A DNA stretch of 46,967 nucleotides from Lawsonibacter sp. GTDB taxonomy: Bacteria > Bacillota > Clostridia > Oscillospirales > Oscillospiraceae. Below are positions 1 through 46,967 of the stretch, piece by piece; the stretch's first letter is position 1; every line of letters starts with the position of its first letter. Both the position numbers and the translations under genes were made by a program. The notes under the pieces were generated by a model. That model was not told where the DNA came from and ran no database searches. It saw only the letters and a list, made by a program, of their open reading frames with translations. The stretch is taken from positions 1-46,967 of the forward strand of contig JAAWAD010000046.1 in NCBI GenBank assembly GCA_022791995.1, in the 5' to 3' direction.

Positions 1-2
1 AA

Positions 3-167
3 AACTGGATAAAGTCAAAAACATCTTTAAAGGATTTACGAACAGCTATCAAGCAGTATTTGGCATCGCTTAAAATGATGCCGGGTGGAAAACAGATATT
101 AGCTCAGTTAAACTCCAATCTGGATATGGATAAGGAAGACTTCGACTCCAGGTGGACAGCTGACTAA
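3..167 (+). CDS. 3' end of an unidentified gene (partial)
   Basis: An open frame enters from the left edge and stops with TAA at 165-167, giving the last 54 residues of a protein. The visible part is charged and probably helical (it contains MMPGGKQILAQLNSNLDMDK and ends SRWTAD). I do not recognise the family. Base composition is much more AT-rich than the genes from 0.9 kb onward. It is followed by direct repeats and a long gene-free AT-rich stretch, which would fit the last gene of a mobile element such as an integrase, but no catalytic motif lies inside the window to show this. Confidence 0.5.
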   Translation, partial: NWIKSKTSLKDLRTAIKQYLASLKMMPGGKQILAQLNSNLDMDKEDFDSRWTAD

Positions 168-171
168 TCAT

Positions 172-191
172 ATGGCAACACAATGGCAACA
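172..191 (+). repeat. Tandem direct repeat, 11-base period
   Basis: The word ATGGCAACA occurs at 172-180 and again at 183-191, immediately after the stop codon of the partial gene. Closely spaced direct repeats beside an integrase gene are often recombinase arm-binding sites; that role is inference here. Confidence 0.5.
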
Positions 192-360
192 AAAAATCAG
201 ATAGCCCAAACTATCTGGATAATGGAAACAATGTAGATAATCAAAGCCAAATCCCATAAGCAAAACTGTTTAGAACAAACCTGACAGGAGCGAGTGGGAA
301 TAAGTTCTTTAAACTCTGAACCCGTTGCGGCAAAAGGGATAGACGGTTTCGTGTCTCTCT

Positions 361-381
361 TTTGATAACGATTTGATAACG
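361..381 (+). repeat. Tandem direct repeat, 11-base period
   Basis: The word TTTGATAACG occurs at 361-370 and 372-381. The 11-base period equals that of the repeat pair at 172-191 although the words differ. The spacing matches about one helical turn, as expected for cooperative protein binding on one DNA face. Confidence 0.5.
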
Positions 382-469
382 CTCCCCATAGGCCGTATCA
401 TTCTGTATCCTCGGTGGATTGCAGATGAAAAGTGTTCTTTTGCAGCTTGTAGGTGACAAAATCTATATT

Positions 470-509
470 AGAAAGTCCTTACTGATGGTGATGTCGGTAA
501 GGGCTTTCT
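470..509. repeat. Inverted repeat / hairpin
   Basis: AGAAAGTCCTTAC (470-482) pairs with GTAAGGGCTTTCT (497-509), 13 positions with one wobble, around a 14-base loop. It is followed by a modestly T-rich sequence rather than a clean T-run, so it may be a terminator or a recombination/processing site. Confidence 0.45.
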
Positions 510-691
510 ATTTGCCTGTTTGAGTTAATTTCAAGGAGCCCTGTATGCTGTTTACTCTGTTTCACTGCAGTGTGGCGATTCTTTTTTAAATAGCTTAGGT
601 AGCACAAGTAAATAATATTAGTAAAATTAATTATAGAAAAAATAGATGATATTTCAATAAAAGAACATAAATAAAAGGAGGAATGGAGAGA

Positions 692-713
692 AATGTTAAG
701 GATAACATTTTTT
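692..713 (+). terminator. Small AT-rich terminator-like hairpin
   Basis: AATGTTA (692-698) and TAACATT (703-709) form a 7-base-pair stem with an AGGA loop, running into six T residues (708-713). The stem is weak because it has almost no GC pairs. It lies just upstream of the promoter for the racemase gene. Confidence 0.35.
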
Positions 714-742
714 AGACTCTGCTAAATTTTTTGGAATTGGTA

Positions 743-770
743 TTGACAAAATAAATATAATTAATATAAT
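743..770 (+). promoter_or_regulatory. Sigma-A promoter for the racemase-tct operon
   Basis: TTGACA at 743-748 and TATAAT at 765-770 are both perfect consensus boxes, separated by 16 bases. Transcription would start near 777, leaving a leader of about 98 bases before the racemase start at 875. Confidence 0.7.
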
Positions 771-874
771 TGATATTAAACTGCCAGAGCAACAGGCGGC
801 CAATACTTGATACCAGTGCAGAATACACAGAAATTAAAATGTCGAAATGGCACGATCAGACAGGAGGGGTTTGT

Positions 875-1693
875 ATGCTGGACAAAAATGCACCGATTGG
901 CGTGATGGATGCCGGTTTGGGCGGGTACACTGTAGTCAAAGAACTGCAACAGCTCTTGCCGCAGGAGGATATTATCTTTTATGGGGATGGAAAAAACCAA
1001 CCTTATGGGAACAGAAGCGAAGAGGAGATTCTTCATTTAACCCGGCAGTGTCTGGATTTTTTAAAGGCAAAGGGGGTAAAGATTGTTGCAGTGGCCTGCA
1101 ACACCATCTCGACATTGATCGACCGTTATCAGCCGGAGTACGATTTTCGCATTTTCAGTATTGTCAAGGCGGGCAGTGACGATGCCATTGGGATGAATCT
1201 GGAGCAGGTGGGAATTCTTTCCACAATGTTCACCGCAAAGTCGGGTTGCTATGACCGGCTGATCCATCAGAAGCGTCCTGATATGGCGGTTTACCCCCAG
1301 GGATGCCCCATGCTGGCCAGAATCATTGAGGACGGTGGGTTTGACCAAGAACGGATCAATGAAGAGCTGAAAAAGACCCTGGGCTGTCTGGCTGCGGCGC
1401 ACCCCGATCTGGATGCGCTGATTCTGGGATGTACGCATTTTCCCATGATTCGGGAGAATATTCAGCGGCTATACCCCCAGTTCACCCGTTTTATCAATCC
1501 GGCGGCTACACAGGCCCGGCAAATGACGGAGTATCTGAAGGAAAACGGGGGGATCAATCCAAATGGAGGCGGAACTTTCCGCGTCTATACAACCAGCAAC
1601 TGTAAGTTTTATGCTGATATGACCCGCCACGTTGGATTAAAGGATCCTGTCAGTGTGGAATTGGTGCCTGCGCCCCAGCCCCTGAACAGATAA
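875..1693 (+). CDS. Aspartate/glutamate racemase family protein
   Basis: Predicted cofactor-independent amino-acid racemase of the MurI/Asp-Glu racemase fold, 272 residues. The family markers are visible: an N-terminal GVMDAGLGGYTVV (glutamate racemases usually have FDSGVGG), YGDGKNQPYGNRS, and the two catalytic cysteines at C75 (VACNTIS) and C186 (LGCTHFP). The ATG at 875 follows a strong CAGGAGGGG site; the open frame extends further upstream but has no ribosome site there. It may supply D-glutamate for cell wall synthesis. However, it is promoter-proximal to a TTT transporter and close to a D-acylase and an aspartate-dehydrogenase gene, which suggests a catabolic role interconverting D- and L-acidic amino acids. 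The family call is firm; the substrate is inference. Confidence 0.85.
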   Translation: MLDKNAPIGVMDAGLGGYTVVKELQQLLPQEDIIFYGDGKNQPYGNRSEEEILHLTRQCLDFLKAKGVKIVAVACNTISTLIDRYQPEYDFRIFSIVKAGSDDAIGMNLEQVGILSTMFTAKSGCYDRLIHQKRPDMAVYPQGCPMLARIIEDGGFDQERINEELKKTLGCLAAAHPDLDALILGCTHFPMIRENIQRLYPQFTRFINPAATQARQMTEYLKENGGINPNGGGTFRVYTTSNCKFYADMTRHVGLKDPVSVELVPAPQPLNR

Positions 1694-1823
1694 AGAGAAA
1701 CCTGTTCGCCGCTGCTGCGGGGGCTTTCTGCTATGCCTCCGTGGCTGGAAGATAAAGCTTGGCGAAGCACAAGGGAATCCCATGCACTGTGCAGAAAAGA
1801 CCATTATTAGGAGGACAAACACA

Positions 1824-2894
1824 ATGAAAAAGAAACTTGCAATGCTTCTGGCACTGGCGCTTTCCGCCGCCTGCCTGCTGTCTGCCTGCGGAGGCAACGC
1901 TGGTCAGAGTGGCGGCGGGACATCGTCCAATCCCCCTCCCGTCTCCTCTGGCGGCGCCAGCGAGCCGGCTCCGGCTGCCGAGTGGCCCACCTCGAAAACC
2001 GTAGAAATCTATGTTCCCTTCGGTGCTGGCGGCAACTCTGACCTGTGTGCCCGTATTTTCGCAGAGGCCTTGAGTAAAAAGACGGGCGCCAACTTTGTCG
2101 TGGTCAACCAGACTGAGGGATCCGGTGCTGTGTGTTATAACAACATTGCCAATGCGCCCAGCGATGGCAGCATCCTGGGATGGGTGACTCCCTCCTGGTT
2201 TACCAGCTATTTTGCCGGGACCCACGATTTGAACCCCACCGAGAAATTCAGCACAATCGCTGTCACCACAGCCATGACCGCCCAGTATCTGATTGTTCCG
2301 AAGAATTCTCCCTTTGATACGGTACAGGATTTGGTGGATTACTGCACTGCCAACCCGGACAGTCTAGTTTTTGGAATGCAGCTTGGCTCTGCTTCCCATT
2401 ACTATGCTGAGAGCTGCAAGCAGAACCTGGGTATTACCTGGAACTATGTCGCAACTGGCTCCGGCGATACTGACCGCATCACTGCCATCATGGGCAATAT
2501 CATCGAGGCCACCACAGTCAACGGCGCTCAGGCGCTTCAGTATGTAGAGGCGGGCGAGGTTAAGGCTCTGTGCTCCTTGACCCCTGCGGGGGATTCCTGC
2601 CCAGACGCGCTGAAGGATATCCCCACCCTGGAGGACTGCGGCTTTGAAAACATTGCGGTGGAAAACTGCAACTTCCTGTATGGCCCGGTTATGGATGAGG
2701 CCCTGTGTGAGACCATCAACCAGATCTTTACCGAGATGTTCTATGATGTCGATGTTCAGCAGCAACTGCTGGATCTGAACCAGGAGCAGGCAATCTGTAA
2801 GGACTATACAGAGGCGAATGAATTAGTCGGCGCATTGTACGACAGCTATCGAAGTATAGCCGAGGCACTGGGCGTGCTGGCTCCCGGTATGTAA
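1824..2894 (+). CDS. tctC: TctC-type substrate-binding lipoprotein of a TTT transporter
   Basis: Extracytoplasmic solute receptor of the tripartite tricarboxylate transporter family (Bug/TctC), 356 residues. The N-terminus is a lipoprotein signal with lipobox LSAC (lipidated Cys22), followed by a Gly/Ser/Pro linker. The mature part begins WPTSKTVEIYVPFGAGGNSD, the typical TctC opening that contacts a carboxylate ligand, and NQTEGSGAVCYNNIANAPSDG is also family-like. The start at 1824 is set by AGGAGGACAAACACA; an in-frame ATG at 1782 has no such site. It lies between the racemase and tctB-tctA. TTT receptors bind di/tricarboxylates or acidic amino acids; the ligand here is unknown. Confidence 0.9.
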   Translation: MKKKLAMLLALALSAACLLSACGGNAGQSGGGTSSNPPPVSSGGASEPAPAAEWPTSKTVEIYVPFGAGGNSDLCARIFAEALSKKTGANFVVVNQTEGSGAVCYNNIANAPSDGSILGWVTPSWFTSYFAGTHDLNPTEKFSTIAVTTAMTAQYLIVPKNSPFDTVQDLVDYCTANPDSLVFGMQLGSASHYYAESCKQNLGITWNYVATGSGDTDRITAIMGNIIEATTVNGAQALQYVEAGEVKALCSLTPAGDSCPDALKDIPTLEDCGFENIAVENCNFLYGPVMDEALCETINQIFTEMFYDVDVQQQLLDLNQEQAICKDYTEANELVGALYDSYRSIAEALGVLAPGM

Positions 2895-2904
2895 TGAGAA
2901 AATC

Positions 2905-2942
2905 AGCACAGAGCCGAAGGCTCCTGCCATCGGCTCTGTGCT
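2905..2942 (+). terminator. Intercistronic hairpin between tctC and tctB
   Basis: A perfect 13-base-pair stem, AGCACAGAGCCGA (2905-2917) with TCGGCTCTGTGCT (2930-2942), lies directly after tctC. It is followed only by TTCGG, so termination would be partial. Such hairpins commonly raise the level of binding-protein mRNA over that of the membrane subunits. Confidence 0.6.
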
Positions 2943-2963
2943 TTCGGAATGAAGGAGGAAGCT

Positions 2964-3428
2964 ATGAAGCTCAACAAGAACCAGGTATTCAGCGTTCTGT
3001 TGATCGCCTTTGCCGGATTTGTGATCTATGAGACAACACAGCTGCAATCTCTGTTTGCGCCGGCTTCCGGGGACGTGGGACCCAGATTTTTCCCTATGGC
3101 GGCAGCTGTTTGCCTGGTTATATGCTCCATTGGGAAACTGGTGACCGAAAGCAAACGGTCCGATAAGCCGCTGTTTACTGGGGAAGGCTGGAGGCGGGTC
3201 GGAATCATGTTTCTGCTGCTGGTCCTGTATTTGGTCGCGATGACCTGGCTGGGGTATCTCATCTCCACTTTGGTGTTTACTCCGCTGCTGGTGGTGGCGA
3301 TGAAGGAGGAGCGCAGGCTTCAGCCAATCGCTCTGGTTCTGTTCTCCGTTGCCACGACCGCTCTGCTGTATGTGGTGTTTCAAATGGTCATTCAGGTCTC
3401 TCTGCCAGTCGGCAAGCTGTTCCGCTGA
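2964..3428 (+). CDS. tctB: TctB-type small membrane subunit of a TTT transporter
   Basis: Small, poorly conserved membrane component of the tripartite tricarboxylate transporter, 154 residues with about four hydrophobic segments (near residues 8-25, 45-62, 80-100 and 108-145). The region around PASGDVGPRFFPMAAA is typical of TctB. The ATG at 2964 is preferred over the in-frame ATG at 2949 because the ribosome site (AAGGAGGAAGCT) lies between the two. It is placed between tctC and tctA, and 16 bases separate it from tctA. The partner large subunit TctA is complete, so the transporter looks functional. Confidence 0.85.
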   Translation: MKLNKNQVFSVLLIAFAGFVIYETTQLQSLFAPASGDVGPRFFPMAAAVCLVICSIGKLVTESKRSDKPLFTGEGWRRVGIMFLLLVLYLVAMTWLGYLISTLVFTPLLVVAMKEERRLQPIALVLFSVATTALLYVVFQMVIQVSLPVGKLFR

Positions 3429-3444
3429 GAAAGGAGAGTGCTTT

Positions 3445-4989
3445 ATGGATATGCTGGTAACTGTGCTGCGTGAGATGCTGACCCCCTCTAATTTTCTGAT
3501 TATTGTAGGCGGAACCATCTTGGGCATCATATTTGGCGCTGTTCCGGGCCTGTCTGCCACCACAGGCATTGCGCTGATGCTGCCCGTCTCCTTCTCCATG
3601 ACCTCCACCACCGGGATCCTGTTTCTAGGCTCCATCTATGTGGGTGGAATTTCCGGCGGTTTGATTGCCGCCATTCTGATTGGCGTACCAGGGACGCCAG
3701 CCTCAGTCGCCACCTGCTTTGACGGCTACCCCATGGCAAAAAATGGACGGGCCTCCCGGGCGCTGGGCATCGGGATCCTGTCCTCCTTCCTTGGGACCTT
3801 TTTCAGTGTCCTGATTTCCATGTTCTTCTGCCCGCTGCTGGCCCGGTTCGCCGTGCGGATGGGTCCCTGGGAAATTTTTTCTCTGTGCTTCTGTGCCATC
3901 ATCCTGGTGGTCACCATGTCCAAGGGAAACATGTTCAACGGTCTGATTGCCGGTCTTCTGGGGATTCTGGTGTCCTGTATCGGCATAGCCCCCATTGATG
4001 GGGCCAAACGGTTTACCTTTGGCGTCGTCAACCTGCTCAGCGGAATCAACCAGATTGGCCTGATGCTGGGTGTGTTTGCCGTTGCCACACTCATCAAGAA
4101 CTTTGCCAAGGGAGATACCAAAACCCCGGAGATCGACACCAAGGGGATCAGCGGCTTTGGCATCTCGCTCCGGGAGTATTTTTCTCACTGGCTTCTGATC
4201 GTCAAATCGTTTTTTATCGGCCTTTGGATTGGCTTCCTGCCCGGTTTAGGCGCCGGTCTGGCCAATCTGGTGGCCTATGCCCAGGCAAAGACGTCCTCCA
4301 AGACCCCGGAGAAGTTCGGCACAGGCTGGGATGAGGGGATTATCGCCTCGGAAACCTCGAACAATGCAGCCATTGGCGGCGCCATCATTCCCATGGTTGC
4401 CCTGGGAATTCCAGGCGACACCGCAACCGCAATGCTCATCGGCGGCCTGATGATTCACGGCATTGACGCCGGCCCCCTGCTGATGACCAATAACCCCGAG
4501 CTGGTATACTGCTTCTTTGGCGTGCTGCTGTTGGGCGCTGCGCTGGTTCTGGTCCTTCAGTTTTTTGGAATGCGCTCTTTCCCCTATATTCTGCGGACCC
4601 CTGTCTGCTATCTCTACTCCGCGATTTTGATTATCTGTGTGGTGGGGGCCTATTCCGATTCCCGGACCATGTTCAACTGCTGGCTTATGCTGGTTATGGG
4701 CGTAGTGGGGATCCTGATGGCCCTGGGCAATCTTCCCACCTCTCCCTTTATCCTGGGCTACATCCTTGGGCCCATGCTGGAGACAAACCTGCGCAAAGGG
4801 ATGACCTACACCAGCGATGGCTTTCTGCCCTTTATCACCCGTCCAGTCAGCGCGGTTTTGCTGCTGGTGGCGCTGGGAAGCCTGCTCTGGCCCTTCATCC
4901 GTGATTACCGGGAGGCCAGGAAGAAGGAGGCCGGGAGGGAGAGCGAGGTAGACAAGCTCTCTCAGGCGTATGAGGTAGAGGAGGACTGA
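3445..4989 (+). CDS. tctA: TctA-type large permease subunit of a TTT transporter
   Basis: Main membrane subunit of the TTT transporter, 514 residues with many hydrophobic helices, expected to carry the ion-coupled transport path. Recognisable TctA features are GAVPGLSATTGIALMLP near residue 32, the glycine-rich YVGGISGGLIAAILIGVPGTP near residue 75, and the matching second-half motif IPGDTATAMLIGGLMIHG. These two PG-type motifs are the internal repeats of the family. The start at 3445 follows GAAAGGAGAGTGCTTT. The last gene of the racemase-tctCBA operon, it ends 25 bases from the convergent LysR gene. Confidence 0.92.
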   Translation: MDMLVTVLREMLTPSNFLIIVGGTILGIIFGAVPGLSATTGIALMLPVSFSMTSTTGILFLGSIYVGGISGGLIAAILIGVPGTPASVATCFDGYPMAKNGRASRALGIGILSSFLGTFFSVLISMFFCPLLARFAVRMGPWEIFSLCFCAIILVVTMSKGNMFNGLIAGLLGILVSCIGIAPIDGAKRFTFGVVNLLSGINQIGLMLGVFAVATLIKNFAKGDTKTPEIDTKGISGFGISLREYFSHWLLIVKSFFIGLWIGFLPGLGAGLANLVAYAQAKTSSKTPEKFGTGWDEGIIASETSNNAAIGGAIIPMVALGIPGDTATAMLIGGLMIHGIDAGPLLMTNNPELVYCFFGVLLLGAALVLVLQFFGMRSFPYILRTPVCYLYSAILIICVVGAYSDSRTMFNCWLMLVMGVVGILMALGNLPTSPFILGYILGPMLETNLRKGMTYTSDGFLPFITRPVSAVLLLVALGSLLWPFIRDYREARKKEAGRESEVDKLSQAYEVEED

Positions 4990-5014
4990 TCCCCGGCCTG
5001 TATAAAGCGCAGGT

Positions 5015-5917
5015 TTATTCCAAATCCATCAGACTCTGGAAAAAAGCGGTCAAGGTGTGAATAAAGGTCTCTTTCTGCTCTGCTTTATAGGTGCGGTACC
5101 GCTGATGGGTTACAATGGAACAGACCCGGGGTTCTGGCGGTTCAGCCAGCTCATAGTACTCCAGCGGATAGTGCGCCAGAAAAAAGCGGGCGATGGACAG
5201 GGGGAGAATGGACCAATACGGGGAATTCACCAGCATGGGAGGAAGAATCTGGGCAAAGCTGACCTGAAGGAAGGGGCGCTTATCCCCCCATAGAGACTCC
5301 CTCCATTGTGCAAAGGAGGGGGTGATGTCAAAATAGAGCTCTCTTGTTATATCCAAAGTCTCGGGGTGAACGAGGGAACTGGTGTATTCCGCCCGGTTCT
5401 GAGGGGATGTGAGCAGGACAAACCGCTCCTGATACACCGGCTTCAGGATCAGGTCATCGCGAAACAGTACACTCTCGCGGTTGGTCAGCCCCACGTCCAC
5501 TGTGCCGTCGTCCAACAAATCAAAGATCTCCCAGGAGTGGTTGGTGTGGATGCTTAAGGACACGTCCTTGTGGTTCTGGGCGTACTGGAAAAAGAAATTG
5601 GGCAGCAGATAGACGCCAATACTGTCCGTGCTGGCCACATTCAGCAGAACCCGTGCGGTGTTGTTCTTCACAGAGTGGGCTGATTCATACAGATTGATCC
5701 ATTGCTGCACAATGGGAACCAGCCGCTCCCCATGCCGGGTAGGCTCTAAAAATTTTTGTCCCCGCCCCCGAAGCATAAGCTGCATTCCAAATTCCCGTTC
5801 CAGCTTTTGCAGGCGCTGGCTGATGGCGGACTGGGTCAGCCCCACCAGTTGCGCCGTTTTGGTGATGCTGCGGGAGCGGTAAAGTTCCAGATAGATTTTG
5901 GCGTCCTCGTAGTCCAT
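5015..5917 (-). CDS. LysR-family transcriptional regulator
   Basis: LysR-type regulator of 300 residues, the normal family length. Residues 1-65 form the winged helix-turn-helix (AKIYLELYRSRSITKTAQLV then TQSAISQRLQKLEREFGMQL), and the remainder is the periplasmic-binding-like effector domain. It is convergent with tctA and divergent from the D-acylase gene, sharing a 158-base regulatory interval with the latter. That arrangement suggests it controls the acylase and possibly the transporter, with an acylated or free amino acid as co-inducer. Target and ligand are inference. Confidence 0.9.
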   Translation of the reverse strand: MDYEDAKIYLELYRSRSITKTAQLVGLTQSAISQRLQKLEREFGMQLMLRGRGQKFLEPTRHGERLVPIVQQWINLYESAHSVKNNTARVLLNVASTDSIGVYLLPNFFFQYAQNHKDVSLSIHTNHSWEIFDLLDDGTVDVGLTNRESVLFRDDLILKPVYQERFVLLTSPQNRAEYTSSLVHPETLDITRELYFDITPSFAQWRESLWGDKRPFLQVSFAQILPPMLVNSPYWSILPLSIARFFLAHYPLEYYELAEPPEPRVCSIVTHQRYRTYKAEQKETFIHTLTAFFQSLMDLE

Positions 5918-5943
5918 AGCAGGCCTCGCATCCTTTTTTCTCC

Positions 5944-5972
5944 ATTATATTAAATTTTTGCCGATATTACAA
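5944..5972 (-). promoter_or_regulatory. Probable promoter of the LysR gene in a shared divergent region
   Basis: Read on the minus strand, TTGTAA (5967-5972) and TATAAT (5944-5949) are separated by 17 bases. A weaker plus-strand pair, TTGCCG (5958-5963) and TATCAA (5981-5986), overlaps it and could serve the acylase gene. A 7-base-pair hairpin (6017-6033) also lies in the acylase leader. Overlapping divergent promoters are typical of LysR-regulated pairs. Confidence 0.45.
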
Positions 5973-6075
5973 GTCAATTCTATCAAAATTACCAAAGCTG
6001 CTGACTCAGCTCCTGCCTCCGCCCGGGGCGGAGTACAAAAGAACGAAAATTGCAGAAAATGAGAGGTGGATGACA

Positions 6076-7614
6076 ATGGAAAAGGAAACACTTATACAAA
6101 ACGTAACGATCTATGACGGGACAGGCGGCCGTCCTTTCCACGGAGATGTGTTGATTGGCGGCGGCAAAATCCAGCGGGTCGCCCGTTTTTTGCCCAAGAT
6201 GGACTGTCCCGTTGTAGACGGGACAGACAAGATTCTGACACCAGGTTTTATCAACTGCCACAGCCATTCTGAGCTTCAGCCCTTCCTGGACAAAGAAATG
6301 AAGCAGGTTGTGGGACAGGGCATTACAACAGAGGTGGTCGGCCAGGACGGCCTGTCTGTGGCGCCGATCGACGATGCCCACGCCGCAGAGCTTACAGAAA
6401 CGATGATCTGTCTGTGCGGAAAAATGGACCAGGATTTCTGGTGGCGCGGGCACAAGGAATATATGGATTTGCTGGAGCAAATCAATCCAGCCTGCCGGTT
6501 TGTCGGCCTGCTGGGCTCCGGCACGATTCGGATGAATGTTATGGGCAGCGAAAACCGTCCCGCCACCCCGGCTGAAATTCAAAAAATGTGCGATCTGATT
6601 GAGACCTGCATGATGGAGGGGGCCCGGGGGCTGTCTTTTGGTCTGATTTATCCGCCCAGCAGCTATGCCTCCACCGAAGAGATGATCCAGGTCTGTAAGG
6701 CAGTTGCTAAGCACGACGGCATTGTTATGGTCCACACCAGAAACGAGATGGACCTGCTGCTGGAATCCTTTGAAGAGATGGTCCGGGTCATGAAGGAGAG
6801 CGGGGTCCGGCTGGAGATCTCTCACCTGAAGTCGCTTGGCCCCAACAACTGGGGCAAGGTGCTTAAAATCCTGGAACGAATGGAGGAGCTCCAGCAGGAG
6901 GGCTGGGATATTGGCTTCGACCAGTATCCATGGAACGCGGGCAGCACCGGCCTGCGTGTGACCGTCCCCGGCTGGGCCTATGCCGGCGGCGAGGACGCCT
7001 TTGAGGCCCGCCTGCGCGACCCGGAGACCTATGCCAAAGTGGCTGCTGAGACCGCCGAAATTTTGAGAGAGCGGGGGGGCGGCGCACGTATTCAGGTGGC
7101 GGCAGTGCCGGAGAGCACCGAGGACTTCTCCTGGATGCCCGGGCTGCGGATGGACGCAGTGGCAGAACGGCTTGGGATGGATGAGGTCACGGCGATCCTC
7201 TATGTGCTGTCCAAAACCCGTTCAACCGTCCTGTGCGTGTACCACTCCATCAGTGAAGATGACGTTCAGGCGGTTATGCGCAGCCCCTATCAGGTTGTCT
7301 GTACAGATGGCATTGTGGGTTCGGTGCCACATCCCCGGGCCTACTCCACATATCCCCGTTTTCTGGGTCATTATGTGCGAGATCTGGGCATTATGCCCCT
7401 GGAGGCTGCCATTCATCATATCACGGGTGAGCCGGCCCGCCGTCTGCGCCTGTGGGACCGGGGGCTGGTCCGGGAGGGGCTGTCCGCCGACCTGGTCCTT
7501 TTGGATTATAACCGTGTCATTGATACCAACAGCTATGTAGACCCTATCCAGTTTCCGGCCGGCATCGAAAAGGTGTGGGTCAAGGGAGTTCTGCGCTACG
7601 AGGAGAGCCGATAG
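6076..7614 (+). CDS. N-acyl-D-amino-acid deacylase (D-aminoacylase family amidohydrolase)
   Basis: Metal-dependent hydrolase of 512 residues that should release D-amino acids from N-acyl-D-amino acids or related amides. The amidohydrolase metal site is visible: TPGFINCHSHSEL (HxH), MVHTRNE and ISHLKSLG for further histidines, and CTDGIVG for the late aspartate. GQGITTEVVGQDGLSVAP and FDQYPWNAGST are D-aminoacylase hallmarks. GAGAGGTGG at 6061-6069 directly abuts the ATG at 6070, so the second ATG at 6076 is the better start. It lies divergent from a LysR gene and upstream of the aspartate-dehydrogenase gene. A dihydropyrimidinase-like substrate cannot be excluded. Acyl group and amino-acid specificity are not readable by eye. 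Confidence 0.88.
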   Translation: MEKETLIQNVTIYDGTGGRPFHGDVLIGGGKIQRVARFLPKMDCPVVDGTDKILTPGFINCHSHSELQPFLDKEMKQVVGQGITTEVVGQDGLSVAPIDDAHAAELTETMICLCGKMDQDFWWRGHKEYMDLLEQINPACRFVGLLGSGTIRMNVMGSENRPATPAEIQKMCDLIETCMMEGARGLSFGLIYPPSSYASTEEMIQVCKAVAKHDGIVMVHTRNEMDLLLESFEEMVRVMKESGVRLEISHLKSLGPNNWGKVLKILERMEELQQEGWDIGFDQYPWNAGSTGLRVTVPGWAYAGGEDAFEARLRDPETYAKVAAETAEILRERGGGARIQVAAVPESTEDFSWMPGLRMDAVAERLGMDEVTAILYVLSKTRSTVLCVYHSISEDDVQAVMRSPYQVVCTDGIVGSVPHPRAYSTYPRFLGHYVRDLGIMPLEAAIHHITGEPARRLRLWDRGLVREGLSADLVLLDYNRVIDTNSYVDPIQFPAGIEKVWVKGVLRYEESR

Positions 7615-7681
7615 GCAGACGTGGTTCGGGATTGCGGACAATGTTTTTGCATCTTCAGAGAGCGAAAAAAGAAAAACGGGA

Positions 7682-7710
7682 TTGTCAGTATTTTTGAATG
7701 CTGGTATAAT
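7682..7710 (+). promoter_or_regulatory. Strong sigma-A promoter upstream of the aspartate-dehydrogenase gene
   Basis: TTGTCA (7682-7687) and TATAAT (7705-7710) are separated by exactly 17 bases, with TGG just before the -10 box. The transcript would begin near 7717, giving a leader of about 92 bases. The dehydrogenase gene can therefore be expressed independently of the acylase gene. Confidence 0.75.
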
Positions 7711-7808
7711 TCTGACACGGAGGTACTTTCTGGTGTCTGAACGCACTGCCACAAAAGCATAGCAAGGTAAGCTGTGAAGGATGATTTTTATTTTAAGGAG
7801 GAATTTTG

Positions 7809-8561
7809 ATGAAAAAAATCGCATTTTTGGGCGGCGGTAAGATCGGCCGCAGCATGATGAGCCATGTACAGGCAAGTGGCAAGGCCCAGATCGCCTTTGT
7901 GTACGATCCGTTTCTTTCCGAGAAGGATATCCATGGAATTCCAGTCGTATCCGAAGTAAAGGATGCGCAGCTGGAAGGATTGGACCTGGTGGTGGAATGT
8001 GCAAACGCCGATGTTGTAGCGCAGTTTCTTGTCCGGGCGCTGAAATACACCAATTTCATGCCCTTCTCTATGACGGCCTTCCGAGATGATGCCCTGCGGG
8101 AGGGGGCGAAGGCGGCGGCGGAGCAGTTCGGGCATATGATCTATCTGCCCCACGGCGCCATTCTGGGGCTGGACGGCATCTTTGACGGCCGCAGCGAGCT
8201 GACTGAGGTTACCGTTGAAACCATTAAGAACCCGGCCAGCCTGGGACGGAATGACAAGGAGTACACCGTTTTGTATGAGGGTCCCACTCGTCAGGCGACG
8301 GAGCTGTATCCCCGCAACGTAAACGTCCATGCGGCTATTGCACTGGCCGGCATTGGCTTTGACAAAACCAAGTCCAAGATCATTGCCGACCCTTCGGTCA
8401 ACACCAATACCCATCTGATCCATCTGACCGGCAAGGGAATTGAGTTTACCATTCGCGTATCCAGCTTTTCCGAGGGCGGCGTGACCGGCAAATATACCCC
8501 GCTGTCCGCCTGCGGTAGCCTGGATCGCGTTCTGGGCGGAGCCGGCTTCCAGTTTGTCTGA
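7809..8561 (+). CDS. Aspartate dehydrogenase family protein
   Basis: NAD(P)-dependent dehydrogenase of the aspartate dehydrogenase/NadX family, 250 residues. The Rossmann fold opens with AFLGGGKIGRSM; the C-terminal catalytic domain shows YLPHGAILGLDGI and NVNVHAAIALAGIGFDKTK followed by IIADPSVNTNTHLIH, all family hallmarks. The start at 7809 follows AAGGAGGAATTTTG; the TTG at 7806 is less likely. The family oxidises L-aspartate to iminoaspartate, which hydrolyses to oxaloacetate or feeds NAD synthesis. No nadA or nadC neighbour is present, so with the acylase, racemase and TTT transporter nearby a catabolic use of aspartate or a similar amino acid is more likely. Confidence 0.85.
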   Translation: MKKIAFLGGGKIGRSMMSHVQASGKAQIAFVYDPFLSEKDIHGIPVVSEVKDAQLEGLDLVVECANADVVAQFLVRALKYTNFMPFSMTAFRDDALREGAKAAAEQFGHMIYLPHGAILGLDGIFDGRSELTEVTVETIKNPASLGRNDKEYTVLYEGPTRQATELYPRNVNVHAAIALAGIGFDKTKSKIIADPSVNTNTHLIHLTGKGIEFTIRVSSFSEGGVTGKYTPLSACGSLDRVLGGAGFQFV

Positions 8562-8681
8562 TGCGCTGAGATTTCCACTCTGCTCCCCGCAGCTTTGCCC
8601 GATTTTGGAGAATATCCGTCAACTTTTAGGTGCTTTCCTCCAGTGACGGCTACAATCGGATATGCTAAGATAGGCCAGACA

Positions 8682-8704
8682 GGACCAAAAGAGCGGTTTG
8701 GTCC
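8682..8704. promoter_or_regulatory. Inverted repeat, possible operator upstream of the acyl-CoA dehydrogenase gene
   Basis: GGACCAAA (8682-8689) and TTTGGTCC (8697-8704) form a perfect 8+8 inverted repeat around seven bases, about 33 bases before the chosen start codon. No T-run follows, so it is more like a dimeric repressor site than a terminator. No protein is linked to it in this window. Confidence 0.45.
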
Positions 8705-8736
8705 AAACTATTCTGGATGAAATGGGGATCACGATT

Positions 8737-9648
8737 GTGGCGATTGAAAAAATCTTTGTGGTAGGCGCTGGATTGATGGGCAGCGGAATTGCCCAGACCG
8801 CCATCCAAAGCGGTTACAAGGTGGTTTTGAACGACCAGCGGCAGGAGGCACTGGAGCGGGCCAAGATGGGCATTGAAAACCGGCTGGACCGGATCGTCAG
8901 CCGGGGCGCAATGACCATGGAGGAGAAAAAGGACTGCATGAGCCGGCTGGTCATTGACGCCCGGCTCAGCGCTGCCAAAGACGCCGATCTGGTGATTGAG
9001 GCAATTTTCGAGGATCTGTACGCAAAAAAGAACGTGTTTGAGGGGCTGGAAAAGGTGTGCGGCGCACATGCGATCTTTGCCTCCAACACCTCATCAATCT
9101 CGCTGACTGCCTTGGCTGCCGCTACCAAGCGCCCGGAGCGGGTGGTAGGTATGCACTTCTTCTCCCCTGTGCCGAAAATGAAGCTGGTAGAGGTGGTCTT
9201 CGGCCTGCGCACCGCCCAGGACGTGCTGGAGGACATCAAGGAAGTGGGCAAGCGGATGGGTAAGACCATGATTCTGGCCAAGGATAAGCCGGGCTTCATT
9301 GTCAACCGGGCTCTGCTGCCTATGCTGAACGAGGCGGTGGAGATTCTGGACGAGGACATCGGTTCGGTGGAGGACGTGGACAACGGCATGAAGATGGGCT
9401 GCAACCATCCGATGGGTCCGCTGGAGCTGGCCGATATGATTGGTCTTGACATTCTGCTTCAGGTGATGCAGGTCTTCTATGAGGACCTGGGCGATACCAA
9501 GTATCGTCCCGCTCACCTGCTGCGCAAGATGGTGACAGCCGGCTATTTGGGCCGGAAGAGCGGTGCGGGCTTCTATCTGTACGAGAACGGGAAGTGCATG
9601 GGCACCAACCCGGTTCTGACCCGGCAGCACTCACTGGGCGCCGAATAA
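8737..9648 (+). CDS. hbd: 3-hydroxyacyl-CoA (3-hydroxybutyryl-CoA) dehydrogenase
   Basis: NAD-dependent 3-hydroxyacyl-CoA dehydrogenase, about 303 residues, somewhat longer than the usual 280-290. The Rossmann motif is VVGAGLMGSGIAQ. The catalytic set is visible: SNTSSIS (Ser), GMHFFSPVP (His), and GCNHPMGPLELADMIGLD (Asn), with KPGFIVNRALLP between. It interconverts 3-hydroxybutyryl-CoA and acetoacetyl-CoA, a butyrate-pathway step in clostridia. I chose the GTG at 8737 because GGGGA lies 8 bases upstream and it places the start a few residues before the NAD motif. TTG 8698 (inside an inverted repeat) and ATG 8722 are alternatives. No thiolase or crotonase gene is adjacent, so its partner enzymes lie elsewhere. 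Confidence 0.85.
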   Translation: MAIEKIFVVGAGLMGSGIAQTAIQSGYKVVLNDQRQEALERAKMGIENRLDRIVSRGAMTMEEKKDCMSRLVIDARLSAAKDADLVIEAIFEDLYAKKNVFEGLEKVCGAHAIFASNTSSISLTALAAATKRPERVVGMHFFSPVPKMKLVEVVFGLRTAQDVLEDIKEVGKRMGKTMILAKDKPGFIVNRALLPMLNEAVEILDEDIGSVEDVDNGMKMGCNHPMGPLELADMIGLDILLQVMQVFYEDLGDTKYRPAHLLRKMVTAGYLGRKSGAGFYLYENGKCMGTNPVLTRQHSLGAE

Positions 9649-9656
9649 ATACTTAC

Positions 9657-9692
9657 GGGCATCCCCCCAGCGGAGGATGCCCATTATTTTAT
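9657..9692 (+). terminator. Intrinsic terminator after the dehydrogenase gene
   Basis: GGGCATCC (9657-9664) and GGATGCCC (9675-9682) form an 8-base-pair stem followed by ATTATTTTATCTT. It closes the transcript of the 3-hydroxyacyl-CoA dehydrogenase gene and precedes the next start at 9720. Confidence 0.75.
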
Positions 9693-9719
9693 CTTATCTG
9701 GATATGGAGGGAAAGTGCA

Positions 9720-10430
9720 ATGGAAACGGTAAAACGTGGCTATGTGCCAAAGGACGCGGCGGAATTTGGCCAGGCGGCGGCAGAAAAGCTGAACGCCGCC
9801 GCGCAGGAGCTGGTGTTTCTGATGAACCGGGGGTATGATGTCAAGACGGTGTCCACCTTTGTAGGCAACCACCACCTGCTGTCTGAGCGTCAGCGGTTGG
9901 CGCTGGCCCGTATGGTCTCTACCGACGAGGCCCTGGGCAGGCGGGGGGAGAAGGAGCTGCGCCAGGCCCCAGACTCTCTGGTGCTGGACGGCTTCAACAC
10001 CATCATTACCCTGGAAGTGGCCCTGTCCGGCTCCCTGCTGCTGGAGGGAATGGATGGGACCATCCGGGACTTGGCCGGGCTGCGGGGGAGCTACCGCATT
10101 GTGGACAAGACAGTGCAGGCGGTGGGCTGCCTTCTGAACCGGCTGGAGGCACTGGGGGTCAGACGCGCCCTCTTCTATCTGGACAAGCAGGTGTCCAATT
10201 CCGGCCGCCTCCGGGCGCTGCTGCTGGAGCAGGCGGCAGAGCGTTCCGTAGAGGTCCAGGTGGAGCTGCACCCCAGCGTGGATGGCCAGCTGTCCCGCAT
10301 GGAGCGGGTGGTCACTTCAGACGCCATCATTCTGGACAAGTGCGGCAGCTGGTACAATCTGAACCGGGATCTGATTGCCCGGGCCGCTCCCAAGGCCTGG
10401 ATCTTTCGCCTGGAGCCCTACTCCAGATAG
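9720..10430 (+). CDS. DUF434-domain protein of unknown function
   Basis: Conserved protein of 236 residues resembling the DUF434 family. The N-terminal half has the helical pattern LVFLMNRGYDVKTVSTFVGN followed by LSERQRLALAR. The C-terminal half looks like a Rossmann-like nucleotide or nuclease fold, with VLDGFNTIITLEVALSG, LFYLDKQVSNSGRL and TSDAIILDKC; several acidic residues sit at strand ends as in PIN/Toprim-like folds. No function is established to my knowledge. GGAGGG about 10 bases upstream supports the start at 9720. Its 3' end overlaps the convergent VWA-protein gene by 13 bases. Confidence 0.7.
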   Translation: METVKRGYVPKDAAEFGQAAAEKLNAAAQELVFLMNRGYDVKTVSTFVGNHHLLSERQRLALARMVSTDEALGRRGEKELRQAPDSLVLDGFNTIITLEVALSGSLLLEGMDGTIRDLAGLRGSYRIVDKTVQAVGCLLNRLEALGVRRALFYLDKQVSNSGRLRALLLEQAAERSVEVQVELHPSVDGQLSRMERVVTSDAIILDKCGSWYNLNRDLIARAAPKAWIFRLEPYSR

Positions 10431-12190
10431 AACACCGGCCCCTTGGGCGGGAAGGGCAGGCTGCGCCCTCGGGGCACCAGGAAGGCGTGGTCCCGGCCAT
10501 AGAGGTTCAGCCGGTCACATGCGCAGTCGGTGATCAGGAGCAGGGGGGCCTCCTTTGGAAAGTCGGAGGAATGCTCCAGCAGCTCCACCCCGGGCTGGAG
10601 CACTGTACCGCCCCGTCCCTGTAACCGGACGCTCCCGGCAATGCCCGCTGCCTCCATGTACCCCTGGTCATAGGGAGAGGCGTCGCAGAAGACCACCCGC
10701 ACCCGGTTTACATCCCGGGCAACACTGTAGCTGGCAATGGCCCCCAGAGCGGCGGCCAGCAGGGAGCGGTCCATGGAGCCGGAGGTGTCCAGCAGCACGC
10801 CGAAGGTCCGCCCCGCCTGGGCTTCGTCCTCGTATCGGTAGGAGGGGCGCGGGATGTCCGGCGTGGACGACTGCCGCCGGCTGAGACGGGCGTAGGTCCG
10901 GTGCTTCTCCAGGGGCTCGAACCGCTCGTCGAACCACCGAGCCAGCTTCACATCCCAGGGAATGGGGGGCTGAGAGAGGGCGCGGATCTCCTCCACCAGT
11001 CCGGCGGGGAGATAGCCCCGGTCGTGGGTCTGGTGGTAGTCCAGCCCACGCTGAATGGCGGAGCGGCACCAGGCGTCCATCTCCACGAAGTCCTTGGAGC
11101 TCTGCCAGTCCGGGGGGCCAAACAGGATGTCGTGCTGGGCCATACGTTTGTACTTGTGCAGGTGGGCCGCCAGTTGGTCGTAGATACTCTCCGCTGACAG
11201 GCCCTGGAGCTCCGGGTCGAAGAGCGCGCCCTGGGGCATAGAGCCCACCTCCATGTCCCGCAGCCACTGGTTGATGACATAGTCACAGGCCACGTTCCAC
11301 AGCTCCGGGTCCCGTTTTTGGAGGCGCTGTTCGTGGCACAGGGCGGCATGGAGATACTCGTGGGCCAGAACGAAGCGCCACTCCTGCTCGGTGAGGCGGG
11401 CGGCGGGGTTGACGTAGATCTCCTGCATGTGAACGGAGATGGCCGCCACGGGTACCCCCAGGCGCTGAACCGTGAGGGTATCGTCCACCAGCCGGAAGCC
11501 GGAGGCCACACCCCCCAGCAGAGGATAGCTGGACAAAAACCACGCCTGGGCCCGTTGAATGGGGCCCATTTTTTTGTGCTTTCCCGGCTCCTCCCGGACG
11601 CCTCCGGCGTAGTCCACGGCGGCGCGCAGGGCGTCCCGCAGGCTCTCGGCGAAGAGCTGTTTCCAGTCGATGGGGCCCCGCCAGCTCCGGGCCTCGCCCC
11701 GCCAGACCATGTCCGGCCGTCCGCCGCTCATGGTGGAGAAGTGAAAATACTCCGGGGCCCTCTGCTCCTTCAGCCAGCAGTACAAGGTCTCCTCCTCCCG
11801 GGTGTTGGGGGGCAGGGGGTAGGATAGCTCCCCCGGCGGGGATCCGATGCGCAGGTCGGCCAGATACCGGGCGGCGATGCAGTCGCAGGCGGCGTTCCAT
11901 AGAGGATCCCCCTCCCGGTCCTCCCGGATGTGGCCCAGCGCCAGATGGAGCAGGCAGTGAGCCAGCACATAGGCCCACTCCGCCGGTGCGGCCCGGCGGT
12001 GGCTGTTGGCGTAGATGTGGCCGTCGGAGGTCACCCGGGCCCAGTCCTCCCTTGCCATGGGGTAGCTGTCGTCAAAGTGGGTGTTCGCCCGGTGCATCAG
12101 AGAGCCCAGCACCGGATTCTGATGGACCAGCCCCTCCCCGGCCTGGAACGCCTCCTGGGCCGGGTTTGGCCGCTTCTGCTTCCCGCTCAT
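10418..12190 (-). CDS. VWA-domain protein with duplicated metallopeptidase domain (DUF2201-like)
   Basis: Protein of 590 residues, partner of the MoxR ATPase upstream. Two copies of a zinc-peptidase-like module are visible. Copy 1 (about 25-145) has VLAHCLLHLALGH with the catalytic Glu replaced by Cys79. Copy 2 (about 222-345) has VLAHEYLHAALCH, an intact HExxH at 277-281. Both share the following DPLWNAACD / DPELWNVACD segment and a GS-P turn, showing tandem duplication. Residues about 462-590 form a VWA-like domain with the metal-ion site DTSGSM and a late ITDC aspartate. The gene overlaps moxR by 4 bases (ATGA), so they are translationally coupled. Likely role: ATPase-driven remodelling or maturation of a target complex; the target is unknown. 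Confidence 0.85.
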   Translation of the reverse strand: MSGKQKRPNPAQEAFQAGEGLVHQNPVLGSLMHRANTHFDDSYPMAREDWARVTSDGHIYANSHRRAAPAEWAYVLAHCLLHLALGHIREDREGDPLWNAACDCIAARYLADLRIGSPPGELSYPLPPNTREEETLYCWLKEQRAPEYFHFSTMSGGRPDMVWRGEARSWRGPIDWKQLFAESLRDALRAAVDYAGGVREEPGKHKKMGPIQRAQAWFLSSYPLLGGVASGFRLVDDTLTVQRLGVPVAAISVHMQEIYVNPAARLTEQEWRFVLAHEYLHAALCHEQRLQKRDPELWNVACDYVINQWLRDMEVGSMPQGALFDPELQGLSAESIYDQLAAHLHKYKRMAQHDILFGPPDWQSSKDFVEMDAWCRSAIQRGLDYHQTHDRGYLPAGLVEEIRALSQPPIPWDVKLARWFDERFEPLEKHRTYARLSRRQSSTPDIPRPSYRYEDEAQAGRTFGVLLDTSGSMDRSLLAAALGAIASYSVARDVNRVRVVFCDASPYDQGYMEAAGIAGSVRLQGRGGTVLQPGVELLEHSSDFPKEAPLLLITDCACDRLNLYGRDHAFLVPRGRSLPFPPKGPVFYLE

Positions 12191-13245
12191 CCGTTTCGCT
12201 TGTCCGCCAGCCGGGGCAGATCCCGGAACAGCTCTACCACAAACCAGTCGGGCAGCTCCCTCCCGTCCTCCGGGGTGACGGCCATCCGGGCGATCTCCAG
12301 ACTGATGTCGGCCAGCTCGGTGATGCGGTCCTTGGCCTGGAGGACCAGGGCGCGGCTGTCCCCGCTGAGCTTGCCCCGCTCGTGGGGCAGCTCCTTCACC
12401 AGCCGGGCCCGGAGGGACTGGGCCAGGAAGTAGAGCACATCCCGCTCCTCCGACTTATCAGGCCAGGGCTGCTCCCCGGAGAGAATTTTGTCCAGGGCAT
12501 ACTGGCTGCGCACCTGGCGGATATAGGCCAGAAACTGGGTGGCGTGCTGGGGGCTGAGGCTCCCCACGGCCAAGATGCGCAGGGCGTTTTCGTCGATGTC
12601 CGGGCCGTAGCTGCGGATCGCGTCGCTGAGCATATGCCAGGACCGGGGCGTGGAGAAGGGCTCCTCACTTTTGGGGGGCTTACTCCACAGGTGGTCGGGG
12701 CGGCTGGTGATGTAGTCGTAAATGTATGGGTGAATGTTGTTCTGGGCGGCCCACTCCAGCCACAGCCGGGGGCTTGCGGTGAGCTCCACATGGAACATCC
12801 GGTTGAGGAGGGCGGAGGACATGGGCCGGGTGATGGCGTTGTCCTGGGCGCGATTGCCTGCCCCTACCACGATGGAGCCGTCGGGGAGATGGTATTCCCC
12901 GATGCGCCGCTCGTGAATCAGGGAGTAAAAGGCCTTCTGAACCTCCGTGGTGCAGGCGTTCAGCTCGTCCAGGAAGAGAACATAGGGCTCGCTCCGGGCG
13001 ATGGTCCGGGGCGGGCAGAACTGGCTGAAGCCGTCCTTGATCTGGGGAACGCCGATAATATCCTCCGGGGCTAGCTGACTGCCCAGAAGGGAGACGCAGT
13101 CCAGACCCAGGCTGTCGGCAAACTCTTGAACAATGGCGGATTTTCCGATGCCCGGCGCTCCCCAGATGAACACCGGGCGGATCAGCCCCACATTCAGCAG
13201 GACGTCCAGGAGCTGCCTGTGGTTGACCGTGACAGTGAGATTCAT
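12187..13245 (-). CDS. MoxR-family AAA+ ATPase
   Basis: AAA+ ATPase of 352 residues, MoxR/RavA-like. Walker A is GAPGIGKSA near residue 30; Walker B is VLFLDELNACTTEVQ near residue 95; VVGAGNRAQDNAITRPMSSA is the sensor-1 and pore region, and LLNRMFHVEL provides the arginine-bearing segment. MoxR ATPases work as chaperones that load metals or cofactors, or assemble complexes, together with VWA-domain proteins. The coupled downstream gene encodes exactly such a protein. The start at 13245 follows AAAAAGGAGAAACC. A possible promoter lies just upstream. Confidence 0.9.
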   Translation of the reverse strand: MNLTVTVNHRQLLDVLLNVGLIRPVFIWGAPGIGKSAIVQEFADSLGLDCVSLLGSQLAPEDIIGVPQIKDGFSQFCPPRTIARSEPYVLFLDELNACTTEVQKAFYSLIHERRIGEYHLPDGSIVVGAGNRAQDNAITRPMSSALLNRMFHVELTASPRLWLEWAAQNNIHPYIYDYITSRPDHLWSKPPKSEEPFSTPRSWHMLSDAIRSYGPDIDENALRILAVGSLSPQHATQFLAYIRQVRSQYALDKILSGEQPWPDKSEERDVLYFLAQSLRARLVKELPHERGKLSGDSRALVLQAKDRITELADISLEIARMAVTPEDGRELPDWFVVELFRDLPRLADKRNG

Positions 13246-13264
13246 GGTTTCTCCTTTTTCTCAT

Positions 13265-13293
13265 TCTATAGGAATCTACAAAATTGGAGGCAA
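13265..13293 (-). promoter_or_regulatory. Possible promoter of the MoxR-VWA operon
   Basis: On the minus strand TTGCCT (13288-13293) and TATAGA (13265-13270) are 17 bases apart, two mismatches each at most from consensus. It sits 20 bases upstream of the moxR start, so the leader is very short. Confidence 0.45.
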
Positions 13294-13324
13294 GGGGCCG
13301 CTGCCTTTGGCGGGACGGAATTTC

Positions 13325-13347
13325 AGGGGCGGGTATACCCCGCCCCT
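13325..13347. repeat. GC-rich palindrome, possible dispersed repeat
   Basis: AGGGGCGGG (13325-13333) and CCCGCCCCT (13339-13347) flank a five-base loop, with the tail CCCCTACTG. A similar short GC palindrome with the tail CCCCTACAAAA lies at 46138-46160. No T-run follows, so it is more like a REP-type intergenic palindrome than a terminator for the flanking solute-binding gene. Confidence 0.45.
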
Positions 13348-13355
13348 ACTGCGCA

Positions 13356-14660
13356 TCAATCTAGGGTCTCCGCCTGAAGGCGGTCAAATTCCGCCATACA
13401 CTCGTCCACAGTGGCGCCGTTCAACAGCTCCCGGACCACCAGACAGGTGTTGCCCCACTGCTCCAGCTTCATGCCCGCGTTGGCTCCCAGCACGAAAACA
13501 TTTTCCTGGATTCGGTCGTTCAGGGGTTTCAGGGCGGGAACACACTCCACCTCCACGTTTTTGGAGGGGGAGATGACCCGATTTGTCTCAGAGTAGATTT
13601 GCAGCGCCTCATCGGACAGCACCACATCCATAACGCGCAGGGCGTCCTCGGCATGTTCTGCGTTGACGCCCACGGCAAACCCGGTCATGGGCATCACCGG
13701 CATCTGCCCCCGGCTGCTGGGGAATCCAATCACCTGCATCTGGAAGTCGGTGGCTCCATAGGCGGTCTCTGTATTGGCGGCGCCCCAATAGGCCATGACG
13801 ATGGGGGTCTTCTGAGCCAGGAAGTCCTCCCGCTCTCCCTCAATAGCCTCGCTGACATAGGCCTTCTCTGCGTCGATATACCCGAGGTCGATCATCGTTT
13901 TCAGAAATTCAAACCCTGGGCGCATATAGTCGCTGTACTTGCTCTGACCGCTGTTCAGCGCGGCGATTTCCGCTTCGGTATTGCCCCCGTTGTACAGATC
14001 AGCATAGGCCTGGGCCAGGACAAAGGTCTCCAGCCACCAGCGGTTTGCGCCCACCGGGGTCTCGATCCCGTTTTCCTTGAACACCCGGCAACACTCCAGA
14101 AACTCCTCCGGGGTCTCCGGCAGAGGGAGGCTGTACTGGTCGAACATATCCTTGTTGATAAACAGACCATAGGCCACTACCTCCTGGGGAATGGCTACCA
14201 GCTTGCCGTTTACCGTGTTGGCCGTCCGCACCACATCCCGCAAATTTTTGGCGCACTCCAGCCTGGACAAGTCCATCAGTCTGTCCTCTGTTCCCAGCGT
14301 TTGGATTACATCCGGGTTGAGGAGGTAGATATCGTCCATGTTGTTGCGGACCCGGTCCAGGGTGATGTCGTCATAGGTCTTATCCTGGTGGTTTTCCGCG
14401 GTATAGGTGATATAGTTGACCTGAACGCCCAGACGCTCCTCCGCCAGAAGGACTGTTTTATCGGTTGCGCTGCGGGCTACATTTTCTGCGTTGGGGTCCG
14501 TTTTTTCCATGGGGCTGAACAGATTGACAATCCGGCCGATTTTCTCCTCCTTGTCCAGCAGGTTTTTTCCTGGGTCCTCTTGCACCGCGCATCCTGCTAA
14601 TCCAAGGAACAGCGCCGCGATCAGACAGATCGCCATCCATCTTGCTCTGCTCTGCTTCAT
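13356..14660 (-). CDS. Extracellular solute-binding lipoprotein (ABC sugar-binding-like)
   Basis: Family 1-type extracellular solute-binding protein, 434 residues. The N-terminus is a lipoprotein signal ending LFLGLAGC (Cys24). VAIPQEVVAYGLFINKDMFD and PLPETPEEFLECCRVFKENG are typical of carbohydrate/oligosaccharide-binding proteins. The ATG at 14660 is preferred over 14681 because the GAGGAAGGAAAGC ribosome site lies between them. There is no ABC permease or ATPase gene next to it; instead it follows a hybrid histidine kinase and a small ORF on the same strand. It may act as the ligand-recognition partner of that kinase rather than as a transporter component. The ligand is unknown. Confidence 0.85.
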   Translation of the reverse strand: MKQSRARWMAICLIAALFLGLAGCAVQEDPGKNLLDKEEKIGRIVNLFSPMEKTDPNAENVARSATDKTVLLAEERLGVQVNYITYTAENHQDKTYDDITLDRVRNNMDDIYLLNPDVIQTLGTEDRLMDLSRLECAKNLRDVVRTANTVNGKLVAIPQEVVAYGLFINKDMFDQYSLPLPETPEEFLECCRVFKENGIETPVGANRWWLETFVLAQAYADLYNGGNTEAEIAALNSGQSKYSDYMRPGFEFLKTMIDLGYIDAEKAYVSEAIEGEREDFLAQKTPIVMAYWGAANTETAYGATDFQMQVIGFPSSRGQMPVMPMTGFAVGVNAEHAEDALRVMDVVLSDEALQIYSETNRVISPSKNVEVECVPALKPLNDRIQENVFVLGANAGMKLEQWGNTCLVVRELLNGATVDECMAEFDRLQAETLD

Positions 14661-14677
14661 AATTGCTTTCCTTCCTC

Positions 14678-14899
14678 TCAATGCAGAAGTTGATTTGTCA
14701 TTTCACGACCGTTTACCTTATCTGGGGTAGCGCGGCCAAACGGCTCCGTCCTCTTGCTCAGCTTCCGCTTTTTCGGTATACGGGAATCATTGATTTCCCC
14801 GGCAATTTTACTTAGGGCCTTTTCAAAGATTTTAACCATTTCTTTTTCTGGTAAATCGCCGGTTTTCAACCCGTATTCATATGTGCCGCATTCAAACAT
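14678..14899 (-). CDS. Small hypothetical protein
   Basis: Open frame of 73 codons between the histidine kinase and the solute-binding protein on the same strand. The first half looks like an amphipathic helix (EKEMVKIFEKALSKIAGEIN) and the second half is basic. A GGGGGC stretch lies 6 bases before the ATG. The stop is 17 bases before the lipoprotein start. I recognise no family. It could be a genuine small coupling protein or a chance frame. Confidence 0.35.
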   Translation of the reverse strand: MFECGTYEYGLKTGDLPEKEMVKIFEKALSKIAGEINDSRIPKKRKLSKRTEPFGRATPDKVNGREMTNQLLH

Positions 14900-14928
14900 A
14901 TTTCTGCCCCCATATTTCGGTTTATCGG

Positions 14929-14953
14929 GCCGTTACCCGTGATGGGTAACGGC
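14929..14953. repeat. Perfect inverted repeat after the histidine kinase gene
   Basis: GCCGTTACCC (14929-14938) and GGGTAACGGC (14944-14953) make a perfect 10-base-pair stem with a five-base loop, nine bases past the kinase stop. No T-run follows on the minus strand, so it may protect or process the mRNA, or be a partial terminator, between kinase and downstream genes. Confidence 0.55.
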
Positions 14954-14961
14954 TCATCCAG

Positions 14962-17529
14962 TCATTTTGTAAACTGCCGGATGACCCGTTTGAGAAGCGC
15001 AACGTCAATCGGCTTGGCGACATGGGCGTTCATTCCGGAGTCCAACGCCGCCTTTTCGTCCTCTGCGAAGGCGTTGGCGGTCATGGCGATGATGGGGATC
15101 TGCCGGGCGTCGCTCCGCTCCAGGGCCCGGATGGCCCGCGTGGCGTCATAGCCGTTCATCACCGGCATCTGTACATCCATCAAAATCGCGTCAAACTCGC
15201 CCGTCTGGGCGCGGGTGAAGCGCTCCAGTGCCAGCTGGCCGTTCTCCACAATTTCGCACTGGGCCCCCTCAATTTCCAGAATCTCGGAGAGGATTTCTGC
15301 GTTGATTTCGTTGTCCTCTGCGGCCAGGAACCGAAGGCCTTCCAGGCTGCTGTCCGGTTCCTCCTTATCTGCCGCACTCTCCAGGGGGGGCTTCTGCATC
15401 TCCAGCAGCTTTTCCTTGAAGGAGGATACAAAGAATGGCCGGGTCAGCACATCTGCGTTTTGAATGGCGGCGGCGGCCTCGATGCCATCTGTGTCATAGT
15501 CAGCCAGAAACAAAATGGGCGCCGTGTCCGGCAGAATGGTCCGCAGCCTGGCTGCCGCTGGGATGCCTCCGGTTTCTGGAAGGTCCCAGTCCAGCAGGAC
15601 TGCCTGACAGTCCGTTTGCTCTCCAGTCTTGGAAAGCCGTGCCACGGCCTGCTCCAGGTCAGAGACGGCCTCCGCCTGAACACCCACGTCTCTCATCAGG
15701 TTTTGAATGTTGGCGCACACCTCCGTATCGTCGTCCACCACCAAAAGCCGGGTGATTCCGCTGTTCTCCCAAAATTGCTTTTCCGCCTGCCCCTCGGGAA
15801 TACGGAGCTCGATCTCCACCCGGAACAGGCTGCCTTGGTCCACCTGGCTGAATACCTCGATGGTTCCGCCCATCAGCTCCACAATGCTCTTGGTGATGGC
15901 CATACCCAGCCCGGTTCCCTGCACCTTGTTGGTGGTGCTGTTCTCCGCCCGGGTGAAGGCGTCAAAAATTGTCTTCAAATACTCCGGGGTCATGCCATAT
16001 CCGTTGTCCTCAACCTCGATTCGGATATGCTCATATTGGCTGGAGCGCTGCCCCAATCCAAGCATACGCAGCCAGATGCTGCCCCCCTCCTGGGTGTATT
16101 TCACCGCGTTGGAGAGGAGATTGATTAAAATTTGGTTGATCCTTGTCTCATCCCCCACCAGAAGCTCATGCTGGATGCCTGTAACCTCCACATGGAAGCT
16201 CTGGCGTCTGGCCTTTGCCATGGGCTGGATGATGGCCTCCACAGAGGAGACCACATCGTTCAGCAGGAAAGGCTCCAGGGTAAGCACTACCTTACCGCTT
16301 TCAATCTTCGATACATCTAGAATGTCGTTGATTAAGCTGAGCAGGTGATGTCCCGAGGCCAAGATTTTTTTGGTGTACTCCCGCACCTTCGCCGGATTGT
16401 CTGCATCCATTGCCAGCAGGTTGGTAAAGCCAAGAACCGCATTCATCGGTGTGCGGATGTCGTGAGACATATTGGAGAGGAAAGTGGTTTTCGAGTTGTT
16501 GGCAATCTGGGCGGCCCGCAGGGCCTCGGCCAGCTGCTTGCTGTGGATTTCCCGTTCTGCCTCTCGCTCTCTGCGGATTTTGTCCTGCTGCCGCTCGTTG
16601 AAATAGTACAAAGTACAGCACAGGAAGAAGGCCACCAGCATTACAGCAATGACAACGAGGATATTTTGGTTGACGGTCCGTCCCTCCTGCTGGATAGCCT
16701 CGATGGGCACATACCCCACCAGGAAAACGGTGCCGTCGTTGACCGCCCACATATAAATCAGGGCGTTGACCCCGCGGATGTGGTGGTAAAACAGGATGTT
16801 GCGCCCGCTTTTCAGACATGCCTCAACTTCTGCCTGAAGCTCCGGGTCCTGAATGCTGTTTGCCCGATAGAAATCCTGAAGGTTCAGGTGCCCTGCGCTC
16901 CGTTTTCCCATTGCCTTGGGCTTGAGGACAAAGCGTTCGCTCTCCGCATCCATAATGTACAGGGTGGCCCTGTCGTTATAGAAGCTTTCAGGGAGAGATC
17001 TGTCCAGGGAATCATAGGTATACTCGATGTAGAGCGAGGCGACCTGCTGCCCGTTCTGCTCCACAGGACACTTGATGGAGTAAGCCCACGCCCCCATATA
17101 GTTCAGGTAGGACTGGGAAACCAAGAGACCGTCAATGGTCCCGCCGGCAGAAAAATCCAAACCCTCCTCCGAAAAGGACTCCCCGGTGTTAGAGACGCCC
17201 ACCGTCTCGCCTGTGCGGATGAGCGACATCTTCACCATGGTTCGGTTCTTTTCATAGCTGAGAATATAGGTCTCCAGATCCTCCTCTGACCCGAGGTCCC
17301 GGGCGATCAGCTGCTGAAACTCCGCTTCGCTCTCCAGGATGGCCTCAATGGTACATTGAATCAGGTCCAGGCTCTCGCTCAGATTCTGGATGGCAGAAGC
17401 TGACATTTCCCGGGAAATTTTCTGCGCAACCGAAAAAACAACCGCGCCTAAAATGCAGAAAACCAGTATGATCGAAAGAAGCAATGGAAGTCCCTTGCTT
17501 CTTTTAGGTTGGTTTGTCCGTTCCTTCAT
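14962..17529 (-). CDS. Hybrid sensor histidine kinase with two receiver domains
   Basis: Membrane-bound hybrid kinase, 855 residues. One transmembrane helix (about 14-36), an extracytoplasmic sensor region (about 40-285), a second helix (about 290-311) and a short coiled segment precede the kinase. The HisKA box is MSHDIRTPMNAVLGF with His356. ATPase boxes are NLLSNAVKY (N), VEDNGYGM (G1) and GTGLGMAI (G2). Two receiver domains follow. The first has VVDDD and a candidate phospho-Asp647 in LLDWDLPETGG but Arg697 in place of the usual lysine, so it may be degenerate. The second is canonical, with Asp785 in LMDVQMP and Lys839 in AKPID. There is no output domain, so a separate response partner is expected. 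A strong own promoter lies upstream. Confidence 0.92.
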   Translation of the reverse strand: MKERTNQPKRSKGLPLLLSIILVFCILGAVVFSVAQKISREMSASAIQNLSESLDLIQCTIEAILESEAEFQQLIARDLGSEEDLETYILSYEKNRTMVKMSLIRTGETVGVSNTGESFSEEGLDFSAGGTIDGLLVSQSYLNYMGAWAYSIKCPVEQNGQQVASLYIEYTYDSLDRSLPESFYNDRATLYIMDAESERFVLKPKAMGKRSAGHLNLQDFYRANSIQDPELQAEVEACLKSGRNILFYHHIRGVNALIYMWAVNDGTVFLVGYVPIEAIQQEGRTVNQNILVVIAVMLVAFFLCCTLYYFNERQQDKIRREREAEREIHSKQLAEALRAAQIANNSKTTFLSNMSHDIRTPMNAVLGFTNLLAMDADNPAKVREYTKKILASGHHLLSLINDILDVSKIESGKVVLTLEPFLLNDVVSSVEAIIQPMAKARRQSFHVEVTGIQHELLVGDETRINQILINLLSNAVKYTQEGGSIWLRMLGLGQRSSQYEHIRIEVEDNGYGMTPEYLKTIFDAFTRAENSTTNKVQGTGLGMAITKSIVELMGGTIEVFSQVDQGSLFRVEIELRIPEGQAEKQFWENSGITRLLVVDDDTEVCANIQNLMRDVGVQAEAVSDLEQAVARLSKTGEQTDCQAVLLDWDLPETGGIPAAARLRTILPDTAPILFLADYDTDGIEAAAAIQNADVLTRPFFVSSFKEKLLEMQKPPLESAADKEEPDSSLEGLRFLAAEDNEINAEILSEILEIEGAQCEIVENGQLALERFTRAQTGEFDAILMDVQMPVMNGYDATRAIRALERSDARQIPIIAMTANAFAEDEKAALDSGMNAHVAKPIDVALLKRVIRQFTK

Positions 17530-17666
17530 GCTTACACCTCATTTCGCCGCTCTGGAACACGAATCCTTTCGAGCTGTCTGCATGTCTCCACAAAGAGGTA
17601 TGTGTTTTTGCTCAGGGAGGATGCCGCTGTTCTCAGTTGTGCAAGAACGACACTTCCCCTTATTTT

Positions 17667-17696
17667 ATTATATCATTTTCCTTGATTTGGTGTCAA
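17667..17696 (-). promoter_or_regulatory. Promoter of the histidine kinase gene
   Basis: On the minus strand TTGACA (17691-17696) and TATAAT (17667-17672), both perfect, are separated by 18 bases. Transcription should start near 17660, leaving a leader of about 130 bases before the kinase ATG at 17529. Confidence 0.75.
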
Positions 17697-17901
17697 GCGC
17701 GATCTAGGCTTCCAGGCTGTCGCAGGGCAGCGCTTCTTCTGAGGAGCCTGCGAAAAAGCGTTCGCTTCCGGCGGAACAGGCGTTTTTCAAGAGGTGAATA
17801 CAATTTGTGTCTAACGCCGAAATTTTTTCGCCTCGTTCCAGCTGTTCCCTCTCCGTCCAAAAATTTTTTAAGAAAAGTCTTGGATAAAATATGAATAAAT
17901 C

Positions 17902-17930
17902 TTGACAGAATTGACAGTTGCCTTTACAAT
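17902..17930 (+). promoter_or_regulatory. Promoter of the rny gene
   Basis: TTGACA (17902-17907) and TACAAT (17925-17930) are 17 bases apart. A second TTGACA at 17911-17916 lies nine bases further on, giving a tandem TTGACAgaaTTGACA; its matching -10 position is poor. Transcription should start near 17937. Confidence 0.75.
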
Positions 17931-17937
17931 ATATACA

Positions 17938-18097
17938 GGACAAAATGAAAAACCTGGGGATGTTTTTCAGTTGTCGCAGGGCACGCCGCGCCTTGCGGCT
18001 CGTTTTATGTACAAGTCCTGCCTGGGCTCCCGGCCCGGGACAGGCTCTGAGGCGGTCCGCCTCAGCTACGAAAACATTTGGAGGTGTAAAAAACCGC
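17938..18097 (+). promoter_or_regulatory. Structured leader of rny
   Basis: About 160 bases between the predicted transcription start and the rny ATG, GC-rich and full of short inverted repeats: GCCGC/GCGGC (17985-17999), TCCCGG/CCGGGA (18028-18040, inside CCTG/CAGG) and CTGAGGCGG/CCGCCTCAG (18047-18065). The rny frame stays open through it, with an ATG at 17945 preceded by AGGAC, but the protein family normally begins at the membrane helix coded from 18098. A regulatory or self-cleavage leader for RNase Y is possible. The remainder of the gene-free interval (17530-17937) holds only the two divergent promoters and AT-rich DNA. Confidence 0.4.
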
Positions 18098-19645
18098 ATG
18101 TTACCCTATATCATTGCAGCCATTCTGGGACTGGCCGCCGGCGCTCTGATCGGTGTATTCGTTGGCTGGAACCGGCGCAAGGCCACCGCTGAGCGGGAGA
18201 TTGGCTCTGCCGAGGCAGAGGCCACCCGCATCGTCAACGACGCCTATAAGAGTGCTGAGAGCAAAAAGCGCGAGGCCCTGGTGGAGGCCAAGGAGGAGAT
18301 TCTGAAGGCCCGCACCGAGCACGAGAAAGAGGTCAAGGACCGCCGGGCCGACCTCCAGCGTCAGGAGCACCGCCTTCAGCAGAAGGAAGAGAACCTGGAC
18401 CGGAAAACCGAGAACATTGAGAAGAAGGAAGAACAGCTGTCCGCCAAGCTGGCCAAGCTGGAGGCCACCCAGGCTGAGGCAGAGCAGATCAAGCGGGGCC
18501 ATCTGGAGATGCTGGAGCGGATCTCCGGCTTCACCGCCGAGGAGGCCAAGAGCTATCTGCTCAAGCAGCTGGAGGAGGATGTCACCCACGAGTCCGCCAT
18601 GAAGGTCAAGGAGATCGAGACCCGTTTCAAAGAAGAAGCGGACACAAAGGCCCGGGAGATCATTTCCCTTGCCATCCAGCGCTGCGCCGCGGACCATGTG
18701 TCTGAGGCCACCGTTTCGGTTGTTCCCCTGCCCAACGACGAGATGAAGGGAAGGATCATTGGCCGGGAGGGACGGAATATCCGAACCCTGGAGACATTGA
18801 CCGGGGTGGACCTGATTATCGACGACACACCGGAGGCCATCACAGTCTCCTGCTTTGATCCGGTGCGCCGGGAGATCGCCCGGCTGGCGCTGGAAAAGCT
18901 GATTCTGGACGGTCGCATCCACCCCGCCCGCATTGAGGAGATGGTGGAGAAGTCCAAGCGGGAGGTGGACGCCGTCATCAAGGCGGAGGGAGAGCGCGCA
19001 ATCTTCGAGACCAACGTCCACGGCCTGCATCCCGAGCTGGTGAAGCTGCTGGGCCGGATGCGGTACCGCACAAGCTATGGACAGAACGTGCTGAACCACT
19101 CCATTGAGGTCTCGCACATGGCCGGACTGCTGGCTGCTGAGATTGGTGCCAACGTCACCGAGGCCAAGCGTGCCGGACTGCTCCACGACTTGGGCAAGTC
19201 CATCGACCACGAGGTGGAGGGCTCCCATGTCCAGATCGGTGTGGAGCTGGCCCGGAAGTACCGGGAGAGCGAAAACGTCATCCATGCCATCCACGCGCAC
19301 CACAACGATGTGGAACCCAAAACGGTGGTGGCCTGCCTGGTCCAGGCGGCCGACGCCATCTCCGCCGCCCGCCCCGGGGCCCGGAGAGAGAATTTGGAGA
19401 ACTACATCAAGCGGTTGGAGATGCTGGAGGAGATCACCTCCTCCTTCCCTGGGGTGGAGAAGTCCTTTGCCATCCAGGCCGGCCGTGAGGTGCGGATTAT
19501 GGTCAAGCCCGAGGTGGTCAGCGAGGACCAGATGGTGCTCCTGGCCCGGGATATCGCCAAGAAGATTGAGGACGAGCTGGAGTACCCTGGGCAGATCAAG
19601 GTCCACCTGCTCCGGGAGACCAAGGCGATTGAATACGCCAAATAA
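18098..19645 (+). CDS. rny: Ribonuclease Y
   Basis: Membrane-anchored endoribonuclease that starts decay and processing of many mRNAs in Firmicutes, 515 residues, normal length. The N-terminal helix [20 protein letters not shown] anchors it. A long charged coiled coil runs to about residue 200. The KH domain is marked by [15 protein letters not shown]. The HD catalytic domain contains the pair in [14 protein letters not shown] and the downstream [16 protein letters not shown] lies about 11 bases before the chosen ATG. It has its own promoter with a structured leader and a strong terminator, so it is monocistronic. Confidence 0.97.
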
Positions 19646-19660
19646 ACAAATGGATACTTC

Positions 19661-19697
19661 CACCCCGGGACGCCCCCAGTGCCCCGGGGTGTTTCAT
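19661..19697 (+). terminator. Intrinsic terminator of rny
   Basis: CACCCCGGG (19661-19669) and CCCGGGGTG (19683-19691) form a 9-base-pair stem followed by TTTCATTT, 16 bases after the rny stop. Confidence 0.8.
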
Positions 19698-19768
19698 TTG
19701 ATCCGTTCAGACAGCCGCTTTCCTCCACGGCCCGTCTGGGCCCAAATGGCGGGGATGGGAAAAAGCAC

Positions 19769-19797
19769 TTGACAATCTATGGCTGATATACTATAAA
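19769..19797 (+). promoter_or_regulatory. Consensus promoter facing into the convergent gene
   Basis: TTGACA (19769-19774) and TATAAA (19792-19797) are exactly 17 bases apart on the plus strand. Transcription would begin near 19804, within the hairpin at 19801-19836, and run antisense through the minus-strand gene at 19843-20256. No plus-strand gene begins until 20508, which has its own promoter. An antisense or short regulatory RNA is the simplest reading. Confidence 0.55.
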
Positions 19798-19836
19798 AGT
19801 AGGGTGCCGGCAGCTTTTCAGCGCTGCCAGCACCCT
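19793..19836 (-). terminator. Intrinsic terminator of the minus-strand hypothetical gene
   Basis: AGGGTGCCGGCAGC (19801-19814) pairs with GCTGCCAGCACCCT (19823-19836), 14 positions with one wobble, and on the minus strand runs into ACTTTTATAG. It lies seven bases after the stop of the 19843-20256 gene. Confidence 0.75.
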
Positions 19837-19842
19837 GCGGCT

Positions 19843-20256
19843 TCATCGGTCAATGTCCACTAAAATATTGTCCGTCCCGTGCTCCTCAAACTCTGCGATG
19901 TAGGCGTCGATACGGCTGGCCAGTTCGGCGTAGTTGTTTTCGTCGATGGGCGCGTCCTCCATATCCCGGCGGGCCAGATCCTCGGCCAGGATATCAAAGA
20001 AGACGTTGTTCTCATACTCCATAATGGCCTCGTGGATTCCACCCTCCACAAAGGCTCGAGAGGGAACAATGTCCCCCCGGTACAGCTCGGCCAGGGACGG
20101 CATCCCCTCCAGAGCGGCCCGGCCGAAAACCAAACTCTCCACCTCGTCATAGTCGGTGAAGCGCTGGTCTCCCCGGGTAGAGTTCAGAATCCAATTTCCG
20201 ATGTAAACCAGGTCAAGCAGACGGCGGAACTGCTTTTTGCTCAGCTCCAGTTGCAT
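19843..20256 (-). CDS. Conserved hypothetical protein
   Basis: Acidic soluble protein of 137 residues. It begins MQLELSKKQFRRLLDLVYIG then NWILNSTRG, a pattern that looks conserved, and continues with a mostly helical, Asp/Glu-rich sequence to ...HGTDNILVDIDR. I do not assign a function. The ATG at 20256 is preferred to 20286 because GAGAGGAGG lies just upstream of it. It is a single-gene transcript: a perfect minus-strand promoter at 20301-20328 and a terminator at 19793-19836 bracket it. A consensus plus-strand promoter points at its 3' end. Confidence 0.8.
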   Translation of the reverse strand: MQLELSKKQFRRLLDLVYIGNWILNSTRGDQRFTDYDEVESLVFGRAALEGMPSLAELYRGDIVPSRAFVEGGIHEAIMEYENNVFFDILAEDLARRDMEDAPIDENNYAELASRIDAYIAEFEEHGTDNILVDIDR

Positions 20257-20300
20257 TGATGAGGGCCTCCTCTCCCAGAATATCAATTACGGTATTACAT

Positions 20301-20328
20301 ATTATAGTCAGGACTGGGAATTTGTCAA
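20301..20328 (-). promoter_or_regulatory. Promoter of the minus-strand hypothetical gene
   Basis: On the minus strand TTGACA (20323-20328) and TATAAT (20301-20306), both perfect, are 16 bases apart, 45 bases upstream of the ATG at 20256. Confidence 0.75.
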
Positions 20329-20412
20329 ATGCAGATGATGGAGAAATCACCGGTTTCCACCGCGGGGTTCGGGAAGCAGTCCATAAAATAGTATAAAATC
20401 GACACGCCCCTC

Positions 20413-20440
20413 TTTACAGAAGGAAAAAAATGTGTATAAT
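20413..20440 (+). promoter_or_regulatory. Promoter of the DUF1934-argS transcript
   Basis: TTTACA (20413-20418) and TATAAT (20435-20440) are 16 bases apart; the DUF1934 start lies 68 bases downstream. No T-box stem or specifier element was seen in the leader. Confidence 0.65.
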
Positions 20441-20507
20441 ATTAGTATTCCAGCTTGTTCCAAATAAGACTTGATGGAAAAATGATCCATTTCTTGGGGG
20501 TAGCGTT

Positions 20508-21050
20508 ATGGAAAAGGACGTGCTCATCTCCATTAAGGGGATGCAGGAGTATGGGGGCGTTGAACCAGATGTGATTGAGCTGGTCACAAGAGGCCGCTTG
20601 GTTCACAGCGGCAAGAGATGGACCTTGACCTATCAGGAGAGCGAGCTGACTGGACTGGAGGACACCCAGACCACCATCCAGATGGAGGGACAGCAGGTCA
20701 CCCTTCTCCGTGTGGGATCCTATAATACCCAGATGGTCTTCGAGGAGGCCCGGCGGCACCTGTCCATGTATAACACACCCTATGGCACCGTGACGGTCGG
20801 GGTGAACACCCGCCGTCTCATCGCCGACCTGAATGAGCAGGGGGGCGATATCGAGGTGGATTACTCTATTGATGTGGACCACACCGTAGCCGGCCGGAAC
20901 ATTTTTCATATCAAGGTCAAGGATATGGCTCCCCAGTTGTGGAGTGAGGAGGTTCAGCCCGCGGATGCGGATATGGACCAGCCGTCCCGCCCAGAGCGTC
21001 CAGTGGCCTATCGGGCCGAGCAGACAGATTTCCGTTTTTTTCAGCCGTGA
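20508..21050 (+). CDS. DUF1934 domain protein (YwiB-like)
   Basis: Small beta-barrel protein of the DUF1934/YwiB family, 180 residues, commonly found immediately upstream of argS in Firmicutes, as here. It opens MEKDVLISIKGMQEYGG, and the strand pattern ELVTRGRLVHSGKRWTLTYQ with VGVNTRRLIADLNEQGGDIE is typical. A calycin-like ligand-binding fold has been described for relatives; no reaction is known. The C-terminal 25 residues (Glu/Pro/Arg-rich) extend beyond the usual domain. The ATG is preceded by GGGGGTAGCGTT. Confidence 0.85.
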   Translation: MEKDVLISIKGMQEYGGVEPDVIELVTRGRLVHSGKRWTLTYQESELTGLEDTQTTIQMEGQQVTLLRVGSYNTQMVFEEARRHLSMYNTPYGTVTVGVNTRRLIADLNEQGGDIEVDYSIDVDHTVAGRNIFHIKVKDMAPQLWSEEVQPADADMDQPSRPERPVAYRAEQTDFRFFQP

Positions 21051-21108
21051 CCGCCCCAATGCTCCAGGAGACCTCATGAAAGAATCAACAATAGAAGGAT
21101 ATGACAGC

Positions 21109-21138
21109 CGTATCCTCTCCCTCCGGGGAGAGGATACG
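21109..21138 (+). terminator. Strong hairpin between DUF1934 gene and argS
   Basis: CGTATCCTCTCC (21109-21120) and GGAGAGGATACG (21127-21138) form a perfect 12-base-pair stem with a six-base loop, 26 bases before the argS start. It is followed by CCAGATTTTAAAAGG, with only four Ts. It may terminate part of the upstream transcription or set argS translation; the class is uncertain. Confidence 0.5.
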
Positions 21139-21163
21139 CCAGATTTTAAAAGGACGGGTGTTT

Positions 21164-22906
21164 ATGTACAATCTGATCCAATCCGCCAAGGCACAGGTCG
21201 CCGCACTGACTGAGGCGGCCTATGCGAGAGCCGCCGGTACCCTGCCCGCCGGTGTTCAGGTGAACACCACCATTGAGATTCCCAAGGACACCAGCCACGG
21301 GGACTATGCCTCGAACTTCGCTATGGCAGGGGCTAAGGCGATGCACATGGCCCCACGGCAGATTGCCCAGATTCTTGTGGACAACCTGGAGCTGGAGGGC
21401 AGCTATTTCAGCAGGGTGGAGATTGCCGGTCCCGGCTTTTTGAACTTCACCCTGGGTCCCCGGTGGTACAGCGAAGTGCTGCGCACCATTGAGTTCGAGG
21501 GGCCGGATTACGGCTCCGGCACGGAGGGGGGCGGCAGAACGGTAATGGTGGAGTTTGTCTCCGCCAACCCCACTGGCCCCATGCACATGGGCAACGCCCG
21601 GGGGGGCGTGCTGGGGGACACCCTGGCCAACGTGCTGGCCCGGAATGGTTGGAAGGTGTGGAAGGAGTTCTACGTCAACGACGCCGGCAACCAGATTGAC
21701 AAGTTCGCCCGGTCCATCTATGCCCGGTACATGAATATCGCGTTGGGAGAGGGCGCCGTTCCATTCCCGGAGGACGGCTACCACGGGGAGGACATCAAGG
21801 AGATTGCCCAGGCCATCTATGAGGCGTGCGGCGACGCCTTCGTCAACGAGCCGCAGGAGGACGCCCTGTTCACCATGGCCCAAGAGGGTCTGGACTGCAA
21901 CATCCCCAAGATGAAAGAGGACCTGAAGAAATACGGCATCGAGTACGACCAGTGGTATATGGAATCCTGGCTCCACGACCGGAGCTTCGTGGCCAACACC
22001 GTGGGTCTGCTCACCGACAAGGGCTGGACCTATGAGAAGGACGGGGCCCTGTGGCTGAATACCACCGAGCTCTTGAAGAAAAAGTACCTGGCTGAGGGCA
22101 AGACCCAGGAGCAGGTGGACAAGCTGGATCTGAAGGACGATGTGCTCCGCCGGGCCAACGGCTTTTACACCTACTTCGCCGCCGACATCGCCTACCACCG
22201 CAACAAGCTGGAGGAGCGCAAGTTCGACCTGGCCATCAACATCTGGGGGGCGGACCACCACGGCCATGTGGCCCGGCTCCAGGCTGCCCTGGACGGCCTG
22301 GGGCTGGACGGCTCTCACCGGCTGGTCATTGTGCTGATGCAGCTGGTGAATCTGCTCCAGGACGGTAAGCCAGTGCGCATGTCCAAGCGGACAGGGAAGG
22401 CCATTGCCCTCCACGACCTGCTGGACGAGATCTCGGTGGACGCCGCCCGGTACTACTTCAACAACCGGACCCCCTCCAGCCCCCTGGACTTTGATCTGGA
22501 CCTGGCTGTCCGTCAGGACAGCGAGAACCCGGTGTACTACGTCCAGTATGCCCACGCTCGTATCTGTTCCCTCCTTGCCCGTTTGGCGGAGGAGGGGGCC
22601 CATGTCCAGCCCGCTGCCTCGGTGGACGCTGCCCGGCTCACCGCGCCAGAGGAACTGGCGCTGATGAAATCCTTGGCCCAGTACCCGGAGGAGGTCCGTC
22701 TGGCCGCGCAGGGCTACGACCCCAGCCGCATCAACCGCTATCTGGTGTCTCTGGCCGGGGACTTCCACCGATTCTACAACGCCTGCCGCCTGAAAGGGGA
22801 GGCGGAGGCCGTCCTGGCCGTCCGGCTGAAGCTGGCTGACACCACCCGTTCCGTGCTGGCCAACGGGCTGGACCTGCTGGGGGTCTCCGCACCGGAGAAG
22901 ATGTAA
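21164..22906 (+). CDS. argS: Arginyl-tRNA synthetase
   Basis: Class I aminoacyl-tRNA synthetase charging tRNA-Arg, 580 residues. The N-terminal Add-1 domain contains DTSHGDYASNFAM. The HIGH-equivalent is in VSANPTGPMHMGNARGG. The ADHHGHVARL segment and the KMSKS-equivalent VRMSKRTGKA are present. The C-terminal helical DALR anticodon domain ends with NGLDLLGVSAPEKM. AAAAGGACGGGTGTTT precedes the ATG. It is cotranscribed with the DUF1934 gene, with a strong hairpin between the two. Confidence 0.97.
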   Translation: MYNLIQSAKAQVAALTEAAYARAAGTLPAGVQVNTTIEIPKDTSHGDYASNFAMAGAKAMHMAPRQIAQILVDNLELEGSYFSRVEIAGPGFLNFTLGPRWYSEVLRTIEFEGPDYGSGTEGGGRTVMVEFVSANPTGPMHMGNARGGVLGDTLANVLARNGWKVWKEFYVNDAGNQIDKFARSIYARYMNIALGEGAVPFPEDGYHGEDIKEIAQAIYEACGDAFVNEPQEDALFTMAQEGLDCNIPKMKEDLKKYGIEYDQWYMESWLHDRSFVANTVGLLTDKGWTYEKDGALWLNTTELLKKKYLAEGKTQEQVDKLDLKDDVLRRANGFYTYFAADIAYHRNKLEERKFDLAINIWGADHHGHVARLQAALDGLGLDGSHRLVIVLMQLVNLLQDGKPVRMSKRTGKAIALHDLLDEISVDAARYYFNNRTPSSPLDFDLDLAVRQDSENPVYYVQYAHARICSLLARLAEEGAHVQPAASVDAARLTAPEELALMKSLAQYPEEVRLAAQGYDPSRINRYLVSLAGDFHRFYNACRLKGEAEAVLAVRLKLADTTRSVLANGLDLLGVSAPEKM

Positions 22907-22948
22907 GCAGAGGCTGCCGCCCGCGGCGGCCTGCCCTGTACAAACGGT

Positions 22949-22976
22949 CAGGGGCTGGCGGGAGCGCCGGCCCCTG
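22949..22976 (+). terminator. Hairpin after argS, upstream of the Nudix gene
   Basis: CAGGGGCTGGCG (22949-22960) pairs with CGCCGGCCCCTG (22965-22976) with one wobble around a four-base loop. Only TTT follows (22979-22981), and the Nudix ribosome site GGAG comes right after. It could attenuate readthrough or influence Nudix translation. Confidence 0.45.
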
Positions 22977-22990
22977 CATTTGGAGCTGTT

Positions 22991-23629
22991 ATGGAAATTG
23001 ATCTCGCAAATTTGGAGCGCACCCTACAGACCCGCATCCCCGGTTTGATGGATGCCGCCAGACGGTATGCGGTGCTGGTCCCTCTGGTGGAGCGATCAGG
23101 GGAGTACCACCTTCTGTATGAGGTACGGGCCAGGACCATGAAACGCCAGCCCGGGGAGGTGTGCTTTCCCGGGGGCCGGATGGAGGAGGGCGAATCGCCC
23201 GAGGTCTGCGCCCTCCGGGAGACGGAGGAGGAGCTTGGCATCCCTGCCTCCGCGGTGAAGATGCTGGGCCGGCTGGATTTCATCGCCCACCGGGCCAACT
23301 TTATCCTGTACCCCATCCTGGGTGTGGTGGACCGGGCGGCCCTTTTCCCCCGCCTGCGCCCCAGCCCCGCCGAGGTGGAAGAGGTCTTCCTGGTTCCCCT
23401 GTCCCACCTGCTGCACACCAGCCCCCTGGAATACGACTATAAGCTGATCCCCGAGACCGGGGCGGGTTTCCCCTACGAGCTGCTGGGCATTCCCCGGGAC
23501 TACAAATGGCAGCCGGGCGGGGAGAATATCCCCGTCTATCCCTGGCAGGGGCGGGCTATCTGGGGACTCACCGGGCGGATTACCCGCCATCTGGTTCAGC
23601 TGATTCAGGCGGCGGAGTCCCCTGTATGA
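22991..23629 (+). CDS. Nudix hydrolase, CoA pyrophosphatase-like
   Basis: Nudix phosphohydrolase of 212 residues. The full Nudix box is visible: GGRMEEGESPEVCALRETEE followed by ELGI, with the preceding CFPGG. The upstream segment YEVRARTMKRQPGEVCFPGG fits the CoA-diphosphatase (NudL/NUDT7-like) signature, so the likely reaction is cleavage of CoA to 3',5'-ADP and phosphopantetheine. Nudix specificity often cannot be predicted exactly. GGAG eight bases before the ATG is the ribosome site and lies at the foot of a strong hairpin. Confidence 0.88.
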   Translation: MEIDLANLERTLQTRIPGLMDAARRYAVLVPLVERSGEYHLLYEVRARTMKRQPGEVCFPGGRMEEGESPEVCALRETEEELGIPASAVKMLGRLDFIAHRANFILYPILGVVDRAALFPRLRPSPAEVEEVFLVPLSHLLHTSPLEYDYKLIPETGAGFPYELLGIPRDYKWQPGGENIPVYPWQGRAIWGLTGRITRHLVQLIQAAESPV

Positions 23630-23684
23630 CCGGGCGCTGCCTCCAGAATCCCGGTGTTTATCCCTAAAGACGAGAAAAAGAGGG

Positions 23685-23713
23685 TTGTCAACTTGCCAAT
23701 TCAGTGATATAAT
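23685..23713 (+). promoter_or_regulatory. Promoter of yebC
   Basis: TTGTCA (23685-23690) and TATAAT (23708-23713) are 17 bases apart, followed by TTTTT. The yebC ATG lies 37 bases downstream. Confidence 0.75.
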
Positions 23714-23749
23714 TTTTCCGCTTATAGAACCGAAGAAGGGAACGATAGT

Positions 23750-24478
23750 ATGTCTGGACATTCCAAGTGGCACAATATACAAAAGACCAAGGGGGCGGCG
23801 GACGCCAAGCGGTCCCAAATTTTCACCAAAATTGCCCGGGAGATGATTGTGGCGGTGAAGACCGGCGGCAGCGGTGACCCGGCCAACAACTCCCGCTTGG
23901 CTGCGGTAGTGGCTAAGGCCAAGGCGGCCAACATGCCCAACGACAACATTAAGCGCACCATCGACAAGGCACTGGGAGCGGGCAGCACGGACAGCTTTGA
24001 AAGTGTGGTGTACGAGGGGTATGGCCCCAACGGCGTCGCTGTGATTGTGGAGGCGCTGACGGACAACCGCAACCGCACCGCGCCAGAGGTCCGCCATCTG
24101 CTGGACAAATACGGCAAGGGCCTGGGCGCTACCGGCTGCGTGTCCTGGTCCTTTGACCGTAAGGGCGTTATTGTGATGGACGCAGAGGACCTGGATGAGG
24201 ACACTGTCATGATGGACGCCCTGGAGGCCGGGGCGGAGGACATGCAGGCCGATGATGAGGTGTTCGAGGTATATACCGACCCAGACGCTTTCAACGCGGT
24301 GGTGGCCGGGCTGGAGGCCAAGGGCTATACCTTCCTGGAGGCTGCCGTGCAGATGGTCCCCCAGAATTATGTAAAGCTCACCGATGAGGGTGACATCAAG
24401 AACATGGAGAAGCTGATCGACCTGCTGGAGGAGAACGACGACGTGCAGAACGTCTATCACAACTGGGAGCAGGCGTAA
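23750..24478 (+). CDS. yebC: YebC/PmpR-family protein
   Basis: Conserved YebC/TACO1 family protein, 242 residues, normal length. It opens with the diagnostic MSGHSKWHNIQKTKGAADAK, followed by KAKAANMPNDNIKRTIDKA and YEGYGPNGVAVIVEALTDN. Members were annotated as transcriptional regulators; more recent work links them to easing ribosome stalling. No ruvC or ruvAB neighbour is present. It is monocistronic, with its own consensus promoter and a strong terminator. Confidence 0.95.
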   Translation: MSGHSKWHNIQKTKGAADAKRSQIFTKIAREMIVAVKTGGSGDPANNSRLAAVVAKAKAANMPNDNIKRTIDKALGAGSTDSFESVVYEGYGPNGVAVIVEALTDNRNRTAPEVRHLLDKYGKGLGATGCVSWSFDRKGVIVMDAEDLDEDTVMMDALEAGAEDMQADDEVFEVYTDPDAFNAVVAGLEAKGYTFLEAAVQMVPQNYVKLTDEGDIKNMEKLIDLLEENDDVQNVYHNWEQA

Positions 24479-24498
24479 AGACATTCAGACACACAGAC

Positions 24499-24551
24499 GC
24501 TCCGGCGCGTTCCCGCAGACTGCTACGGAAATACGCCGGAGCGGTATTTTT
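24499..24551 (+). terminator. Intrinsic terminator of yebC
   Basis: GCTCCGGCG (24499-24507) and CGCCGGAGC (24534-24542) form the stem of a long hairpin, followed by GGTATTTTTT. The loop is 26 bases. Confidence 0.8.
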
Positions 24552-24583
24552 TGTGCGTTGGAGCCGGGCGAATGGGGAGGCGG

Positions 24584-27500
24584 CTACTCCAGGAACTGCC
24601 GCACATCGGTGTTGTCCCGCCGGCTGTGGGTATAGATGGCCTGGGAGGGCTGGAGCAGGATGGACTGCCGCATGTCCCGCAGCAGGGAGCTGGCGGTGGC
24701 GGTGTCCCGCACGGCCCCCTCTCCGCTGAGATAGGGGTGAACACTGTGCAGTCCCCGGAAGCTCTGCTCCAGCTGGCCGTAGAGCGTGCGGTACACCGTC
24801 TGGATCTGTCCAACCCAGCGGCGGTCGGCCTGGATGGTGCGCTGGGCCGCCTGGGCCTGCTCCCGGGTGGACAAGCTCAGCCGGTTGAGCTGGAGAGCCC
24901 TGGAGGAGAGGCGGAACTGGGGCAGCATTACCGTGTCCTCCCCCATCCGCAGAGGGACGCCCGCCTGTGTCCAGAGCTTGGCGCCGCCGATGTCCGCACC
25001 GCCAGAGATCTGGAGTTTCCCGCAGCCGCCGAAGAGGCAGCCGCCGATATCTGCGCCGGGGTTGCCCCCCAGGGCCTTCACAATGCGGGCAGTTCCGGTA
25101 ATCAGGATGTCGCCGCACTCCCCTTGAATTCCGGCGCCGATAGCGGCGGCATGGAAAGCGGCCATTGCGGTGATTGTTCCGCCGCGGATGCAGATATCTC
25201 CCGCCGGAGCCCCCAGCGCCCCGCCGATGCCTGCCCCGCCGCCAGAGCTGCCGATGGAGGTGATGGTCCCGCCGGTCAGGGTAATGGAGCCCATCGCACC
25301 GTGCTTTCCCGCGCCGATGCCTGCACCGCCCCCTGTGCCAGTGGCGGTGATAACGCCGCCCTGAATCAAAATCTGACAGGTCTGTTCCCGGCCGGCGCCG
25401 CTGTCCCGCCCGATACCGGCGCCGCCGGCCCCGCCAGTGGCGGTGAGACTTCCGGCGGGGCTTCTGCTGTTCTTCCGGGCGGCGGGGCAGTCGATGCTCA
25501 GCCAGGTCCCCTCCCCCAAAGAGATCCCTGCACAGCCCAGGCCGCTTTCAAAGCAGCTGCTGGTCCCGCTTTGCAGCAGGAGCGCCACCCGGTTTTCCCG
25601 GCCCAGACAGAAGGCCTTCCCAGAGGATACCCGGCAGACCACGTTGCCCAGGGACAGCTCAATCTCGCCAATGTCGTCGGCCAGGGCAATTCTGCCGCTG
25701 AAGGGCTCTTGATTGGCGTCAGTTCCGGGGCCGCCTGAGAGGGCCGTCACCTGGGCGGACAAGATCCGAAGGGTCTGGGACTCCTCCTCATAGATCCAAT
25801 CCTGTCCCGGTTCTCCCCCTATCACGGTGAAAGGGTTGGGGTACATCTCAATCTCCTCAAAGGTGCGGGTCCGTTGGTTCCAGTGGAGATAGGCGTACCG
25901 AGTTCTGGGGCGGCCAAACTGGTCCTTGCCCCGGATGACCACTGTGTGGACGGGGTGTCCGTGGGAGGGGTCCAGCCACAGGCGCATAAGGTCGGGGGGA
26001 TTGCCGTTCCAGAGAGCCACCCGTACCTGCTTTCCGTCTGCGGCCATGGAGGTGATGCTGCTCCAGCCCGGCAGCAGGGTTTTCCAGACGACATCAAAGG
26101 GCTCCAGGGGTTTCCCGTCCAGGCTCCGCACGCTGCTGGCCTGGGCTGCCAGGGAGACAGGGCCGTCCAGCAGGACCGGGACTGGCAGAAGGGTGGGTTT
26201 GCCGCCCTCCGACTTCGCCGTTGTCACCGTCACCGCGCCCCCGGTCAGGCGAAGAACGCTGGATGGCTTTCCCTGGACTGTCTCAATGGACAGCTGTCCG
26301 TTGCCGTTCAGGTTCAGGACAGTTCCCTCCCCTAGTTGGAGACTGCCCAGCGCATTTTCTCCCGCGCTGAAGAGGCGGGCCGTTCCGGCGTCTACCGTCA
26401 GGGAAGGGCAGGCCATATTCTGAAGTGTGACTGTCCCTGAACCGGTAATCAGAAGGGCCGGGCTTTCCCGCCCCGTTCCGCAGAGGGTCACGTCCGCTGT
26501 TCCGTCCAGAATCAGCGCTCCGGTGGAGGCCTGGAAGGAGACCCCGGACAGGTCTCGCCCCATCACCTGCACGCCGTCCAGCTGTAGGACGGTCACAGGC
26601 GGGCGGGCAGTCTCTGTCCCCGCCAGCTGGGCTGGGCTGGCAGCGGTCGGGGAAGCAGCGCCAAGCTCCAGGCTGGCATCCGCCCCTGGCAGAGAGGCCA
26701 GCAATCCCAGCAGAAGGTCCAGGTTCATCCCCTCCATCCCCGCCAGGAAGCTTAGGATTGAAGTGCCATCCAGCACCAGCCCGGGGTTTTCCGTCAGCAG
26801 CAGGCCCACCAGAAAGTCCGTAAGGCCGGGGGCTGTGCCGCCGGTAAACTGGGCCTGGAACTCCTCCAGGCTGGAAAAGGCGCCGTTCGTCAGCTCCTCA
26901 ATGGCTTCATCCAGGGGGACGCCCTCTGACACCTTCTCCAGCAGCTGCCGAAGCCCCTCAAAGGCACGCTCCGGGTCGGGCTCTCCGGCGCCGGCAATCA
27001 CCGCCCCCAAATACAGGGCGGCCAGACGGGCGGCAGCCGGGTTGCTCTCCAGCGGAGCGTTGGCCAGGGCGGCCAGAATTTCCGCCCCGCTGGCGGTCCC
27101 GTCCAGCCCCAGGCCGGACAGGATCTGCTCCGAGGTGAGGCCGCCCTGCCTGATCCCCTCCAGCAGCCAGCTGGGGAGGGTCTGCACCGCATCCTGCTTT
27201 CCGGCCAGCTCCGTCATAACAATTTGCAGCAGGACCCCCGCCTCGTCGCCCAGGCCGGCGTCCTCCTCCAGAAACAGAGGCCGATCCCCCGCGATGGCGG
27301 CCCGGATCATCTGGTCAATGCGATCTCCCAGCTGCTCCAGCTCTGCCTGAAGGGCGGAGCGGTCAGGCGTGCTGCCTCCGGCGGCCTCCTGGGCCAGCTG
27401 TCCGATACGCTCCAGGCTGTCCTGCACCTCGGCCAGCACAGACTCTCCGGTTTGAAGGGTCTGCCGGCCCTCCCGGGCCTGGTTCTCCGCCTGACTGACC

Positions 27501-27658
27501 CGGGTCATGAGCTGCCGCAGGGTCTCGGACACAGTAAGTCCGCTCCCCCTGGACGCGCTCTGGCTCCGGCCGCTGCCGGAGGATTTTTTTGTCTGCTCTG
27601 TCCTCTGATACCGGGGAACCGAGAAGCTCCGGTTCCTGCGGATGGTCAGCTCTCCCAT
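24584..27658 (-). CDS. Giant flagellin-like protein with beta-helix-like centre
   Basis: Protein of 1024 residues without a signal peptide. Residues about 40-120 resemble the N-terminal flagellin helices (LTVSETLRQLMTRVSQAENQ, QTLQTGESVLAEVQDSLERI, then QLAQEAAGGSTPD). The last ~110 residues resemble the C-terminal flagellin helices (LSLSTREQAQAAQRTIQADR, then AVRDTATASSLLRDMRQSIL). The ~780-residue middle has a helical part (about 140-330), a strand-rich part, and a glycine-rich array (coded at about 24985-25445) repeating GGAGIG...GxIxIxGGxITA, as in surface beta-helix proteins. The first ~40 residues of a normal flagellin are replaced by a basic Ser/Gly-rich stretch. The start at 27658 follows GGGGAGG; TTG 27664 is the alternative. 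No flagellar genes are nearby. Function unknown; homology is by eye. Confidence 0.65.
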   Translation of the reverse strand: MGELTIRRNRSFSVPRYQRTEQTKKSSGSGRSQSASRGSGLTVSETLRQLMTRVSQAENQAREGRQTLQTGESVLAEVQDSLERIGQLAQEAAGGSTPDRSALQAELEQLGDRIDQMIRAAIAGDRPLFLEEDAGLGDEAGVLLQIVMTELAGKQDAVQTLPSWLLEGIRQGGLTSEQILSGLGLDGTASGAEILAALANAPLESNPAAARLAALYLGAVIAGAGEPDPERAFEGLRQLLEKVSEGVPLDEAIEELTNGAFSSLEEFQAQFTGGTAPGLTDFLVGLLLTENPGLVLDGTSILSFLAGMEGMNLDLLLGLLASLPGADASLELGAASPTAASPAQLAGTETARPPVTVLQLDGVQVMGRDLSGVSFQASTGALILDGTADVTLCGTGRESPALLITGSGTVTLQNMACPSLTVDAGTARLFSAGENALGSLQLGEGTVLNLNGNGQLSIETVQGKPSSVLRLTGGAVTVTTAKSEGGKPTLLPVPVLLDGPVSLAAQASSVRSLDGKPLEPFDVVWKTLLPGWSSITSMAADGKQVRVALWNGNPPDLMRLWLDPSHGHPVHTVVIRGKDQFGRPRTRYAYLHWNQRTRTFEEIEMYPNPFTVIGGEPGQDWIYEEESQTLRILSAQVTALSGGPGTDANQEPFSGRIALADDIGEIELSLGNVVCRVSSGKAFCLGRENRVALLLQSGTSSCFESGLGCAGISLGEGTWLSIDCPAARKNSRSPAGSLTATGGAGGAGIGRDSGAGREQTCQILIQGGVITATGTGGGAGIGAGKHGAMGSITLTGGTITSIGSSGGGAGIGGALGAPAGDICIRGGTITAMAAFHAAAIGAGIQGECGDILITGTARIVKALGGNPGADIGGCLFGGCGKLQISGGADIGGAKLWTQAGVPLRMGEDTVMLPQFRLSSRALQLNRLSLSTREQAQAAQRTIQADRRWVGQIQTVYRTLYGQLEQSFRGLHSVHPYLSGEGAVRDTATASSLLRDMRQSILLQPSQAIYTHSRRDNTDVRQFLE
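24985..25445 (-). repeat. Coding repeats: glycine-rich beta-helix-like array
   Basis: Within the flagellin-like gene, about five imperfect units of some 30 codons each encode GGAGIG-type turns followed by GxIxIxGGxITAxG strands. Each unit keeps the same spacing of Gly and Ile/Val, as expected for successive rungs of a parallel beta-helix. Confidence 0.6.
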
Positions 27659-27758
27659 TTGCAATGCCTCCCCTCGTCAGCTTTTTGCTGCCGTTCTATC
27701 TGGTTCTTCGGCAAAATTGCAAAAAAAGATAAGGGAGGAATCTGTTTTTCCGCCGGCT

Positions 27759-28292
27759 TTACGCTGGCGGCGCTGTTTTCTCTGCGGAAGGAGTGCCTTC
27801 GATTTGAGCATCCGATAAAATCATTTCAATAATGGAGTCCAGGGATTGCTCGCTCCGAATGGTTTTTTCCGGGAGAAAGCCGATAAAATCCTTTTCCACC
27901 CACCAGCGGCGCATCTCCCTTTCTCCAAATTCCAGTTGTTTCTCCCTGGTACTATGACGCTTCATCGTCTCCTCAAAGGGCAGATCAAAATAGTAGGCAA
28001 AGATGTTCCCTCTAAAGAGTTCCGCAGCCGTCTGAAAGAGTGGCTGGTACCAGGCTGAAACCAGGATTCCCTCCAGAATAACAGCCGGGCACCGCTCGTA
28101 TCCATAGCGAAGCAGGGCAATCAAAAGCGGAAGCGCAGCTGTATCGCAGCCGTCCTGTGCCCACAGCATCTCCCTTCGCACGGTATCCTGGGAGATGAGA
28201 AGCGTATTTCTGCCAATCCGCCGCTGAAGCTCCACGGCGGTGCTGGATTTTCCGCTCCCGGAGTTTCCACGCAAAAGAATCAGCTTGCTCAT
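27759..28292 (-). CDS. P-loop kinase-like ATPase
   Basis: Small P-loop protein of 177 residues resembling AAA33/zeta-toxin-like or nucleoside-kinase-type phosphotransferases. Walker A is LLRGNSGSGKSSTAVEL at residue 7-23. LLISQDTVRREML matches the substrate-side Asp/Arg of such kinases; VILEGIL and the lid-like MKRHSTREKQLEFGEREMRR follow. The substrate is unknown. No antitoxin-like gene is adjacent, so a toxin role is not supported. GTCAGGAGGAATGTAAG precedes the ATG. It lies on the same strand as the MATE gene upstream, 67 bases away. Confidence 0.8.
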   Translation of the reverse strand: MSKLILLRGNSGSGKSSTAVELQRRIGRNTLLISQDTVRREMLWAQDGCDTAALPLLIALLRYGYERCPAVILEGILVSAWYQPLFQTAAELFRGNIFAYYFDLPFEETMKRHSTREKQLEFGEREMRRWWVEKDFIGFLPEKTIRSEQSLDSIIEMILSDAQIEGTPSAEKTAPPA

Positions 28293-28359
28293 CTTACATT
28301 CCTCCTGACCCCAAATGCTTTTGCCAAAGTCCCTTTTCCCTTTCGCGTTGAGAAACGAC

Positions 28360-29691
28360 TTACCCGTACTGATAAATGTTCCGCCCCCAGAGGAGGAACA
28401 GAGCCGTTACGGCCAAAGCCAGCAGCTCGGCGGCGGCCATAGCCAGCCAGATGCCGTCCAGGCCTAGCAGGAGGGGGAGCAGCAGTACCGCCGCCGTTTG
28501 AAACACCAGGGTCCGCAGAAAGGAGATGACAGCGGACACCGCGCCGTTGTTCAGGGCGGTGAAGAAGGCGGAGCCGAAGACATTGAAGCCGGCGAAGAGG
28601 AAGGACAGGGCGTACAATCCGAGTCCGCGGCAGGTCGTGTCCATCAAACGGGCCTCGTAACCCACGAAGATGGCGGCCAGAGGTCTGGCCAGTGCCACAC
28701 CCAGCGCCGTCATAGCGATGCCGGACACCGCGGTGAAAACCATACTCTCCCGGAACAGGTTTTTCAGCTCGCTGTGGTTCCGGGCTCCGTAATGGAAGGC
28801 GATAATGGGGCCGCTGCCGATGGAATAGCCGAAGAAGATCGCGTTAAAGATAAAGTTCACATACATGATGACCCCGAAGGCAGCCACACCGTCCTCTCCG
28901 GTCAGCCGGAGCAGCTGGAAGTTATAGAGAATATTCACCACCGAGTTGGACAGGTTGGTCATCAGCTCAGAGGAGCCGTTGGTGCAGGTTTTCCAAAGCA
29001 CCAGCAAGCGGAGGCGGGCCGGCACCAGGCGCAGGGGGCTCTGGTTGGGCCAGGCGAAGTAGAGCAGGGGGATGATCCCGCCCGTCACCTGGCTCAGGGC
29101 GGTGGCTAGGGCAGCCCCTGCAAGCCCCCAGTCAAAGACCGCGATGAACAAAAAGTCCAACGTCATGTTGGCAACGCCCGCCGCAACCATGATCGCCAGC
29201 CCCAGCTTGGGCCGCTCCGCCGCCACACAGAAGCTTTGGAACACATTTTGCAGCATGAAAGCCGTCTGGGCGGCCAGGACAATGCGCCCATAGAGCAGGC
29301 AGTCGTCCACCATAGTCCCCTGGGCTCCCAGAAAGAGCACCACGGGGCGCAGGAACACCTCGCCCAGGGCGGTGAGGACCAGACCGGAGAAGATGGTCAC
29401 ATAGACCAGCATGGAGAAGGATTGATTGGCCCCCTCCATATCCCCCTCTCCCATGGTTTTGGAGACAATGGCGCAGCCGCCGGTGCCAATCATAAAGCCC
29501 AGCGCGCCCAGACCCATAATCACCGGATAGACCAAATTCAAAGCGGCAAAAGGGGCTTTTCCTACAAAATTAGAGACAAACAGCCCATCCACCACACTGT
29601 AGATGGAGGTAAAAACCATCATGACCACCGAGGGCAGAATAAACCGCAGCAGTCGGTAATAGGTGAAGTGATCGGAAAGTTGGATTTTCAT
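28360..29691 (-). CDS. MATE-family multidrug/cation efflux transporter
   Basis: Integral membrane exporter of 443 residues with about 12 hydrophobic helices. Family features include SVVDGLFVSNFVGKAPFAAL in the first helix pair, PVIMGLGALGFMIGTGG, and the equivalent second-half region GYSIGSGPIIAFHYGARNHS. It should export drugs or organic cations by Na+ or H+ antiport. It follows the marR gene by 15 bases in the same transcript, the common repressor-pump arrangement. AGGAG precedes the ATG. Confidence 0.92.
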   Translation of the reverse strand: MKIQLSDHFTYYRLLRFILPSVVMMVFTSIYSVVDGLFVSNFVGKAPFAALNLVYPVIMGLGALGFMIGTGGCAIVSKTMGEGDMEGANQSFSMLVYVTIFSGLVLTALGEVFLRPVVLFLGAQGTMVDDCLLYGRIVLAAQTAFMLQNVFQSFCVAAERPKLGLAIMVAAGVANMTLDFLFIAVFDWGLAGAALATALSQVTGGIIPLLYFAWPNQSPLRLVPARLRLLVLWKTCTNGSSELMTNLSNSVVNILYNFQLLRLTGEDGVAAFGVIMYVNFIFNAIFFGYSIGSGPIIAFHYGARNHSELKNLFRESMVFTAVSGIAMTALGVALARPLAAIFVGYEARLMDTTCRGLGLYALSFLFAGFNVFGSAFFTALNNGAVSAVISFLRTLVFQTAAVLLLPLLLGLDGIWLAMAAAELLALAVTALFLLWGRNIYQYG

Positions 29692-29706
29692 CGCTTTACT
29701 AAACTC

Positions 29707-30186
29707 CTATAGTTTGTGTTCAGGCGGGGATTTTGCCCTTTGCCGGACCGCTACCGCCCACTGCCGCTCCTGGTCCCGCAGGCTGGACACATATTTTTGT
29801 GTCAAATCCAGCAGAGTCCGGCGCTCCTCTGCGGAAAGGGCGCCCATTGCCGCCTCTTCCAGGCCGGCCACCGGGAGCAGCTTCTCCTCAATCAGGCGGC
29901 GGCCCGCCCCGGTGGGGTAGATGTGCATGTTGCGGCCCTTTCCCGCTTTCAGATACAGCAGGCCCTCCCGCTCCAGCTTGCGGATGGAGGAGTTGATGGT
30001 CTGCTTGCTGCAAAAGGAGAGGGCGCAAATATCCTTTTGCAGACAGCCGTCCCCCAGCTCGTACAGGGCGAAAAGGATGTCGAAGGCGCTGTCCGACAGT
30101 CCCAGGGTCTGGGCCGCGTCATAATACAGATCGTCCAGCTCTTTAAACAGCTGGTTATAGCGCTGTAGCTGCTGAGGGATTTCCAT
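29707..30186 (-). CDS. MarR-family transcriptional repressor
   Basis: Winged helix regulator of 159 residues with the MarR layout: dimer helices at both ends, and a DNA-reading segment LQKDICALSFCSKQTINSSI followed by the wing KLEREGLLYLKAGKGRNMHI. It is the first gene of a two-gene operon with the MATE exporter. Two copies of a near-palindromic site in its own promoter (30204-30217 and 30240-30253) indicate autorepression, probably relieved by a pump substrate. GGAGG precedes the ATG. Confidence 0.9.
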   Translation of the reverse strand: MEIPQQLQRYNQLFKELDDLYYDAAQTLGLSDSAFDILFALYELGDGCLQKDICALSFCSKQTINSSIRKLEREGLLYLKAGKGRNMHIYPTGAGRRLIEEKLLPVAGLEEAAMGALSAEERRTLLDLTQKYVSSLRDQERQWAVAVRQRAKSPPEHKL

Positions 30187-30203
30187 AGTCCATTCCTCCG
30201 TAT

Positions 30204-30253
30204 GTCCGATTTCGGACTTGTGAGCCGGAGGATATTATAGTACGATTTCGGAC
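30204..30253. promoter_or_regulatory. Twin operators for the MarR repressor
   Basis: GTCCGATTTCGGAC (30204-30217) is a near-perfect palindrome (GTCCGA-TT-TCGGAC). GTACGATTTCGGAC (30240-30253) matches it at 13 of 14 positions. Both continue with TTGTG on the plus strand. One lies inside the spacer between the -35 and -10 boxes and the other just downstream of the -10, so a bound dimer at either would block transcription. The centres are 36 bases apart. Confidence 0.7.
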
Positions 30254-30262
30254 TTGTGTCAA
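30234..30262 (-). promoter_or_regulatory. Promoter of the marR-MATE operon
   Basis: On the minus strand TTGACA (30257-30262) and TATAAT (30234-30239), both perfect, are 17 bases apart, with an operator copy filling the spacer. Confidence 0.8.
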
Positions 30263-30361
30263 GCAGAAGTTTTCTGGGCAGTCTATACAAAAAGGAATGC
30301 CGTTCCGAGTTAAGATGGGGCGGCGGGCCGGGTTTCCGCTATGGAAAAAGCCCGCTCCATG

Positions 30362-30370
30362 TGATACAAT
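30362..30370 (+). promoter_or_regulatory. Extended -10 promoter of the Hsp70-J operon
   Basis: TGATACAAT at 30362-30370 is an extended -10 element; the -35 region (TGGAAA at 30342-30347) is weak. The Hsp70 ATG lies 63 bases downstream. No CIRCE-type inverted repeat is visible, so HrcA control is not indicated. Confidence 0.4.
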
Positions 30371-30433
30371 ACAGGCAAAGAGCGGCGGCTTCGCTGGAGG
30401 CGGACCCCGCAGACAGGAAAAGCGAGGGATACC

Positions 30434-32209
30434 ATGTCCATTATCGGAATTGATCTGGGTACAACAAACAGCCTGGCCTGTGTCTGGCGGGAGGGCCGGG
30501 CGGAGTTGATCCCCAACGAATTGGGGGAGTATAAAACCCCAAGCGCCGTCAGCCTGCTGGAGGACGGCACGGTGCTGGTCGGGGCGGCGGCCAAGGAACG
30601 GCTGATTTCCCACCCGGAGTCCACCGCCGCATCCTTCAAGGTGTGGATGGGCTCAGCCAAGCCTACCACCTTGGGCGAGCGCAGCTTTTTGCCCGAGGAG
30701 CTGTCTGCCTTTGTCCTGCGGCAGCTGCTCCAGGACACCCGGCGGTACCTGAATGAGCCGGTGGAGGAGGCGGTCATCAGTGTGCCGGCCTATTTCAACG
30801 ACGACCAGCGCTGTGCCACCAAGCTGGCTGCCCAGCTGGCCGGGTGGACGGTAAAGCGGCTGATTAACGAGCCCTCCGCCGCCGCCCTGTACCACAGGCA
30901 GAGTACCGGGGCGGCGGACGGCCAGCGGATGATTGTGGACTTTGGTGGTGGAACCCTGGATGTGAGCATTGTGGAGTGCTTTGAAAATATCATCGAAATC
31001 ACCGCCATCGCCGGGGACAACCGCCTGGGGGGTGATGATATCGACCGGGCCATTGTAGAACATTTCTGCCAAGAGAACGGTCTGTCCCTGGAGACACTGG
31101 AGCCCAGCGCCAGGTCCGCCCTCTGCCGTCAGGTGGAAACCGCCAAGATTGCCCTGTCCGCCGCCGGAGCCGCCGCTATCACCCTTCAGCAGGGGGAGAC
31201 CCAGTACAGCCTGCTCCTTACCCGGGCCCTGTTGCGCCAGCTTTGCCAGCCGGTGTTCCAGCGGGTGCGGGCGGTCATCAGCCGAGCTCTGAAGGACCGG
31301 GGACAGATCGGCCGCATCGACGACGTGATTCTGGTGGGGGGCTCTGCCCAGCTTACCGTCTTCGGGGATTTTCTGGAGGAGCTCTTCGGCCGCCGCCCTG
31401 CTGTGGCCGCTAAGCCCGACGAGATTGTTGCCCTTGGGGTGGGGCTGTGCGCTGGCATCAAGGCCCGGGCGGAGGACCTTCAGGATCTGGTAATGACCGA
31501 CGTGTGCCCCTTTTCCCTGGGGGTGGCCACGTACAACAACACACACGACAGCACCCCTCACATGGCCTTTCTGATCTCCCGCAGCAGTATGCTCCCCGCC
31601 ACCCACCAGGGCAGGTTCGTTACCCTGCACGACAACCAGCAGGCCCTGCGTTTCGAGATTTACCAGGGAGAGGGCTACTTCGCCTCAGAAAACCTGAAGC
31701 TGGGGGAGCTGGAGGTCCAGGTCCCTCCGGGGCCGGCTGGAAGTCAGTCGGCGCAGGTCACCTTCACCTATGATATCGACGGCATCCTCCATGTGACTGC
31801 TCGGAGCAGCGGTGGGGATCTGCGGGACCGGTTGATTGTAAACTCCCGGCTTCACCTGACCCAGGAGGAGATGAAGCGGGCCCTGGAGCGCATTGAGCAG
31901 ATTCAGCTGGCCGCCCAGGGGACGCAGCAGGAGCAGTTTTTGATGGAATGGGCGCTGCGGCTGTATAAGCTGGCGGTGGGCCCTCAGCGCACGGCCCTGG
32001 CCGGCCTGATTGAGTGGTTCCGGGCCCACATGGGCCATGCCGGCCCCAGCCAGCGGCGGAAGCTGTACGCAAAAATGGAGGAGGAGCTGAGGCAGTTTGA
32101 GGTGGATATCCAGGCCGATCCCTTGGAATGGGGGATCTGGAAGGATTCGGACGACCTGGATGACTGGGACGAAGCGGATGACGATGAGGATACAGATTGG
32201 GAGGATTAA
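30434..32209 (+). CDS. Hsp70 (DnaK-like) chaperone
   Basis: Hsp70-family ATPase, 591 residues, shorter than housekeeping DnaK (about 610-640). The nucleotide-binding domain is complete: IGIDLGTTNSLACVW, NEPSAAALYH, VDFGGGTLDVSI and VILVGGSAQ. The substrate-binding beta domain (about residues 360-475; note VCPFSLGVATYNN) is followed by a helical lid, and the end is strongly acidic (DDLDDWDEADDDEDTDWED) instead of a DnaK EEVD-like or Gly-rich tail. It is not with grpE, dnaJ or hrcA. The next gene, 3 bases on, encodes a giant J-like protein, so this is a specialised Hsp70 with a dedicated co-chaperone. Client unknown. Confidence 0.9.
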   Translation: MSIIGIDLGTTNSLACVWREGRAELIPNELGEYKTPSAVSLLEDGTVLVGAAAKERLISHPESTAASFKVWMGSAKPTTLGERSFLPEELSAFVLRQLLQDTRRYLNEPVEEAVISVPAYFNDDQRCATKLAAQLAGWTVKRLINEPSAAALYHRQSTGAADGQRMIVDFGGGTLDVSIVECFENIIEITAIAGDNRLGGDDIDRAIVEHFCQENGLSLETLEPSARSALCRQVETAKIALSAAGAAAITLQQGETQYSLLLTRALLRQLCQPVFQRVRAVISRALKDRGQIGRIDDVILVGGSAQLTVFGDFLEELFGRRPAVAAKPDEIVALGVGLCAGIKARAEDLQDLVMTDVCPFSLGVATYNNTHDSTPHMAFLISRSSMLPATHQGRFVTLHDNQQALRFEIYQGEGYFASENLKLGELEVQVPPGPAGSQSAQVTFTYDIDGILHVTARSSGGDLRDRLIVNSRLHLTQEEMKRALERIEQIQLAAQGTQQEQFLMEWALRLYKLAVGPQRTALAGLIEWFRAHMGHAGPSQRRKLYAKMEEELRQFEVDIQADPLEWGIWKDSDDLDDWDEADDDEDTDWED

Positions 32210-32212
32210 GCT

Positions 32213-35200
32213 GTGGATGACATTTGGAGCATATTAGAGCTGGAGCCTACCCAGGATGTGGAAACCATCCGGGGGGCATATGCCCGGCAGACCCATAAGT
32301 ACCACCCGGAGGAGGACCCGGATGGCTTTCTTCGCCTGCGGCAGGCATATCAGGCCGCCCTGGCCCAGGCCCGGGGAGCGGCACCCGCTCCTGCCTCTCC
32401 GCCGGAGCAGGACAGGGATGCGGAAGAGCAGACCGCGCCGGGAGCGGACCAGGAGGACGCCGGCTGGGTACTTCCCGATCTGCCCCCGGAGGAAGGTCCC
32501 AACCCATTCCAGGATCACCCCGCCTTTTTGCAGTTTGTAGAGCTGTATACCGGCAAGCGCAGGAAGGACGCCAAGGCATGGATGGACTATGTGACCTCTG
32601 AACCCTTTCTGGACGCCGCCTGGGAGTCTTCGTTTCCCGCTCTGCTGCTGGCCAAGGTGACGGAGCTGGAGCGGGAGCTGCCTCCCACCCGGGAATTTCT
32701 CACCTGGCTGTCGGTGGCCTACCAGTACACCATCACCAAAAGCGTCTATCTGGACCGGGAGGAGTACCACATCAGCCACCCACACGAGGCAGACTTTGAC
32801 GGGATGCTTCTGATCAAACGGCTGGCCCTCAAGGGCCCCCTGCCCAAACGGCCCACTGGCAACGAGCTGTCCATCCGGGCCAGCTTTCAGGAGTACCGCC
32901 ATCTGGTGAAGCTGGCCCAGCTGGGGATCTGGGATGAACAGACCCTGCGGGAGTTCGACCACACCGTGCGCCGGTATGACAGCGCCTACCTCAAGGACAA
33001 CTGCGACCCCAAGGGGAACATGGAGCACCAGCGCCACCCCGCCGGCCTGCGAGTGCTCACCCACTTTTTCCGCCGGACGGACCTGCCCCAGGAGCTGTAC
33101 CGCACAGTGTGGCAACAGCTGGGCCTGAAAAGCGCCATCATGGGCCGGGCCAAGCTGTTCTACGGCCCCCTGCGGGAGCTGGTGGTGGAGCGGGTCCCGG
33201 ACATCGAGCAGAGCAAGACGGAGAGCTTTCTCCAGCTGAACCGGGACTACCGGGCCTACCGGGACCGCAACCGCATTCTGATGAGCAGTCGCCTGGAGAG
33301 CGACTGGGAGAAGGCCCGGGAGGAGACCGACGCCTTCTTTGTCCGGGAGGATTTTCAGCAAGCCCTGCGGGTGCGCCGCTTCGTGGAGAATCAGCTGCTC
33401 TTGTCCTGGCTCAATACCGCCTGGTGCGGGGAATATTTCCAGCAGCGCCTGCTGGATTTCTACCGGGAAAACCCGGACATCCCCGGCGCCTGTCAGGTGG
33501 TCCTCCGGCTGGAGCAGATGATTCAGGACCACGCGGTCCATCTGCGCAATGTGCAGGATACGTCCGCCCCGGTGCCGGAGGTCCTCACCCTGTCAGACCG
33601 GCCCTTTTTCCGCCACTGGCTGAACACCGGCTTCTATCCGGCCAGGGACCCGGAGACCGGCGCTCCTCTGCTGCAATATCTGACCCAGTTTCCTCTGCTG
33701 CCGGAGTGGAGCCGCCAGCTCCTGGGCGCGGAGGAGGGGGAGATCCCTGTCCCGAGGCAGGTGGTATACACCAATGGGGAGGATGAAATTTCCATCTGCT
33801 TCCACCTGCGGTACATGTCCTTCCAGCTCAACAAAGAGCCGATTTACCGGCCTATGCTGGACTGGGACTGGCTGGTGACTTTGCCGGAGGGGGATATGTT
33901 CTTCTTCCTGCTGCCTCTGGCGCTGTCCGTCTACAGCCAGTACGAGGCGGTGCGGACGGAGCTCCTCCGCCGTCTGGAGACCACCGCCGCCCCGGCGGAG
34001 GATCGGGCTGTCATCGCCGGGATGCTGGCCGGCCACGTGTGCCGCCTGCCCGTCCGGGAGAACGGGGACTGGGCAGACCCGGAGGATATCTTCCCCCTGG
34101 AGCTGTTTGCCGAGGACAGCGACCACCTCTACGGGTGTAGCTGGTTCCGGGACGAGGGGGAGCTGGTCCTCTTCGTACAGACTCCCTCCGGCCGGAGCGG
34201 CCTCCGGGACGGGGAGTACTCCAAGGTGTGGGACGAGGAGACCGCCCTGGCCCTGGCCCGGCAGCAGCTGGAGGAGCTGGTCTCCCCCTCGGGTTTCCAT
34301 GTGGAGCTTCTGAACCCCCTGCCAGAGGCAGTGTACTTAGACCCCGACTTTATGGCCATCGCCCGGGACCCGGAGCGCCGGGGGCAGAACCTCCCCCGCT
34401 CCCTGCTGCGCGACGCGGTGACGGCGGAGAGCCTGGAAACCCTGCTGCTCCTTTTCGCCCAGGGGGCCATCCGCCGGCTGGAGCTGTCCTGGAACGCCTT
34501 CATCCCCTGGGACCACGACTGTCCGTCGCGCCGCTCCCTGGTCTTTCTGAAGGACAAAGCGGGCTTCGCCTGCCTGGTCTTTGACGATACGCGGGCCAAG
34601 TCCTTCGCCCTGCTGTCCCGGCCCGAGCAGTACCGGAACCTGGAGTCGGACCAGGTGGAGTACCTTCCCTTCCGCCAGAGCGAGCTGGCCTGCTACAACG
34701 TCCATGTATCCTTCACCTCCATCCAGCGCAGACTGGACGAGGTTTTCCGGCAGATCGTCCTGCCCCAGGGGGTGGACATCCTGGGCAGCTTCCTGTGGAG
34801 CTACACCTACCGCACCGACCACGGGCGGCACAAATACAACATCGACAAGCAGCTGCTGGGGGGCTTTCCCCCGGAGCGGGCCCGCAACCGCCTCACCGCC
34901 AAGATCTACCTCTCCCTCTACCCTGACATGGCGGTGTACACCGACAACCAGGAGGAGCGGGAGGAGCTGTCTGTGGGCCGTCAGAACCGGGACCGCCTGC
35001 GCCACGCCCTGCTGCGCATGTTCCAGGGGGATTTGTCCAGACTGCGCATGACCTGGGGAACCCAGTCCGGCAGCCAGCGGCACATTTTCATCCTCCGGGA
35101 TGGGGAACGCTTCCTGCTGGCCCACCTGGACGACAGCCGGGAGCGGGCGGAGTTCCATGTGGCCGATGTGTCCACCTATATCAACGTGGAGGGGAAAAAG

Positions 35201-35410
35201 TACCCCAAGGACACCTTCCTGGGCCGGACCACCCCCGCCTACCTGATCCACCTGGGGGCCGCCGACCTGCGCAACGCCCTGGAGCTGCTGCTGGCCAATA
35301 TGGAGCACCCGAAGATCATCCTGGACGAGTTCGCCGCATACGCCTTTGAAAATCCGGTGAAGCCCCGGCCCTACAGCGCCATCCGGGCGGAGCTGGTGGA
35401 GGAGGACTGA
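32213..35410 (+). CDS. Giant J-domain-like co-chaperone
   Basis: Protein of 1065 residues with a short N-terminal J-like domain: MDDIWSILELEPTQDVETIR, then the loop motif KYHPEEDPDGFLRLRQAYQ, where the canonical HPD is HPE. An acidic Pro/Ala-rich linker (about 55-100) follows. The remaining ~950 residues match nothing I can name; they are soluble, rich in Trp, Tyr, Arg and Leu, without membrane segments. GTG at 32213 is the start, eight bases after GGAGG, and only 3 bases separate it from the Hsp70 stop. The tight coupling suggests the two act together, the long C-terminal part probably choosing the client. Confidence 0.8.
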   Translation: MDDIWSILELEPTQDVETIRGAYARQTHKYHPEEDPDGFLRLRQAYQAALAQARGAAPAPASPPEQDRDAEEQTAPGADQEDAGWVLPDLPPEEGPNPFQDHPAFLQFVELYTGKRRKDAKAWMDYVTSEPFLDAAWESSFPALLLAKVTELERELPPTREFLTWLSVAYQYTITKSVYLDREEYHISHPHEADFDGMLLIKRLALKGPLPKRPTGNELSIRASFQEYRHLVKLAQLGIWDEQTLREFDHTVRRYDSAYLKDNCDPKGNMEHQRHPAGLRVLTHFFRRTDLPQELYRTVWQQLGLKSAIMGRAKLFYGPLRELVVERVPDIEQSKTESFLQLNRDYRAYRDRNRILMSSRLESDWEKAREETDAFFVREDFQQALRVRRFVENQLLLSWLNTAWCGEYFQQRLLDFYRENPDIPGACQVVLRLEQMIQDHAVHLRNVQDTSAPVPEVLTLSDRPFFRHWLNTGFYPARDPETGAPLLQYLTQFPLLPEWSRQLLGAEEGEIPVPRQVVYTNGEDEISICFHLRYMSFQLNKEPIYRPMLDWDWLVTLPEGDMFFFLLPLALSVYSQYEAVRTELLRRLETTAAPAEDRAVIAGMLAGHVCRLPVRENGDWADPEDIFPLELFAEDSDHLYGCSWFRDEGELVLFVQTPSGRSGLRDGEYSKVWDEETALALARQQLEELVSPSGFHVELLNPLPEAVYLDPDFMAIARDPERRGQNLPRSLLRDAVTAESLETLLLLFAQGAIRRLELSWNAFIPWDHDCPSRRSLVFLKDKAGFACLVFDDTRAKSFALLSRPEQYRNLESDQVEYLPFRQSELACYNVHVSFTSIQRRLDEVFRQIVLPQGVDILGSFLWSYTYRTDHGRHKYNIDKQLLGGFPPERARNRLTAKIYLSLYPDMAVYTDNQEEREELSVGRQNRDRLRHALLRMFQGDLSRLRMTWGTQSGSQRHIFILRDGERFLLAHLDDSRERAEFHVADVSTYINVEGKKYPKDTFLGRTTPAYLIHLGAADLRNALELLLANMEHPKIILDEFAAYAFENPVKPRPYSAIRAELVEED

Positions 35411-35426
35411 GAGGCCCGGGGAGACG

Positions 35427-35489
35427 TTGAGCTTCGCTCAAACCCACCAGGGCTTCGCCCTGGACCCACCGCCCTTTCAAAAAGGGCGG
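35427..35489. repeat. Array of three tandem hairpins
   Basis: Three perfect short hairpins follow each other: TTGAGC/GCTCAA (35427-35441), CCAGGGC/GCCCTGG (35447-35463) and CCGCCCTTT/AAAGGGCGG (35469-35489), each with a three-base loop. The first two share the TTC loop. It begins 16 bases after the J-protein stop and could act as a terminator, but there is no long T-run. It resembles a dispersed intergenic repeat of related gut Firmicutes, which I cannot verify here. Confidence 0.5.
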
Positions 35490-35588
35490 CCCTAAATTTC
35501 ACTATGTTTTCCGGCAGGGGCGGATATGATCCATCCGACCATTTATCAGAGGCGTGCTGTTGTATGCAATAGAATGGAGGAGGTTGTA

Positions 35589-36181
35589 ATGATGCAGAAG
35601 GACAAACGGACAACAGAACAGCCGGGGCGCAAAAAAGCCGCCAGCTATGGGGCGCGGCGGCCTGTGTGGCGGCAGCTCTGGCGCTGGCCGCCGGATTTTG
35701 GTTTTTGCCCCCCTCTGACCTTCCCATGCTCACCATAAGCGAGGACCAGGGCACAGGCAAGGGCTGCCTCACCGACCAGATCCTCCAGTACAATTTCCGC
35801 CAGGTCCGCTTCCTTGGCGACGAGGAAGGGCGGCTGGGCTATCTCCACATCTGGCGGCCTGACCTGTCAGAAAAGCTGGGGGACTACCCCATCATCCCCC
35901 CGGAGGAGGCCCGGCAGCTGCTGTGCCGGGGACACTATCTCAGCAATGTGCCCTACGCGTTTCCCGGGGAGGAGGCCATCCGGCGCCTGGAGCTGGTCTA
36001 CCGGGCCGAGCCGTGGGAGGAGGTCTTCCTGCCCTGCTACCGCTTTCTTGCGGAGCTGCCTGGGAGCGACGGCCTGCTGGAGGAGGGGGATGATCTGCTG
36101 ACCTACGGGGTCTGCTATGTCCCGGCGGTGGAGGGGCGGTACCTCACCAACATGCCGGAGCGGGGCAACTGTCAGACATAG
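35589..36181 (+). pseudogene. Membrane-anchored hypothetical protein, frame broken at an A6 tract
   Basis: Two frames join at CGCAAAAAAGCC (A6 at 35631-35636). The upstream frame starts at ATGATG (35589) after GGAGGAGG and reads MMQKDKRTTEQPGRKK, then loses sense and stops near 35738. The other frame, read from the A6 tract, gives SRQLWGAAACVAAALALAAG then FWFLPP, a membrane helix, and continues to 36181. One extra A would fuse them into a single protein of about 198 residues with a basic N-terminus, one helix and an external acidic domain (GYLHIWRPDLSEKLGDYPII). A GTG at 35666 could start a shorter form. It may be a real mutation, phase variation, programmed slippage or a sequencing error. 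Family not recognised. The 3' end overlaps birA by 10 bases. Confidence 0.65.
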
Positions 36182-37164
36182 CCGTACATCCCCCGGACGG
36201 AGACCTCCCCGGCGGACAGGGCCTTCCGGGTGCCGTCGGGCAGCTCCACCACCAGACGGAAGCTGTCGTCAATGGCCAGCGCCTGGGCCTCCTGGCGGCT
36301 GGCGGGGGTGATGAGCTGGACCCGGTTGCCCGGGGTGAGGCAGTCGGCCCGGTACTTCTCCAGGTAGAGGGCTTTCTCGTGAGGGAAGGCGGCGTACATC
36401 CGGTCCAGGGCCAGGATCACCTGCACTGCCAGCTCCGCCCGGCGCACCGGGTGTCCCAGAAGCTGGGCCAGGGAGCCCGCCATGTCCTGTATCTCCGGGG
36501 AGAAGTCCTCCGTGCGGTGGTTGACGTTGATGCCGATGCCGGTGACCAGGTACTCCAGGGCGTTGGTCTCGCTCTCCAGGCCCAGCTCGGTGAGGATGCC
36601 CACCAGCTTTTTCCCCTCCAGCACAATGTCGTTGGTCCACTTGATCCGGGGGCGGACGCCGCAGGCGGCCTCAATGCCGTCGCACACCGCCACCGCCACC
36701 CAGGCGGTAAAGTCGGCGGCCTCCTGGGGCTCCAGGCGGGGCCGCAGCAGGACGGACAGATACAGCCCGCAGCCCCGGGGGGACTGGAAGGAGCGGCCCA
36801 GCCGTCCCCGGCCCCCGGTCTGCTCCTCCGCCATGACCACCAGGCCCTCAGCCTCTCCAGACACCGCCCGGCGCTTGCACTCGGTGTTGGTGGAGTCTAT
36901 CGTATCCAGGCACAGCAGCCGCCGGCCCACCAGACAGCCGGACAGGGGGCCGGACAGCTCCCCCTCCCGCACCCGGTCGGGGGCGGACTCCAGCCGATAC
37001 CCCCGGTTGGGGGCGGAGGCGATCTCATACCCCTCCTGACGCAGGGCCTCGATGGCCTTCCACACGGCGGCCCGGCTCACCCCCAGGGCCCGGCTCATGG
37101 CCTCTCCCGATTGATACTCCCCCTGCCGCTCCCGCAGCAGGGACAACACAGCCTCTCGGCTCAT
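36172..37164 (-). CDS. birA: Bifunctional biotin-protein ligase / biotin repressor
   Basis: BirA of 330 residues. The N-terminal winged helix (SGEAMSRALGVSRAAVWKAI, then EALRQEGYEI) binds the biotin operator, and the central ligase domain has DTIDSTNTE, the biotinyl-AMP loop GGRGRLGRSFQSPRGCGLYL and KWTNDIV. The C-terminal SH3-like domain closes the protein. It attaches biotin to carboxylase/decarboxylase carriers and represses biotin genes. GAGGAGGAATTCGT precedes the ATG. It lies downstream of hpf on the same strand, behind a strong terminator. Confidence 0.95.
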   Translation of the reverse strand: MSREAVLSLLRERQGEYQSGEAMSRALGVSRAAVWKAIEALRQEGYEIASAPNRGYRLESAPDRVREGELSGPLSGCLVGRRLLCLDTIDSTNTECKRRAVSGEAEGLVVMAEEQTGGRGRLGRSFQSPRGCGLYLSVLLRPRLEPQEAADFTAWVAVAVCDGIEAACGVRPRIKWTNDIVLEGKKLVGILTELGLESETNALEYLVTGIGINVNHRTEDFSPEIQDMAGSLAQLLGHPVRRAELAVQVILALDRMYAAFPHEKALYLEKYRADCLTPGNRVQLITPASRQEAQALAIDDSFRLVVELPDGTRKALSAGEVSVRGMYGYV

Positions 37165-37188
37165 ACGAATTCCTCCTCACAACCGAAA

Positions 37189-37218
37189 ACGGGGAGCGGC
37201 AAAAATACCGCTCCCCGT
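37189..37218. terminator. Terminator between hpf and birA
   Basis: ACGGGGAGCGG (37189-37199) and CCGCTCCCCGT (37208-37218) form an 11-base-pair stem. On the minus strand it is followed by TTTCGG (ending hpf); on the plus strand by GGTTTTT. It therefore can work in both directions. Confidence 0.75.
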
Positions 37219-37225
37219 GGTTTTT

Positions 37226-37777
37226 CTACTGCTCGTCCTCAATGATGCCATAGTCCCCGTCGTAGCGGCGGTACACCACGGCGAAGGCCCCGCCGGCCTC
37301 CTCGTCCTTGAAGGCGAAAAAGCTGTGCCCCAGCAGGTTCATCTGCAAAATCGCCTCGTCCCGGGTCATGGGCTTGATGGGGAAGGTCTTGCTGCGGACC
37401 ACCCGGTAATCCCCCTCCTCCGGCTCTTCGGAGGCAAAGGAGGACACCTCGCTCATGTCCACATTCCGCTCGAAGGCGCCCTGGCGCAGGCGTTTCTCCA
37501 GGCGGGTCTTGTTTTTGCGGATCTGCCGCTCCAGGGTGGTGACGGCGGCGTCGATGGATGCGTGCATATCCGAGGTACTCTCCGACACCCGGAAGATGGT
37601 TCCGCTGGACCGGATGGTGATTTCCACCTTGTTCATCCGGTCCTTTTCCACACTGAATGTAATGGCTGCGGAGGAGTCCTCCTTAAAGAAACGGTCCAGC
37701 TTTCCTACCTTTTTTTCCGCATAGGCGTGAATGGCGTTGGGTAGGTCAACCTTTTTGTCCGTGAAAACGAATTTCAT
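37226..37777 (-). CDS. hpf: Ribosome hibernation promoting factor, long form
   Basis: Long-form HPF/RaiA of 183 residues, which pairs 70S ribosomes into inactive 100S dimers in stationary phase. The N-terminal domain (1-105) has the fold seen in MKFVFTDKKVDLPNAIHAYA and SDMHASIDAAVTTLERQIRK. After a charged linker, the C-terminal dimerisation domain reads VRSKTFPIKPMTRDEAILQM, then NLLGHSFFAFKDEE. GAGAAAGGAGCGAATCAT precedes the ATG. An extended -10 promoter and a strong terminator indicate a single-gene transcript. Confidence 0.96.
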   Translation of the reverse strand: MKFVFTDKKVDLPNAIHAYAEKKVGKLDRFFKEDSSAAITFSVEKDRMNKVEITIRSSGTIFRVSESTSDMHASIDAAVTTLERQIRKNKTRLEKRLRQGAFERNVDMSEVSSFASEEPEEGDYRVVRSKTFPIKPMTRDEAILQMNLLGHSFFAFKDEEAGGAFAVVYRRYDGDYGIIEDEQ

Positions 37778-37842
37778 ATGATTCGCTCCTTTCTCTTGCC
37801 CCGGGGGGCTGGTGTAGGGAAGGGCTTCAGCCCTCTGTATCC

Positions 37843-37851
37843 ATTATACCA
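37843..37851 (-). promoter_or_regulatory. Extended -10 promoter of hpf
   Basis: On the minus strand TGGTATAAT is a perfect extended -10 element; no good -35 is seen at the proper distance. The hpf ATG is about 65 bases downstream. Confidence 0.55.
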
Positions 37852-37889
37852 TATTGAGAAAAAAATACCAGAGGTTTTTGTGGAAAATT

Positions 37890-39041
37890 TCAAACCCGAA
37901 TGCCGTTGATGAATACCGCCCTCACCTGGCCCATCAGCTCCAGGGGATGGCCGCTGGTGACTACCACGTCGGCGTCCTTCCCTGGGGACAAAGAGCCCAC
38001 CCGGTCGGCGATGCCAGCGATGCGGGCGGCCTGAATGGTGATGGCTGCCAGGGCGTCCTCCTGATCCAGCCCCCCCTTCACCCCCAGAGCGGCGCACAGG
38101 GGAAGGTACTGGATGGGGATCTCCGGGTGGTCGGTGCAGATGGCGAAGGGAACGCCCCCCTGGGCGAGCAAATGGGGGGTGTTCAGGGTCATGTCGGCCA
38201 GCTCTGGCTTGGAGCGGTCCCCCAGACAGGGGCCGGTGATGACGGAGACCCCCTCCTCCTGGAGCAGGTCCACCAGCAGGTGGCTGGCAGTGCCGTGGAC
38301 AATGACGCATTTCAGAGAAAATTCCCGGGCGATGCGCAGGCCGGTGGCAATGTCGCTGGCCCGGTGGGCGTGGATATGGACGGGCAGCTCTCCCCGGACC
38401 ACAGGCAGAAGGGCCTCCAGTCTGGCGTCAAAGTCGGGCTTGTCCTCCTCCTCGTCCTGAGCAGCGCGGTCCAGCTTTTCCCCGTACTCCACCGCCTTTT
38501 GCAGGTTTTCCCGGATGATGGAGGCGATGGCCATACGGGTGACAGGGGTCTCGTCCCGGTCGTGGTAGGTCTGCTTGGGGTTCTCCCCCAGGGCAAGCTT
38601 CATGGCCAGGGGAGCCCGCAGGATCATGGCGTCCACCCACCGGCCGGACGTCTTCAGGGCGGCCATCTGTCCGCTGATGGGGTTGGCGGAGCCGGGGCCG
38701 GTGACCACCGTGGTCACTCCCGCCGCCCGAGCCTCCTGAAAGCAGCGGTCCAGAGGGTTCACCCCGTCAATGGCCCGGAGCTGGGGGGTGCAGGGGTCGG
38801 TGGACTCGTTGCCCTCGTCGTTTTCAAAGCCGACAGCGTCCCCGAACATCCCCAAGTGACAGTGGGCATCCACAAAGCCGGGGCAGATGTGCCCTCCTTG
38901 GGCGTCCAGCGTCTCTCCCTTGAGGGGGGGACAGTTTTCCATGGGCCCTGCCTGAAGAATTTTGCCTTCTTCGATGTACACATAGCCGTGTTCTAGGACA
39001 GGAGCGTCCATGGTGTGGACGGTTCCATTGTAAATAAGCAT
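37890..39041 (-). CDS. Amidohydrolase family protein (imidazolonepropionase-like)
   Basis: Metal-dependent amidohydrolase of 383 residues. The first metal motif is PGFVDAHCHLGMFG; VHIHAHRASDIATGLRI supplies further histidines, CVIVHGTASHLL another, and AICTDHPEIPIQYL the late aspartate. The C-terminus ARIAGIADRVGSLSPGKDAD is standard. The ATG at 39041 is chosen because CAGGAGGAACCTCT lies just upstream and MLIYNGTVHTMD is the usual start; the open frame runs further upstream without support. The substrate is not readable: cyclic amide, dipeptide or chlorohydrolase-type members all look like this. Confidence 0.88.
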   Translation of the reverse strand: MLIYNGTVHTMDAPVLEHGYVYIEEGKILQAGPMENCPPLKGETLDAQGGHICPGFVDAHCHLGMFGDAVGFENDEGNESTDPCTPQLRAIDGVNPLDRCFQEARAAGVTTVVTGPGSANPISGQMAALKTSGRWVDAMILRAPLAMKLALGENPKQTYHDRDETPVTRMAIASIIRENLQKAVEYGEKLDRAAQDEEEDKPDFDARLEALLPVVRGELPVHIHAHRASDIATGLRIAREFSLKCVIVHGTASHLLVDLLQEEGVSVITGPCLGDRSKPELADMTLNTPHLLAQGGVPFAICTDHPEIPIQYLPLCAALGVKGGLDQEDALAAITIQAARIAGIADRVGSLSPGKDADVVVTSGHPLELMGQVRAVFINGIRV

Positions 39042-39082
39042 AGAGGTTCCTCCTGATGGCCCCGTTTCGACAAAGGTTCCCA

Positions 39083-39112
39083 TTGACATTTCCTGGGAAA
39101 CTATGGTATTCT
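39083..39112 (+). promoter_or_regulatory. Promoter of a candidate small RNA
   Basis: TTGACA (39083-39088) and TATTCT (39107-39112) are 18 bases apart, and the -10 has the extended TGG prefix (39104-39106). It points away from the amidohydrolase and toward the structured element that ends in a T7 tract. Confidence 0.6.
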
Positions 39113-39118
39113 GTAGGT

Positions 39119-39196
39119 GCAGCTCAACCAAGCGTGCTTTTGTGCGGCTTCGTCTCTCCCGCACAGCTGGGCGCCCCGACCAGGGGCGCTTTTTTT
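39119..39196 (+). ncRNA. Candidate small RNA ending in an intrinsic terminator
   Basis: About 78 bases from the predicted start to the end of a T7 run. Inside are GTGCGG/CCGCAC (39142-39147 with 39169 region: stem around TTCGTCTCTC), an outer CAGCT/AGCTG pairing that encloses it, and a terminator stem GCGCCCC (39171-39177) / GGGGCGC (39183-39189) followed by T7 (39190-39196). It carries no credible ORF, lies between two minus-strand genes and has its own extended -10 promoter. I cannot assign it to a known RNA family; a small trans-acting RNA or a terminated leader are both possible. Confidence 0.5.
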
Positions 39197-39197
39197 A

Positions 39198-39224
39198 GGA
39201 CCGCCGCAAAAAATGCGGCGGTCC
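39198..39224. repeat. Hairpin between the small RNA and yabR
   Basis: GGACCGCCGC (39198-39207) and GCGGCGGTCC (39215-39224) form a perfect 10-base-pair stem. The loop is AAAAAAT. It lies 17 bases past the yabR stop but lacks a T-run in either direction; together with the adjacent terminator it forms a tandem hairpin. Confidence 0.6.
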
Positions 39225-39241
39225 CGTTTGTTCTGTGCAGC

Positions 39242-39706
39242 TTATGACCGGCGGCCGCCACGGCGGTTGCCGCCCTTTTTTTCCATGTAGTGCAGCTCAG
39301 ACAGCTTGCTGTCCGACGACTGCATGAACTGCTTCAGCCGGTCCTCGAAGTCAGTGGGCTCTTTGGGGGCCTGGCGCACAAAGCCCACAGGCCGTCCGCC
39401 GCCCTGACGGGGCCGCCCGCCGCCGCTGCGCCGCTCTCCCCCTGCCGGGTGGGCGGGGCGGGCCGGAGGCGGCTCCACCTGCTTGATGGACAGATTGATC
39501 CGTCTGGACTGGTCAATCCCAATGACCTTGACCCGGACCTCCTGCCCCTCATGGAGGTGATCGGTCACCTCGTTTACATAGGAATAGGCGATCTCTGAGA
39601 TATGGACCAGACCGGACCGTCCGTCCGGCAGCGCCACAAAGGCGCCAAATTTTGTGATTCCCGTCACCTTTCCGTCCAAAATGGACCCAACACCAAATTC
39701 ACTCAC
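39242..39706 (-). CDS. yabR: S1 RNA-binding domain protein (YabR/CvfD-like)
   Basis: Protein of 154 residues with one S1 domain (about 1-73): GSILDGKVTGITKFGAFVAL, then GRSGLVHISEIA and VRVKVIGIDQSRRINLSIKQ. The C-terminal half is Arg/Gly/Pro-rich and likely binds RNA non-specifically. The protein resembles the ribosome-associated GSP13/CvfD/YabR group. In Bacillus yabR follows divIC, the order seen here. The start is GTG at 39706, about 12 bases after GGAGG. Confidence 0.88.
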   Translation of the reverse strand: MSEFGVGSILDGKVTGITKFGAFVALPDGRSGLVHISEIAYSYVNEVTDHLHEGQEVRVKVIGIDQSRRINLSIKQVEPPPARPAHPAGGERRSGGGRPRQGGGRPVGFVRQAPKEPTDFEDRLKQFMQSSDSKLSELHYMEKKGGNRRGGRRS

Positions 39707-39838
39707 TGACCAGATTATCCTCCCTTGTAAATTTCCCCCTGAACGGACACGTCCACACAGCCGCGCCCGGACAAAGTGTGCTCCTTTTGTGCCCCCGGCG
39801 GGGCGGGTTTGCAGGGGAGCGGTACATTACTCCAGCCC

Positions 39839-40114
39839 TCAGTTGGCCACATCAATGTACAGCTCCTCTCCCTGCTTGACAAACCCCCGGTCCCGGGCCA
39901 CCTGCTCCAGCATGTCAGGATCGTCGCTGTGGGCGATGGCGTCGGACAACTGACGGTTTTCCAGCTCTTGGTCCACCACCTGCCGGGAGAGGGCGTCCCG
40001 CTGCTCCTGGACCGCCTGAATCTGCCCCCGCAGGTCCAGCAGCGTGGTTGCCATGTAAATCAGAAGGACCAGAATCACCACCTTGGTGAGAAAGCCTGCG
40101 CGCTTGAACTGCAT
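39839..40114 (-). CDS. divIC: Septum formation initiator protein DivIC/FtsB
   Basis: Small bitopic membrane protein of 91 residues: a short cytoplasmic basic end, one helix (TKVVILVLLIYMATTLL, about 10-27), an external coiled coil (LRGQIQAVQEQRDALSRQVV) and a conserved ending ARDRGFVKQGEELYIDV. It belongs to the divisome FtsL-DivIB-DivIC subcomplex. GAGAGGGGGG precedes the ATG. The upstream yabQ frame overlaps its first 200 bases, which is unusual. Confidence 0.92.
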   Translation of the reverse strand: MQFKRAGFLTKVVILVLLIYMATTLLDLRGQIQAVQEQRDALSRQVVDQELENRQLSDAIAHSDDPDMLEQVARDRGFVKQGEELYIDVAN

Positions 40115-40607
40115 AGGCGGACCCCCCTCTCTCCCGGGCGGCGCGGCGGCGGGCCGCCGCGTCCAGCTCCTTCGGCATTTTCTTTATTCTATACCATTTC
40201 ACTCCAGAATGAAAGGTGTTTTGGAGAATTTTTTTGATTTTTTTAAAAAGGGCCTTTGCAACCCCCACCGGATAGGTCAAAATTTCCAAAAACAGGGTGA
40301 CAAGATCGGCCGCCAGGTAGCCCAGTTTTAACATCCAGGGGCTTGCCAGCCAAAAGTAGGCCCCGCCCCCTATCAGACAGAACACCCCGCCATACAGCCG
40401 GATCTGACCGCCCCAGGCTTGCTGGGACCACAGGAACAAGGCGGCAGTGGCCAGAAGCCAGAACAACAGATCCAGCAAAGGGCCCAGCAGAGGAAGGTGC
40501 ACCCGTACCCGCAGAATGCGGAACAGGTCATAGGTGATCCCCAGGGTTGCCCCCAGCAGCAGAGCCTGGCACAGGGCCCGACTCTGTTGAATGATGTCTG
40601 CTGTCAT
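39915..40607 (-). CDS. yabQ: Spore cortex biosynthesis protein YabQ, with overlapping tail
   Basis: Membrane protein needed for spore cortex formation in Bacillus. The first ~164 residues are YabQ-like: MTADIIQQSRALCQALLLGA followed by TLGITYDLFRILRV, several helices, and the basic FKKIKKILQNTFHSGVKWYR. The frame then runs 67 more codons inside divIC with low-complexity Gly/Arg/Pro sequence that does not look like protein. A G6 tract sits at the junction (minus strand GAGAGGGGGGTCC). One added G would end the protein about 16 codons later; one removed G would fuse it to DivIC. It starts 4 bases inside the yabP stop. Confidence 0.75.
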   Translation of the reverse strand: MTADIIQQSRALCQALLLGATLGITYDLFRILRVRVHLPLLGPLLDLLFWLLATAALFLWSQQAWGGQIRLYGGVFCLIGGGAYFWLASPWMLKLGYLAADLVTLFLEILTYPVGVAKALFKKIKKILQNTFHSGVKWYRIKKMPKELDAAARRRAARERGGSAYAVQARRLSHQGGDSGPSDLHGNHAAGPAGADSGGPGAAGRPLPAGGGPRAGKPSVVRRHRPQRRS

Positions 40608-40888
40608 CCGCCGAACAGGCGGCCCAGCAGGCCCCCTCGCTCCCGAGGTTCGTTTTCATAGAGCAGAGCGTTGACCTGCCCCTCGACCTTCAGATCACCT
40701 CCGTCCAGAGACAGCTTCTCAATGTGCAGCCCCTCCCCCTGGATCTCCAGGGCCCCCAGAGCGGTGGTCAGCAGAATGGAGCCCTCATCGAAGCTCTCCA
40801 CCTCCTCCACACCAGAGACCAACAGCCGGTTCCGGTCCTCCAGAATCACCCGATGCCCCATATCAGGCCGGTTGTCCTCAAATGCCAT
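40604..40888 (-). CDS. yabP: Sporulation protein YabP
   Basis: Small YabP/YqfC-family sporulation protein of 94 residues, required in the mother cell for coat/cortex assembly in Bacillus. HRVILEDRNRLLVSGVEEVE followed by SFDEGSILLTTALGALEIQG and LHIEKLSLDGGDLKVEGQVN is the family pattern. The ATG at 40888 is favoured over 40894 and 40915 because GGGGGG lies seven bases before it. It overlaps yabQ by 4 bases. A sigma-E-like promoter lies immediately upstream. Confidence 0.92.
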   Translation of the reverse strand: MAFEDNRPDMGHRVILEDRNRLLVSGVEEVESFDEGSILLTTALGALEIQGEGLHIEKLSLDGGDLKVEGQVNALLYENEPRERGGLLGRLFGG

Positions 40889-40913
40889 ATGCATTCCCCC
40901 CTTCCCGCTTCCC

Positions 40914-40943
40914 ATTCTATGGGAGAGACCGCTAGCTTTATTC
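40914..40943 (-). promoter_or_regulatory. Sigma-E-type sporulation promoter of yabP-yabQ
   Basis: On the minus strand GAATAAA (40937-40943) and CATAGAAT (40914-40921) are 15 bases apart. This fits the mother-cell sigma-E pattern (xxATATT, 14-15 bases, CATACAxT) with few mismatches. yabP is sigma-E controlled in Bacillus. The predicted start leaves a leader of about 20 bases before 40888. Confidence 0.5.
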
Positions 40944-41001
40944 CAGTATCTTCAAATCCTTCCATCCTTTAGCCTTCCATCTCGGGCGCAGAAAATAGGG
41001 C

Positions 41002-41030
41002 TTGCTTTTTTGGGGAATATCTACTAAAAT
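41002..41030 (+). promoter_or_regulatory. Promoter of the V-ATPase operon
   Basis: TTGCTT (41002-41007) and TAAAAT (41025-41030) are 17 bases apart, about 85 bases before the first V-ATPase gene. Confidence 0.5.
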
Positions 41031-41054
41031 AAGATAGCGATATTTCTAACAAAT

Positions 41055-41091
41055 CCTGGGGGAGCCTGCTGGACCTGCGTGCTCCCCCAGG
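41055..41091 (+). promoter_or_regulatory. Leader hairpin of the V-ATPase operon
   Basis: CCTGGGGGAGC (41055-41065) and GCTCCCCCAGG (41081-41091) form a perfect 11-base-pair stem with a 15-base loop in the leader. It ends 13 bases before the GGTGG ribosome site and is followed by CAACCAAAAAA, not Ts, so it is more likely a stability or translation-control element than a terminator. Confidence 0.5.
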
Positions 41092-41114
41092 CAACCAAAA
41101 AAGGTGGTGAAACT

Positions 41115-41429
41115 ATGGCATTGGAAGCTATTCGAGAGGTTACTGATATGGAAGCCAAGGCAAAGGAACGCCGGGAGGCGGCCGCGGCCCAGGCCAAGCA
41201 GCAGTTTCTGGACGCCCAGCGGGAGAGCCGCCAGCTTGTGGAGCAGGCCCGCCGCCAGGCAGAGGACCAGGTCCGGCAGATGATGGCCCAGGCGGAGGAC
41301 GAAGCTGCCCAGGAGACCCGAAAGGTCATGGATCAGGCCCGGCAGGACTGTGAGGCAATGAAGCAGACCGCCCGAGGACGGCTGGACCAGGCCGCCAAAT
41401 TGATCGTAGAAAAGGTTGTGAGTCGCTGA
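41115..41429 (+). CDS. V-type ATPase subunit H (G-type stalk)
   Basis: Peripheral stalk subunit of the V/A-type ATPase, 104 residues, almost entirely charged coiled coil rich in Ala, Gln, Arg and Glu (AKERREAAAAQAKQQFLDAQ ...). It pairs with subunit E to form the stator. It is the first gene of the operon, and its stop overlaps the next start by one base (TGATG). AAGGTGGTGAAACT precedes the ATG at 41115; the upstream extension to 41079 overlaps the leader hairpin and is rejected. Confidence 0.85.
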   Translation: MALEAIREVTDMEAKAKERREAAAAQAKQQFLDAQRESRQLVEQARRQAEDQVRQMMAQAEDEAAQETRKVMDQARQDCEAMKQTARGRLDQAAKLIVEKVVSR

Positions 41430-43375
41430 TGGCTATCGTCAAAATGAAGCGCCTGCGCCTGGTTGCCATGCACAGCGACCGGGACGCGTTGCTGCGGATG
41501 CTCCAGCACCAGGGTTGCGTGGAGATCGGCGAGCCGGCGGAGGACCCGGAGGACCCCGTCTGGGCCGTACTCACCCGCCCCGGCGGCCATGGGCTGGCCG
41601 CCGCCCGAGAAAAGCAGTCGGGTGCAGAGCGGGCCTTGGCAGTGCTGAAGCGGTACGCCCCGGAAAAAGGGGGCCTGCTCCAGCCCAAGCCCGGGGTGAG
41701 CGAGAGCGATCTGCTGGACGAGGCCAGGGCTCAGCCGGCCCAGGCCTCGGCAGAGCGAATCAATGAAATGGACCGGCGCATCGCCGCCATTCGGGCTGAG
41801 GAGAACAAGCTGATTGCCCAAAAGGCTGTTTTGGCTCCCTGGCTCCCCTTGGAGATGCCCCTGGAGACCGGTTCCACCGGCCAGGTGACCATCCAACTGG
41901 GTACGCTGCCCACCGTTCTCCCTCTGGAGCAGGCGGAAAAACGACTGCTGGCGGCGGGAGAGCTGGTACAGCTTACCCAGGTGTCAGAGGACCGGGAGGC
42001 CCGGTACTGCCTGCTGGTGTGTCACAACAGCCAGTGGGAGGCTTCGGCTGAGGCCCTGAAGGATCTGGGCTGGTCCCGGTCCGGCCTGCGGGACTGGACA
42101 GGCACCGCCGCCGAGAACAGCGCCCGTCTGGACCGGGAGCTGACTGAGCTGGCGTCTGAGCTGCGGGATCTGGAGGCTCAGCTGTCCGGCATGGGGGAGG
42201 AGCGCTCCGGCCTGAAACGGCTGAGCGATCAGGCCGCCGTGGAGGCCAGCCGGGAGGAGAACCAGAGCCGGGTGCGAAACACCAGCCAGACCTTCCTGCT
42301 GGAGGGCTGGGTTCAGGCCGACCAGTGGCCCGTCCTGGAGAAAGCCCTGGCTGCCTACCCCTGTGCCTGGGAGGTCTCGGACCCCACCCCCGAGGAGTAC
42401 CCCCAGGTTCCCGTCCAGCTGAAAAACAGCTGGTTTTCCAAGCCGCTGAACATGGTCACCGACATGTATTCCCTGCCCGCTTACGGCTCGGTGGACCCTA
42501 ACCCCCTGATGGCCCCCTTCTTCATCCTGTTTTATGGAATGATGATGGCGGATATGGGATATGGTCTGGTGATGATGCTTGCCGCCCTGGTGGTCATCAA
42601 AAAGAAACAGCCGGACGGCGCGACCATGCGGTACATGATGCCCCTGCTGGGCCTGTGCGGTGTGAGTACCTTCCTGTGGGGGGCGGCTACTGGCGGCTTC
42701 TTCGGAGACATGATCCCCCAGCTGTTGGGCATTCTCAACCACGCCCCTGCGGAGAATTACGCCCTGCCCAAGCTGTTCGACCCCCTGGATAAGGCCGTCA
42801 ATGTCCTGGTCGGCGCGCTGGCCCTGGGTGTGGTACAGATCTTTACCGGCATGGGCATCAGCATGTACAAGCAAATCAAACGGGGAGAGACGATGGCCGC
42901 CCTGTGCAATGAGGGGGCCTGGTTCCTGGTGTTTGTCCTGGCCGGCGGCGGCTTCGCCCTGGGACAGCTGACCCTGGGCCTGATTGCCGCCCTGGTGGTG
43001 CTCGTCGTCACCCAGAGCTACGGAAAAGAAGGTATTGTGGGTAAGGCCATGGGGGTCTTTGGCTCCCTCTACAACGGCATCACCGGCTACTTCAGCGATA
43101 TCCTGTCCTATTCCCGCCTGATGGCCCTGATGCTGGCCGGTGCGGTCACCGCCCAGGTGTTCAACACCCTGGGCGCCATGACGGGAAACGTGTTCTTCTT
43201 CTTCCTCATTGCCCTGGTGGGCAATGCCTTGAACTTTGCGCTGAATATCCTGGGCTGCTTTGTCCACGACATGCGTTTGCAGTGCCTGGAGTACTTCGGC
43301 CGGTTCTATGAGGACGGCGGAAAGCCCTTCCGCCCCCTGAATCTTGATACCAAATACTACAAGGTAGTAAAATAA
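41429..43375 (+). CDS. ntpI: V-type ATPase subunit I
   Basis: Membrane stator subunit of the V/A-type ATPase (a-type), 648 residues. The N-terminal ~330 residues are cytoplasmic and coiled; the C-terminal half has about 7-8 helices. MADMGYGLVMMLAALVVIKK, GFFGDMIPQLLGILNH and SDILSYSRLMALMLAGAVTA are family hallmarks; the Arg in SYSRLMAL is the essential channel arginine facing the K ring. Start and upstream stop overlap by one base, so it is translationally coupled to subunit H. Confidence 0.95.
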   Translation: MAIVKMKRLRLVAMHSDRDALLRMLQHQGCVEIGEPAEDPEDPVWAVLTRPGGHGLAAAREKQSGAERALAVLKRYAPEKGGLLQPKPGVSESDLLDEARAQPAQASAERINEMDRRIAAIRAEENKLIAQKAVLAPWLPLEMPLETGSTGQVTIQLGTLPTVLPLEQAEKRLLAAGELVQLTQVSEDREARYCLLVCHNSQWEASAEALKDLGWSRSGLRDWTGTAAENSARLDRELTELASELRDLEAQLSGMGEERSGLKRLSDQAAVEASREENQSRVRNTSQTFLLEGWVQADQWPVLEKALAAYPCAWEVSDPTPEEYPQVPVQLKNSWFSKPLNMVTDMYSLPAYGSVDPNPLMAPFFILFYGMMMADMGYGLVMMLAALVVIKKKQPDGATMRYMMPLLGLCGVSTFLWGAATGGFFGDMIPQLLGILNHAPAENYALPKLFDPLDKAVNVLVGALALGVVQIFTGMGISMYKQIKRGETMAALCNEGAWFLVFVLAGGGFALGQLTLGLIAALVVLVVTQSYGKEGIVGKAMGVFGSLYNGITGYFSDILSYSRLMALMLAGAVTAQVFNTLGAMTGNVFFFFLIALVGNALNFALNILGCFVHDMRLQCLEYFGRFYEDGGKPFRPLNLDTKYYKVVK

Positions 43376-43924
<549 letters not shown>

Positions 43925-43947
43925 TCCCACAGGAAGGGGACTGTAAT

Positions 43948-44637
43948 ATGGAAGGAATCGAAAAAATCACGGCCAAGATTGCCCAGGACGCCGAGGCGGA
44001 GGCCGCCCGGCTGAACGAGCAGACCCAGGCCCAGCTCCAGGATATCCGCGCCCAGGCCAAGGCCCAGGCGGACCGGGAGTCCGCCGATCTGCTGGAAAAG
44101 GGCCGGAAGGCCGCCGCCGAGCGGCTGGAGCGGCTGAAGTCCGCCGCCCAGATGGAGCGGCGCAAGCTGGAGCTGGCCGCCAAGCAGGAGGTGCTGGGTG
44201 AGGCGTTTGATCTGGCGCTGGAGAAGCTGTGCTCCATACCGGAAAAGGACTACATCGCGCTGCTCACCCAGCTGGTGCTGGAGGCATCCTCCACTGGAAA
44301 GGAACAGCTGATCTTCTCAAAGAAGGACCGGGCTCGGGTGGGCAAGCAGGTGGTGGTGGCCGCAAACGACGCCCTGGTGAAGGAGCGCGCCCCCGAGCTG
44401 CCCCCTGAGGTCACCAAGTCCAAGGTGGGCGCCTTTGTGGATAAGCTGGTTCACTCCACCACCGCTGTGGTCACAGGCACCGGTCTGCTCACCCTGAGCG
44501 AGGAGACCCGGGACATCAAGGGCGGCTTCATCCTGGTGGACGGAGACGTGGAGATCAACTGCGCCTTCGAGACTCTGGTCCGCCTCCAGCGGGAGAAGCT
44601 GGAGAAGACGGTGGCAGACGCTCTGTTTCAATCGTGA
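43948..44637 (+). CDS. ntpE: V-type ATPase subunit E
   Basis: Peripheral stalk subunit of 229 residues: a long N-terminal helix rich in Ala, Glu, Gln and Arg (residues about 8-90), then a globular C-terminal domain with ...DIKGGFILVDGDVEINCAFE. It partners with subunit H to hold the A3B3 head. The ATG at 43948 follows AGGAAGGGGACTGTAAT; the frame opens upstream but lacks support. Confidence 0.92.
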   Translation: MEGIEKITAKIAQDAEAEAARLNEQTQAQLQDIRAQAKAQADRESADLLEKGRKAAAERLERLKSAAQMERRKLELAAKQEVLGEAFDLALEKLCSIPEKDYIALLTQLVLEASSTGKEQLIFSKKDRARVGKQVVVAANDALVKERAPELPPEVTKSKVGAFVDKLVHSTTAVVTGTGLLTLSEETRDIKGGFILVDGDVEINCAFETLVRLQREKLEKTVADALFQS

Positions 44638-44651
44638 GGGGAGGGAATACC

Positions 44652-45635
44652 TTGTCCCACCGCAAAAAAGATACCGACTACCTTTCGATTTCCACCCGTA
44701 TCCGGGCGATGGAGAACCGTCTGCTCACCCGGGAACGGATGGACCGGATGATTGAGGCCAGGGATAACGGAGAGGCAATGAAGGTTCTGGCCGAGTGTGG
44801 CTATTCTGAGGGCCCCCTGGAGGCGTCCCTGGCCCGGGCCAGGGCAGAGGTCTTCCGGGATATGGAGTCCGCCTCCCCCGACCCCCGGCTGGTGGAGATT
44901 TTCCAGCTGAAATACGACTATCACAACGCAAAAACCATCCTGAAGGCCCAGGCCACAGGCTCCAACCCGGAGCGGCTGCTCCTGGACGGCGGCCGGTACA
45001 GCCCCCAGGAGCTGTGGGCTGGCTGGCAGCGGGAGGCCCTGAGCGGCGTCTCCCCCGCCTTCCGTCAGGCCATGGAGCAGGCCAAGGCTGTCCTGGAGGA
45101 CACCCAAGATCCCCAGCGGGCCGACCTGGTGCTGGACCGGGCCTGTTACGCCGAGATGGCCCAGCTGGCCCAGGCACTGCAAAGCCCCTTCCTCCAGGGC
45201 TATGTCCGCCTGTCGGTGGACGTGGCCAATCTGCGCACCGCCGTCCGCATTCACCGGATGGGCCGGGAGGGAGATTTCCTCCGGCAGGCGCTTCTGTCCG
45301 GGGGCAATGTGTCGGAGACGGCCCTTGCCGCCGCCCGGGGCGAGTCCCTGGGGGAGATTTTCCGGGCCGGTCCTCTGGCCCAGGCCGGCGAGCTGGGAGC
45401 CAAGCTGACCCAGCCCGGCGGAGGGTCCCTCACCGCCTTCGAGCGGGAGTGTGACGACGCTCTGACCGCCTATCTGGCCGCCGCCCGCCGCATCCCCTTC
45501 GGGGAGGAAACAGTCATCGGCTATCTATACGCCAAAGAGCAGGAGCTCACCGCCATCCGGGCCATCTTTGCCGGTCGGGCGGCGGGGCTGGATGGGGATA
45601 CCATCCGCGCCCGGCTTCGGACGACCTATGTGTAA
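44652..45635 (+). CDS. ntpC: V-type ATPase subunit C
   Basis: Funnel-like adaptor (subunit C/d) that links the central stalk to the membrane rotor, 327 residues, nearly all helical. It opens SHRKKDTDYLSISTRIRAME, and YLYAKEQELTAIRAIFAGRA near the end is a family signature. The likely start is TTG at 44652, six bases after GGGGAGGG; GTG 44634 lies before that site and is rejected. It begins 15 bases after the subunit E stop. Confidence 0.93.
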   Translation: MSHRKKDTDYLSISTRIRAMENRLLTRERMDRMIEARDNGEAMKVLAECGYSEGPLEASLARARAEVFRDMESASPDPRLVEIFQLKYDYHNAKTILKAQATGSNPERLLLDGGRYSPQELWAGWQREALSGVSPAFRQAMEQAKAVLEDTQDPQRADLVLDRACYAEMAQLAQALQSPFLQGYVRLSVDVANLRTAVRIHRMGREGDFLRQALLSGGNVSETALAAARGESLGEIFRAGPLAQAGELGAKLTQPGGGSLTAFERECDDALTAYLAAARRIPFGEETVIGYLYAKEQELTAIRAIFAGRAAGLDGDTIRARLRTTYV

Positions 45636-45649
45636 AGGGGTGGGGAACC

Positions 45650-45958
45650 ATGTATAAAATTGCTGTTCTGGGCGACCTGGACAGTGTCCTGGGCTTCAAG
45701 GCTCTGGGCCTGGAGGTGTGCTCTGCTGCCACCCCCGAGGAGGGCCGGGAGGCCCTTCACCGGATGGCAAAGGAAAATTACGCCATCATCTATATCACCG
45801 AGCAGTTGGCCTCCAGGCTTCAGCCGGAGATCGAGCGCTATAAGGATTCCCTCACCCCCGCCATCATCCTGATCCCTGGCAAGGAGGGCTCCCTAGGCAT
45901 CGGTATGGCCAACGTGAAAACCGCCGTGGAACGGGCGGTCGGCGCGGATATCCTGTAG
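45650..45958 (+). CDS. ntpG: V-type ATPase subunit F
   Basis: Central-stalk subunit F of 102 residues with a Rossmann-like fold: YKIAVLGDLDSVLGFKALGL, NYAIIYITEQLA, and ILIPGKEGSLGIGMANVKTA near the end are typical. It contacts subunit D in the rotor. AAAGGGGTGGGGAACC precedes the ATG. Confidence 0.94.
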   Translation: MYKIAVLGDLDSVLGFKALGLEVCSAATPEEGREALHRMAKENYAIIYITEQLASRLQPEIERYKDSLTPAIILIPGKEGSLGIGMANVKTAVERAVGADIL

Positions 45959-45977
45959 AGAGGGGGAGTACAGCGGA

Positions 45978-46124
45978 ATGAACGCGCTTGAAATCATTGG
46001 CATACTTCTTTTGATCGCAGGTATTCTTGTCTTCCAATTTGTCAGTGGATCGGCGGGACTGATTGGAGGAATCGTCCTTGCAGGAGCCGGGGCTGTGTTG
46101 GCTATGACCAAACGGCGCAAATAG
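45978..46124 (+). CDS. Small two-helix membrane protein inside the V-ATPase operon
   Basis: A 48-codon gene: MNALEIIGILLLIAGILVFQ, then a short turn, SAGLIGGIVLAGAGAVLAMT and a basic KRRK end. Two hydrophobic helices are separated by a small hinge. AGAGGGGGAGT lies about eight bases before the ATG. It sits between subunits F and A, 19 bases after the F stop, and reads in the operon direction. Its length makes it easy to miss in annotation. Function unknown; it may help assemble the rotor ring or accompany the membrane sector. Confidence 0.7.
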   Translation: MNALEIIGILLLIAGILVFQFVSGSAGLIGGIVLAGAGAVLAMTKRRK

Positions 46125-46137
46125 GAGTGTGCAATAA

Positions 46138-46154
46138 GGCCGCCGGAGGCGGCC
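46138..46154. repeat. Short GC-rich palindrome before subunit A
   Basis: GGCCGCC (46138-46144) and GGCGGCC (46148-46154) flank a GGA loop with the tail CCTACAAAATT. A related palindrome-plus-CCCCTAC arrangement occurs at 13325-13350. Possibly a dispersed intergenic repeat placed inside the operon. Confidence 0.4.
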
Positions 46155-46206
46155 CCTACAAAATTCCCGCGTTATCTGATAAGCAGAAAGAAGGTTTGCA
46201 AAGCCT

Positions 46207-46967
46207 ATGGGAAAAATCGTCAAGGTCTCCGGCCCGCTGGTGGTGGCCACTGGCATGGAGGAGGCCAACATGGCCGACGTGGTCCGCGTGGGCGAGCAGC
46301 GTCTGATTGGTGAGATCCTCACCATGACCGGCGGCTCGGCCTCCATCCAGGTCTATGAGGAGACCTCTGGCCTGGGCCCCGGGGCGGAGGTGGTCACCAC
46401 CGGCGCCCCTCTGTCCGTGGAACTGGGTCCCGGTCTGATCGAGAATATCTACGACGGCATCCAGCGCCCGCTGGAGGTCATCATGCAGAAGGTACAGGGC
46501 AACAACCTGCCCCGCGGCGTGGAGGTTCCCGCGCTGGACCGGGAGAAGAAGTGGGAGTTCGTTCCCACCGTAAAGGTGGGCGATGTTGTCACCGGCGGTG
46601 ATATCATCGGCACCGTGCAGGAGACCTCCTCCATTCTCCACAAAATCATGATTCCCCCCCGGATGAAGGGCAAAATTGCCTCCATCCAGTCGGGCTCCTT
46701 CACCGTTACCGAGACAGTGGCCGTCCTGGAGCAGGAAAACGGCGAGAAGGTGGAGTTGCCCATGATGCAGAAGTGGCCCGTCCGTGTGGGCCGCCCCTAC
46801 AAGCACAAGTTCCCCCCGGTGATCCCCCTCCAGTCCGGCCAGCGCATTGTGGACACCTTCTTCCCCGTGGCCAAGGGGGGCACCGCCGCCATTCCCGGCC
46901 CCTTCGGTTCGGGCAAGACGGTCATGCAGCACGCCCTGGCCAAGTGGTCCGACGTGGACCTGGTGGT
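46207..46967 (+). CDS. ntpA: V-type ATPase catalytic subunit A (partial)
   Basis: N-terminal 253 residues of the catalytic subunit, cut by the window edge. [20 protein letters not shown] opens the beta-barrel domain; the bulge domain region (about 110-190) is characteristic of V-type A subunits. [18 protein letters not shown] holds the P-loop. It hydrolyses or makes ATP in the A3B3 head. The ribosome site AAGAAGG lies about 14 bases before the ATG, further than usual. Subunits B and D presumably follow outside the window. Confidence 0.95.

Follow-up and report, generated by a model that had tools for sequence, protein, structure and literature searches.

The locus analysed here lies on contig C85 of a 2.18 Mb, 80%-complete Lawsonibacter genome (the window, i.e., the whole stretch of 46,967 nucleotides), and raises the question of what a protein with flagellin-like ends around a large inserted centre might be. 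The preliminary description of this DNA had pointed to that layout, to the absence of a signal peptide and to the lack of flagellar genes nearby. All three observations hold: the ends are those of a flagellin and enclose a large centre, the gene adjoins no flagellar genes in the window, and the protein has neither a signal peptide nor an anchor domain recognized by Pfam. The reading that we favour, with middling confidence, is that of a flagellin paralogue that arose from a flagellinolysin-like giant flagellin and is most likely not a filament subunit. The features of the gene are collected in Table 1.

Table 1. Layout of the gene and its product; positions are those of the window.
Feature	Positions	Strand	Remarks
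Whole gene	24584..27658	-	1024 aa; ATG 27658; stop 24584-24586
Sigma-28-type promoter CTTATCTTT-N12-GCCGAAGA	27705..27733	-	-10 element begins 54 nt 5' of ATG
N-tail, residues 1-41, in the place of the canonical flagellin D0-N helix	27536..27658	-	
Flagellin D1 N-terminal helices, residues ~41-134	27257..27538	-	Pfam Flagellin_N, hhalign, model
Helical remnant of flagellinolysin peptidase, without HExxH, residues ~160-290	26789..27181	-	NF033876, hhalign
First beta-helix, residues ~356-511	26126..26593	-	
Beta domain, residues ~517-600, numerous invariant W/H/Y/G positions	25859..26110	-	
Cthe_2159-type right-handed beta-helix, residues 606-894	24977..25843	-	
Flagellin D1 C-terminal helix, residues ~926-981	24716..24883	-	Model; flagellin alignment
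C-terminal D0 segment, residues ~982-1024, more charged, register kept	24587..24715	-	

The flagellin nature of the ends was established for domain D1. Pfam Flagellin_N was matched by 35 of 35 family members at E <= 0.01 (the window protein at 7.9e-12), and hhalign aligned the N-terminal D1 helices of the window protein to flagellin with a probability of 98.8%, beginning at residue 36. Of the 44 family proteins, 35 are included in the family alignment, A2 (L067, L074, L079, L080, L084, L086, L091, L093 and L094 were omitted); 4 of the 44 are partial (L074, L080, L086 and L094). Flagellin_C was matched by none of the 35 members at the same Pfam threshold; by profile-profile comparison with a reference set of 3 flagellins, the C-terminus of the window protein is homologous to flagellins (hhalign, 97.6%), and its D1 helix is aligned with them as far as residue 981. 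In the predicted model, helices 43-93 and 100-120 on the N-side and helix 932-971 on the C-side form a D1 fold, in which the two ends pack against each other. Thus, the two things that the preliminary description had looked for were found: confident flagellin similarity, given by Pfam for the N end and by profile-profile comparison for the C end, and ends that pack together.

The tails outside D1 are different from those of canonical flagellins. Using flagellins from the genus and a few further genomes of the order as a comparison, we found proline in 37 of 38 parsed family N-tails, versus 0 of 16 flagellins (~44 residues preceding D1; 4 of 42 family tails were not parsed). The hydrophobic fraction of the N-tail is 0.31 in the family and 0.41 in flagellins. 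The last 35 residues (1 of 17 flagellin C ends was incomplete) contain 5.4 K+R in the family versus 1.3 in flagellins and have hydrophobic fractions of 0.36 and 0.50, respectively, with about equal numbers of prolines. The N-tail of the window protein is coil with pLDDT <50 in the predicted model and, by alignment start, prolines and this low-confidence coil, a canonical D0 N-terminal helix is absent from the protein. A common motif (M, 1-3 residues, L/M/I, any residue, I/V/F, R/Q/K/G) stands at the start of 42 of 42 family proteins, and over the 40 codons at either end of the gene, pN is lower than pS in 12 of 12 close pairs; tails that are changed yet conserved in this way indicate that D0 was remodelled under selection. 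In a PDB profile search, flagellin alignments reach into the N-tail (e.g., residues 8-129 on 9hpz), indicating that D0-N is altered rather than deleted.

These tails bear on the possibility that the protein is a minor filament subunit, whose changed D0 would still pack, so that the protein is interspersed among flagellins or located near the hook or tip, and the flagellum displays the beta-helix. The prolines, the lower hydrophobicity of both D0 parts and the more charged C end speak against this possibility. For polymerization, the N- and the C-terminus of flagellin are each described as critical (PMC8306008). On the other side are the complete D1, the D0-C register kept to the last residue, the flagellin alignments running into an N-tail of nearly D0-N length (40 versus 44 residues), and the presence of active flagellinolysin in filaments (PMC5595980). 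We consider a minor subunit rather unlikely. The prolines in the N-terminal D0 and the charged C-terminal D0 similarly weaken one of the two earlier proposals, a flagellin that polymerizes to display a giant domain, which we regard as doubtful. The other proposal, a relic flagellin fold reused, fits better, and the sigma-28-type promoter, the co-occurrence with the flagellum and the flagellinolysin-like descent can now be added to it.

The region that follows the N-terminal D1 helices points to this descent. Flagellinolysin (NF033876; PMC5595980) likewise has flagellin ends around an insert, a gluzincin peptidase, and the part of this peptidase with homology in the family is the helical half that follows the active site; the family differs in having no HExxH, a remodelled D0 and two beta-solenoid parts. 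The NF033876 profile matched the window protein with E 4.4e-5 and 23.1 bits, which does not reach the curated cut-off of 205; an HExxH-bearing protein of genome G027 is likewise below this cut-off, at 174 bits. The latter, flagellinolysin-like protein (contig C35) has 1595 aa, a canonical D0, the motif HEMIH and a homologous beta-helix region. Residues ~160-290 of the window protein were aligned to it by hhalign with a probability of 97.9%, compared to 0.1-0.5% for 3 shuffled and 1 reversed controls, and the peptidase-domain homology is confined to the half after the active site. HExxH was found in 0 of 44 family proteins, of which 42 cover the region (L074 and L094 do not). A midpoint-rooted D1 tree (166 columns) was built with 16 of 44 family proteins and two distant members. 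In it, the family is a single clade (100/99), and on the flagellin side the flagellinolysin-like protein of G027 branches off first, the other flagellins being grouped with 94/90. Judged from sequence, the window protein goes back to a flagellinolysin-like ancestor and has lost the catalytic half. The 2017 flagellinolysin paper reports that all flagellins identified in it retain the zinc-binding motif residues (PMC5595980), and in the literature that we searched, we found no report of protease-dead, D0-remodelled flagellinolysin members. Giant flagellins (PMC6248924) resemble the family in their length of ~1000 aa or more and large centre; however, they are described as forming filaments, whereas the family has an altered D0. 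Giant flagellins with canonical D0 were also seen in genomes G014 and G027, where their open frames span 1056 and 1069 aa (L056 and L057).

Most of the remaining centre is of beta structure. The window protein contains a right-handed beta-helix fold of the type of Cthe_2159, a polysaccharide-lyase-like protein (PDB 4peu, 4phb); unlike Cthe_2159, it has no PF14262 sequence match, this family being absent from those matched by 35 members (Pfam, E <= 0.01), and its beta-helix lies within a flagellin frame. Kindred beta-helix stretches are present in large proteins of the order, two of which (L031 and L035) have signal-peptide-like N-termini by eye. A cytoplasmic regulator, which would adjust flagellin export by binding FliS, FliW or FlhA with its D1-like ends and C-tail, has a precedent in Helicobacter HP1076, a protein of D1-like topology that uses the same FliS docking site as flagellin (PMC7248283), and the missing signal peptide is compatible with it. 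Such a role hardly accounts for a ~290-residue beta-helix of glycan-binding type, and the kindred proteins with signal-peptide-like ends also argue against it; we find it improbable.

The promoter connects the gene with flagellar control. With a scoring matrix built from other family members, no site on either strand of the window outscores the promoter of the gene (18.5 bits; runner-up, 14.0), whose -10 box departs from GCCGATA at two positions. Among 41 relatives (41 of 43 loci; L074 and L094, with the start missing or not placed, were omitted), 37 have GCCGATA within 250 bases upstream, compared to a background expectation of 0.024 per 250 bases, and all 37 have TTA 17-20 bases 5' of it, giving the consensus CTTATCTTT-N11/12-GCCGATAT. 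Two others (L076 and L093) have near variants of the box, and 2 of the 41 (L066 and L090) have no recognizable box. We take this pattern to be the sigma-28 consensus, a reading supported by other genomes of the genus, in which such boxes are found ahead of a flgM and a cheA gene; the exact box is absent from the ordinary flagellin genes examined. The pattern has 27 matches in 60 genomes, versus 5 for the reversed-pattern control in the same 60. The genes 3' of the 27 matches (9 Pfam-scanned, the rest assigned by likeness) are 5 family members, 7 'RTARF' proteins, 5 ECF-sigma-like genes, 1 FlgM, 1 CheA and 1 DUF3879; the remaining 7 matches are followed by unclear or non-flagellar genes or by no ORF.

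The distribution of the gene is also associated with the flagellum. The gene is present in 26 and FlhA in 34 of 64 genomes of the genus, with both in 25; FlhA thus occurs in 25 of 26 carriers versus 9 of 38 non-carriers (Fisher p 3.2e-9, not corrected for phylogeny). In the 31 better genomes, the corresponding numbers are 12 of 12 and 5 of 19 (p 8.8e-5, again not corrected for phylogeny). A family member is missing from 9 of 34 FlhA-positive genomes, and one carrier (G068, 79% complete) has no FlhA match. A scan of 394 genomes of the order, with scoring limited to 2 candidates in each genome, yielded two further members, L159 (G373) and L160 (G252), both in one other genus, in FlhA-positive genomes and with sigma-28-like boxes. 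Since they belong to another family of the order, the protein is either older than the genus or has moved between lineages. Relatives found by sequence are in records titled Lawsonibacter, Oscillibacter, Flintibacter muris, Flavonifractor, Pseudoflavonifractor, Oscillospiraceae, and other Firmicutes or Clostridia, from which the host is very probably a gut member of the Oscillospiraceae; carriers include Flintibacter muris DSM 110149 (L090) and Pseudoflavonifractor sp. 60 (L085, box starting 45 bases 5' of the start codon). Gene neighbours are not conserved among relatives, so the gene and its promoter stay together in changing surroundings. Export by another route with retention at the cell surface, the flagellin ends serving only as a clamp that closes the fold, would agree with these changing neighbours and with the position of the gene away from flagellar genes in the window; it is quite improbable in view of the flagellar-type promoter, the FlhA co-occurrence and the lack of a signal peptide and of a Pfam anchor domain.

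The gene is under purifying selection, with dN/dS of 0.11-0.32 in 12 close pairs; because some loci are near-copies (L077/L079 and L083/L084) and the pairs share loci, neither the locus counts given above nor the pairs are independent. A functionless, decaying flagellinolysin relic, which the absent catalytic half and changed D0 might suggest, is very improbable, because no internal stops were found at any listed family locus, these dN/dS values and the low pN in the end codons indicate constraint, and the promoter is conserved.

For the favoured reading, a flagellin paralogue outside the filament, we infer the following course. The gene would be expressed late, at filament assembly. After transcription, the kept C-terminal D0 segment may still bind FliS or a relative, and the C-tail would guide the product to the type III export gate of the flagellum; FliS is known to wrap the C-terminal part of flagellin (PMC7248283). 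Outside the cell, D1 would fold into a clamp that closes the large insert, while the altered D0 would fail to pack into the inner tube, preventing entry into the filament. The protein would then either be set free or become attached to, or close to, the surface of the cell or filament, and its beta-helix may there bind mucus, plant or bacterial polysaccharide. The closest parallel is C. jejuni FlaC, described as a secreted, FliS-dependent, non-structural flagellin that is not incorporated in the filament (PMC5466977). The family would share with FlaC its origin as a flagellin paralogue and, presumably, export without entry into the filament; however, FlaC retains D0-D1 and largely lacks the central region, whereas the family has a large centre and an altered D0, and FlaC is therefore only a partial precedent. 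Tentatively, one could envisage a class of flagellin-derived export products that keep the D1 clamp and the chaperone-binding C-segment, drop polymerization and proteolysis, and deliver a glycan-binding core via the flagellar export gate. If this is right, a polymer-forming flagellin can become a separate protein under retained flagellar control, an enzymatic flagellin may lose its enzyme and yet be kept, and gut commensals would have a flagellum-linked glycan-binding protein.

R84, L88 and E106 of the window protein correspond to the described TLR5-contact residues of Salmonella flagellin; in 35 members, they are kept in 31, 33 and 30 cases, respectively. With the D1 residues mostly kept and the C-terminal D0 altered, the protein resembles the definition of 'silent' flagellins (PMC11285207), and hence might also be a TLR5 ligand of this 'silent' kind in the gut.

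Several other loci were noted in passing. In the window, positions 30434-35410 (+) hold an HSP70 gene and, 3 bases on, an ORF of 1065 aa that matches nothing in Pfam at 1e-5. L090 sits behind the end of an apparent chemotaxis-receptor gene (by eye). A second sigma-28-boxed protein of ~226-232 aa (L115, L116, L121, L124, L128, L133 and L138; three were scanned against Pfam and gave no clear match) has an N-terminal QISPxRTxRFAxPE-like motif, loosely like the IRRNRGFAVP tail of the family, and from the similarity of these motifs, a common export signal is possible. ECF-type sigma-factor-like genes lie 27-60 bases behind the same box at L114 (Pfam-scanned) and at L127, L130, L136 and L137 (assigned by likeness).
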